A stretch of DNA of 39,548 bases from an uncultured Clostridia bacterium (GTDB lineage: Bacteria > Bacillota > Clostridia > Oscillospirales > Acutalibacteraceae), in assembly GCA_947176035.1 (NCBI GenBank), contig CAMWPJ010000005.1, positions 1 to 39,548 of the forward strand, read 5' to 3'. The first letter of the stretch is position 1. Each line of letters starts with the position of its first letter. A program made the position numbers and the translations under genes. Positions 1 to 39,548 of the stretch are shown in pieces. Below the pieces are notes generated by a model. That model was not told the DNA's origin. It made no database searches and saw only the letters and a list, made by a program, of their open reading frames with translations.

Positions 1-35
1 AAAATATGGTTAGAATATTACAAGGAGTGATTTTT

Positions 36-302
36 GTGAATATCAGACCAAGTGCAACCATAAGACAGAATTACAACGAAATATCAATGCTTTGCAAGCA
101 GACAGGCGAGCCTGTATATCTCACTAAAAACGGCGAGGGTGATTTGGTTGTAATGGATATGGAGTCCTTTACAAGAAAAGAAAAAATGCTCAAGCTCAGA
201 GAACAGCTTTTGGCTGTGGAAGAAGAAAGATTGGCGGGAATTAACGGAGTTTCACTCAATGAGCTTGATGACGTATTGGAACGTGTTATTGACGAGGTGT
301 GA
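36..302 (+). CDS. Type II antitoxin, Phd/YefM-like
   Basis: This is probably the antitoxin of a two-gene toxin-antitoxin module. It would bind and neutralise the toxin encoded just downstream and repress their shared promoter. The 88-residue product opens with a Phd/YefM-type segment (NIRPSATIRQNYNEIS), then a short 'PVYLTKNGEGDLVVMDMESF' stretch typical of the beta-hairpin of this family, and ends in an acidic charged helix that would contact the toxin. I chose the GTG at 36 because AAGGAG lies at 22-27. An ATG at 6 in the same frame has no ribosome site in view. The stop overlaps the GTG that opens the next frame, as in co-translated TA pairs. The promoter lies outside the window. The family call rests on sequence pattern only. 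Confidence 0.8.
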   Translation: MNIRPSATIRQNYNEISMLCKQTGEPVYLTKNGEGDLVVMDMESFTRKEKMLKLREQLLAVEEERLAGINGVSLNELDDVLERVIDEV

Positions 303-304
303 TA

Positions 305-613
305 ATGAAGAAACATAAAGTTATTGTGTCTCAAACAACACTTGATATGCTGAAAGAGCATATTGCTTTTATTGCAAATGTGGATAAGAATGCTGCAAGG
401 AATACGAAAAACAGATTATTAGAGGCTTTTAAATCACTTGAGGAAATGCCCCAAAGATATCCTTTTTTTAATGAGCAGTATATTCCCTCAAATAAATATC
501 ATAAAATGTATGTTGAAAAGTGGTATCTGGTGCTGTATCAGATCAAGGATGAGACTGTATATATTGATTTTGTTTTAGATTGCAGAAAAGATTATACTTG
601 GCTTATTAAATAA
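305..613 (+). CDS. Type II toxin, RelE/ParE family
   Basis: The product of about 102 residues looks like a RelE/ParE-fold toxin, the partner of the antitoxin immediately upstream. It starts with a beta strand (KVIVSQTT), continues with two helices carrying basic residues (NAARNTKNRLLEAFKSLEEMP) and ends with the usual strand pattern 'KWYLVLYQIKDETVYIDFVLDCRKDYTWL'. That C-terminal 'V..D.R' arrangement resembles ParE more than ribosome-dependent RelE, so gyrase or mRNA could be the target; the sequence does not decide. ATG 305 lies 2 nt after the antitoxin stop, and a GTG at 299 overlapping that stop is an alternative start. The length is normal for the family, so the gene appears intact. Confidence 0.78.
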   Translation: MKKHKVIVSQTTLDMLKEHIAFIANVDKNAARNTKNRLLEAFKSLEEMPQRYPFFNEQYIPSNKYHKMYVEKWYLVLYQIKDETVYIDFVLDCRKDYTWLIK

Positions 614-616
614 CCC

Positions 617-644
617 TTGACATTCTTCGTTTTTATGGTATAAT
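617..644 (+). promoter_or_regulatory. Sigma-A promoter of the rplU operon
   Basis: A perfect -35 TTGACA (617-622) and a perfect -10 TATAAT (639-644) are separated by 16 bp. They start four bases after the toxin stop codon. Transcription would begin near 651 and give a 5' leader of about 80 nt before rplU. Confidence 0.88.
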
Positions 645-650
645 CATTAC

Positions 651-720
651 GCCGCATATTATAGGCTTAAGTTATATACATTATATATACGCCTATCGTA
701 GCGAGACTTGGATAAGGAGA
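651..720 (+). ncRNA. Putative L21 leader (autoregulatory r-protein leader)
   Basis: The untranslated leader of rplU holds a hairpin with ATAGGC (661-666) pairing GCCTAT (691-696). AU-rich sequence that can pair further lies between them. The conserved-looking tail CGTAGCGAGACTTGGATAAGGAG follows and runs into the ribosome site. Firmicutes rplU genes commonly carry a structured L21 leader at this position. I assign this one by position and structure, not by an Rfam search. Confidence 0.5.
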
Positions 721-729
721 TAATTTACT

Positions 730-1038
730 ATGTATGCTGTTATTGTAACAGGCGGTAAGCAGTACAAGGTATCAGAGGGCGATGTACTTTACATCGAAAA
801 GCTCGCTGTAGAGGCTGAGGAAGAAATCACTTTCGACAATGTTCTTGCAGTAGGTGCTGATGATAGCTTCAAGGCAGGCAAGGATTGTGCAGGCTCAACT
901 GTTTCTGCTAAGGTTCTTAAGAATGGCAAGGGTAAGAAAATCACTGTATTTACTTACAAGCCAAAGAAGGACGAGAAGCGCAAGAAGGGTCATCGTCAGC
1001 CATATACAAAGGTTGAGATTACCGCTATCAATGCATAA
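730..1038 (+). CDS. rplU: 50S ribosomal protein L21
   Basis: L21 is a primary 23S rRNA-binding protein of the large subunit. The 102-residue product has the canonical start [14 protein letters not shown], the 'GDVLYIEKL' strand, and the signature KKGHRQPYT at residues 85-93 near the C-terminus. It is the usual bacterial length. AAGGAG at 714-719 sets the ATG. The gene opens the rplU-prp-rpmA operon: its TAA shares one base with the prp start, so the two are translationally coupled. Expression is likely controlled through the structured leader upstream. Confidence 0.98.
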
Positions 1039-1361
1039 TGATTGAAATAGAATTTTACAAGGGCATCAATGGTCTTTGCGGATTTCTGGCAAGCGGTCAC
1101 GCATACAGCGGCGAAAGCGGAGAGGATGTTATTTGTGCATTCGTATCCAGTGCTTGTCTTATGACTGCAAATACAGTTACGGAAATTCTCGGTCTTGATG
1201 CTGACGCTCAGTCTGATGACGGTTATCTCAAGCTAATGATTCTTGAGAACAGTGCATCAGCTCAGGATATTCTGAATGGTTTAAAGCTCCATTTAACAGA
1301 GCTTGAAAAGGATTATCCTGAAAACATAAAAGTGATTTATCGGAGGTGTAACAATGCTTAA
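1038..1361 (+). CDS. prp: Ribosomal-processing cysteine protease Prp (YsxB family)
   Basis: Prp is the cysteine protease that removes the N-terminal extension of ribosomal protein L27 in Firmicutes and relatives. The 107-residue product shows the family's catalytic pair: His21 in the motif SGHA and Cys33 in '[11 protein letters not shown]'. It sits between rplU and rpmA, the diagnostic gene order. It overlaps rplU by one base and rpmA by eight, so protease and substrate are made from one coupled message. The substrate extension is present in the next gene. The gene is full length and intact. Confidence 0.95.
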
Positions 1362-1638
1362 GTTAGATTTACAGCTTTTCGCTCATAAGAAAGGTATGGG
1401 TTCTACTAAGAACGGCCGTGACTCAGAGTCAAAGCGTCTCGGTGCTAAGAGAGCTGATGGTCAGTTCGTTCTTGCCGGTAACATTCTTTACCGCCAGAGA
1501 GGAACTCACATTCATCCGGGCAATAACGTAGGTATCGGTAAGGATGATACTCTTTTCGCTCTTATTGATGGTACAGTTAAGTTCGAGAAAATGGGTAAGG
1601 ACAGAAAAAAGGTTTCTGTTTATCCTGTTGAGCAGTAA
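1354..1638 (+). CDS. rpmA: 50S ribosomal protein L27 with Prp-cleavable extension
   Basis: L27 reaches with its N-terminus into the peptidyl-transferase centre. The 94-residue product begins [16 protein letters not shown]. The segment through Phe9 is the Firmicutes extension, with expected cleavage between Phe9 and Ala10 to leave the mature start [15 protein letters not shown]. The core motifs '[13 protein letters not shown]' and '[23 protein letters not shown]' are present. The ribosome site GGAGG lies inside the end of prp (1342-1346). An intrinsic terminator follows closely and closes the operon. Confidence 0.98.
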
Positions 1639-1650
1639 TATATTAAGTAT

Positions 1651-1682
1651 AAAGCACGGACTTTATGTCCGTGCTTTTGTTT
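1651..1682 (+). terminator. Intrinsic terminator of the rplU-prp-rpmA operon
   Basis: An 11-bp perfect stem, AAAGCACGGAC (1651-1661) with GTCCGTGCTTT (1667-1677), has a 5-nt loop and is followed by T-rich sequence. Confidence 0.93.
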
Positions 1683-1705
1683 ATTAAATACGAGGGGAGT
1701 ATGCC

Positions 1706-2347
1706 ATGGGATTGTTTGGTAAAAAGTCTACAGCGTATAATGCAGAAAAAAGGAATAAGATGATAAATTATACACATCTTAATTCTCACTATTGCAAAAT
1801 GGGGCAGACTGTGATTGCAGGTGACTCAATAACAGAAATATTCAACCATACCGAGCTTTATGCCGATTATATAAAAACCAGCGGCAAGGCTGTATATAAT
1901 AGAGGTATCAGCGGTGATACGAGTGACAGATTTCTCGAACGCTTTGAAAGCAATGTGCTTAGTATTCAGCCGTCAAATATTGTTCTGCTTATCGGCACAA
2001 ATGATTTTGGTTATGGCTTGCCTATGCAGGATACTGTGAACAATATTGATAAAATATTAAGTATGATTGCTGAAAAATGCAGCGGTGCAAATGTGATTTT
2101 ACAGGCGGTTTATCCTGTTAACATACAGATGCGCAGATATGATAAAAAGAAAAACACAAAAATTCCTGAGTTAAATGCAATGCTTAAAAAGCTTGCGGAT
2201 AAGCATTTGGTAACTTTTCTTGATCTTACAGCTCAGCTTTCGGACAGCAACGGTGATTTGAAGGCAGACTATACATATGACGGGCTACATCCTAATGTGT
2301 TTGGTTTTGAGGTCGTGGCTGAAAAGGTTATTCCGTTACTGAAATAA
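1706..2347 (+). CDS. SGNH/GDSL-type lipase/esterase family protein
   Basis: This is a predicted serine esterase or acylhydrolase of the SGNH superfamily. The four sequence blocks are visible in order: AGDSIT with nucleophile Ser41, NRGISGDTS (65-73, oxyanion Gly), LLIGTND (95-100, oxyanion Asn) and YDGLHPN with Asp192 and His195 completing the triad. It has 213 residues and no signal peptide, so it is probably cytoplasmic. The substrate cannot be read from sequence; carbohydrate or lipid deacylation are both possible. GAGGGGA at 1692-1698 precedes the ATG. It is monocistronic, flanked by terminators on both sides. Confidence 0.85.
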   Translation: MGLFGKKSTAYNAEKRNKMINYTHLNSHYCKMGQTVIAGDSITEIFNHTELYADYIKTSGKAVYNRGISGDTSDRFLERFESNVLSIQPSNIVLLIGTNDFGYGLPMQDTVNNIDKILSMIAEKCSGANVILQAVYPVNIQMRRYDKKKNTKIPELNAMLKKLADKHLVTFLDLTAQLSDSNGDLKADYTYDGLHPNVFGFEVVAEKVIPLLK

Positions 2348-2373
2348 TTTATAGATAATATTTATATATAAGT

Positions 2374-2410
2374 AAAAACTGAGCTATCACTTTTGATAAC
2401 TCAGTTTTTA
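2374..2410 (+). terminator. Intrinsic terminator after the SGNH gene
   Basis: A 12-bp stem with one mismatch, ACTGAGCTATCA (2378-2389) with TGATAACTCAGT (2394-2405), has a CTTT loop and is flanked by A- and T-runs. Confidence 0.88.
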
Positions 2411-2440
2411 TAATTTAGCAGGATTGTCGGTCTGATCTAA

Positions 2441-2536
2441 AAGATAATCAATACATTTGCTGTGTTAGATGTTATTATTACAAGCGGCGGCAATGGCGGT
2501 GATGGTCCTATTGAGCTGCCTGATATTGAGCTTTAA
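2441..2536 (+). pseudogene. Possible C-terminal remnant of a lost surface or dockerin-like protein
   Basis: The stretch 2411-2558 has no start-to-stop gene. One frame between a TAA at 2438 and a TAA at 2534 reads as a plausible protein tail: a hydrophobic strand (INTFAVLDVIIT), a Gly/Asn/Asp linker (SGGNGGDGP) and an acidic end (IELPDIEL). It has no start codon or ribosome site, and its own terminator follows at 2559-2598. The simplest reading is the end of a decayed gene. It is only about 31 codons, so chance is not excluded. Confidence 0.3.
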
Positions 2537-2558
2537 TTCTGAAAGTAAATAACTAAAG

Positions 2559-2598
2559 AAAGCACAAATGGGAAGCATTCTCATTTGTGCTTTTTGTG
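2559..2598 (+). terminator. Intrinsic terminator, possibly orphaned
   Basis: A long stem, AAAGCACAAATG (2559-2570) with CATTTGTGCTTT (2582-2593), extends inward through GGAA/TTCT and is followed by a T-run. No intact gene precedes it; it fits the remnant at 2441-2536. The rest of this 415-bp gap, 2599-2679, shows nothing I can name. Confidence 0.85.
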
Positions 2599-2679
2599 TA
2601 TAATTTATGCTGTAGATAAGGCATATTGAAATGTTTTAACCTATATTGTCCAAAAAATAACAATAAGACTAATTATTTC

Positions 2680-2708
2680 TTGCATTGCAGGGCAAAATAA
2701 TATATAAT
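2680..2708 (+). promoter_or_regulatory. Promoter of the pgk cluster
   Basis: -35 TTGCAT (2680-2685) and -10 TATAAT (2703-2708) have 17-bp spacing, about 55 bp before the pgk start. Confidence 0.7.
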
Positions 2709-2762
2709 ATATACGCAAAATTTTATTGTTAAAAATTTATTATTATATAGAGAGGTAATACA

Positions 2763-3962
2763 ATGGACGCATTAAACAAAAAAACGATTGAAGACATTGA
2801 CGTTAAGGGCAAAAGAGTTCTTGCTCGCTGTGATTTCAATGTTCCGCTTAAAGACGGCGAAATTACAAATGACAAGAGAATTGTTGCTGCTCTTCCTACT
2901 ATTAAGTATCTTATGGAGAATGGCGCAAAGGTTATCCTTTGCTCACATCTCGGCAGACCAAAGGGCGAGTATAAGCCTGAGTTCAGCCTTGCTCCTGTAG
3001 CTAAAAAGCTTTCAGAGTATCTTGGTACTGAAGTTAAGCTTGCTGAGGATGAGAATGTTGTAGGCGACAATGCAAAGGCTATTGCCGATGAGCTTAAAGA
3101 CGGCGAAGTAATGCTCCTTGAAAATGTACGTTACAGAAAAGAAGAGACAAAGAACGAAGAGAACTTCTCAAAAGAGCTTGCGTCTCTTGCAGATATCTTT
3201 GTTAACGATGCTTTCGGTACTGCACACAGAGCTCATTGCTCAACAACAGGTGTTGCATCATATCTTCCTGCTGTTTGCGGTTATCTTATTCAGAAGGAAA
3301 TCAAGTTCATGGGCGGCGCACTTGCTGAGCCTAAGAGACCTCTTGTTGCAATTCTCGGCGGTGCTAAGGTTTCAGATAAAATCGGCGTAATTGCAAACCT
3401 TATTGAAAAGTGCGACACAATCATCATCGGTGGCGGTATGGCTTATACCTTTATGAAATTCCTCGGTCACAGCATCGGCGATTCACTTCTTGAGGCTGAC
3501 TGGGTTGAAAAAGCAGGTGAAATGATGAAGTCTGCTGAAGAGAAGGGTGTTAAGTTCCTTATCCCTGTTGATAACAAGGTTGGTAAGGAGTATGACGAGA
3601 ATACAGAGTTTATGGTAGTAAACAGTGACGAAATTCCTGACGGTTGGATGGGTCTTGATATCGGTCCTAAGACAGAGGAAATGTTTGCTGATGCTATCAA
3701 GGGTGCAGGCACAGTAATCTGGAATGGTCCTATGGGTGTATCTGAGTGGGATAACTTTGCATCAGGTACAATTACAGTTGCTAAGGCTGTTGCTGAGTCA
3801 GGTGCTATTTCAGTAATCGGTGGCGGTGATTCAGTTGCTGCTGTTACAAAGCTTGGCTTTGCTGACAAGATGAGCCATATCTCAACAGGCGGCGGCGCAT
3901 CACTTGAGTTCCTTGAGGGTAAGGATCTCCCCGGTATTTGTGCACTTGCTGATAAGGACTAA
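2763..3962 (+). CDS. pgk: Phosphoglycerate kinase
   Basis: This enzyme transfers phosphate from 1,3-bisphosphoglycerate to ADP, the first ATP-yielding step of glycolysis. The 399-residue length is standard. The substrate signature RCDFNVPL lies at residues 22-29, followed by 'SHLGRPKG', the hinge region [11 protein letters not shown] near 199 and the nucleotide-binding GGGDS near 353. The ribosome site AGAGAGG precedes the ATG. Heavy use of CTT for Leu and TCA for Ser agrees with a highly expressed host gene. It heads a cluster with an unknown zinc-ribbon gene, tpiA and gpmI. Confidence 0.98.
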
Positions 3963-3964
3963 TT

Positions 3965-4492
3965 ATGGGCAGATATTTTAATAGCTTTCCGACTAATTTA
4001 CCTCCTGAGCATATAAATGCCATTATAAATGATTTCTATAGCTTTCACAATTTTAAGCCTTATGAATATAAGGGCGAAAGTTGGATGAAATGCGGAAAAG
4101 GTATACTTGTCGCTCCCCAAATTATGAGAGTAAATGTTCAGTGCAATGCTATTACGATTGAGGCGTTTGTAAGATATTCGATTTTACCTGGTGTGTATAT
4201 CGGTGAGTTTGAACTTGACGACAGCTTTTTTATGTGTGTTCCTAAAAAGGCACTGTTGTCTAAGTTGAGAAATCTTGAGATGTATTTGGGATTTAATCCT
4301 GCATTTCAGTATCAGCAGATGAATTCTAATATGCCGAATATGCAAATGCCGGTGCAAAATCAACAGTTTAATAATAGTAATATGAACTATGTGCCTGTAA
4401 ATAATCAGGCAAATGTTAAGATGTGCCCGCGGTGTGCGAAGTCAGCATCTTTCGAATCGGAATTTTGCACAAATTGCGGCAATAAATTTTAA
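3965..4492 (+). CDS. Unknown protein with C-terminal zinc ribbon
   Basis: I do not recognise the main domain. The 175-residue product has an N-terminal globular part of about 115 residues (roughly 'YEYKGESWMKCGKG...'). It then has a flexible Asn/Gln/Met/Pro-rich linker at about 115-150, and a zinc ribbon with Cys154, Cys157, Cys168 and Cys171 (CPRC...CTNC). No signal peptide or membrane helix is evident. It starts 2 bp after the pgk stop and ends 22 bp before tpiA, so it is embedded in the glycolytic operon. Only a weak ribosome site (AAGGAC) is visible inside the end of pgk, which suggests translation depends on pgk. The function is open; a regulatory or scaffolding role is speculation. Confidence 0.85.
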   Translation: MGRYFNSFPTNLPPEHINAIINDFYSFHNFKPYEYKGESWMKCGKGILVAPQIMRVNVQCNAITIEAFVRYSILPGVYIGEFELDDSFFMCVPKKALLSKLRNLEMYLGFNPAFQYQQMNSNMPNMQMPVQNQQFNNSNMNYVPVNNQANVKMCPRCAKSASFESEFCTNCGNKF

Positions 4493-4514
4493 CTACTAAA
4501 AGGAGAATGAAATT

Positions 4515-5282
4515 ATGAATAAAAATCTCAGAAAAGCTGTTATTGCAGGTAACTGGAAGATGAACAATACTCCTGCACAGACAACAGCACTTATTAACGA
4601 AATGAAGCCGCTTGTTGCTGACGCAGATTGTGATGTAGTTCTTTGCGTGCCATTTGTTGATGTTCCTGCTGCAGTTGAGGCTGCAAAGGGTTCAAACATC
4701 AAAATCGGTGCAGAGAATGTTCATTTTAAGGACAGCGGTGCTTATACCGGTGAGGTATCAGCAGATATGCTCCTTGAGCTGGGTGTTGAATATGTAGTTA
4801 TCGGTCACAGCGAAAGAAGACAGTATTTTGCAGAGACAGACCAGACAGTAAATCTTCGCACGCTCAAGGCTCTTGAAAAGGGTCTTAAGCCTATCGTTTG
4901 TGTTGGTGAAACCCTTGAGCAGAGAGAGCTTGGTTATACAGAGACTCTCCTTAAGTATCAGACCAAAATGGCACTCACAAACGTTTCAGCTGAGCAGCTT
5001 GAGAATGTAATTATCGCATATGAGCCTGTATGGGCTATCGGCACAGGCGTAACAGCTACTGCAGATCAGGCTGACGAGGGCAACGGCTTTGTACGTGAGG
5101 CAATTGCAGAGGCTTATGGTGCTGATATGGCGGAAAAGGTAACCATTCAGTATGGCGGCTCAATGAATGCAAAGAACGCAGATGAGCTTGTTGCTAAGGT
5201 AAATGTTGACGGCGGACTTATCGGCGGCGCATCTCTTAAGGCTGAGGATTTCTCAATCATTGTTAAGGCTGCAAGCAAATAA
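4515..5282 (+). CDS. tpiA: Triose-phosphate isomerase
   Basis: It interconverts dihydroxyacetone phosphate and glyceraldehyde-3-phosphate. The 255-residue TIM barrel shows the substrate-binding Asn13 and Lys15 in AGNWKMN, the electrophile His98 in VIGHSERR, the catalytic base Glu170 in AYEPVWAIGTG (which runs into the phosphate-gripping loop 6), and the C-terminal GGASL. AAAAGGAG before the ATG is a strong ribosome site. It lies between the zinc-ribbon gene and gpmI in the glycolytic cluster. Confidence 0.98.
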   Translation: MNKNLRKAVIAGNWKMNNTPAQTTALINEMKPLVADADCDVVLCVPFVDVPAAVEAAKGSNIKIGAENVHFKDSGAYTGEVSADMLLELGVEYVVIGHSERRQYFAETDQTVNLRTLKALEKGLKPIVCVGETLEQRELGYTETLLKYQTKMALTNVSAEQLENVIIAYEPVWAIGTGVTATADQADEGNGFVREAIAEAYGADMAEKVTIQYGGSMNAKNADELVAKVNVDGGLIGGASLKAEDFSIIVKAASK

Positions 5283-5289
5283 ATAATTT

Positions 5290-5313
5290 GTGGGTGGGTT
5301 AATACCTGCCCAC
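5290..5313 (+). promoter_or_regulatory. Intercistronic hairpin between tpiA and gpmI
   Basis: GTGGGTGGGT (5290-5299) pairs with ACCTGCCCAC (5304-5313), with two G-U wobbles and a TAAT loop. No T-run follows. It therefore looks like an mRNA processing or stabilising element rather than a full terminator. Confidence 0.55.
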
Positions 5314-5345
5314 TTAAGCTATAAAGGACTATGGAGGAAAATACT

Positions 5346-6881
5346 ATGAAAAAGCCTGTCGTGCTTTGTATTATGGATGGATTTGGTAAAAATTCATCCG
5401 ATTACGGCAATGCAGTTGTTGCTGCGAATAAAGTAAATCTTGATAAAATTATGGCTGAGAATCCGTACACCTATATTGGTGCATCAGGTATGGATGTTGG
5501 TTTGCCTGACGGACAGATGGGTAACTCAGAGGTTGGTCACACAAATATCGGTGCAGGCAGAATTGTTTATCAGGAGCTTACAAGAATTACTAAGTCAATT
5601 GAAGACGGCGATTTCTTTGAGAATGAAGCTATGAAAGCTGCTGTTCAGAATGCAATTGATAACGGCACTGCACTTCATCTTATGGGTCTTATGAGTGATG
5701 GCGGTGTTCACTCTCACAATTCTCACATTTGGGCAATTGTTGAGCTTGCTAAGAAAATGGGACTTGAAAAGGTTTATTTACACTGTATTATGGATGGACG
5801 TGATGTTCCGCCTACAAGCGGTAAGGATTTTGTTGCAGATGCAATCAACAAGCTTGATGAAATCGGTGTGGGTAAGGTTGCTACAATTGTCGGCAGATAC
5901 TACGCTATGGACAGAGATAATAATTGGGACAGAGTTAAAAAGGCATATGATGCACTTGTTTTCGGCAAAGGTATTCAGACTGCTGATCCTGTTCAGGCAA
6001 TTGAAGAGTCATACGCAAAGGTTGATGCTGACGGCAAGAATGTAACAGACGAGTTTATCGAGCCAACAGTTTGCCTTGAAAATGAGGGCAGAATCAGCGA
6101 AAATGACAGCATTGTATTCTTCAATTTCCGCCCTGACAGAGCAAGAGAAATTACAAGAACTTTTGTTGATGATGATTTCAAGGGCTTTGAGCGTGACAGA
6201 ATCCCTGTAACATATGTTTGTATGACACAGTATGATGCTACAATGCCAAATGTGCTTGTTGCTTTCAAACCACAGAGTCTTGCAAATACACTTGGTGAGT
6301 ACCTTGCAAAGAATGATATGACACAGCTCAGAATTGCAGAGACCGAGAAATATGCGCATGTAACCTTCTTCTTCAACGGTGGTGTTGAGGCTGTCAACGA
6401 GGGTGAGGACAGAATTCTCATTCCTTCACCAAAGGTTGCAACCTATGACCTCAAGCCTGAAATGAGCGCTTATGAGGTTTCGGAAAAGCTTGACGAGGCA
6501 GTACTCTCAGGCAAATATGATGTTGTGATTGTTAACTTTGCAAACTGCGATATGGTTGGCCACACAGGTATTTTTGACGCGGCTGTTGCAGCTGTTGAGG
6601 CGGTTGATAAGTGTGTTGGTTCACTTTATGAGGCTGTTAAAAAAATGGGTGGCTGTCTGTTTATCACAGCAGACCATGGTAATGCTGACCAGATGAAGGA
6701 GCCGGATGGCTCACCGTTTACTGCACACACAACAAGCCCTGTTCCGTTTGTTGCTGCAAACTGCGGCGAGGGTATTGAACTCCGCGAAGGCGGCAGACTT
6801 TGTGATATCGCACCAACAATGCTCAAAATGCTCGATCTTCCTCAGCCTGAGGAAATGACAGGCGAGTCATTAATAAAATAA
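5346..6881 (+). CDS. gpmI: 2,3-bisphosphoglycerate-independent phosphoglycerate mutase
   Basis: This metal-dependent enzyme of the alkaline phosphatase superfamily interconverts 3- and 2-phosphoglycerate. The 511-residue length is normal. Visible landmarks are the metal ligand Asp11 in IMDGFG, the phosphorylated nucleophile Ser61 in MGNSEVGH, the mid-protein HCIMDGRDVPP and GRYYAMDRDNNWDR segments, and the C-terminal metal motifs NCDMVGHTG and TADHGNADQM. I chose the ATG at 5346 because GGAGG (5333-5337) lies eight bases upstream. The in-frame ATG at 5331 sits within that ribosome-site region. It is the last gene of the cluster, closed by a strong terminator. Confidence 0.97.
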   Translation: MKKPVVLCIMDGFGKNSSDYGNAVVAANKVNLDKIMAENPYTYIGASGMDVGLPDGQMGNSEVGHTNIGAGRIVYQELTRITKSIEDGDFFENEAMKAAVQNAIDNGTALHLMGLMSDGGVHSHNSHIWAIVELAKKMGLEKVYLHCIMDGRDVPPTSGKDFVADAINKLDEIGVGKVATIVGRYYAMDRDNNWDRVKKAYDALVFGKGIQTADPVQAIEESYAKVDADGKNVTDEFIEPTVCLENEGRISENDSIVFFNFRPDRAREITRTFVDDDFKGFERDRIPVTYVCMTQYDATMPNVLVAFKPQSLANTLGEYLAKNDMTQLRIAETEKYAHVTFFFNGGVEAVNEGEDRILIPSPKVATYDLKPEMSAYEVSEKLDEAVLSGKYDVVIVNFANCDMVGHTGIFDAAVAAVEAVDKCVGSLYEAVKKMGGCLFITADHGNADQMKEPDGSPFTAHTTSPVPFVAANCGEGIELREGGRLCDIAPTMLKMLDLPQPEEMTGESLIK

Positions 6882-6886
6882 ATTTG

Positions 6887-6915
6887 AGGACCGATTATTC
6901 GGTCCTTGTTTTTTA
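6887..6915 (+). terminator. Intrinsic terminator after gpmI
   Basis: AGGACCGA (6887-6894) and TCGGTCCT (6899-6906) form a perfect 8-bp stem with a TTAT loop, followed by TGTTTTTT. Confidence 0.92.
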
Positions 6916-6942
6916 ATATATTATATTGTTATAGGAGGGTTT

Positions 6943-7698
6943 ATGGACAATACACAAAAATTCAGCGGCAGAGCACAGGACTACACAAAGGGCAGACCCG
7001 GATATCCGCAGGCATTATTTGACTGTTTGTATGATAAATATAGCTTTTCCGACAGCTCGGTAATTGCCGATATCGGTGCAGGGACAGGCAAATTTTCAAA
7101 GTATCTGCTTGATATGGGCAGTAAAGTTTATCTTGTTGAGCCAAATGATGATATGCGTTTAGTAGCACAGAGTGAGCTTTCAGATTACAGTAAGGCTGTT
7201 TTTGTTAACGGCAGTTCTGAGACAACAATGCTTAGCGATACCTCAGTTGATTTTGTTACAGCAGCACAGGCATTTCATTGGTTTGATGCAAAGAAATTTA
7301 AAAAAGAATGTAAAAGAATTTTAAAGCCTGATGGCAAGGTTGCTTTGATATGGAATACACGTGATATGAGTAGTGAGTTCAACTTCAAAAGCTATGAGAT
7401 TTACAAAAAGTATTGCCCGCTTTTCAAGGGATATCATGGTGGTATGAAGGATGATGACGAGCGTATTTCAGATTTTTTTGACAATAATTGTGATAAATTT
7501 ATTTTTGAAAATCCGCTCATATTTACAAAAAATAAATTTATCACACGCAGTTTATCTGCTTCGTATTCGCTAAAAATCGGTGATGAGAATTTTGATGAAT
7601 ATGTTAAAGCTCTTGAGAATTTATTTGACGAATATGCTGAAAATGATGTTGTTGTTATGAAAAATAATACAACTGCTTATATCGGAGCAGTTAAATAA
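6943..7698 (+). CDS. Class I SAM-dependent methyltransferase
   Basis: The 251-residue product is a class I (Rossmann-like) methyltransferase. Motif I is VIADIGAGTGKFS at about residues 40-52, followed by an acidic residue binding the SAM ribose (YLVEPNDDM), 'TAAQAFHWFDAKKFKKECKRILKPDG' and 'VALIWNTRD'. The N-terminal FSGRAQDYTKGRPGYP segment is typical of a small-molecule methyltransferase group related to the UbiE/Methyltransf_11 set. The substrate is unknown. The ribosome site AGGAGGG is strong. The HAD gene follows after 22 bp with its own ribosome site, so they may be cotranscribed. Confidence 0.85.
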   Translation: MDNTQKFSGRAQDYTKGRPGYPQALFDCLYDKYSFSDSSVIADIGAGTGKFSKYLLDMGSKVYLVEPNDDMRLVAQSELSDYSKAVFVNGSSETTMLSDTSVDFVTAAQAFHWFDAKKFKKECKRILKPDGKVALIWNTRDMSSEFNFKSYEIYKKYCPLFKGYHGGMKDDDERISDFFDNNCDKFIFENPLIFTKNKFITRSLSASYSLKIGDENFDEYVKALENLFDEYAENDVVVMKNNTTAYIGAVK

Positions 7699-7720
7699 TT
7701 TTATATTATAGGAGTATGCT

Positions 7721-8371
7721 ATGAAAAAATATGATGTGATTTTATTTGATATGGACGGAACTTTGACAGATTCGTCACCGGGAATTATGAATTCCATAAT
7801 TCATGCACTGAAAAAGTATAATATCAGTGTTGAAAATACGGACGAGCTGAAAAAGTTTCTTGGACCCCCACTTCATGAATCGTTCAGGGATTTTTATGGA
7901 TTTGATGAAAAAAAGGCAATGGAGGCAGTCTTGTTTTATCGTGAATATTTCAGCACAAACGGACTTCTGGAAAATGCAGTTTATGATGGAATACCTGATC
8001 TTCTTAAGATATTGAAGGAAAATGGAAAAAGGCTGATTGTTGCAACCTCAAAGCCACAGGATTTTACCGATAGGATTATGGATAATTTCAGTCTTGCGAA
8101 GTATTTTGAGTTTGTTGCAGGCTCAAATATGGATGGTACAAGGTCGAAAAAAGCAGAGGTTATTGAGTATGCACTTCATAGCTGTAAGATTACCGATAAG
8201 TCGAAAGTGGTTATGATTGGCGACAGAATGCACGATATTCTTGGCGCGAAAACGGTTGGTGTTGATTCGATTGGTGTTGAATATGGTTATGGCGATTATG
8301 ATGAGCTGTTGGATGCAGGTGCGACTTATATTGTTAAAACGGTTAGGGAGTTAGAAAAAATATTAATCTGA
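7721..8371 (+). CDS. HAD hydrolase, phosphoglycolate phosphatase-like
   Basis: A 216-residue HAD phosphatase with an alpha-helical C1 cap between motifs I and II. Motif I is FDMDGTLTDS with nucleophile Asp10 and acid/base Asp12. Motif II is around 'RLIVATSKP', and motif IV is MIGDRMHDILGAKTVG. This layout matches the Gph/YjjG/PpaX group, whose members act on small phosphoesters or pyrophosphate. The exact substrate is not readable. The ribosome site AGGAG precedes the ATG. No terminator is evident before the repeat-like gap that follows. Confidence 0.85.
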   Translation: MKKYDVILFDMDGTLTDSSPGIMNSIIHALKKYNISVENTDELKKFLGPPLHESFRDFYGFDEKKAMEAVLFYREYFSTNGLLENAVYDGIPDLLKILKENGKRLIVATSKPQDFTDRIMDNFSLAKYFEFVAGSNMDGTRSKKAEVIEYALHSCKITDKSKVVMIGDRMHDILGAKTVGVDSIGVEYGYGDYDELLDAGATYIVKTVRELEKILI

Positions 8372-8415
8372 ATTATTATTTATCTTAGTATGTGTTGGAT
8401 AAACAATTGTAAGGT

Positions 8416-8529
8416 GTGATGTGGGCATCACTTCCTGCGAACCACGTAATCTACGTCAACGTAGGGGTAAACATTGTTCTTCCGTTAAATCATTATGGTA
8501 TCCGCTGGCGCACATTGTGCGCCCCTACG
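8416..8529. repeat. REP-like palindromic intergenic element
   Basis: This non-coding gap holds three compact palindromes. GTGATG/CATCAC is at 8416-8431. CTACGT-CA-ACGTAG is at 8451-8464. The almost perfect GGCGCACA-T-TGTGCGCC is at 8507-8523, followed by CCTACG. The last one, read on the minus strand as CGTAGGGGCGCACAATGTGCGCC, looks like the dispersed GTAGGGG-type palindromes of gut clostridial genomes. It is more GC-rich than its surroundings. Repeat status across the genome cannot be tested in this window. Confidence 0.5.
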
Positions 8530-8583
8530 GGTAATATCTCAGCTCAACACCAAACTATAATTTGTATGATATAAGGAGAATAT

Positions 8584-9402
8584 ATGATTAAAGCAATCTT
8601 TTTTGATTTGGACAGAACCCTGCTTAACAGTGATAAAATTATACCTGATTCCGCAAAATCAGCATTGACGGAATGTAAATGCAGAGGTATAAAACTTTTT
8701 GTCGCTACTGCAAGACCGCCTATTCTTGATAGAATGCTTAACTGGGGTGATGAAGAATTCAGCCTGTTTGACGGAGGTATATATTGCAATGGAGGATGTA
8801 TAGAAATTGATAAAAATATATTTTATACATATATACCCTCAAATATTGTGTTATACTGTGCTGAAGCTGTAAAAAAATATGAGGGTTTAAATATTGCTTT
8901 GCAAATGAAGAATGAAAAGCACGCCTTCAATAATCCGTTAGATGATTTTGCGTATGATATCTGGGGAATAAAAAAATCTGAAACTGTAAAAATAACATCT
9001 GATTGTGCAGCACAGACTGTAAAAATTTTAATTTATTATGAAAACATGATGGATATTGTAAGCAAGTTGCCGATAGAAATGATTGAAGATTTGCAAGGGT
9101 ATTGCGATAAAAAAGTGAATTTTTGTCTTACAGACAGTGGGAAAATAATTCAGATTACTGCAAAAACGGCAACAAAATATAATGCGGCTGAAAGGGTAAG
9201 AAAGCATTTTGGTTTTTTAAAGGAAGAGATTGCAGTATTCGGTGACGATATGAATGATATCGAAATGCTTAAAGGTTATGATAATTCTACTGCGATGGGT
9301 AATGCAGATGAACAGGTAAAGGCAATTGCAGGCTTTGTTACAAAAAGCAATGATGATGACGGCATTGCCTATGCAATATCAGATTTACTTAAAATTATAT
9401 GA
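8584..9402 (+). CDS. HAD-IIB (Cof-type) phosphatase
   Basis: A 272-residue Cof-like HAD hydrolase. Motif I is FFDLDRTLLNS with Asp8 and Asp10. The 'LFVATARP' motif II follows, then a large C2-type cap with alpha/beta character, and motif IV is VFGDDMNDIEML near residues 218-229. Family members dephosphorylate sugar phosphates, nucleotides or cofactor phosphates with broad specificity. The ribosome site AAGGAG lies just before the ATG. It is followed after 7 bp by a second Cof-type gene, suggesting a tandem pair of related phosphatases arising by duplication or paralogue capture. Confidence 0.88.
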   Translation: MIKAIFFDLDRTLLNSDKIIPDSAKSALTECKCRGIKLFVATARPPILDRMLNWGDEEFSLFDGGIYCNGGCIEIDKNIFYTYIPSNIVLYCAEAVKKYEGLNIALQMKNEKHAFNNPLDDFAYDIWGIKKSETVKITSDCAAQTVKILIYYENMMDIVSKLPIEMIEDLQGYCDKKVNFCLTDSGKIIQITAKTATKYNAAERVRKHFGFLKEEIAVFGDDMNDIEMLKGYDNSTAMGNADEQVKAIAGFVTKSNDDDGIAYAISDLLKII

Positions 9403-9409
9403 GGTGACT

Positions 9410-10219
9410 ATGAAAACATTATATGTATCAGATTTGGATAAAACTCTGCTTAGGAGTAATCAGAAAACATCAGATTATACCAACAAAACAATTAATTCAT
9501 TGGTCGAAAAGGGTTTGCTGTTTTCGTATGCAACTGCGAGGTCATATGTAACTGCTCATAAAGTAACTCATGGGATGAATGCCGAAATTCCCTTGATTGT
9601 ATATAATGGTACATTTGTAATTGATAATGCAACCGGTGAAATTTTAATTTCCAACTATCTGAATGATGCTGATAAGTTGTTGGATGATTTGATTAATCAT
9701 GAGATTTATCCTATCGTTTATTCGTATATTGATTCATTGGAAAAATTTTCGTATTATGAGGAAAAATGCAACAGCCATACTCTGCAGTTTATCAAATCAA
9801 GAAAAAATGATGTAAGAGAAAATCGTGTTGATTCTGAAAATGAGCTGTACAATGGTAATATTTTTTACTTTACCTGTATTGATGATGAAGCTAAACTTAA
9901 GCCGTTATATGAAAAATATAAGAAAATATATCATTGTATTTATTACAGAGAGCCTTATTCAAATGAATGGTGGCTTGAAATCATGCCGCAGAATGCATCA
10001 AAGGCAAACGCAATCAGACAACTTAAAGAGCATTTGAATTGCGACAGGGTGGTTGCTTTTGGTGATGGTGAAAATGATGTGGATATGTTTGAAATTGCTG
10101 ACGAGGGTTATGCCGTTGAAAATGCAGTTGATGAATTAAAAGCGATTGCCACACAGGTTATCGGAAGTAATGATGAAGATGCTGTTGCTAAATGGCTTAT
10201 GCAGAATGCAGAATTTTAA
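9410..10219 (+). CDS. HAD-IIB (Cof-type) phosphatase, tandem paralogue
   Basis: A 269-residue HAD hydrolase of the same class as its upstream neighbour. It has motif I VSDLDKTLLRS (Asp8, Asp10), 'FSYATARS' as motif II, a C2 cap, and motif IV AFGDGENDVDMFE near the C-terminus. The start at ATG 9410 is set by GAGGTG (9401-9406), which overlaps the previous stop. An upstream in-frame ATG at 9326 lies inside the neighbouring gene and is not used here. Sequence identity to the first copy is low by eye apart from the motifs, so any duplication is old. Confidence 0.88.
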   Translation: MKTLYVSDLDKTLLRSNQKTSDYTNKTINSLVEKGLLFSYATARSYVTAHKVTHGMNAEIPLIVYNGTFVIDNATGEILISNYLNDADKLLDDLINHEIYPIVYSYIDSLEKFSYYEEKCNSHTLQFIKSRKNDVRENRVDSENELYNGNIFYFTCIDDEAKLKPLYEKYKKIYHCIYYREPYSNEWWLEIMPQNASKANAIRQLKEHLNCDRVVAFGDGENDVDMFEIADEGYAVENAVDELKAIATQVIGSNDEDAVAKWLMQNAEF

Positions 10220-10339
10220 TTATAATTATGAATGTTATGTTTTTTAACAAACTTGTTTCACGCTGTTTTGTAACCGTTTGTTTGCTCTTTAAATGGGGGA
10301 TTTTGTAAAAATTCCGTGTGGAACAGACCGTTGTCTATT

Positions 10340-10396
10340 ACACTGTATATACATATTTTTGTGCTCTGATAAAATAAAAAATACAATATATTGTGT
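10340..10396 (+). promoter_or_regulatory. Pair of NrdR-type boxes upstream of nrdD
   Basis: Box 2 (10381-10396) reads ATACAATATATTGTGT and differs at one position from the known NrdR consensus ACACWATATATWGTGT. Box 1 (10340-10355) reads ACACTGTATATACATA and matches mainly in its left half. Their centres are 41 bp apart, close to four helical turns, as expected for cooperative NrdR binding. No gene lies in 10220-10503. Confidence 0.8.
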
Positions 10397-10415
10397 TTTA
10401 TTTGTGATTTTGGTA

Positions 10416-10444
10416 TTGACAGGCAACTAAATATTTGATATCAT
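10416..10444 (+). promoter_or_regulatory. Promoter of nrdD
   Basis: -35 TTGACA (10416-10421) and an extended -10 TGATATCAT (10436-10444) have 17-bp spacing. The NrdR boxes end 20 bp upstream of the -35. Confidence 0.7.
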
Positions 10445-10503
10445 TATCACAGTCACTTATTTAGATGTAACTAATTTGTAACATATTTTAAGAGGGTAGA
10501 AAT

Positions 10504-12666
10504 ATGAAGATTATAAAACGTAACGGCTCCGAGGCTGATTTTGATTTAAACAAGATAGTTGTTGCTGTATCAAAGGCAAATGCAGCCTGTAAAAAGGAAG
10601 AGCTTTCACAAAGCCAGATAAATGAAATTGCAGAATATGTTGAGTTTAAAATTTCAAAGGCAAACCGTGCTTTATCTGTCGAAGAAATACAGGATATAGT
10701 TGAAAATCAGATTATGGCACAGGGTGCTTTTGATGTTGCGCGACTTTATGTTAAATATCGCTATAACCGTTCTCTTATCAGAAAGGCTAATACTACCGAT
10801 AATCAGATTCTTTCTCTCATCGAATGTAATAATGAGGAGGTTAAGCAGGAAAATTCCAATAAAAATCCTACCGTCAACTCCGTTCAGCGTGACTATATGG
10901 CAGGTGAGGTTTCAAAGGATATTACAAAGAGAATTCTTTTGCCGCAGGATATTGTTGATGCACATGAGCAGGGAATTATCCATTTTCATGATGCTGATTA
11001 TTTTGCACAGCATATGCATAACTGCGATCTTGTAAATCTTGAGGATATGCTCCAAAACGGAACAGTTATTTCTGACACAATGATTGAAAAGCCGCACAGC
11101 TTTTCCACAGCCTGCAATATTGCGACTCAGATTATTGCGCAGGTTGCGTCAAGCCAGTACGGCGGTCAGTCCATTTCTCTTGCGCATCTTGCACCGTTTG
11201 TTCAGGTCAGCAGAGAAAAAATCCGCCGCGATATTCTTGACGAAGCTGCACAGCTTAATATTGAAATGAATGAGGCACAGGTGTCTCAGCTTACAGAAAA
11301 GCGCCTTCGTGATGAGGTGAGCAGAGGTGTTCAGACCATTCAGTATCAGGTTGTAACCCTTCTCACAACGAACGGACAGGCTCCTTTTGTTACTGTATTT
11401 ATGTATCTTAACGAGGCTAAAAACGAGCAGGAAAAGAAGGATTTAGCACTTATTATTGAGGAAACCCTCAAGCAGAGAATTCAAGGCGTTAAGAATGAGG
11501 ACGGTGTTTGGATTACTCCTGCGTTCCCTAAGCTTATTTATGTTCTTGAAGAGGATAATGTTGACGATAATTCACCATTCTTCTATCTCACAGAGCTTGC
11601 AGCAAGATGTACTGCAAAGAGAATGGTTCCTGACTATATTTCCGAAAAGAAGATGAAGGAGCTTAAAGAGGGCAACTGCTTCCCTGTAATGGGCTGCCGC
11701 TCAAATCTTTCACCATGGAAGGATAAAAACGGTAACTATCAGTTCTATGGCAGATTTAATCAGGGTGTAGTAACTATTAATCTTGTTGATATTGCCTGTT
11801 CTTCAGGCGGCGATATGACAAAGTTCTGGAAGATATTTGATGAACGTCTGGAGCTTTGCTATCGTGCACTTATGTGCCGTCATAACAGACTTAAGGGTAC
11901 ACTTTCTGATGCTGCACCGATTCTGTGGCAGCATGGTGCGATTGCAAGACTCGGTAAGGGCGAGAAAATTGATAAGCTCCTTGTAGGTGGTTATTCAACA
12001 ATCAGCCTTGGTTATGCCGGTCTTTATGAATGCACAAAGTATATGACAGGTATGAGCCATACTGATGAAAATGGCGGTAAGAAGTTTGCTCTTGATGTGA
12101 TGCGTTATATGAATGATGCCTGCAATAAGTGGAAAAAGGAAACCACAATCGGTTTTGGTATCTATGGCACACCGCTTGAGTCAACTACATATAAATTTTC
12201 AAAATGTTTGCAAAAGCGTTTCGGCATAATTCCGGGTGTAACGGATAAGAACTATATCACGAATTCATATCATGTTCACGTGACGGAAGAGATTGATGCT
12301 TTCTCCAAGCTTTCATTTGAGGCTCCATTCCAGGAACTTTCAACAGGCGGAGCAATCTCATATGTTGAAGTACCTAATATGCAAAATAACATTCCTGCAG
12401 TTTTGCAGATTATGCGTTATATCTACGACAATATTATGTATGCTGAACTTAACACAAAGTCTGACTATTGTCAGTGCTGCGGCTATGACGGTGAAATTCA
12501 GATTGTTGAAAATGAGCATGGCAAATTGATTTGGAGATGCCCTAAATGCGGCAATGAGGATCAGGATAAGATGAATGTTGCCAGAAGAACCTGCGGTTAT
12601 ATCGGCACACAGTTCTGGAATCAGGGCAGAACACAGGAAATTAAGGAAAGAGTTTTACATCTGTAA
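10504..12666 (+). CDS. nrdD: Anaerobic (class III) ribonucleoside-triphosphate reductase
   Basis: NrdD reduces ribonucleotides to deoxyribonucleotides under anoxia using a glycyl radical. The 720-residue protein begins with an ATP-cone allosteric domain (about 1-95, starting KIIKRNGSEADFDLNKI). The catalytic barrel follows, including 'NCFPVMGCRSNLSPW'. Near the C-terminus a zinc-binding site shows Cys656, Cys659, Cys679 and Cys682. The glycyl-radical loop RRTCGYIG places the radical on Gly698. AGAGGG precedes the ATG. The activase gene nrdG follows after a terminator-like hairpin, and NrdR-type boxes lie upstream. Confidence 0.98.
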   Translation: MKIIKRNGSEADFDLNKIVVAVSKANAACKKEELSQSQINEIAEYVEFKISKANRALSVEEIQDIVENQIMAQGAFDVARLYVKYRYNRSLIRKANTTDNQILSLIECNNEEVKQENSNKNPTVNSVQRDYMAGEVSKDITKRILLPQDIVDAHEQGIIHFHDADYFAQHMHNCDLVNLEDMLQNGTVISDTMIEKPHSFSTACNIATQIIAQVASSQYGGQSISLAHLAPFVQVSREKIRRDILDEAAQLNIEMNEAQVSQLTEKRLRDEVSRGVQTIQYQVVTLLTTNGQAPFVTVFMYLNEAKNEQEKKDLALIIEETLKQRIQGVKNEDGVWITPAFPKLIYVLEEDNVDDNSPFFYLTELAARCTAKRMVPDYISEKKMKELKEGNCFPVMGCRSNLSPWKDKNGNYQFYGRFNQGVVTINLVDIACSSGGDMTKFWKIFDERLELCYRALMCRHNRLKGTLSDAAPILWQHGAIARLGKGEKIDKLLVGGYSTISLGYAGLYECTKYMTGMSHTDENGGKKFALDVMRYMNDACNKWKKETTIGFGIYGTPLESTTYKFSKCLQKRFGIIPGVTDKNYITNSYHVHVTEEIDAFSKLSFEAPFQELSTGGAISYVEVPNMQNNIPAVLQIMRYIYDNIMYAELNTKSDYCQCCGYDGEIQIVENEHGKLIWRCPKCGNEDQDKMNVARRTCGYIGTQFWNQGRTQEIKERVLHL

Positions 12667-12671
12667 AAGTG

Positions 12672-12706
12672 AAGGCTGTCCTGAATATGGACAGCCTTGT
12701 TTTTTA
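12672..12706 (+). terminator. Intrinsic terminator or attenuator between nrdD and nrdG
   Basis: AAGGCTGTCC (12672-12681) and GGACAGCCTT (12689-12698) form a perfect 10-bp stem with a 7-nt loop, followed by GTTTTTT. It lies six bases after the nrdD stop and 20 bases before nrdG, so nrdG is probably reached by partial read-through. Confidence 0.85.
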
Positions 12707-12725
12707 TATGGATAGGAGAATCGTT

Positions 12726-13250
12726 ATGAACTACGGTGAAATTAAGAAAAATGATATTGCCAATGGTGAGGGCGTTCGTACCTCGCTGTTTGTGTCGGGC
12801 TGCCGTCATCATTGCAAAAACTGCTTTAACCGGGATACCTGGGATTTTGGATTCGGTGAGCTTTTTACTGAAAAAACAATGGAAGAGATTTTTAGTGCCT
12901 GTGAGCCAAACTGGATAAATGGTCTTTCTCTGCTTGGCGGTGAACCCTTTGAGCCTGAAAATCAGAAGGTGCTGCTTCCGTTTCTGATTATGTTTAAGGA
13001 GAGATTTCCTGACAAAACAATATGGTGCTATTCAGGCTTTACCTTTGAAGAAATAATTGGTAAATTAAACTCAAGGGCTTTTACTAATACCAGTACGGAG
13101 ATGCTCGGTCTTATTGACGTGCTTGTTGATGGTCGTTTTGTTGAGGAAAAAAAGGATATTTCACTTGTTTTTCGCGGCTCGTCCAATCAGCGTGTTATTG
13201 ATGTGAAAAAGAGTCTTGACAGCGGTTCGGTTGTGCTTTATTTGGAATAG
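12726..13250 (+). CDS. nrdG: Anaerobic ribonucleotide reductase-activating protein
   Basis: NrdG is the radical SAM activase that installs the glycyl radical on NrdD. The 174-residue product carries the [4Fe-4S] motif CRHHCKNC with Cys26, Cys30 and Cys33, preceded by GVRTSLFVSG. The SAM-contacting 'LSLLGGEPFEPEN' follows. The length fits the family. I chose ATG 12726, preceded by ATAGGAG. The open frame extends upstream into the nrdD terminator, and that part is not likely to be translated. No separate promoter is obvious, so expression probably depends on nrdD read-through. Confidence 0.96.
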   Translation: MNYGEIKKNDIANGEGVRTSLFVSGCRHHCKNCFNRDTWDFGFGELFTEKTMEEIFSACEPNWINGLSLLGGEPFEPENQKVLLPFLIMFKERFPDKTIWCYSGFTFEEIIGKLNSRAFTNTSTEMLGLIDVLVDGRFVEEKKDISLVFRGSSNQRVIDVKKSLDSGSVVLYLE

Positions 13251-13267
13251 TTATTTGAGGTGTCAAA

Positions 13268-14152
13268 ATGTACGAATTAAATCAAGTTGGTGAGAAAAGC
13301 TATTATATAAATTGTCCTGCAAAAATCGGAATCTATAAGCAGAATGATACGGACGTTTATCTGATTGACAGCGGCAATGACAAGGATGCCGGCAGAAGAG
13401 TACGTAGAATTTTGGATGAAAAAGGCTGGAAGCTAAAGGGGATTATTAATACTCATTCAAATGCAGACCATATCGGCGGCAATAAGTATCTGCAGAATCA
13501 GACAGGCTGTAAGATTTTTGCAAAGGGTATTGAAAAGGCTTTTACCGAGCATCCGATTTTAGAGCCGTCTTTTCTTTACGGCGGTTATCCGTGTAAGGAT
13601 TTAAGACATAAATTTCTTCTTGCAGATGCAAGCAATGTTGTGGATGTTGAAGATGAAGATTTCCCGAGTGAGCTTGAGATAATAGATTTAAAGGGCCATT
13701 TTTTTGATATGATCGGTATTCGTACTCCGGATGATACGGTTTTTCTTGCTGATTGTGTAAGCAGTGCGTTTACACTTGATAAATATCAGATTTCTTTTAT
13801 CTATGATATAGCGGAATATCTTAATACACTTGATAAAATTGAGAATATGCAGGCAAAAATGTTTGTTCCTGCACATGCGGACGCAACAGCGGATATAAGT
13901 ACTCTTGCTCAGCTTAACCGTAATAAGGTTGTGGAAATTGCGGATAAAATACAGGCTGATCTTAAAATACCAATGTGTTTTGAAGAATTGCTGAAAAAAA
14001 TATTTGATGACTATAAGCTAACAATGAATTTTGAACAGTATGTTTTGGTTGGCAGCACGGTTAAATCGTATTTATCATATCTTAAAGACAATGGAAAAAT
14101 AACAGCTGAATTTATTGAAAATAAGCTATTATGGAAAGTAATATGTGAATAG
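13268..14152 (+). CDS. MBL-fold metallohydrolase-like protein
   Basis: A 294-residue protein of the metallo-beta-lactamase fold. It has the early strands 'VYLIDSGNDKDAG' and a metal motif reading THSNADHIGG, with His63, Asp67 and His68. Asn65 stands where the classic HxHxDH motif has its second His. Later candidate ligands lie in 'DLKGHFFDMIG', 'FLADCV' and 'VPAHAD'. A C-terminal winged-helix-like tail follows (about 220-294, 'VGSTVKSYLSYLKDNGKI'). The layout resembles the glyoxalase-II/LACTB2-like group, but the substrate is unknown. GAGGTG before the ATG serves as ribosome site. It starts 17 bp after nrdG and may be cotranscribed with it. Confidence 0.82.
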   Translation: MYELNQVGEKSYYINCPAKIGIYKQNDTDVYLIDSGNDKDAGRRVRRILDEKGWKLKGIINTHSNADHIGGNKYLQNQTGCKIFAKGIEKAFTEHPILEPSFLYGGYPCKDLRHKFLLADASNVVDVEDEDFPSELEIIDLKGHFFDMIGIRTPDDTVFLADCVSSAFTLDKYQISFIYDIAEYLNTLDKIENMQAKMFVPAHADATADISTLAQLNRNKVVEIADKIQADLKIPMCFEELLKKIFDDYKLTMNFEQYVLVGSTVKSYLSYLKDNGKITAEFIENKLLWKVICE

Positions 14153-14162
14153 AGATAAAATA

Positions 14163-14195
14163 AAAACAGGTAATCCGATAGATTACCTGTTTTGT
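14163..14195. terminator. Bidirectional terminator between the MBL gene and gdhA
   Basis: AAAACAGGTAATC (14163-14175) pairs with GATTACCTGTTTT (14181-14193) around a 5-nt loop, with A-runs and T-runs on either side. It can serve the convergent genes on both strands. Confidence 0.9.
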
Positions 14196-14211
14196 TATAT
14201 CCGAATATGGA

Positions 14212-15774
<1,563 letters not shown>

Positions 15775-15795
15775 CTACAGTTAAAGGAGTAAAAG

Positions 15796-16170
15796 ATGGA
15801 ACTTTCATCATATTTCAAAAGCATTATTAATCAGGACAGAAGTGCTGTTGTAATCTGTGATTTACAGCACATAATTATTTATATGAATCCGGCAGCTATA
15901 TCAAGATACAGCAAAAGCGGCGGTGCACAGCTGATAGGCAAAAGCCTTTTAGCCTGCCACAATGCAAAATCAGAAGAAATAATAAATCAGGTGATTTCCT
16001 GGTTTGAAAAAAGCAAGGATAATAATATTATATATACTTTCCGTAATGAAAAAGAAAACAAGGATGTATATATGGTTGCATTAAGGGATGATGATGGTGC
16101 ACTTATAGGCTACTATGAAAAGCATGAGTACCGTAGTGCAGAAACAATGAAATTATATGATTTTGAATAA
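15796..16170 (+). CDS. Stand-alone PAS-domain protein
   Basis: The 124-residue product is little more than one PAS domain, beginning with a short helix and 'SAVVICDLQHIIIYMNPAAISRY'. That matches the PAS core strand-loop-helix pattern. It continues with 'LIGKSLLACHN' and ends in the sheet 'IYTFRNEKENKDVYMVALRDDDGALIGYYE'. No output domain is attached, so it would bind a ligand or partner and signal through another protein. AAAGGAG precedes the ATG. Its promoter is divergent from gdhA, but no functional link is shown. Cys at about residue 55 in LLACHN might bind a cofactor; that is inference. Confidence 0.8.
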   Translation: MELSSYFKSIINQDRSAVVICDLQHIIIYMNPAAISRYSKSGGAQLIGKSLLACHNAKSEEIINQVISWFEKSKDNNIIYTFRNEKENKDVYMVALRDDDGALIGYYEKHEYRSAETMKLYDFE

Positions 16171-16207
16171 AAAGCGGTGAATATCCTTGGACCAGCTTAA
16201 AGCATAG

Positions 16208-16236
16208 TTGACATAACAATATCTATATGATAAAAT
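16208..16236 (+). promoter_or_regulatory. Promoter of the pnuC leader RNA
   Basis: -35 TTGACA (16208-16213), 17-bp spacer, and extended -10 TGATAAAAT ending at 16236. Transcription would start near 16243, just before the structured leader. Confidence 0.82.
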
Positions 16237-16242
16237 CGCAAA

Positions 16243-16340
16243 AAGAATATTGTACTGCCACCGGGTAGTAATGAAAGCAAAAGCATTCAGTTGCACATCG
16301 TTAGGTCTTAGAAGATGTGTAATCCGAATGCTTTTTTATT
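16243..16340 (+). ncRNA. Riboswitch-like leader RNA upstream of the pnuC-type gene
   Basis: The predicted leader starts near 16243. It has a hairpin ACTGCC (16254-16259) with GGTAGT (16264-16269). A second possible hairpin is TGAAAGC (16272-16278) with GCATTCA (16283-16289), with one A-A mismatch. The same GCATTC can instead pair with GAATGC (16326-16331), closing over an inner stem CACATC/GATGTG (16294-16319) and followed by TTTTTT. The two pairings are mutually exclusive, the classic antiterminator/terminator switch. A NAD-related ligand would fit the downstream transporter. I do not recognise the aptamer with confidence; the NAD+-II (pnuC) class should be compared. Confidence 0.65.
16279..16338 (+). 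terminator. Conditional terminator in the pnuC leader
   Basis: The outer stem is AAAAGCATTC (16279-16288) with GAATGCTTTT (16326-16335). The inner stem is CACATC (16294-16299) with GATGTG (16314-16319), and a T-run ends the structure 17 nt before the pnuC start. It would abort transcription unless GCATTC is captured by the upstream TGAAAGC. Confidence 0.75.
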
Positions 16341-16354
16341 TGGAGGAATATTAT

Positions 16355-17050
16355 ATGAAATTTTTAAAATCCTTTAAACGTTTAACGAAATTCGAGTTTG
16401 TATTGTGGTTTTTATCTGTGTCTGCAATAGCTATATCCTTTTTGTTTGGCACTCATAAAGATATAATTACAATTATCGCATCTCTTATAGGTGTTACAGC
16501 ACTTATTTTTGTTGCAAAAGGTGATGTGTTTGGACAGATACTTACTGTTGTGTTCAGTGTTTTTTATGCCATAATTTCATTCAGATTCAGCTATTACGGT
16601 GAAATGATAACCTATCTTGGTATGACTGCACCGATTGCGGTAATGTCAGTTATCACATGGCTTAAAAACCCTTATGAAAAGGGCGAAAATGAAGTGAAAA
16701 TAGCAAATCTGACAAAGAAAAAAATTATTATTTTGATATTGCTTACTATATTTGTGACGTTTATATTTTATTTTATATTAAAATATTTCAATAATGCGAA
16801 TTTATTTATGAGCACAGTGTCAATTGCGACAAGCTTTTCAGCCTCTGTATTAATGCTTTTGCGTTCGCCGTATTACGCTGTTGCTTACGCCTGCAATGAT
16901 GTTGTGCTGATTGTTCTTTGGGTAATGGCTGCAATGCAGGATATAGCCTTTTTATCGATGATAATATGCTTTGTAATATTTTTTGTTAATGATTTGTATG
17001 GCTTCTTCAATTGGAGACGGATGATGAAAAGGCAGAAAGATAAACTATAA
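16355..17050 (+). CDS. pnuC: PnuC-family nicotinamide riboside (or related vitamin) transporter
   Basis: PnuC proteins move nicotinamide riboside, and relatives move thiamine or riboflavin, across the membrane by facilitated diffusion coupled to intracellular phosphorylation. The 231-residue product is strongly hydrophobic with about seven membrane helices. It ends with the family-like 'FFVNDLYGFFNWRRMMKRQ' after 'YACNDVVLIVLWVMA'. I chose ATG 16355 because TGGAGGAA lies upstream; the open frame happens to extend back through the leader. The substrate is not proven. No TPP element is seen, which slightly favours the nicotinamide type. The gene is convergent with the metallophosphoesterase, only one base apart. 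Confidence 0.82.
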   Translation: MKFLKSFKRLTKFEFVLWFLSVSAIAISFLFGTHKDIITIIASLIGVTALIFVAKGDVFGQILTVVFSVFYAIISFRFSYYGEMITYLGMTAPIAVMSVITWLKNPYEKGENEVKIANLTKKKIIILILLTIFVTFIFYFILKYFNNANLFMSTVSIATSFSASVLMLLRSPYYAVAYACNDVVLIVLWVMAAMQDIAFLSMIICFVIFFVNDLYGFFNWRRMMKRQKDKL

Positions 17051-17051
17051 T

Positions 17052-18143
17052 TCAGCCAAGGAAAAAGGTAAGCAATATTGCAATTACAGCAACGATGCCA
17101 ACACCAACAAAAAATTTAATTAATCTTGTAACGGCATCGAACATATTTGTCGGCATAATTTGGAATATTGCGTATTTAAATGGCTCTTTAACCTTATTGC
17201 CGACAATATCTCTGAATCTCAAATCGTATGTATCAAGGGTGCCGTTCTTTTTCAGTTCAATAATTCTTACACCTCTGTCTTTGCCCGGACCGTATACGTG
17301 AAAGCCTGCGCCCTGTGTATAGCCAAGGTCAATCCCATCAACCTTGCCGTTAAAGGAATTATTATGGTCATGTCCGAAATAAACGCCGATTACTTCACCC
17401 TTTTCCTTAAAGGCAGAAAATTCACCGCTGTTTTCCTGTGGATCTGCAGGGGACTCTTTCATAAAGCCGTTTTGATTTACTTTATCCTTATTCAGGATAT
17501 AGAATCTGTTTGCATGGGTACGGAAGCCTCTTACAGCTCCTTTTGTGTTTTTTTTAACCTCAGTTAAGAGTTCGAATATTTCACAAACCGGGATATGCTG
17601 AATCACAACAGATGGTATAAGTCTGCCGTATTTCTGCTCATACTCGTCACGTGTTTTTCTGTACCATTCAATCTGATTTTCGTGCACACAGTCGTAGCCT
17701 ATCTTAAGGCTTGAGTGACTGTCGATAAGATAGAGAAGGAATTTGAGTTCATCACCATCTTTGATTTCAATTACGTGATTTGCGACTCCGTCAATCCCTT
17801 TGGTGCTTTCGCCTATAAAATAATCAAAGCCCTTGTATATTTCAAATTGTTCTTCATTGGTAAGACCAACCTGTCTGTCGTGGTTGCCGAAACAGATTGT
17901 AAATGGGATTTTTCTGTCTCTGACAGGTTTTGTTAAGGTGTCAAGAACGGCACTTACCTTGTTTTTATCGCCCTTGAAGCTGGTTTTGCCCCAAATCTGG
18001 TCGCCTGAATATACGACTAAATCAGGATTTTCACGTTTAAGAGCAGCGTTAATCAAATCCAGTGTATCAGGGCTTACTTTCTTGCCCTCCTGAGTATCTG
18101 CAATCTGCATAATTTTGAAGGTATCATTTTTAAAGTTTAACAT
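17052..18143 (-). CDS. Metallophosphoesterase with C-terminal membrane anchor
   Basis: A 363-residue calcineurin-like phosphoesterase. Metal motifs in order are IADTQEG (Asp16, with Gln18 where most members have His), SGDQIWG (Asp48), FGNHDR (Asn87, His88), VIQHIPV, and GHDHNN near 258. The last 25 or so residues (FFVGVGIVAVIAILLTFFLG) form one membrane helix, so the catalytic domain is probably anchored at the membrane by its C-terminus with no N-terminal signal. The substrate is unknown. The ribosome site GAGGTGG lies upstream on the minus strand. It ends tail-to-tail with pnuC with no room for a separate terminator. Confidence 0.85.
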   Translation of the reverse strand: MLNFKNDTFKIMQIADTQEGKKVSPDTLDLINAALKRENPDLVVYSGDQIWGKTSFKGDKNKVSAVLDTLTKPVRDRKIPFTICFGNHDRQVGLTNEEQFEIYKGFDYFIGESTKGIDGVANHVIEIKDGDELKFLLYLIDSHSSLKIGYDCVHENQIEWYRKTRDEYEQKYGRLIPSVVIQHIPVCEIFELLTEVKKNTKGAVRGFRTHANRFYILNKDKVNQNGFMKESPADPQENSGEFSAFKEKGEVIGVYFGHDHNNSFNGKVDGIDLGYTQGAGFHVYGPGKDRGVRIIELKKNGTLDTYDLRFRDIVGNKVKEPFKYAIFQIMPTNMFDAVTRLIKFFVGVGIVAVIAILLTFFLG

Positions 18144-18195
18144 AATTCCACCTCTTATTTAATTAACTGTGTTTAAGTTAATTTGCTATCATTTA

Positions 18196-18224
18196 ATTTT
18201 AACACATCTTTTTCTTGACTGCAA
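18196..18224 (-). promoter_or_regulatory. Promoter of the metallophosphoesterase gene
   Basis: On the minus strand the -35 is TTGCAG (complement 18219-18224) and the extended -10 ends in TAAAAT (complement 18196-18201), with 17-bp spacing. Its -35 overlaps the -35 of the divergent plus-strand promoter. Confidence 0.6.
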
Positions 18225-18243
18225 CTTTTAGTGCAACTATAAT
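18215..18243 (+). promoter_or_regulatory. Strong promoter directed toward tRNA-Arg
   Basis: -35 TTGACT (18215-18220), 17-bp spacer, and -10 TATAAT (18238-18243). The spacer and -10 edge carry a direct repeat GCAACT at 18221 and 18233. A second TATAAT at 18331-18336 sits at the right distance for tRNA initiation but lacks a clear -35. Confidence 0.7.
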
Positions 18244-18279
18244 ATATGTTATGGGAAGAATGTTATCATAACATATATT
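18241..18279. promoter_or_regulatory. 13-bp perfect inverted repeat overlapping the promoter
   Basis: AATATATGTTATG (18241-18253) and CATAACATATATT (18267-18279) are exact reverse complements with a 13-nt spacer. The left arm overlaps the -10 box and start region of the promoter, so an operator is more likely than a terminator; no T-run follows. Confidence 0.55.
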
Positions 18280-18345
18280 GCAAGGTTTTGGTACAGTCAA
18301 AATTTTCAGGTTTGGCTGCAACAGAGGTATTATAATAGTCTATAT

Positions 18346-18421
18346 CTGCCCGTAGCATAATGGCTAATGCTTCAGATTCCGATTCTGACGATTGGGGGTT
18401 CGAGTCCCTTCGGGTGGACCA
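18346..18421 (+). tRNA. tRNA-Arg (anticodon CCG)
   Basis: A complete 76-nt cloverleaf. The acceptor is CTGCCCG (18346-18352) with CGGGTGG (18411-18417), two G-U pairs. The D stem is GCAT/ATGC. The anticodon stem is TCAGA (18372-18376) with TCTGA (18384-18388) around the loop TTCCGAT, giving anticodon CCG at 18379-18381. The T arm has TTCGAGT. Discriminator A and an encoded CCA end the gene. It reads Arg codon CGG, rare in this AT-rich genome. Confidence 0.93.
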
Positions 18422-18426
18422 AAACA

Positions 18427-18460
18427 AAAATCCGTTCTTACAGGAGAACGGATTTTTATT
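18427..18460 (+). terminator. Terminator after tRNA-Arg
   Basis: AATCCGTTCT (18429-18438) with AGAACGGATT (18445-18454), a 6-nt loop, then TTTATT. Confidence 0.9.
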
Positions 18461-18505
18461 ATATATTTTTCATTGTGAGGCGATAGCCGGGCTATGCTGT
18501 AAAAG

Positions 18506-18537
18506 TAAAAAAACTGAAAATCGAAATATTGATTTTT
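18506..18537 (-). terminator. Likely terminator of the MFS gene
   Basis: On the minus strand AAAAATC and GATTTTC (arms at 18531-18537 and 18516-18522) form an A/T-rich stem followed by CAGTTTTTTT. It is weak but placed correctly, about 40 bp after the MFS stop. Confidence 0.5.
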
Positions 18538-18577
18538 GCTGAATATACTAAATAGTAGAAAAGAAGATATTTGTCAA

Positions 18578-19804
18578 TTAATCTTTAATCTTGTAACTTG
18601 CTGCTGCGGCGATAGTGCAAAGGCATAAATCGACAATCCATAAAGCGTTGTATCCAAGATTGGTGCTGACAAGAATTCCGCCAAGCCAAGCACTTGCAAA
18701 TGCCCCAATTTGATGGCCTATAAATATTGAACCGTAAACCACAGCCATTTTTGCTACGCCTACTTTATTACTTATAATTCCTGTTGTCGGCGGAACGGTC
18801 GAATCGCCTGTAAGTCCGAGAATACCGGTTGCTATAAAGGCAAATGGTATTGATTTTGGGATGAAAATAAATGCAAGAGCGATTAGAATGCGTATACCAT
18901 ATACACCTGTAAGTATATTTTTCATACGGAGCTTCTGTCCTAAAAAGCCTGTAATAATTGCACCAAGCATAGTGAAGATTCCGTACACTGTTAAAGTGAG
19001 AGATGCTAGATTACCCGGTATTCCGCTTTCAATATACTGTGAGAAAAGATGTGTTTCAATAATTGACATATGAAAACCGCAGGTGCTGAAGCCAATCAGC
19101 AAACACCAATAGGTGCGCTCACAAAGTGACGATTTTAAGATTGTAAACAGACTTTCTTTTGGAGTGTCCTCTTTTAGTTGAATTTGCTCATTTTGTTCAT
19201 TATTTGTTTTTCTTTTTTTGTATCCAAGCCATAGAACTACAGGCAGCATAAGCAGAATCGGAGCACTGAACACAGGCATAGAGACTGTAATACCCTTAAA
19301 CTCTGTAAGCTGCTGCAGTATAGGAGACATAATAGCATCACCGATGCCCGCACTTGCCTGAATTATTCCGGATGCTACTGCTGCACGCTTTTCTCCTATA
19401 ATTGGAGCCAAAGCTCCCATTATTATTCCAAAGCATAGTGCACCTGTTCCGGCTGGAAGAAGAATTCCAAAGAAAATGAGAAGGCTCCAGACCTGCGTGC
19501 AAAACGGTGTGACAATCAGACCAGCTGCCATTAAAATAATTCCTGCAAACATTACAAAGGCATTAGATTTTTTGATTGCCAGCATACCAAAGAACGGCTG
19601 TGTGATGCCATACATTATTTGCCCTACGGCAATTACAAAACTGACTGAGGCATAACTGATTTTGGAATATGCTACAATTCCGTCAAGCATAATTCCGTAA
19701 TTATCGTGAATTCCCTGCATAATAGCAAAGACAAGACAGCCTGCAGCAAGAGCGATAACATATTGCATTATATTGTTTTTGTTTTTTATGACCGATTTTT
19801 TCAT
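18578..19804 (-). CDS. MFS transporter
   Basis: A 408-residue major facilitator with about twelve membrane helices in two halves, separated by a charged cytoplasmic loop (about 198-222, KKRKTNNEQNEQIQLKEDTP). The N-terminal half carries 'GQIMYGITQPFFGMLAIKKSNAF', matching the conserved loop 2-3 position. The overall look resembles the monocarboxylate/oxalate-formate antiporter-like set, but I cannot name the substrate. AGGGGATGA lies before the ATG on the minus strand. It is divergent from a LysR gene that shares overlapping promoters with it, so that regulator very likely controls it. A ligand or antimicrobial efflux role is also possible. Confidence 0.85.
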   Translation of the reverse strand: MKKSVIKNKNNIMQYVIALAAGCLVFAIMQGIHDNYGIMLDGIVAYSKISYASVSFVIAVGQIMYGITQPFFGMLAIKKSNAFVMFAGIILMAAGLIVTPFCTQVWSLLIFFGILLPAGTGALCFGIIMGALAPIIGEKRAAVASGIIQASAGIGDAIMSPILQQLTEFKGITVSMPVFSAPILLMLPVVLWLGYKKRKTNNEQNEQIQLKEDTPKESLFTILKSSLCERTYWCLLIGFSTCGFHMSIIETHLFSQYIESGIPGNLASLTLTVYGIFTMLGAIITGFLGQKLRMKNILTGVYGIRILIALAFIFIPKSIPFAFIATGILGLTGDSTVPPTTGIISNKVGVAKMAVVYGSIFIGHQIGAFASAWLGGILVSTNLGYNALWIVDLCLCTIAAAASYKIKD

Positions 19805-19836
19805 AAATTCATCCCCTGACAGAAGTTAATCATTTC

Positions 19837-19873
19837 TTGACTTGATTATATACAATGCAGTATAATAAGTAAA
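19837..19873. promoter_or_regulatory. Overlapping divergent promoters, MFS and LysR genes
   Basis: Plus strand: TTGACT (19837-19842), 18 bp, TATAAT (19861-19866), toward lysR. Minus strand: TTTACT (complement 19868-19873), 17 bp, TATAAT (complement 19845-19850), toward the MFS gene. The two promoters interlock, so polymerase can use only one at a time. Confidence 0.72.
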
Positions 19874-19880
19874 ACAAATA

Positions 19881-19902
19881 TTTCTAATACTATTATTAGA
19901 AA
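19881..19902. promoter_or_regulatory. Candidate LysR operator
   Basis: A perfect 9-bp inverted repeat TTTCTAATA-CTAT-TATTAGAAA, which contains T-N11-A spacings typical of LysR boxes. It lies just upstream of the MFS -35 and in the early transcribed region of lysR, suited to autorepression and MFS activation. Confidence 0.68.
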
Positions 19903-19914
19903 AGGTGATTTGAG

Positions 19915-20784
19915 ATGAACAGATATATAGCATTGCAAAAGATTGTTGAGCTCGGAAGCTTTACGAAGGCCGCTGATGCTTTGGGATATACACAATCATC
20001 GGTCAGTCAGATGATTTCTTCACTTGAAAGTGAGCTTTCAATAAAGCTGCTTAAGCGATCTCGTTATGGTATAAAGCTCACTATTGAGGGAACGGAGTTG
20101 TATCCGTTTATTGAAAAAACAATTTATCAGTATCAGTCAATGCTTGAAAAAGCCAATGAAATCAAGGGACTTGAGACCGGAATTATTCGTGTGGGAACAG
20201 TTTCGAGCATTACCTGTCATTGGATGCCACAGCTTATTAAAGGTTTTAAAGAGCAGTATCCGAATGTGCAGTTTATGTTTCATCAGGGAGATTATACTTT
20301 AATTCCTGAATGGATAAGAACAGGTACAATAGATTTTGGTTTTATAACACCGCATGTAAGTGCGGATTTAACGACCAAGGTGATAAAAGAGGGTGAAATG
20401 CTTGTGGTTTTGCCTAAATCCCATCCGCTTGCCAAGCAGAAGCGTATTAAACTTTCGGAAATTGCCGATGATTCGTTTATTTTACTTGAGGAGGGGCAAT
20501 ACAGTGAGCCGATATCAGCATTTAAAGAAGCAGGAATTACACCAAATATAAAATATACAATTCATGATGACTATGCTATTATGACAATGGTAGAAGCCGG
20601 TCTTGGTGTCAGCATTTTGGCAGAACTTATGCTTAGACGTACAGGCTTTGATAATATATGTTTGCCGATTAATCCACCGGTTTACCGAACATTAGCTGTA
20701 GCCTATAAGGATAAAGACAGCCTTCCGATTGCGAGTAAGCATTTTATTGATTATCTTATAGCCCATAAGGATGAATTACCTTAA
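19915..20784 (+). CDS. LysR-family transcriptional regulator
   Basis: A 289-residue LysR regulator. The N-terminal winged helix-turn-helix is MNRYIALQKIVELGSFTKAA through 'LGYTQSSVSQMISSLESEL' (about 1-60). A linker helix follows, then a two-lobe effector domain starting near 'GIIRVGTVSSITCHWMPQL' and including 'GLGVSILAEL'. The length is normal and the gene looks intact. AAAGGTGAT precedes the ATG. It is transcribed divergently from the MFS transporter, with a palindromic site between them. The effector is unknown but is likely a compound handled by that transporter. Confidence 0.92.
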   Translation: MNRYIALQKIVELGSFTKAADALGYTQSSVSQMISSLESELSIKLLKRSRYGIKLTIEGTELYPFIEKTIYQYQSMLEKANEIKGLETGIIRVGTVSSITCHWMPQLIKGFKEQYPNVQFMFHQGDYTLIPEWIRTGTIDFGFITPHVSADLTTKVIKEGEMLVVLPKSHPLAKQKRIKLSEIADDSFILLEEGQYSEPISAFKEAGITPNIKYTIHDDYAIMTMVEAGLGVSILAELMLRRTGFDNICLPINPPVYRTLAVAYKDKDSLPIASKHFIDYLIAHKDELP

Positions 20785-20814
20785 ATTGTTATTTTTATAT
20801 CAATTTGTATAAGG

Positions 20815-20850
20815 TGAAAAAATGCGAACTAGAGTTCATAGAATTTTTTA
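20815..20850 (+). terminator. Weak terminator after the LysR gene
   Basis: A short stem GAAC/GTTC (20826-20837) lies within A-rich and T-rich arms (AAAAAAT and AATTTTTT) that can extend it with an internal loop. It is placed about 40 bp after the stop. Confidence 0.4.
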
Positions 20851-20986
20851 ACTAAAAGTGTTAAATTTTGAATTAGGGACTTATAAATGATGAATATTTG
20901 TCACTAAAAAATAAAATATCCTGCAATTTCTTGACAGATAAGTGATTTTATTATATCCTAAAACTAGTAAGAAACAGGAGCGTAGT

Positions 20987-21169
20987 ATGCTGTATTTTAA
21001 ACAGGGCGAATTACTTGGTGTTGAGGATATTTTTGAAAATGATGAATTTGTGCTTATGAAGGCAACGTACCAGCGAAATTCTTTTAAGATTGCTGAACTT
21101 TCTGTGGGATTGAAAGATGACAATGGAGATATTATCAGAATTATTGATGTAGATACAAAGGTTCTTTGA
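20987..21169 (+). CDS. Small hypothetical protein, 60 residues
   Basis: I do not recognise this protein. It is 60 residues, acidic at its start (GELLGVEDIFENDEFVLM) and mostly strand-forming afterwards (ATYQRNSFKIAELSVGLKDDNGDIIRIIDVDTK). It has no membrane segment or Cys residues. AGGAG (20976-20980) sits six bases before the ATG at 20987, and a good terminator follows at 21200, which together support a real, separately expressed gene. A TTGACA at 20932-20937 may be its -35, but the -10 is unclear. Function unknown. Confidence 0.68.
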   Translation: MLYFKQGELLGVEDIFENDEFVLMKATYQRNSFKIAELSVGLKDDNGDIIRIIDVDTKVL

Positions 21170-21199
21170 TTTTACAAATAAAATATATGATTGAATTTT

Positions 21200-21228
21200 A
21201 AGCAGTCTGTGCAGCAGGCTGCTTTTTG
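21200..21228 (+). terminator. Intrinsic terminator after the small hypothetical gene
   Basis: AAGCAGTCTG (21200-21209) pairs with CAGGCTGCTT (21215-21224), ten pairs with one G-U, a 5-nt loop, then TTT. Confidence 0.85.
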
Positions 21229-21257
21229 AGTTGTTATTTATGAGAAAGAGGATTAAT

Positions 21258-21896
21258 ATGAAATACAAATATATAATATGGGATTGGAACGGTACCTTAT
21301 ATAATGATGTTCAGATATGTATTGATGCGATGAACGAGCTTCTTGAAATGAAAGGTTATGATACAGTTCTCAGTGCCGAAAGGTATAAGAAAATTTTTTG
21401 TTTCCCTGTGAAAAAATACTATGAACGTATCGGATTTGATTTTAGTGTTCATCCGTTTGAGATGCTTGCTGAGGAATACATCAGCTTGTATTCTAAAAAG
21501 GAAAAGGAGGCTTTGCTTTTTCCGAATACCAATACTGTTCTCAATATAATAAGCAAAAGCTGTGCGGTGCAGACTGTTATTTCTGCCTGTGAGAAGAAAA
21601 GGCTTGCTAAGCAGATTAATTTGTTTGGTATTATGAAATATTTTTCCTGTGCAATCGGAACAGATGATAATCTTGCTGTGAGCAAGGTTGAGCTTGCGAA
21701 AAAATGGGTTAAAGATAACCATATTAATACAGATGATGTTGTATTTATAGGTGATACTACGCATGATTATGAGGTGGCAAGTGCCGTCGGCTGTGACTGT
21801 ATACTTGTTTGCGGCGGTCATCAGAGTACAGATATTTTAAAGAAAACAGGTGCACAGCTGGTCGATAATATTGAAGGCGTAATTGAATTGATTTAG
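21258..21896 (+). CDS. HAD hydrolase with DWNGT motif
   Basis: A 212-residue HAD phosphatase. Motif I reads IWDWNGTLYND, so the nucleophile Asp is followed by W-N-G-T in place of the usual x-D-G-T. Asn thus occupies the normal acid/base Asp position, a variant seen in some clostridial HAD proteins. Motif II/III lie in 'CAVQTVISACEKK' and 'KVELAKKW', and motif IV is VFIGDTTHDYEVASAVG, with a helical cap between I and II. I chose ATG 21258, preceded by AAAGAGG. The substrate is unknown, and the missing second Asp may lower or alter activity. Confidence 0.83.
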   Translation: MKYKYIIWDWNGTLYNDVQICIDAMNELLEMKGYDTVLSAERYKKIFCFPVKKYYERIGFDFSVHPFEMLAEEYISLYSKKEKEALLFPNTNTVLNIISKSCAVQTVISACEKKRLAKQINLFGIMKYFSCAIGTDDNLAVSKVELAKKWVKDNHINTDDVVFIGDTTHDYEVASAVGCDCILVCGGHQSTDILKKTGAQLVDNIEGVIELI

Positions 21897-21901
21897 TTAA
21901 A

Positions 21902-21944
21902 AGCTTAACTGTTTATAAACAATGCTTTTAACAGTTGAGTTTTG
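21902..21944 (+). terminator. Terminator after the HAD gene
   Basis: CTTAACTGTT (21904-21913) with AACAGTTGAG (21930-21939), a loop of 16 nt, then TTTTG. The right arm doubles as the -35 region of the next promoter. Confidence 0.6.
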
Positions 21945-21963
21945 ATAAAAGTTATGATACAAT
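21935..21963 (+). promoter_or_regulatory. Promoter of the M28 peptidase gene
   Basis: -35 TTGAGT (21935-21940), 17-bp spacer, and extended -10 TGATACAAT ending at 21963. The -35 lies inside the preceding terminator arm. Confidence 0.6.
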
Positions 21964-22033
21964 TAATAGCATATTGTCTGCTTAAGGACAGCTTTATATA
22001 TAAAACATTAAGACAGAACAAGGAGAAAAGAAA

Positions 22034-23311
22034 ATGAAATTCTCACAATTTCCGCAGTCAATTATTGATGAAAATGTTGACTATACCGTAAAAGAGATTA
22101 CGAATGTAATTAAGAAATACGGACCTCGTGAGTCTGGTAATGAAAATTGCCTTGCTGCGCAAAAGCATATTAAAAAGGAAATGGATACATTTTGTGACGA
22201 GACTCGTTTTGAATCATACAAAATGGCACCAAAAGCATTTTTGCATTGGACGAAGATTGTATCAATTGCTATAATCCTTGCAGTTGTTTCCTGTGGAGTG
22301 CTGGTATTTACAGATGTAATCAGCTTTTTTGTTGCACAGTGTATTGTGTGCGGTGTTATATTTGTAGGTCTTTTTATAACCGTTATGGAATTCCTTATGT
22401 ACAAGCGTTTTGTTGATCCTCTTTACAAGCAGGTTGAGGGTCATAATCTTCTTGGCGTAAGAAAGCCGAGTGGTGAGGTTAAAAGAAGAATTATTATCAG
22501 TGGTCATATTGATTCAGCTTATGAATGGCGTCATATTTATTACGGAAAAAAGCTCCCGCTTATGGGTATCTTTATGGGCTGGACAATCGGCGGTGCAATT
22601 ATTTCGTTCGTTTTAGCAGTTATTGCAATTATTTCTAATTTTGCTGATATGGGTGCTTTTGGTGAATTTATCGTGAATTACAGCTACTATTTCCACTTTG
22701 TTACTGCACTCGGAATGGTAACACTTTTCTTCTTTGTTGATTTCAAAACGATTTCACCCGGTGCAAATGACAACCTTACAGGCACATATGCTGCTGTAGC
22801 AGCACTTCGTATGCTTGATATGGCAGGTGTTGACTTTGAGAATACAGAGGTTTGTGCGATGATTACTGACGGCGAAGAGGCCGGGCTCAGAGGCTGTAAG
22901 CAGTGGGCTAAGGATCACTATGACGAATATGTAAACAGTGGTGTTGAGACTGCAATTCTTTGTGTTGACACTTTAACTGATCTTGAATATCTCAACGTTT
23001 ACAGCAGAGATATGACAGGTACTGTTAAGCACAGTCCTGAATTCAGCCAGCTTGTTATGGATTCTGCCATTGAGGCAGGTCATGATGATCTTAAATTTGC
23101 AAATGTATTTTTTGGTTCATCAGATGCAGCTGCATTTACACAGGCCGGTATTACATCAACCTGTCTTGCGGCTATGGATCCTGCTCCTGCTGATTATTAT
23201 CATAACCGCCGTGACAGCTATGACAGACTTGTGCCAAAGGCAATTAAAACAGGTTACGAGGTTATCCTTTCAACAATATTTAATTTTGATGAAAAGGGTC
23301 TTGGCAAATAA
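22034..23311 (+). CDS. Membrane-associated M28-family zinc peptidase
   Basis: A 425-residue protein with a split layout. The M28 catalytic domain is interrupted by hydrophobic helices at about 75-120 and 175-240. Candidate zinc ligands and catalytic residues are GHIDS, SPGANDN (bridging Asp), TDGEEAGLRG (general base Glu-Glu), CVDTL and DYYHNRRDS (His). The aminopeptidase-like order is complete, so an active peptidase is plausible. There is no N-terminal signal peptide. Whether the active site faces the cytoplasm or the outside cannot be decided here. AAGGAG precedes the ATG, and it is monocistronic with its own promoter and terminator. Confidence 0.85.
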   Translation: MKFSQFPQSIIDENVDYTVKEITNVIKKYGPRESGNENCLAAQKHIKKEMDTFCDETRFESYKMAPKAFLHWTKIVSIAIILAVVSCGVLVFTDVISFFVAQCIVCGVIFVGLFITVMEFLMYKRFVDPLYKQVEGHNLLGVRKPSGEVKRRIIISGHIDSAYEWRHIYYGKKLPLMGIFMGWTIGGAIISFVLAVIAIISNFADMGAFGEFIVNYSYYFHFVTALGMVTLFFFVDFKTISPGANDNLTGTYAAVAALRMLDMAGVDFENTEVCAMITDGEEAGLRGCKQWAKDHYDEYVNSGVETAILCVDTLTDLEYLNVYSRDMTGTVKHSPEFSQLVMDSAIEAGHDDLKFANVFFGSSDAAAFTQAGITSTCLAAMDPAPADYYHNRRDSYDRLVPKAIKTGYEVILSTIFNFDEKGLGK

Positions 23312-23334
23312 AATTTAATAGTATTTATCAATTG

Positions 23335-23378
23335 AAAAGCCGTTAGCTGATTCTTCAGCCAACGGCTTTAATTTTGTT
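23335..23378 (+). terminator. Intrinsic terminator after the M28 gene
   Basis: AAAGCCGTTAGCTGA (23336-23350) pairs with TCAGCCAACGGCTTT (23355-23369), fourteen pairs and one mismatch, then TAATTTTG. Confidence 0.93.
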
Positions 23379-23405
23379 AAGAAAACGCAATGGTATAATA
23401 TTTTA

Positions 23406-23434
23406 TTGTATATTTTTTTATAACGTGATATGAT
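23406..23434 (+). promoter_or_regulatory. Promoter of the second metallophosphoesterase
   Basis: -35 TTGTAT (23406-23411), 17-bp spacer, and extended -10 TGATATGAT ending at 23434. Confidence 0.55.
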
Positions 23435-23465
23435 TAAAAGTGAAAAATAAAGGGGGAGAGTTGGC

Positions 23466-24749
23466 ATGGTAGTAAAAACAAAAAAAGAAAAACGGGTATT
23501 AACAGCAGAAGAGAAAAAGGCAAGAAGAAAAAAGAGAAGCAGAATAGCACTGGTAGTTATTGTGGATGTGATTGCCACGATAATCATATTCCTTTTTGCT
23601 TGTACAGGACTTAACAAATCTGCATTGAAATCTAATCTTGAGTTCATCAAGTCCTTTGATATTGTGGCATATGATGCTCAGCTTGTGCCTGAAATTGCAG
23701 ATGATGGATATTATACGTTTGTAACAGATGATGATTTTAATATTATGCAGGTAACGGATGTGCATCTCGGGGCAGGATGCTTTAGTAAGGGTAAGGATGC
23801 GAAAGCACTTGAAACCGTTGCGGCAATGGTAAGTGCAGAAAAGCCTGATTTGGTTATGGTTACAGGAGATATTGCTTTCCCTATGCCGACACATTCAGGA
23901 ACGATTGACAATAAAAATTCGGCAATGCTTTTTGCTGAGCTTATGGAGCAGCTCGGTGTTTATTGGGCACCTGTACTCGGTAACCACGATACAGAATCAT
24001 ATTCGAAATATACACGTGAGGAGATTGCCGAATTCTATTCAAGTGATGTTTATCCGCATTGTCTTTTGCAGAGCGGGCCTGAGGATGTTGACGGCTATTG
24101 CAACTATGTAATCAATATAAAGAATTCACAGGGTAAAATTACGCAAAGTCTTATTATGCTTGATACTTTGTCATATATCGGCGAAAGAGCAATTGATGGT
24201 ATTATTATGAAATATGACCGGATTCATGACAATCAGGTTGAATGGTATAAGCAGCAGGTAGCTTTTCTTACACAGGAAAATGGAGGGGAAGTTCCAAAAT
24301 CACTCTGCTTTTTCCACATCCCGCTTATTGAATATCAGGACGCGTGGACAGAATATGCCGAAAATGGTTATCAGGATACAGATAATGTTAAGCTTTTCTA
24401 TGGCAAGGCAGGCGAGATTGATGAAATGATTTGCTGCCCTGAAGAAAACTGCGGTTTGTTTGATGTTGCGAAGGAGCTTGGCTCGACACAGGGCTTTTTC
24501 TGCGGGCACGATCATCTGAATACATATTCGCTCGATTATAAGGGAATAAGGCTTACTTATGCTAATTCTATAGATTATCTTGCATATTTCCGGATTGTTA
24601 AGTATGGTGCACAAAGAGGATGTACAATGATTAAAGTTATGCCGGACGGAAGTTTTGATGTTGTGCCTGAAAGCTATTATCAGGAAAAATACAATTCGAT
24701 TGATGAAAAAGAAAAGCTCAATATGGGTTCTTATATGCTGGCCGGATAA
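23466..24749 (+). CDS. Metallophosphoesterase with N-terminal membrane anchor
   Basis: A 427-residue protein. A very basic cytoplasmic start (residues 1-26, KTKKEKR...KARRKKRSR) is followed by one membrane helix (about 27-46), then an extracellular calcineurin-like phosphoesterase. Motifs are VTDVHLG (Asp98, His100), VTGDIAFP, VLGNHDTES, FFHIPLIEY and FCGHDHLNT, all with the classical metal ligands. It shares the general fold and the 'HDNQVEWYKQ' segment with the phosphoesterase at 17052-18143, which has its membrane anchor at the opposite end. GGGGGAG is the ribosome site. The outside substrate, perhaps a wall or nucleotide phosphoester, is inference. Confidence 0.88.
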   Translation: MVVKTKKEKRVLTAEEKKARRKKRSRIALVVIVDVIATIIIFLFACTGLNKSALKSNLEFIKSFDIVAYDAQLVPEIADDGYYTFVTDDDFNIMQVTDVHLGAGCFSKGKDAKALETVAAMVSAEKPDLVMVTGDIAFPMPTHSGTIDNKNSAMLFAELMEQLGVYWAPVLGNHDTESYSKYTREEIAEFYSSDVYPHCLLQSGPEDVDGYCNYVINIKNSQGKITQSLIMLDTLSYIGERAIDGIIMKYDRIHDNQVEWYKQQVAFLTQENGGEVPKSLCFFHIPLIEYQDAWTEYAENGYQDTDNVKLFYGKAGEIDEMICCPEENCGLFDVAKELGSTQGFFCGHDHLNTYSLDYKGIRLTYANSIDYLAYFRIVKYGAQRGCTMIKVMPDGSFDVVPESYYQEKYNSIDEKEKLNMGSYMLAG

Positions 24750-24776
24750 TAAGTAATAAATGCTGCACTAAAAAAC

Positions 24777-24818
24777 AAATAGGCTGTCTCTGAATAAACA
24801 GAGACAGCCTATTTATTT
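24777..24818. terminator. Strong bidirectional terminator
   Basis: AAATAGGCTGTCTCTG (24777-24792) and CAGAGACAGCCTATTT (24799-24814) form a perfect 16-bp stem with a 6-nt loop. It ends both the phosphoesterase gene and the convergent acidic-protein gene. Confidence 0.95.
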
Positions 24819-24858
24819 TGTTAATTATATTATTATATCTAAAAATAAGTTGATAATA

Positions 24859-25434
24859 TCAGCAAATCATACCACTTTCAACCCAGCGCATAACAGATGG
24901 ATATTCTTCCTTATAGTTATCAAGCTGCTCGTGGTTGGTGTCGATAAATGCCTGCATTTCTTCGTAATCCTCAAAGTCAAAGGTGAAATCCTGCTCGAAG
25001 CTGTAGGTTACAGTGAACATAAAATCAAAAATGTCATCCGCTGAGAACTCCTCAAGCATTTTATCTGCAACGATTTCGGTTGTATAGTCAAGTGCGTTTT
25101 TGAGTGTGATTTCAAAATCATCCTCATCAACCTCAATTGAGTCATTGTTTTCACAATATTCGGTTATATCGTTTTCGTCAAAGCCGAGGTTTTGGAGATA
25201 TTCGAGAGCATCCTCAAAGCCTGTTTCGTTAACCTCGTCATATAATCTGTAAATAAATTCACCAACAAGATTCTGCAGTGCAGTTGCCTTGATTATTGCA
25301 TCGATTTCATGATTTTCCTCGTCTGTAATAACAAAGCCGTCTTCCTTAAAATTTTCCCAAATCAGCTCATAAAAGGTTCTGTGCTGTTCATTCTCCTGAA
25401 AAATTGCTTGCTGAATGTAATTTTCGATATCCAT
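24859..25434 (-). CDS. Acidic hypothetical protein, 191 residues
   Basis: I do not recognise this family. The product is strikingly acidic and helix-rich, with runs such as SIEVDEDDFEI and FTFDFEDYEEMQAF. It has few basic residues, no signal peptide and no membrane helix. The pattern of amphipathic helices suggests a small soluble all-alpha protein that binds a basic partner or another protein, but that is inference. The start is the ATG whose complement ends at 25434: GGAGGAGA lies just upstream on the minus strand, and the longer open frame has no better site. It is convergent with the phosphoesterase and shares its terminator. Confidence 0.8.
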   Translation of the reverse strand: MDIENYIQQAIFQENEQHRTFYELIWENFKEDGFVITDEENHEIDAIIKATALQNLVGEFIYRLYDEVNETGFEDALEYLQNLGFDENDITEYCENNDSIEVDEDDFEITLKNALDYTTEIVADKMLEEFSADDIFDFMFTVTYSFEQDFTFDFEDYEEMQAFIDTNHEQLDNYKEEYPSVMRWVESGMIC

Positions 25435-25504
25435 TATATTTCTCCTCCGGGTTTTTAAATATAAGATACACATATTGTAACCGATATGTATGATATTTTC
25501 AATA

Positions 25505-25533
25505 TTGCATTACAAGTTTATATGATATATAAT
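25505..25533 (+). promoter_or_regulatory. Promoter of the aldose-epimerase-like gene
   Basis: -35 TTGCAT (25505-25510), 17-bp spacer, and -10 TATAAT (25528-25533). The leader to the chosen TTG start is only about 30 nt. Confidence 0.65.
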
Positions 25534-25569
25534 AAAATTTAAGATATATGTTTGATTGGGGCGATTTTT

Positions 25570-26445
25570 TTGCAGTTTAAAATTACAAGCGGTGACAGCT
25601 TTGCTGTGCTCGGAATTGAAGGTGCACAGCTGAATTCATTGGTTAAAGATGGAAGAGAATATCTATGGCAGGGTAATCCTGATTTCTGGGCAGGACAGGC
25701 ACCTGTTTGCTTTCCGATTGTCGGTGTACTGCCTGATGGTAAGGCGAAGGCTTTTGGCAGGGAATGTAATATGAACCGCCATGGTGTTGCAAGAATCAAT
25801 CCGTTTGAGGTTTTTGAACAGCATAAAAACAGTATTACGTTTATTCAAAAAAGCAGCGAGGAAACGAAGAAACAGTTCCCGTTTGAATATGAACTCAAAA
25901 TAAAATATACCATTGTCGGTGATACTGTTACTAATGAATATATGATTACCAACACAGGCAAGGACAAGCTTGCGTTTGTTATTGGCGGTCATCCTGCGTT
26001 TAATTGTCCTGTTGATGAGGATGAATGCTTTGAGGATTATAAAGTGGTTTTTGACAAGTCGATTCATAAGCCTTGTCTAAGACCTGATCATCATACAGGA
26101 CTTGTTGATACGTCTAAGCAGTATGATGTTATGAATGGTACAGATACTCTTGAATTGCAGCATGATTTATTTGAGGATAAGGATGCACTTATTTTTGAAA
26201 ACTGTGAGGCAAAGTCTGCAATGCTTATCGGCAAAAACGGCAGGGGAATCCGAATGGATTTTCAGGATATGAATAATCTGCTTATTTGGTCGGCTGTAGG
26301 GAATGCTCCGTTTGTTGCACTTGAACCGTGGACAGGTATTTCAAGCTGTCTGGATGAAGATGGAATTTTTGAGAATAAAAGGGGAATGACCCTATTATTA
26401 CCGGACGAAACAGTATCTTTTAAATATAAAATAACAATGATTTAA
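25570..26445 (+). CDS. Aldose 1-epimerase (mutarotase)-like protein
   Basis: A 291-residue protein of the galactose-mutarotase superfamily, closest in look to LacX-type members. Conserved points are 'FGRECNMNRHGVARINPFEV' (the NRHG segment with substrate-binding His), 'VIGGHPAFNCPV' (second His) and 'FVALEPWTGISS' (catalytic Glu). It acts on the anomeric carbon of hexoses or hexose phosphates; the exact sugar is unknown. The start is uncertain. I prefer TTG 25570, which gives MQFKITSGDS and aligns with family N-termini, with a weak GGGG ribosome site upstream. TTG 25552 is an alternative. nadE follows after a short gap and may be cotranscribed. Confidence 0.83.
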   Translation: MQFKITSGDSFAVLGIEGAQLNSLVKDGREYLWQGNPDFWAGQAPVCFPIVGVLPDGKAKAFGRECNMNRHGVARINPFEVFEQHKNSITFIQKSSEETKKQFPFEYELKIKYTIVGDTVTNEYMITNTGKDKLAFVIGGHPAFNCPVDEDECFEDYKVVFDKSIHKPCLRPDHHTGLVDTSKQYDVMNGTDTLELQHDLFEDKDALIFENCEAKSAMLIGKNGRGIRMDFQDMNNLLIWSAVGNAPFVALEPWTGISSCLDEDGIFENKRGMTLLLPDETVSFKYKITMI

Positions 26446-26498
26446 CAATTTATTTATATTATCTTGTTAAAATCGACTTATAGATGATAGGTGATTTA

Positions 26499-28394
26499 AT
26501 GAATTACGGATTTTTCAGAGTGGCGGCGGCATCATTAAAGCTGAGAGTTGCTGATCCTGAATATAATAAGGAAGAAATTAAAAGGGCAATTGATGAGGCT
26601 GTGGCTGAAGAGGCGAGATTGCTTGTTACTCCTGAGCTTTCAATAACAGGCTATACCTGTGCCGATTTGTTTTTCACAAAGGCATTGCAGAGCTCATCTG
26701 AAAGAGCAATCGACGATATTGTAAAGTATACAAGCGGCAAAAATATTGTTGTCGTGGTGGGAATGCCTATTCCGTTTTATAATAGTTTGTATAATTGTGC
26801 TGTAGTGATACAGAATGGTGCGGTTTGCGGTATAGTTCCTAAAAAGCATATTGCGAATTATAATGAGTTTTATGAAAAACGCTGGTTTGCATCAGGCAGT
26901 CAATTCAGAAGCTGTCAACCAATAAATGTTTGCGGATATGATACTCTTATAGGTCCACAGATTTTTGATCTTGGTGAAGGTGCGGTTTTGGGTGTTGAGC
27001 TTTGTGAAGATTTGTGGGTGCCTAATCCGCCAAGCAGTTCACTTGTATGTCACGGTGTAAATATTATCGCTAATCTTTCTGCAAGTGATGAGTATGTATC
27101 AAAGGCTGAGTACAGACGTGACCTTATATCCAACCAATCGGCAAGATGTATCTGTGGCTATGTTTATGCAGGTGCATCCGTTTATGAAAGCACAACGGAT
27201 TTGGTATTCAGCGGTGCAACCTTGGTTGCAGAAAACGGTGCAATAGTTGCCGAGGGTGAACGCTTCAGCAGAGAAAATGTAATCACCTATGCAGATATTG
27301 ATATCGAAAAATTGACAGCACAAAGGCATAATAATATGTCTTTTGAAAATCTGAGCGAGGAAATTGTTTTTTCAAAAATATCAATTAAGAATGAAAGCAA
27401 CGACTTAAAATATCGTTTTGTTGATCCGCATCCGTTTGTGCCTGCCGACAATGAAAAAAGGCGTGAACGCTGTAAAGAGATTTTTGCAATTCAGGCCTCG
27501 GGACTTGCTAAGAGAATTGAGCACGTGGGCTCAAAGGGCGTGGTTGTCGGTATTTCGGGCGGACTTGATTCGACACTCGCACTGCTTGTCTGTGTAGAGG
27601 CAATGAAAATGCTCGGCAGGGATAACAGTGATATACTGGGTATTACAATGCCCGGGTTTGGTACTACCGATAGGACACACGATAATGCTATTGAGCTTAT
27701 GAAGGCTCTCGGTGTTACAGTTAAGGAAATCAGCATCCGTGATGCTTGTATTCAGCATATGCAGGATATTGAGCACGATGAGAGTATAAAGGATATCACC
27801 TACGAAAATACACAGGCGAGGGAGAGAACCCAAATCCTTTTTGACATGGCAAACAAGCATGGTAAGCTTCTTGTGGGTACAGGTGATTTGAGCGAGCTTG
27901 CAATGGGCTGGTGCACATATAACGGTGATCATATGTCCATGTACGGTGTCAATGCATCTGTTCCGAAAACGCTTGTAAGATACCTTGTTGAGTATGTTGC
28001 AAATGTGAGCGACGAAAATACAGCCTCCATTTTATTGGATGTGCTTGACACACCTGTTTCGCCTGAGCTGCTGCCGCCTGATGAAAACGGCGAAATTGCT
28101 CAAAAAACGGAGGATAATATCGGGCCGTATGAGCTTCATGATTTTTTCCTATATCACTTTGTTCGTTTTGGATTTGAGAAGGAAAAGCTGGCAGTGTTGG
28201 CACTTAAGGCATTTGACGGTAAGTATGACAGTGATACTGTTAATCGTTGGCTTGAGGTGTTCTTAAAAAGATTTTTTATCAGTCAGTTCAAACGCTCCTG
28301 TATTCCCGATTCACCTAAGGTCGGTTCGGTTTCACTGAGCCCGAGAGGGGATTGGCGAATGCCGAGTGATGCGTCTTTTAATGCGTTTATTTAA
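26499..28394 (+). CDS. nadE: Glutamine-dependent NAD+ synthetase
   Basis: It converts deamido-NAD to NAD+ using ATP and glutamine. The 631-residue protein has two domains. The N-terminal nitrilase-type glutaminase shows Glu46 in TPELSITGYT, Lys115 in VPKKHIANYNEFYE and Cys169 in GVELCEDLWVP. The C-terminal synthetase shows the PP-loop SGGLDSTLAL near residues 353-362, 'GTGDLSELAMGWCTYNGDHMSMYGVN', and the late 'FKRSCIPDSPKVGSVSLSPRGDWRMPSDA'. I chose ATG 26499 after AGGTGA; the ATG at 26484 has no ribosome site. Its presence together with a PnuC-type transporter points to use of salvaged NAD precursors. Confidence 0.97.
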   Translation: MNYGFFRVAAASLKLRVADPEYNKEEIKRAIDEAVAEEARLLVTPELSITGYTCADLFFTKALQSSSERAIDDIVKYTSGKNIVVVVGMPIPFYNSLYNCAVVIQNGAVCGIVPKKHIANYNEFYEKRWFASGSQFRSCQPINVCGYDTLIGPQIFDLGEGAVLGVELCEDLWVPNPPSSSLVCHGVNIIANLSASDEYVSKAEYRRDLISNQSARCICGYVYAGASVYESTTDLVFSGATLVAENGAIVAEGERFSRENVITYADIDIEKLTAQRHNNMSFENLSEEIVFSKISIKNESNDLKYRFVDPHPFVPADNEKRRERCKEIFAIQASGLAKRIEHVGSKGVVVGISGGLDSTLALLVCVEAMKMLGRDNSDILGITMPGFGTTDRTHDNAIELMKALGVTVKEISIRDACIQHMQDIEHDESIKDITYENTQARERTQILFDMANKHGKLLVGTGDLSELAMGWCTYNGDHMSMYGVNASVPKTLVRYLVEYVANVSDENTASILLDVLDTPVSPELLPPDENGEIAQKTEDNIGPYELHDFFLYHFVRFGFEKEKLAVLALKAFDGKYDSDTVNRWLEVFLKRFFISQFKRSCIPDSPKVGSVSLSPRGDWRMPSDASFNAFI

Positions 28395-28422
28395 GTTATT
28401 TATATCTTAAGGGGTTTTGTTT

Positions 28423-29157
28423 ATGAAAAAGGTTATTTCTGTTTCAATGGTTATTGCAATGATTTTTATTCTCAGTGCGTGTTCCTCTGCCGAGTATACG
28501 GAGACTCCTGTTACTGTTGCTGTTACGGATGAGAATGGTGAGGTTGTAACAGATGCACAGGGTAATACGGTTACTGAGGTTGTTACCGATGAAAATGGTA
28601 ATGCAAAAACGGAGACCAAAAAGAACATAACTGTAAAAGAAAGTAAGAATACAACTGCTGCAAGCAATGACAGCCAAAATAATAACAATAATGACGGCAA
28701 TAGTGCAAATAATGGCGGCAGTGGCAATTCGGGAAATAGCAATAACGGCAGTAATAATAATCAAGGCGGCAACGGCTCAAATGGTAATAATACTACTGCC
28801 AAGGATGATACAACAAAGCCAACTGAAAAGCCTAAAAAACGTGATGTTACAATAACTGTAAATCTGCCATACTATAATGAAAAACCAACTAAGCTTACTT
28901 TATATTATAAGGTAGGCGATGATAAGGAATATACTGCTTTTGATCCTGTAGAGCTTGTGCTTGATGGTAAAGGGAATAATAAAAAGCAAGAATTCACAAT
29001 TGAGGATGTTAAGGGTGAGATTCATGCTTATATCGAGCTTGAAGGTATTGTAATCACACATAATGATGTAACTATCCCTGCAATAGGTGATGATAAAGAA
29101 CACGGCACCATTACACCTGTTACCGGCATCGAGATAATGGACGGTGGTATGGAATAG
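28423..29157 (+). CDS. Putative lipoprotein with Asn/Gly/Ser-rich linker
   Basis: A 244-residue secreted lipoprotein. The signal peptide MKKVISVSMVIAMIFILSAC ends in a lipobox with Cys20 as the lipid-modified residue. Short Val/Thr/Asp repeats follow (TDENGEVVTDAQGNTVTEVVTDENG, about 34-60). A long low-complexity Asn/Ser/Gly linker runs from about 75 to 120, with a Lys/Thr/Pro stretch (TTKPTEKPKKR). The C-terminal beta-rich domain of about 110 residues begins 'VTITVNLPYYNEKPTKLTLYYKV'. I do not recognise this last domain; it could be an Ig-like binding module. The ribosome site AAGGGG is weak. Function unknown; cell-surface adhesion or substrate binding is inference. Confidence 0.8.
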   Translation: MKKVISVSMVIAMIFILSACSSAEYTETPVTVAVTDENGEVVTDAQGNTVTEVVTDENGNAKTETKKNITVKESKNTTAASNDSQNNNNNDGNSANNGGSGNSGNSNNGSNNNQGGNGSNGNNTTAKDDTTKPTEKPKKRDVTITVNLPYYNEKPTKLTLYYKVGDDKEYTAFDPVELVLDGKGNNKKQEFTIEDVKGEIHAYIELEGIVITHNDVTIPAIGDDKEHGTITPVTGIEIMDGGME

Positions 29158-29162
29158 TGATT

Positions 29163-29193
29163 AAAAACAGTAGGATTTTCCTGCTGTTTTTTC
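29163..29193 (+). terminator. Intrinsic terminator after the lipoprotein gene
   Basis: AAAACAGTAGGA pairs with TCCTGCTGTTTT around a TTT loop (29164-29189) and runs into a T-tract. Confidence 0.85.
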
Positions 29194-29213
29194 ATTTTAT
29201 AATTATTTTATCA

Positions 29214-29242
29214 TTGAATTTGTAATTTAATAGTGATATAAT
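29214..29242 (+). promoter_or_regulatory. Promoter of nifJ
   Basis: -35 TTGAAT (29214-29219), 17-bp spacer, and extended -10 TGATATAAT ending at 29242. A small hairpin GGTGGA/TCCATC (29254-29269) lies at the predicted 5' end of the message. Confidence 0.72.
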
Positions 29243-29319
29243 TAGTAAGGTTAGGTGGATTTATCCATCATATGCTAATCTATTTATAATTTTTTATATT
29301 AACTTAGGAGGATGTTCCA

Positions 29320-32300
29320 ATGGCAAGAAAAAAGAAAACTATGGACGGTAACACTGCTGCAGCGCACGTTAGTTATGCGTTCACAGAGGTTGCCGCAATT
29401 TATCCGATTACTCCTTCATCAAACATGGCTGAGGAAACCGACGCTATGGCAGCAAGAGGAGTAAAAAACATTTTCGGTCAGACAGTTAAGGTTGCTGAAA
29501 TGGAATCTGAGGCCGGTGCTGCAGGTGCTGTTCACGGCTCACTTTCAGCAGGTGCTCTTACTACAACTTATACTGCATCACAGGGTCTGCTCCTTATGAT
29601 CCCGAATATGTACAAGATAGCAGGTGAGTTAATCCCATCTGTAATTCATGTATCCGCTCGTTGTGTATCAACTCATGCACTTAACATTTTCGGTGACCAT
29701 TCAGACGTTATGGCTTGCCGTCAGACAGGTTATGCAATGCTTTGCTCTGCAAATGTTCAGGAGGTTATGGATCTTGGTGCTGTTGCTCACCTTTCAACAC
29801 TCAAGAGCCGTGTTCCTTTCCTTCATTTCTTCGATGGCTTCCGTACATCACACGAGATTCAGAAGATTGAGACATGGGATTACGATGATCTCAAGTCAAT
29901 GGTAGATATGGATGATATTCAGGAATTCCGTGCCCGTGCACTTAATCCTGAAAGACCTGTTCTTCGCGGTTCTGCTGAAAACAGTGATATTTTCTTCCAG
30001 CATCGTGAGGCTTGTAATAAGTATTATAACGATGCTATCGCTACAACAGAAATGTATATGAACATGGTTAACGAGAAAATCGGCACAGACTATAAGCTCT
30101 TTAACTATTATGGTGCTGCTGATGCAGACAGAGTTATCGTTGCTATGGGTTCTGTTTGTGACACTGTTCAGGAGACTGTTGATTTCCTTAACGCCCGCGG
30201 CGAAAAGGTTGGTATGATTAAGGTTCATCTTTACAGACCTTTCTCAGTTAAACACCTTCTTGATGTTATGCCTGAGTCAGTTAAGACAATTTCTGTTATT
30301 GACAGAACTAAGGAGCCCGGTTCACTCGGTGAGCCTCTTTACCTTGATGTTGTTGCAGCTCTCAAGGGTTCAAAGTTTGAGAATGTTCCTGTATATGGCG
30401 GCCGCTATGGTCTTGGTTCTAAGGACACATTACCTGCTCACATCATCTCTGTTTACAACAATATGACAGCTGATGCTCCAAAGCAGCAGTTTACACTTTC
30501 AATTAATGATGATATCACAAATCTTTCACTTGATGTTACTGAGACACCTGACACAACTCCTGCAGGCACAACCTCTTGTAAGTTCTGGGGTCTTGGCTCA
30601 GACGGTACAGTAGGTGCTAATAAGGATTCTATCAAGATTATCGGTGACCATACTGATATGTATGCTCAGGGTTACTTCTTCTACGATTCAAAGAAGTCAG
30701 GCGGTATCACAGTATCACACCTTCGTTTTGGTTCATCACCTATTACTTCAACTTATCTTATCAACAAGGCTAACTTTGTAGCTTGTCATAACCCTTCATA
30801 TGTAACAAAGTATGATATGGTTCAGGATCTTCTTCCGGGCGGTACATTCCTTCTTAACTGTATCTGGACTCCTGAAGAGCTTGACAAACAGCTCCCTGCA
30901 GCAATGAAGAGATATATTGCCGAGAACGACATTCAGTTCTATACAATCAACGGTATCAAGATTGCTGAGGAGGTTGGTCTTCCTGGTCGTGCATCAACTA
31001 TTCTTCAGTCTGCATTCTTCACAATCAGCGGTATTCTCCCTGTAGAAGAGGCTATCGGTTATATGAAGGAAAAGGTTGTTGCTAAGTTCTCAAAGAAGGG
31101 CGAGGCTATTGTAAACGCTAACCATGCAGGTATTGAGAGAGGCTCACAGGAGCTTGTTAAGATTGAGGTTCCTGCTTCATGGAAGGATGCTGCTGACGAG
31201 CCTGCTGAGCTTGTTATTCCTACAGAGCGCCCTGAAATGAAGAAGTTTGTTAAGGAGATTCTTGATCCTGTAGGCAGACTTCACGGTGATGATCTTCCTG
31301 TATCAACCTTTGTTGACTGTGCTGATGGTGTATATCCTCAGGGCTCAGCTGCATTTGAGAAGAGAGGTATTGCTATCTCTGTTCCAGAGTGGGACAGCAC
31401 AACATGTGCTCAGTGTAACCTTTGTTCAATGGTTTGTCCTCATGCAGTAATCCGTCCTGTATGTCTTAATGCAGACGAAGCTGCAAACGCTCCTGAAGGC
31501 ACAAAGATGGTTGACCATAAGAAAGCACCTTATAAGTATGCTCTTATCGTATCAACTCTCGACTGTACAGGCTGCGGCTCTTGTGCAAATGTTTGTCCTA
31601 CAAAGTCACTTACAATGAAACCAATCGCATCTCAGCTTGACGAGCAGAAGGTATTTGATGCTCTTGCTGACGTTGAGGCTAAGCCGGAGGTGCTTACAAA
31701 CAATACAATCGGTGTTCAGTACAGAAAGCCTTATCTTGAATTCTCAGGTGCTTGTGCAGGCTGTGGTGAAACACCTTATGCTAAGCTTGTTACTCAGCTT
31801 TATGGTGACAGAATGTACATTGCTAACGCAACAGGCTGTTCATCAATCTGGGGCGGTTCAGCTCCTTCAACTCCTTATACAGTTGACAAGAAGGGTCACG
31901 GTCCTGCATGGTCAAACTCACTGTTTGAGGATAACGCAGAATTCGGTTACGGTATGATGCTTGCTCAGAAGCAGATTCGTGAAAGACTTGCTATAGATGC
32001 GCAGGCACTCCTTGACACAGCTGTTGCTGACAAGGCTCAGGCTTGGCTTGACACTTATGAGGATGCACAGACAAACACAGCAGCTGCTGACGCTTTGATT
32101 GATGCACTCAAGAACACAACACTTGATGGTGATGCTGCTGCGGCTGCTGCTGACTTCCTTAAGGATGCAGATTACGCTGCTAAGAAGTATCAGTTCATCT
32201 TCGGTGGCGATGGTTGGGCTTACGATATCGGTTTCGGCGGTCTTGATCACGTTATCGCATCAAACGAGGATGTTAACATTGTTGTATTTGATACAGAGGT

Positions 32301-32844
32301 TTACTCAAACACAGGCGGTCAGGCTTCAAAGGCTACTCCTACAGGTGCTGTTGCTAAGTTTGCAGCGTCAGGTAAGATAGTTAAGAAGAAGGATCTTGCC
32401 CAGATTGCTATGAGCTATGGTTATGTATACGTAGCACAGGTTGCTATGGGTGCAAACGCTGCTCAGTGCTTGAAGGCATTCCAGGAGGCTGCTGCTTACA
32501 ATGGTCCTTCAATCGTCATCTGCTATGCGCCTTGTATCAACCATGGTATCAAGATGCCATTTAACCAGACAGAGCAGAAGAAGGCTGTAGCTGCAGGTTA
32601 TTGGAATCTCTTCCGTTATAATCCTGCTCTTATCGAGGAAGGCAAGAATCCATTCTCACTTGACAGCAAAGCTCCTTCAGCTGACTATGTTGAGTTCATC
32701 GAGGGTGAAACAAGATATTCAGCACTTAAGAGAGCATTCCCCGGCAAGGCAGAAGAGCTCTTTGCTATCGCTGCAGATAACTCAATCGAGAAGTACAATA
32801 AGCTTGCTAAGCTTGTTGATTACTATGCTCCTGATGCAGAGTAA
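29320..32844 (+). CDS. nifJ: Pyruvate:ferredoxin (flavodoxin) oxidoreductase
   Basis: It oxidises pyruvate to acetyl-CoA and CO2 and passes two electrons to ferredoxin, the central energy step of fermentative anaerobes. The 1174-residue single-chain enzyme holds the family's domains in order. First is the N-terminal pyrimidine-binding-type domain with TEVAAIYPITPSS, then the transketolase-like and gamma domains. Two [4Fe-4S] motifs follow, CAQCNLCSMVCP (about 697-708) and CTGCGSCANVCP (about 749-760). Last is the TPP-binding domain with a proximal cluster (GACAGCGETPYAKL) and GGDGWAYDIG near 963. AGGAGG is the ribosome site. It is monocistronic. CTT and TCA codons dominate, as expected for very high expression. 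Confidence 0.98.
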   Translation: MARKKKTMDGNTAAAHVSYAFTEVAAIYPITPSSNMAEETDAMAARGVKNIFGQTVKVAEMESEAGAAGAVHGSLSAGALTTTYTASQGLLLMIPNMYKIAGELIPSVIHVSARCVSTHALNIFGDHSDVMACRQTGYAMLCSANVQEVMDLGAVAHLSTLKSRVPFLHFFDGFRTSHEIQKIETWDYDDLKSMVDMDDIQEFRARALNPERPVLRGSAENSDIFFQHREACNKYYNDAIATTEMYMNMVNEKIGTDYKLFNYYGAADADRVIVAMGSVCDTVQETVDFLNARGEKVGMIKVHLYRPFSVKHLLDVMPESVKTISVIDRTKEPGSLGEPLYLDVVAALKGSKFENVPVYGGRYGLGSKDTLPAHIISVYNNMTADAPKQQFTLSINDDITNLSLDVTETPDTTPAGTTSCKFWGLGSDGTVGANKDSIKIIGDHTDMYAQGYFFYDSKKSGGITVSHLRFGSSPITSTYLINKANFVACHNPSYVTKYDMVQDLLPGGTFLLNCIWTPEELDKQLPAAMKRYIAENDIQFYTINGIKIAEEVGLPGRASTILQSAFFTISGILPVEEAIGYMKEKVVAKFSKKGEAIVNANHAGIERGSQELVKIEVPASWKDAADEPAELVIPTERPEMKKFVKEILDPVGRLHGDDLPVSTFVDCADGVYPQGSAAFEKRGIAISVPEWDSTTCAQCNLCSMVCPHAVIRPVCLNADEAANAPEGTKMVDHKKAPYKYALIVSTLDCTGCGSCANVCPTKSLTMKPIASQLDEQKVFDALADVEAKPEVLTNNTIGVQYRKPYLEFSGACAGCGETPYAKLVTQLYGDRMYIANATGCSSIWGGSAPSTPYTVDKKGHGPAWSNSLFEDNAEFGYGMMLAQKQIRERLAIDAQALLDTAVADKAQAWLDTYEDAQTNTAAADALIDALKNTTLDGDAAAAAADFLKDADYAAKKYQFIFGGDGWAYDIGFGGLDHVIASNEDVNIVVFDTEVYSNTGGQASKATPTGAVAKFAASGKIVKKKDLAQIAMSYGYVYVAQVAMGANAAQCLKAFQEAAAYNGPSIVICYAPCINHGIKMPFNQTEQKKAVAAGYWNLFRYNPALIEEGKNPFSLDSKAPSADYVEFIEGETRYSALKRAFPGKAEELFAIAADNSIEKYNKLAKLVDYYAPDAE

Positions 32845-32866
32845 TTTGTATAAGATATAATAATTC

Positions 32867-32897
32867 AAATCCCGTCGGTTTTCCGACGGGATTTTTC
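32867..32897 (+). terminator. Intrinsic terminator after nifJ
   Basis: AAATCCCGTCGG (32867-32878) pairs with CCGACGGGATTT (32883-32894) around TTTT, followed by T-run. Confidence 0.94.
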
Positions 32898-32949
32898 ATA
32901 GGGTGGATATGATATCATACAGCGTGGTCATTAAAAATTAATAGGAAGA

Positions 32950-32990
32950 ATAAAAGCACGGCTTTGGAAATATCCAAAACCGTGCTTTTG
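32950..32990 (-). terminator. Terminator of the zinc-ribbon membrane protein gene
   Basis: AAAAGCACGG-TTTGGA pairs with TCCAAA-CCGTGCTTTT (32952-32989) with one internal mismatch. It lies 18 bp beyond the stop of the minus-strand gene. Confidence 0.85.
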
Positions 32991-33007
32991 TCATTATATT
33001 TGGATTA

Positions 33008-33604
33008 TTACATTATAAGTGCAAATTCACCTGCTGCTGCCAAACCGCCTGCAGCCATTCCACCAAGAATTATGCCCCATACAAGCATTATAAATAAGAA
33101 TGTAACTACCCAAAGTGCAATTGGAAGAATTATACCTGTCATACAAAGATTTTTTGCTTTTTTGCGTTTTAAATCTTTTTCATAGCCATATTGAGGTGAA
33201 ACAGGAAGACCGTTGAGTTTGCTGATGCCAATACAGCCTAAAATGATGCCTGCAATCGGAAAGAAAAGACCTGCAATAATAGCAATAATTCCTAAGGTTT
33301 TTACTTCGTCAATTTTATTGTCAAGCATAAAATCAAATGCCTGTGGTGTAACAGGCTGGCCATATGGTGGATACTGCTGGTACTGTTGGCTGTAAGCCTG
33401 CCCACTAGGCTGTTGATATGTTTGCTGTTCTGCCTGATGGTAAGGCTGCTGATAGGCCTGTGAATAATTCTGTGTTCCGGATTGTGTGTTTTGGGTTTCA
33501 TTATTGATTGGCTGCTGATTATAGGTCTGCTTAAGAGGTTCGCCGCAATTCTCGCAGTAATACATTTCGTCGGAAACGGTTTGACCACATTTGTTACAAA
33601 TCAT
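33008..33604 (-). CDS. Zinc-ribbon membrane protein
   Basis: A 198-residue protein with an N-terminal zinc ribbon (Cys3, Cys6, Cys17, Cys20: ICNKC...YCENC). A long Gln/Tyr/Pro-rich disordered linker follows (about 27-85), then about two membrane helices ('TLGIIAIIAGLFFPIAGIILGCIG' and 'ILPIALWVVTFLFIMLVWGIILGG') with a basic loop between. This layout is common in Firmicutes zinc-ribbon plus DUF4190-like proteins of unknown role. The start is the ATG whose complement ends at 33604; another in-frame ATG ends at 33622, and neither has a strong ribosome site. It is the last host-type gene before the phage module. Confidence 0.8.
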   Translation of the reverse strand: MICNKCGQTVSDEMYYCENCGEPLKQTYNQQPINNETQNTQSGTQNYSQAYQQPYHQAEQQTYQQPSGQAYSQQYQQYPPYGQPVTPQAFDFMLDNKIDEVKTLGIIAIIAGLFFPIAGIILGCIGISKLNGLPVSPQYGYEKDLKRKKAKNLCMTGIILPIALWVVTFLFIMLVWGIILGGMAAGGLAAAGEFALIM

Positions 33605-33748
33605 ACTAATCTCTCTTTTCATAATTATTATTAATATTATTTTATCAAATAACTTTACTGTAGTCAATATAGCATAAGAATGAATAATTGCTTTCAAAAA
33701 AATTTATTTTTCCGTTTTTGGTAAAAAATATAGTGCTTTTTATCTATA

Positions 33749-33787
33749 AATTGTCCTGTACACGCTATTAGTGCAGGACAATTTTTT
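33749..33787 (+). terminator. Strong plus-strand terminator with no gene in front
   Basis: AATTGTCCTGTAC (33749-33761) pairs with GTGCAGGACAATT (33771-33783), thirteen pairs with one G-U, a 9-nt loop, then TTTT. The gene upstream is on the other strand, so it insulates the phage module or is left over from a lost gene. Confidence 0.85.
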
Positions 33788-33813
33788 GTTCTGCTAAATA
33801 ATGATGATATCAA
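33786..33813 (+). promoter_or_regulatory. Tentative promoter of the phage head module
   Basis: -35 TTGTTC (33786-33791), 16-bp spacer, and extended -10 TGATATCAA ending at 33813. It is only a moderate match and overlaps the tail of the terminator. Confidence 0.3.
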
Positions 33814-33881
33814 ACATAAGCAATAGATTTTGAAAATGAAATTCGCTTTGCTTGATTCATCTTATACCGATTGGAGGATGA

Positions 33882-34223
33882 TTGATTATTGGCAAAAGAA
33901 AAAGAATAACTCAAAAGGATGTGATTGACGGTTTAGGGCACCTTGCCTTTGGTGATGTACAGGATGCGATAACACTTCTTTTTGAGACGGAGGATAGCAT
34001 ATTATCCACACTGCCGGGTCTTGATTTGTTTAATATAAGTGAAATAAAAAGACAAAAGGGCGGGGGAATGGAAATCAAATTCTTTGACAGGCTGAAGGCA
34101 CTTGAAAAGCTAAGAGAGATTATTGATGATGATAAAAAGCAGGATGGTACATCCTTTTATGATGCTCTTGAAAAAAGTGCGGCAGGCTTAAAGAATGAAT
34201 ATGAGGTTGAAGATGATGACTGA
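33882..34223 (+). CDS. Phage terminase small subunit-like protein
   Basis: A 113-residue protein just before the large terminase gene, the usual place of the DNA-recognition subunit. Its start (KRKRITQKDVIDGLGHLAFGDVQDAITLLF) has a basic tail and a helix-turn-helix-like segment. The later part, 'LDLFNISEIKRQKGGGMEIKFFDRLKALEKLREI', resembles Firmicutes prophage small terminases. It begins with TTG 33882, with GGAGG at 33873-33877 close in front. Its end overlaps the next start by 11 bases, so the two are coupled. The family call depends on context and a partial pattern. Confidence 0.62.
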   Translation: MIIGKRKRITQKDVIDGLGHLAFGDVQDAITLLFETEDSILSTLPGLDLFNISEIKRQKGGGMEIKFFDRLKALEKLREIIDDDKKQDGTSFYDALEKSAAGLKNEYEVEDDD

Positions 34224-35475
34224 GTTTGTACCATTTTCAAAAAAACAGCTTTGTGTTCTGAATTGGTGGTGCAAAAACAGTAAGCTGAGCAGCAAAAACG
34301 GAATAATCTGCGATGGTGCTGTCAGAAGCGGAAAAACACTGTGTATGAGCCTTTCGTTTGTTTGCTGGGCATTTTACAGCTTTAGTAATACCTCATTTGC
34401 CATGTGCGGAAAAACGATTGCTTCACTCAGACGAAATGTTATAACACCGCTTTTGCCTGTGTTGAGAGAGTTAGGGTTTAGTTGTGATTTTAAAATCAGT
34501 AGAAATTATCTTGAAATTTCAAAGGATAACATTATCAACCGCTTTTATCTTTTCGGCGGCAGGGATGAATCCTCAGCATCACTCATTCAGGGCATGACCT
34601 TGGGTGGAGTAATGCTTGATGAGGTGGCACTTATGCCACGTTCCTTTGTAGAGCAGGCACTTGCACGCTGTTCGCTTGAGAATGCCAAATTCTTTTTTAA
34701 TTGTAATCCGGAGCATCCTTATCACTGGTTTTATACGGAATGGATTAAAAAGCATAAAGAGAAAAATATGTTATATCTCCATTTTACGATGGAGGATAAT
34801 CCGTCACTTTCAGATACAGTGAAAAATCGGTATAAAAGCCTTTATTCGGGAGCTTTTTATGAACGTTTTGTTGAGGGGAAATGGGTGACGGCGGACGGAC
34901 TTGTTTATCCAATGTTCGATTACAGCCGCCATGTAAAAAAGTGTGATGGTTTAATCAGTGAATACTATCTTTCTTGTGATTATGGAACGGTAAATCCATT
35001 TTCTCTGGGATTGTGGGGAAAATGCTATGAGAGCTGGTACAGAATAGATGAATATTATCACTCTAGCAGGGATAAGGGTGTTCAACTGACAGATGAGGAA
35101 TATTATAAAGCTCTTGAGACTCTTGCAGGAGACAGGAATATAAGAGCCCTTATTATTGATCCGTCAGCTGCATCCTTTATTCAGACAGTTAAACGACATA
35201 ACAAATATAAGGTTATCAAGGCGGATAATAATGTGTTGAGTGGTATTAACAGAGTTTGTCAGGCGTTGAAGAATGACAAAATATTCTTTTCTCCTGATTG
35301 CACAGACCTTATAAGGGAATTTTCTGTTTACAGATGGGATAACGGAATAAAAAAGGATGCTCCGAAAAAAGAAAATGATCATGCGATGGACGATATGCGG
35401 TATTTTGTCTCAACTGTGCTTAATAAGCCGGAGAGCAAAAACACTTTCGTTTCATTTGCGATAGAAAGGAAATGA
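34213..35475 (+). CDS. Phage terminase large subunit, PBSX type
   Basis: The packaging motor ATPase and nuclease. The 420-residue product has a Walker A-like motif GAVRSGKT (about 35-42) and Walker B GGVMLDEVAL (about 131-140, Asp136 and Glu137). A C-terminal RNase H-like nuclease follows, with acidic residues in LSCDYGTVNP, ALIIDPSAASF and DHAMDDMRY. The length and motif order fit the Terminase_3/PBSX group. ATG 34213 is preceded by GAGG (34203-34206); ATG 34216 is equally possible. It lies between the small terminase and the portal gene, standard phage order. Confidence 0.92.
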   Translation: MMTEFVPFSKKQLCVLNWWCKNSKLSSKNGIICDGAVRSGKTLCMSLSFVCWAFYSFSNTSFAMCGKTIASLRRNVITPLLPVLRELGFSCDFKISRNYLEISKDNIINRFYLFGGRDESSASLIQGMTLGGVMLDEVALMPRSFVEQALARCSLENAKFFFNCNPEHPYHWFYTEWIKKHKEKNMLYLHFTMEDNPSLSDTVKNRYKSLYSGAFYERFVEGKWVTADGLVYPMFDYSRHVKKCDGLISEYYLSCDYGTVNPFSLGLWGKCYESWYRIDEYYHSSRDKGVQLTDEEYYKALETLAGDRNIRALIIDPSAASFIQTVKRHNKYKVIKADNNVLSGINRVCQALKNDKIFFSPDCTDLIREFSVYRWDNGIKKDAPKKENDHAMDDMRYFVSTVLNKPESKNTFVSFAIERK

Positions 35476-35479
35476 GGCT

Positions 35480-36598
35480 TTGGGCTTATTTAATTTTAAG
35501 AAAAAAAAGAGTATGGCTGTGTCTGCATCTGCAGTCCAGACCAGTGCAAATGCAAAGCATCCGTATTATCAGCTTTGTACATATATGCCGCTGAATAATG
35601 AGACACGTGTTTATGCGGCACTGAGAGATGCGGTACCTATTATTGATGCAGCTATAAATAAAATTGTAAGGCTTACAGAGGGATTTCACTTTGAGACCGG
35701 CGATGAGAGACTTGATTTGCAGATGAACAGCTTTTTTGAGAGGATTAATGTTGGTGGAACACAGCAGGGGATATCAGCATTTATTTCAAATTATCTCAGT
35801 CAGCTTTTAACTATGGGAACAGCAGTGGGTGAAATGCTTATTGGTGAAAACGGAATTTATGCCCTTTATAACAGTGAACTGTCAGAGCTCGAGTTGAAGA
35901 GGGGTAAAAATCCTGTCGATGTGGAATTTTATATTGCTGATAAAAAAGCAGAAAATCCGTTCTTGATTCTTTACTCTGTTTTAAATCCAAAACCCGGGAG
36001 TCTTTGCGGAACAAGTATTTTGCAGGGCTTACCGTTTATCGGTGATATTCTGATGAAAATTTATAATACTATCGGTCAGAATTGGGAGCATGCAGGCAAT
36101 GTCAGATATGCAGTTGTGTGTAAGCCCGGAGAGGATGACTGTGATGCACCAAGCAGAGCCGGTGAGGTTGCACAGGCATGGCGTGATGCTATGGATTCAA
36201 ATAGTGTTAAGGATTTTGTGGCTGTAGGTGATGTAAGTGTGAATGTAATCGGTGCAGACAATGTGTGCCTTGACAGCGAGATACCTGTAAGACAGCTGCT
36301 TGAGCAGATTGTAGCAAAAACAGGTCTGCCGCCGTTTATGCTTGGTCTTACATGGTCATCAACCGAAAGAATGAGCACTCAGCAGTCTGACATTCTGACT
36401 ACTGAGCTTGAATCCTACAGAAGAATATTAACACCTGTGATTTTAAAAATCGGCAATATGTACCTTGCATTGAATGGTAAGAACTGTCATGCGCAGGTAG
36501 TGTGGGATGATATTACACTTCAGGACGAATGTGACAGTGCCAAGGCAAGACTTTATATTGCACAGGCAGAAAAAATTGAAAAGGAGAATTTTATATGA
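35480..36598 (+). CDS. Phage portal protein
   Basis: The 372-residue product is a portal, the dodecameric ring through which DNA enters the head. It contains 'VYAALRDAVPIIDAAINKIVRLTEGF', then a long central domain, and 'LLEQIVAKTGLPPFMLGLTWSSTERMSTQQSDILTTELESYRRILTPVILKI', a segment typical of HK97/SPP1-like portals. The start is TTG 35480 after AAAGGA and GAGG; a later ATG at 35513 would drop the basic N-terminal tail. The TGA overlaps the ATG of the next gene (ATGA). The length is a little short for portals but complete. Confidence 0.88.
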   Translation: MGLFNFKKKKSMAVSASAVQTSANAKHPYYQLCTYMPLNNETRVYAALRDAVPIIDAAINKIVRLTEGFHFETGDERLDLQMNSFFERINVGGTQQGISAFISNYLSQLLTMGTAVGEMLIGENGIYALYNSELSELELKRGKNPVDVEFYIADKKAENPFLILYSVLNPKPGSLCGTSILQGLPFIGDILMKIYNTIGQNWEHAGNVRYAVVCKPGEDDCDAPSRAGEVAQAWRDAMDSNSVKDFVAVGDVSVNVIGADNVCLDSEIPVRQLLEQIVAKTGLPPFMLGLTWSSTERMSTQQSDILTTELESYRRILTPVILKIGNMYLALNGKNCHAQVVWDDITLQDECDSAKARLYIAQAEKIEKENFI

Positions 36599-37563
36599 CA
36601 GGCGGTTATATTGAAAAATCACTTTCACCTCAGAAAAGTGATTTGGAAAAAATCAACAGCTTTACAAGGCGTGAATTTGATTCGGACAGTCTTTATATTT
36701 TCAGTATTGAGCTTTGCAACAATGATATTGACAGGGATTATGAAAAGTTTTCCGTTGAAGCACTTTATCAGCTTAAGGAAAGGTTTGTCGGTAAGACAGG
36801 AATATCCGATCACTCCATGAAGGCTTCTGATCAAAGGGCAAGAATTTTTGATACATGGGTTGAAAAGTCTGACAGTAAAAAAACAGCTGATGGTGATGCT
36901 TTTTACAGACTTATGGCGAAGGCCTATATGGTGAAAAATGAGGAAAATATGCCTTTTATTACCGATATAGATGCAGGAATTAAGAAAGAGGTTTCGGTTT
37001 CCTGTTCGATGGCAAAAAGTGTTTGCTCTGTCTGCGGTATGGATAAAAGAAGCGGACACTGTGAGCATATTGGCGGCAGAGAATATAACGGGAAAATGGC
37101 ATATTCTATATTGTCTGATGTAAGAGATGCTTATGAATTCAGCTTTGTTGCAGTGCCTGCACAGCGCGAAGCAGGAGTTACAAAAGCATTTGATATTGAG
37201 GGAGAGAAAGTAAATATGACAGATATTATTAAAACACTTAAGAACTGTGATGGAAGTGTTACACTCACAAAATCACAGGTGAATACAGTTCTTTGTCATT
37301 TTGATAAGCTTAGTGAGCAAGCTGAGCTTGGCAGAGAATATAAAAAATCATTAATGCAGGAGGTTATAGCCCTTTGTGCGAAGGCTATGCCTGATATGGA
37401 TTTGCAGATCTTCAGTGGTGTTGCACAAGTTATGACCACAAAGGAGCTTTTAACCTTTAAAAAAGCATTTTCAAAACCTTCTGGTGGCGATACAGTGGAA
37501 CTTCAGCTGAGACCTGAACAAACACATAATACAAATAATGCACATGCAAATTATAAAATTTAG
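36595..37563 (+). CDS. Phage prohead protease/scaffold-like protein (XkdF-like position)
   Basis: A 322-residue protein between portal and capsid, the place of the maturation protease. Candidate catalytic residues are His73 in 'GISDHSM' and Ser134 in 'IKKEVSVSCSM', which matches the EVS-type serine motif of prohead proteases. 'DAYEFSFVAVPAQREAGVTKAF' (about 180-200) closes the protease domain. The C-terminal 120 residues are helical and charged, like a scaffold. Unusually, it carries a Cys/His cluster C144-x2-C147-x8-C156-x-H158, a possible zinc knuckle inside the protease domain. The start is coupled to the portal by ATGA overlap. Confidence 0.7.
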   Translation: MTGGYIEKSLSPQKSDLEKINSFTRREFDSDSLYIFSIELCNNDIDRDYEKFSVEALYQLKERFVGKTGISDHSMKASDQRARIFDTWVEKSDSKKTADGDAFYRLMAKAYMVKNEENMPFITDIDAGIKKEVSVSCSMAKSVCSVCGMDKRSGHCEHIGGREYNGKMAYSILSDVRDAYEFSFVAVPAQREAGVTKAFDIEGEKVNMTDIIKTLKNCDGSVTLTKSQVNTVLCHFDKLSEQAELGREYKKSLMQEVIALCAKAMPDMDLQIFSGVAQVMTTKELLTFKKAFSKPSGGDTVELQLRPEQTHNTNNAHANYKI

Positions 37564-37577
37564 GAGGATGAATATTT

Positions 37578-38573
37578 ATGGCATTTGATAATATTAAACT
37601 TGAAAAAGGACTTTACACAACAGGAAAATCATTTACACAGGCACTCGAGGAAATTGATCCGTCTGATAATTATAGGGGAACACCACTTGAGGGACTTGAT
37701 GCGTATGAAAGGCAGCTGAAAAGATTTGATATTAAGGTGTCGGGTTCGAATTCCGATCCTGTTTCAAAATTCTTTGCAACAACTGATTCGGCAGCGCTTT
37801 TCCCTGAATATGTTTCAAGAGCAGTGAAGCTTGGTGTAATGGATAACAATAAAGTTGAAAGAATTACTGCAACTACAACGGAAATTGATGGTATGGATTA
37901 TCGTTCCATTTATATCGGCAATCAGAATACTGATTTTGAGCTCGAGACGGTTGCAGAGGGAGCAGTGCTTCCTGAGCTTAATATCAGACTCAATGATAAG
38001 CTTACAAAGCTTGAAAAGCATGGCAAAATGCTTGTTACATCATATGAGGCAATCAAATTCCAAAAGCTTGATTTATTCACAACTGCGCTTAAGCATATCG
38101 GCAGCAGTATTGCAAACAGTGAATTTTCTCAGGCAATTGATACAATGTTAAATGATGAAAATCTTAAAGTTCGTGCTTTGCAGTCATCGACCGTATCATA
38201 TGCAGATTTTGTAAATATGATTGCAGATTTTATTCCGTATCAGATGACAAGTATGGTTGTGAATCCAAGTACACTTGCCAATATGCTGATTATGCCTGAG
38301 TTCAGGGATTCGCTTGCAGGTCTTGATTTTCACGGTACAGGTAAAATGATTACACCATTCGGCGCAGAGCTTTTTGTGTCAAAGATTGTTGAAAATAATT
38401 TGATACTTGCATTTGATAAAAATTATGCTATTGAAAAGGTTCAGGCCGGCGGAATTATTACTGAGTTCGATAAGCTTATTGACAGACAGCTTGAGCGTGC
38501 TACGGTTTCAACAATCGTCGGTTTTTCAACAATTTACGGCAATGCTGCCACTGCTGTATGTAAATCAAATTAA
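37578..38573 (+). CDS. Phage major capsid protein (HK97-like fold)
   Basis: A 331-residue protein in the capsid position, with AGGAGGATG as a very strong ribosome site, suitable for a protein made in hundreds of copies. The N-terminal about 60 residues are helical and charged (delta-domain-like). Then come 'SDPVSKFFATTDSAALFPEYVSRAV', the E-loop-like region 'ELETVAEGAVLPELNIRLNDKLTKLEKHGKMLVTSYEAIK' and a C-terminal P-domain-like part with 'MVVNPSTLANMLIMPEFRDS'. This arrangement is typical of HK97-fold capsids. I do not identify the exact phage group. Confidence 0.85.
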   Translation: MAFDNIKLEKGLYTTGKSFTQALEEIDPSDNYRGTPLEGLDAYERQLKRFDIKVSGSNSDPVSKFFATTDSAALFPEYVSRAVKLGVMDNNKVERITATTTEIDGMDYRSIYIGNQNTDFELETVAEGAVLPELNIRLNDKLTKLEKHGKMLVTSYEAIKFQKLDLFTTALKHIGSSIANSEFSQAIDTMLNDENLKVRALQSSTVSYADFVNMIADFIPYQMTSMVVNPSTLANMLIMPEFRDSLAGLDFHGTGKMITPFGAELFVSKIVENNLILAFDKNYAIEKVQAGGIITEFDKLIDRQLERATVSTIVGFSTIYGNAATAVCKSN

Positions 38574-38585
38574 AGGATTGATGAA

Positions 38586-38939
38586 ATGACAGATTACAGC
38601 TTAGTTGAAAATGAGCTTGTTCATATTCTTCATTGCGATGCCGAAAAGCTTGGAGAATATGAATCATACATAAATAATGCAGTAGCTTGTATATCATCGC
38701 ATCTTAAAGATATAAAAAACGAAAATGACAGCAGAGTTGTCAGGCTGTGTGCTGCAAAGGCATATTATCAGATTGTATTGTCAAATAATGAGGATGACAT
38801 AACTTCATTTAAGGCGGGGGATGTCTCTTATACAAGATCTTTATCTTCTGTTACAAGAGCCATGGCAATTCTTGATGCAGCTAAAAGCGACTGCAGTGCT
38901 TTGATTAAGAGCAGCAGCTTTTCTTTTGTGGCGGTGTGA
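38586..38939 (+). CDS. Putative head-tail connector protein
   Basis: A 117-residue mostly helical protein right after the capsid gene, where gp6/gp15-like connector (adaptor) proteins are found. It has the pattern 'LGEYESYINNAVACISSHLKD...VVRLCAAKAYYQIVLS' and a C-terminal 'SLSSVTRAMAILDAAKSDCSALI'. The repeated amphipathic helices resemble the adaptor fold. The family match is by position and shape, not a clear signature. GATTGATGAA precedes the ATG without a good ribosome site. The next gene starts one base after the stop. Confidence 0.65.
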   Translation: MTDYSLVENELVHILHCDAEKLGEYESYINNAVACISSHLKDIKNENDSRVVRLCAAKAYYQIVLSNNEDDITSFKAGDVSYTRSLSSVTRAMAILDAAKSDCSALIKSSSFSFVAV

Positions 38940-38940
38940 T

Positions 38941-39300
38941 ATGATAAATAGAGCTGATATTATTAAAAGGCAGCTTAATAAGGCCGGAAAGACAGTTTAT
39001 TTCAAGGATAATAATTGGATGTCGACACCGTTTTATGCCTGTATTTCACCATTGTGGAGAAAAAAGACTGCCAATTTTGAGCCCAAATACACCGAGCTTG
39101 GACAAAGCTTTAGGGAGTATTATTTATATACAGGACCGTATGATCATAATGTAACAGAGCTTTCGACTGAAGCAATGGTGATATGCGGAAAAGATAAGTT
39201 TGAAATAAAAAGTGCGGATGCTGTTGTTTTTAGTGAGGAGATTATTTATTATACAGCAGTTTTAAAGAAGCTAAAGGGGGATGACGGTTTTGAGAATTGA
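38941..39300 (+). CDS. Phage head-closure-like hypothetical protein
   Basis: A 119-residue protein in the head-completion part of the module. I do not recognise a named family. The sequence is strand-rich (KTVYFKDNNWMSTPFYACISPLWRKK...REYYLYTGPYDHNV...AVVFSEEIIYYTAVLKKL), compatible with the small beta-barrel head-closure or stopper proteins usually encoded here. The start is ATG 38941, one base after the previous stop, with only a weak GGTG site. The frame can be read from 38926, but that would overlap its neighbour. It ends overlapping the next start by 11 bases. Confidence 0.6.
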   Translation: MINRADIIKRQLNKAGKTVYFKDNNWMSTPFYACISPLWRKKTANFEPKYTELGQSFREYYLYTGPYDHNVTELSTEAMVICGKDKFEIKSADAVVFSEEIIYYTAVLKKLKGDDGFEN

Positions 39301-39548
39301 AAATGTGGTTGACGATATTATTGATATGATTAAGGCTGATGCTTATTTTTCAAATATCAGAGTTGTAAAAGCATATCCCTGCTCGACGGCTCCAACACAT
39401 CTTGCTAATGAGACAATTGCAATTGGCATTGATGAAATAAGCTTTTCATCGATGAGTGTGGATGAACGAAGCAGGGAGGGCAATATTGCTGTGTTTATGG
39501 ACATTTTTGGTCCGATCAAAATCAGCAGCTCAAGAGCGTCTGATCTTG
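39290..39548 (+). CDS. Partial phage protein, possible tail-terminator (minor tail) protein
   Basis: The gene begins at TTG 39290 with AAAGGGGGA (39274-39282) as ribosome site and is cut by the window end after 86 codons. The product reads 'MRIENVVDDIIDMIKADAYFSNIRVVKAYPC', then 'NETIAIGIDEISFSSMSVD' and 'IAVFMDIFGPIKI'. It is a helix followed by strands, like the small tail-terminator/joining proteins encoded at this place in long-tailed phages. The function is inferred from position and fold pattern only. Confidence 0.55.
   Translation, partial: MRIENVVDDIIDMIKADAYFSNIRVVKAYPCSTAPTHLANETIAIGIDEISFSSMSVDERSREGNIAVFMDIFGPIKISSSRASDL

Follow-up and report, generated by a model that had tools for sequence, protein, structure and literature searches.

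The leader of a pnuC-family gene from an uncultured Clostridia bacterium is very probably a guanidine-IV riboswitch

RESULTS

The stretch of DNA analysed here (the window; 39,548 nt of contig CAMWPJ010000005.1, assembly GCA_947176035.1) carries a pnuC-family gene at 16355–17050, which begins with an ATG at 16355, encodes 231 amino acids and is preceded by the ribosome-binding site GGAGG (16342–16346). Upstream lies a leader with a sigma-70-type promoter of its own at 16208–16236, in which 11 of the 12 consensus letters are present (-35 TTGACA, 16208–16213; 17-nt spacer; TG; -10 TAAAAT, 16231–16236). The first structured element of the leader RNA is hairpin P1, UACUGCC-ACCG-GGUAGUA (16253–16270; 7 bp, with a folding energy of -7.7 kcal/mol), defined from aligned leaders and folding, whose loop letters ACC (16260–16262) form the 5′ half of a kissing pair. 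A linker strand follows (16272–16278), which can pair as an antiterminator with 16283–16289, as indicated by folding and by covariation in relatives; 16283–16289 is also the 5′ arm of the lower terminator stem, and is thus common to terminator and antiterminator. The upper stem of hairpin P2 (16293–16320, pairing 16293–16299 with 16314–16320) closes the loop GUUAGGUCUUAGAA (16300–16313), in which GGU (16304–16306) kisses the ACC of P1. The leader ends with the 3′ arm of the terminator, GAAUGC (16326–16331), and a U-run (16332–16337). All of these features are on the plus strand. The minimum free energy of 16240–16355 is -31.8, compared to a shuffle mean of -19.6 (z = -4.0), and is better than that of all 200 dinucleotide shuffles.

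A preliminary description of this locus had proposed a promoter firing into a compact RNA that ends in a U-tailed terminator 17 nt before pnuC, and indeed we find every one of these elements where it had been placed, as we do the hairpin at 16254–16269 and the segments TGAAAGC (16272), GCATTCA (16283) and GAATGC (16326). Its account of the terminator was right in that GCATTC pairs with GAATGC, but it overlooked the stem of 16293–16299 with 16314–16320 and the conserved 14-nt loop above it, which is the heart of the element. The terminator is the entire 16283–16331 hairpin (-18.0 kcal/mol by folding), followed by six U. A simple terminator scan of the window did not pick it up; that scan allows only loops of 3–8 nt, and the leader loop has 14. 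In the window, the proposed pairing between the first two segments has one A-A mismatch among its 7 positions (6 pairs, -3.0 kcal/mol), but it is often perfect in relatives and covaries there. The broader proposal, of a transcription attenuator of riboswitch type that precedes a PnuC-family gene and sets a terminator against a competing pairing, is supported.

Directly upstream of the leader is a gene for a small PAS-domain protein (15796–16170, plus strand). On the minus strand, a perfect 12/12 promoter (TTGACA, 17-nt spacer, TATAAT, with TG; 15672–15644) faces a large ORF at 14212–15672 that looks, by eye, like glutamate dehydrogenase.

We examined conservation of the leader in 110 pnuC loci, made up of the 30 best of 51 matching genomes among 200 family genomes (the window's own included) and the best 80 of at least 580 from public contigs. 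Both core patterns, for P1 and for loop 2, occur upstream of pnuC in 90 of these 110 best-matching loci, which yield 84 distinct motif strings, some loci being duplicated between the two collections. Four loci have the P1 pattern only, two with near-consensus loops (L002, L061) and two with insertions (L042, L092). The remaining 16 have neither pattern; among them, L028 is truncated by a contig end, and the pattern missed a variant motif in L102. An Rfam scan of 17 of these 20 loci without the full motif gave no match. In the two leaders with insertions (L042, between 1787 and 1960; L092, between 444 and 599), inserts of about 140–170 nt break the loop after AGGU(C); the one in L042 is MITE-like, with terminal inverted repeats that are clear by eye. 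Five other pnuC leaders (L049, L090, L043, L070 and L094) keep a terminator-like or half sequence and have lost P1, the aptamer loop or both; these are decayed copies, assembly breaks or variants.

The structure covaries among relatives. After 16 minus-strand loci and leaders with spacings outside 37–51 were dropped, 62 distinct leaders were left, of which 49 were aligned. The structure including the kissing loop is paired in 98.8% of the cells of this alignment, and both-sided changes, which the preliminary description had proposed to look for, are observed at 14 of the 22 pairs and in 105 cells (shuffle means 8.0 and 21.4). None of 500 shuffles came up to any of the five measures used, and pairing fell to 29–41% when partners were slid out of register. 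Since the patterns used to select the leaders include the P1 and loop-2 cores, the core letters are conserved partly by construction, and it is the stems and the kissing pair that carry the evidence. The segment 16254–16289, on whose conservation in the leaders of pnuC homologues the preliminary description had staked its reading, is conserved. A sigma-70-like site (at least 9 of 12 letters) is found within 80 nt upstream in 66 of 85 leaders, compared to 25% of letter shuffles, and in 41 of those 66 it ends ∼12–19 nt before the first hairpin.

The leader at 16253–16337 is very probably a guanidine-IV riboswitch and a transcriptional ON switch for pnuC. We base this identification on architecture, gene contexts and the positions published for validated members, which were compared by description rather than by direct alignment. 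The guanidine-IV riboswitch, known also as GGAM-1 or the mepA motif, was described by Lenkeit in 2020 (PMC7736828) and reportedly by Salvail in 2020. Its plan, according to the accessible parts of the published accounts, consists of two hairpins and a loop–loop pseudoknot, with one of the loops inside a terminator (PMC7736828, PMC12186494, PMC11611296). Likewise, we observe two hairpins in the window leader, the 3′ one serving as intrinsic terminator and bearing a conserved loop. In the 135 sequences parsed, which cover all gene contexts (hits above 35 bits; 7 further sequences unparsed), one kissing pair is A-U in 106, G-C in 22, G-U in 6 and A-C in 1. The selecting patterns let A/G and U/C vary independently at these positions, and thus this pairing was not forced by selection. 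The remaining two kissing pairs are invariant in the 49 aligned leaders.

The positions that matter in published members have counterparts in the window. The Clostridium botulinum RNA is described as having kissing pairs A29-U72 and C30-G71, whose G71 and U72 mutations weakened kissing, and a conserved G77 (PMC11611296, accessible text); by spacing, these match A16260-U16306, C16261-G16305 and G16311. The double mutant A29G-U72C restored kissing while C30G-G71C did not (PMC11611296, same portion), and the natural A-U to G-C exchange in relatives sits at the pair equivalent to A29-U72. In Lactococcus lactis, mutation of G66, U67 or G72 is reported to abolish the guanidine response (PMC7736828, accessible text), and these positions fall by spacing on G16305, U16306 and G16311; conservation of these three among the leaders is not independent evidence, since the loop core is part of the selecting pattern. 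Validated members bind guanidine with reported KD values of 64–210 µM (PMC7736828 and PMC11611296, accessible parts).

To the two hairpins, loop–loop pseudoknot, terminator and loop letters shared with guanidine-IV can be added the SMR/SugE, MATE and PnuC contexts and an ON-type platform. The pnuC-linked leaders differ in that they often add a linker hairpin pairing with the 5′ terminator arm, of which the accessible parts of the published accounts make no mention. By analogy with the other members in the literature, guanidine would be the ligand and ON the direction of control, and the likely ligand is guanidine in place of NAD. The preliminary description had also allowed for a new riboswitch class; the window RNA instead fits a known one. 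The class and its association with PnuC are already in print; what the window adds is one new member.

A covariance model (R1), built from pnuC leaders only, was run on whole genomes. In the window's genome, the window leader scores 81.7 bits and the next match 16.9, and this search found no second guanidine-IV copy above noise. Among 200 genomes of the family, 74 have R1 sites, as do 23 of 398 from the phylum; a few of these sites are weak. We examined the downstream gene for 61 of 64 matches (a duplicate locus and two matches on the opposite strand were set aside), clustering the proteins with BLASTP and running Pfam on representatives. The largest group of downstream genes observed (22 of 61) encodes proteins mostly of 430–457 amino acids, the representative of which is MatE by Pfam. 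Five hits precede an SMR cluster, in which all four proteins scanned were Multi_Drug_Res and one scanned with NCBIfam was closest to SugE, below the cut-off; three precede PnuC. A further 18 precede some other gene or none that could be named, among them one DUF1989 protein (weakly like urea-amidolyase-associated proteins, below the cut-off) and two radical-SAM proteins. The loop-core pattern is found again in all three of the pnuC, SMR and MATE contexts, each of which also shows minor variants. These contexts, PnuC included, fit those in print for guanidine-IV, which count sugE, PnuC and MATE among them (PMC7736828, accessible text).

The remaining 13 of the 61 hits precede a cluster of about 165 amino acids assigned to PPOX and related to Nim proteins below the cut-off. 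This frequent context, seen for example at L153 and L191, involves proteins that are pyridoxamine-phosphate-oxidase-like, the relation being to NimABCDEF.

Within the family, 41 of 200 genomes have a window-type PnuC, and the RNA lies directly upstream of it in 38 of these 41 (places compared by eye); two others have no upstream site and one is cut by a contig end. No second riboswitch copy was seen in the 38 RNA-bearing genomes under strict filters.

Rfam is silent on this RNA. At the gathering threshold, cmscan of the window matched only a tRNA, and with E values up to 5 the region 16200–16400 gave 7 matches, all under their gathering scores; the covariance search that the preliminary description had suggested for classifying the leader therefore matched it to no class. 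A control with Rfam 15 on 10 loci (9 of them R1 hits, 5 of these SMR-linked) also gave no match. Because SMR-linked copies are silent too, this silence is no argument against guanidine-IV. The Rfam copy used does not report the leader's class, and automatic annotation can thus miss it.

Folding of the leader points to how such a switch could work. The minimum-free-energy structure without the 3′ arm contains P1, the linker hairpin and upper P2, while the full leader folds into the terminator. Transcription would start a few nucleotides after 16236, and P1, a weak linker hairpin (16272–16289) and the upper P2 stem, presenting the conserved loop, would fold in that order. With guanidinium bound, the P1 loop would kiss the P2 loop through ACC and GGU, and the linker could hold the 5′ arm (16283–16289); the lower terminator stem would then be unable to close, and RNA polymerase would continue into pnuC. 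If guanidinium were absent, GCAUUC and GAAUGC would pair and transcription would end at the U-run. ON is the direction published for the class, and the anatomy suggests it too, with the kissing loops opposing completion of the terminator stem.

The antiterminator pairing is real but modest. The mean length of the helix between linker and 5′ arm is 4.68 in 85 leaders; shuffled letters give 3.33, and swapped linkers 4.25, at most 4.42. A linker helix of at least 5 bp is found in 56 of 87 pnuC-linked leaders and 5 of 45 in other gene contexts, a comparison in which the longer pnuC linkers favour longer helices.

The window protein has the PnuC fold, and belongs to a clade without the WxxW motif in which D182 and D213 are invariant. 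WxxW is described as the substrate-binding motif of nicotinamide-riboside (NR) PnuC (PMC7162841, accessible text); the window protein has A175 and Y178 in its place, and all 116 rows of the clade have A or G at position 175 and Y or F at position 178. In a comparison set of five NadR-linked PnuCs, W is found at 175 in four (Y in L213) and at 178 in three (Y in L220 and L221). Compared to the Neisseria mucosa PnuC (PDB 4QTN), the window protein has AxxY for WxxW, a clade-specific invariant D213 and other changes. The clade is separate from the NR-type group in a tree of 70 rows (a clade sample, motif-less clade members and remoter PnuCs) that carries long-branch warnings.

NR imported by PnuC is reported to be trapped by NadR (PMC7221760, accessible text). 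We found no NadR beyond fragments in the 41 family genomes with window-type PnuC; the window's genome (96.6% complete) has only a 37-position fragment, in a search confined to NadR among NR kinases. Few genomes of the family have NadR (among 200, two near-complete matches and one partial, none over the strict cut-off), and its absence alone is thus weak evidence. The window's genome does have the quinolinate synthase NadA, and therefore some part, at least, of the de novo pathway to NAD. Neither an SMR protein nor a guanidine-I riboswitch was found in the window's genome, and the 41 family genomes gave no strong SMR match. An SMR match just over the Pfam cut-off lies in a 291-aa frame of one of these 41 (G132) and a weaker one in another (G023), in which protein length suggests another family.

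DISCUSSION

The closest competitor to guanidine-IV is its reported sister motif Gd4v, which has the same architecture and shows poor or no binding of guanidine (PMC9788692, accessible text). On this account, the pnuC-linked subset would be a Gd4v-like variant that senses a related, non-guanidine compound transported by its PnuC. Gd4v exists and is described as gut-enriched (PMC9788692, same portion), many of the relatives that we fetched are gut metagenome genomes by their titles, and the pnuC-linked platform does differ from the rest in its linker helices. The overall fold and many loop letters are also alike, by the accessible text of PMC9788692. However, Gd4v is characterized there by an extra hairpin in the terminator loop (D2), one missing G in the compared subset (D1) and a complete absence before sugE. 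The 14-nt loop 2 of the window has no insertion, so the D2 hairpin is not present. As for D1, compared by text and not by the consensus figure that places it, the window has G at all three G positions mutated in the accessible part of PMC7736828, where the match to G62 assumes a 1-nt difference in loop length. Moreover, R1 hits precede SMR genes, a context never found for Gd4v in the accessible text of PMC9788692, and the same loop-core pattern is shared by pnuC-, SMR- and MATE-linked RNAs. With no extra hairpin and G at those three positions, we file the window RNA as guanidine-IV and leave the variant a small chance.

Two further observations touch on the same loop. The inserts in L042 and L092 occupy the loop where Gd4v RNAs reportedly bear their extra hairpin, and one MATE-linked copy (L200:2474–2572, minus strand) has, by eye, an apparent extra hairpin in loop 2 as described for Gd4v.

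We consider it very improbable that the leader works without a small-molecule ligand, as a plain attenuator or one controlled by a protein. A terminator and an alternative pairing alone would look alike, and relatives such as L090 and L049 keep a hairpin and lose the aptamer loop. However, simple attenuation has no need of conserved unpaired loop letters, or of a kissing pair that covaries across gene families.

The preliminary description suggested an NAD-related ligand, perhaps a divergent NAD+-II riboswitch controlling NR uptake, and this is now the least credible reading, with next to no chance of being right, since the architecture is that of guanidine-IV and relatives precede SMR and MATE genes. 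The likeness consists of the PnuC annotation of the downstream gene: NAD+-II, too, lies before pnuC genes, in streptococci (PMC7749635, accessible text). That motif is described as having a possible pseudoknot with the ribosome-binding site and as a likely OFF switch (PMC7749635 and PMC8632094, accessible parts), whereas the window RNA has terminator control and a PnuC of another clade, outside the NR-type group and without WxxW. The presence of NadA, and of no NadR beyond a fragment, in the window's genome also argues against this reading. The lack of any Rfam match for the leader points the same way if Rfam 15 includes an NAD+-II model.

The PnuC behind this leader is annotated as a vitamin B3 importer but may well move guanidine. 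By analogy with SMR/SugE, the window PnuC is a plausible candidate guanidine transporter, with movement most likely outward, and this is the least certain part of our account. The guess that guanidine-IV-linked PnuCs export guanidine is already in print (PMC7736828, accessible text). In the literature on PnuC with guanidine, taken mostly from outside subscription papers, no test of PnuC as a guanidine transporter stood out, and we did not meet the protein-side argument there. What is added here is that these PnuCs form one clade, which has lost WxxW, has a clade-specific invariant Asp, has no NadR beyond fragments in the 41 sampled family genomes and shows, under strict filters, no second riboswitch copy in the 38 of them that carry the RNA. 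This support from the protein side makes a specific transporter claim testable.

The full proposal, to which we give equal weight for and against, is that the PnuCs behind guanidine-IV riboswitches are a separate subfamily that moves guanidinium or a close relative, not NR, and that replaces the SMR/SugE and MATE exporters in gut Clostridia; the acidic pair of D182 and D213, together with E83, could take the place of the aromatic NR site and link the movement to protons. Since the literature describes PnuCs as carriers for facilitated diffusion (PMC7221760, accessible text), driving a cation out against the membrane potential would need some coupling, for which the invariant acidic residues are candidates. 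We know of no such coupling in the PnuC family. If the proposal is true, it would give the Pnu fold a new substrate class and reveal a fresh source of misannotation.

Other riboswitches also occur close to pnuC. Outside the guanidine-IV clade, Rfam identifies THF riboswitches near pnuC genes at L217:560–673 (plus strand) and L224:318–416 (minus strand), the former on the pnuC strand about 650 nt upstream of the gene.
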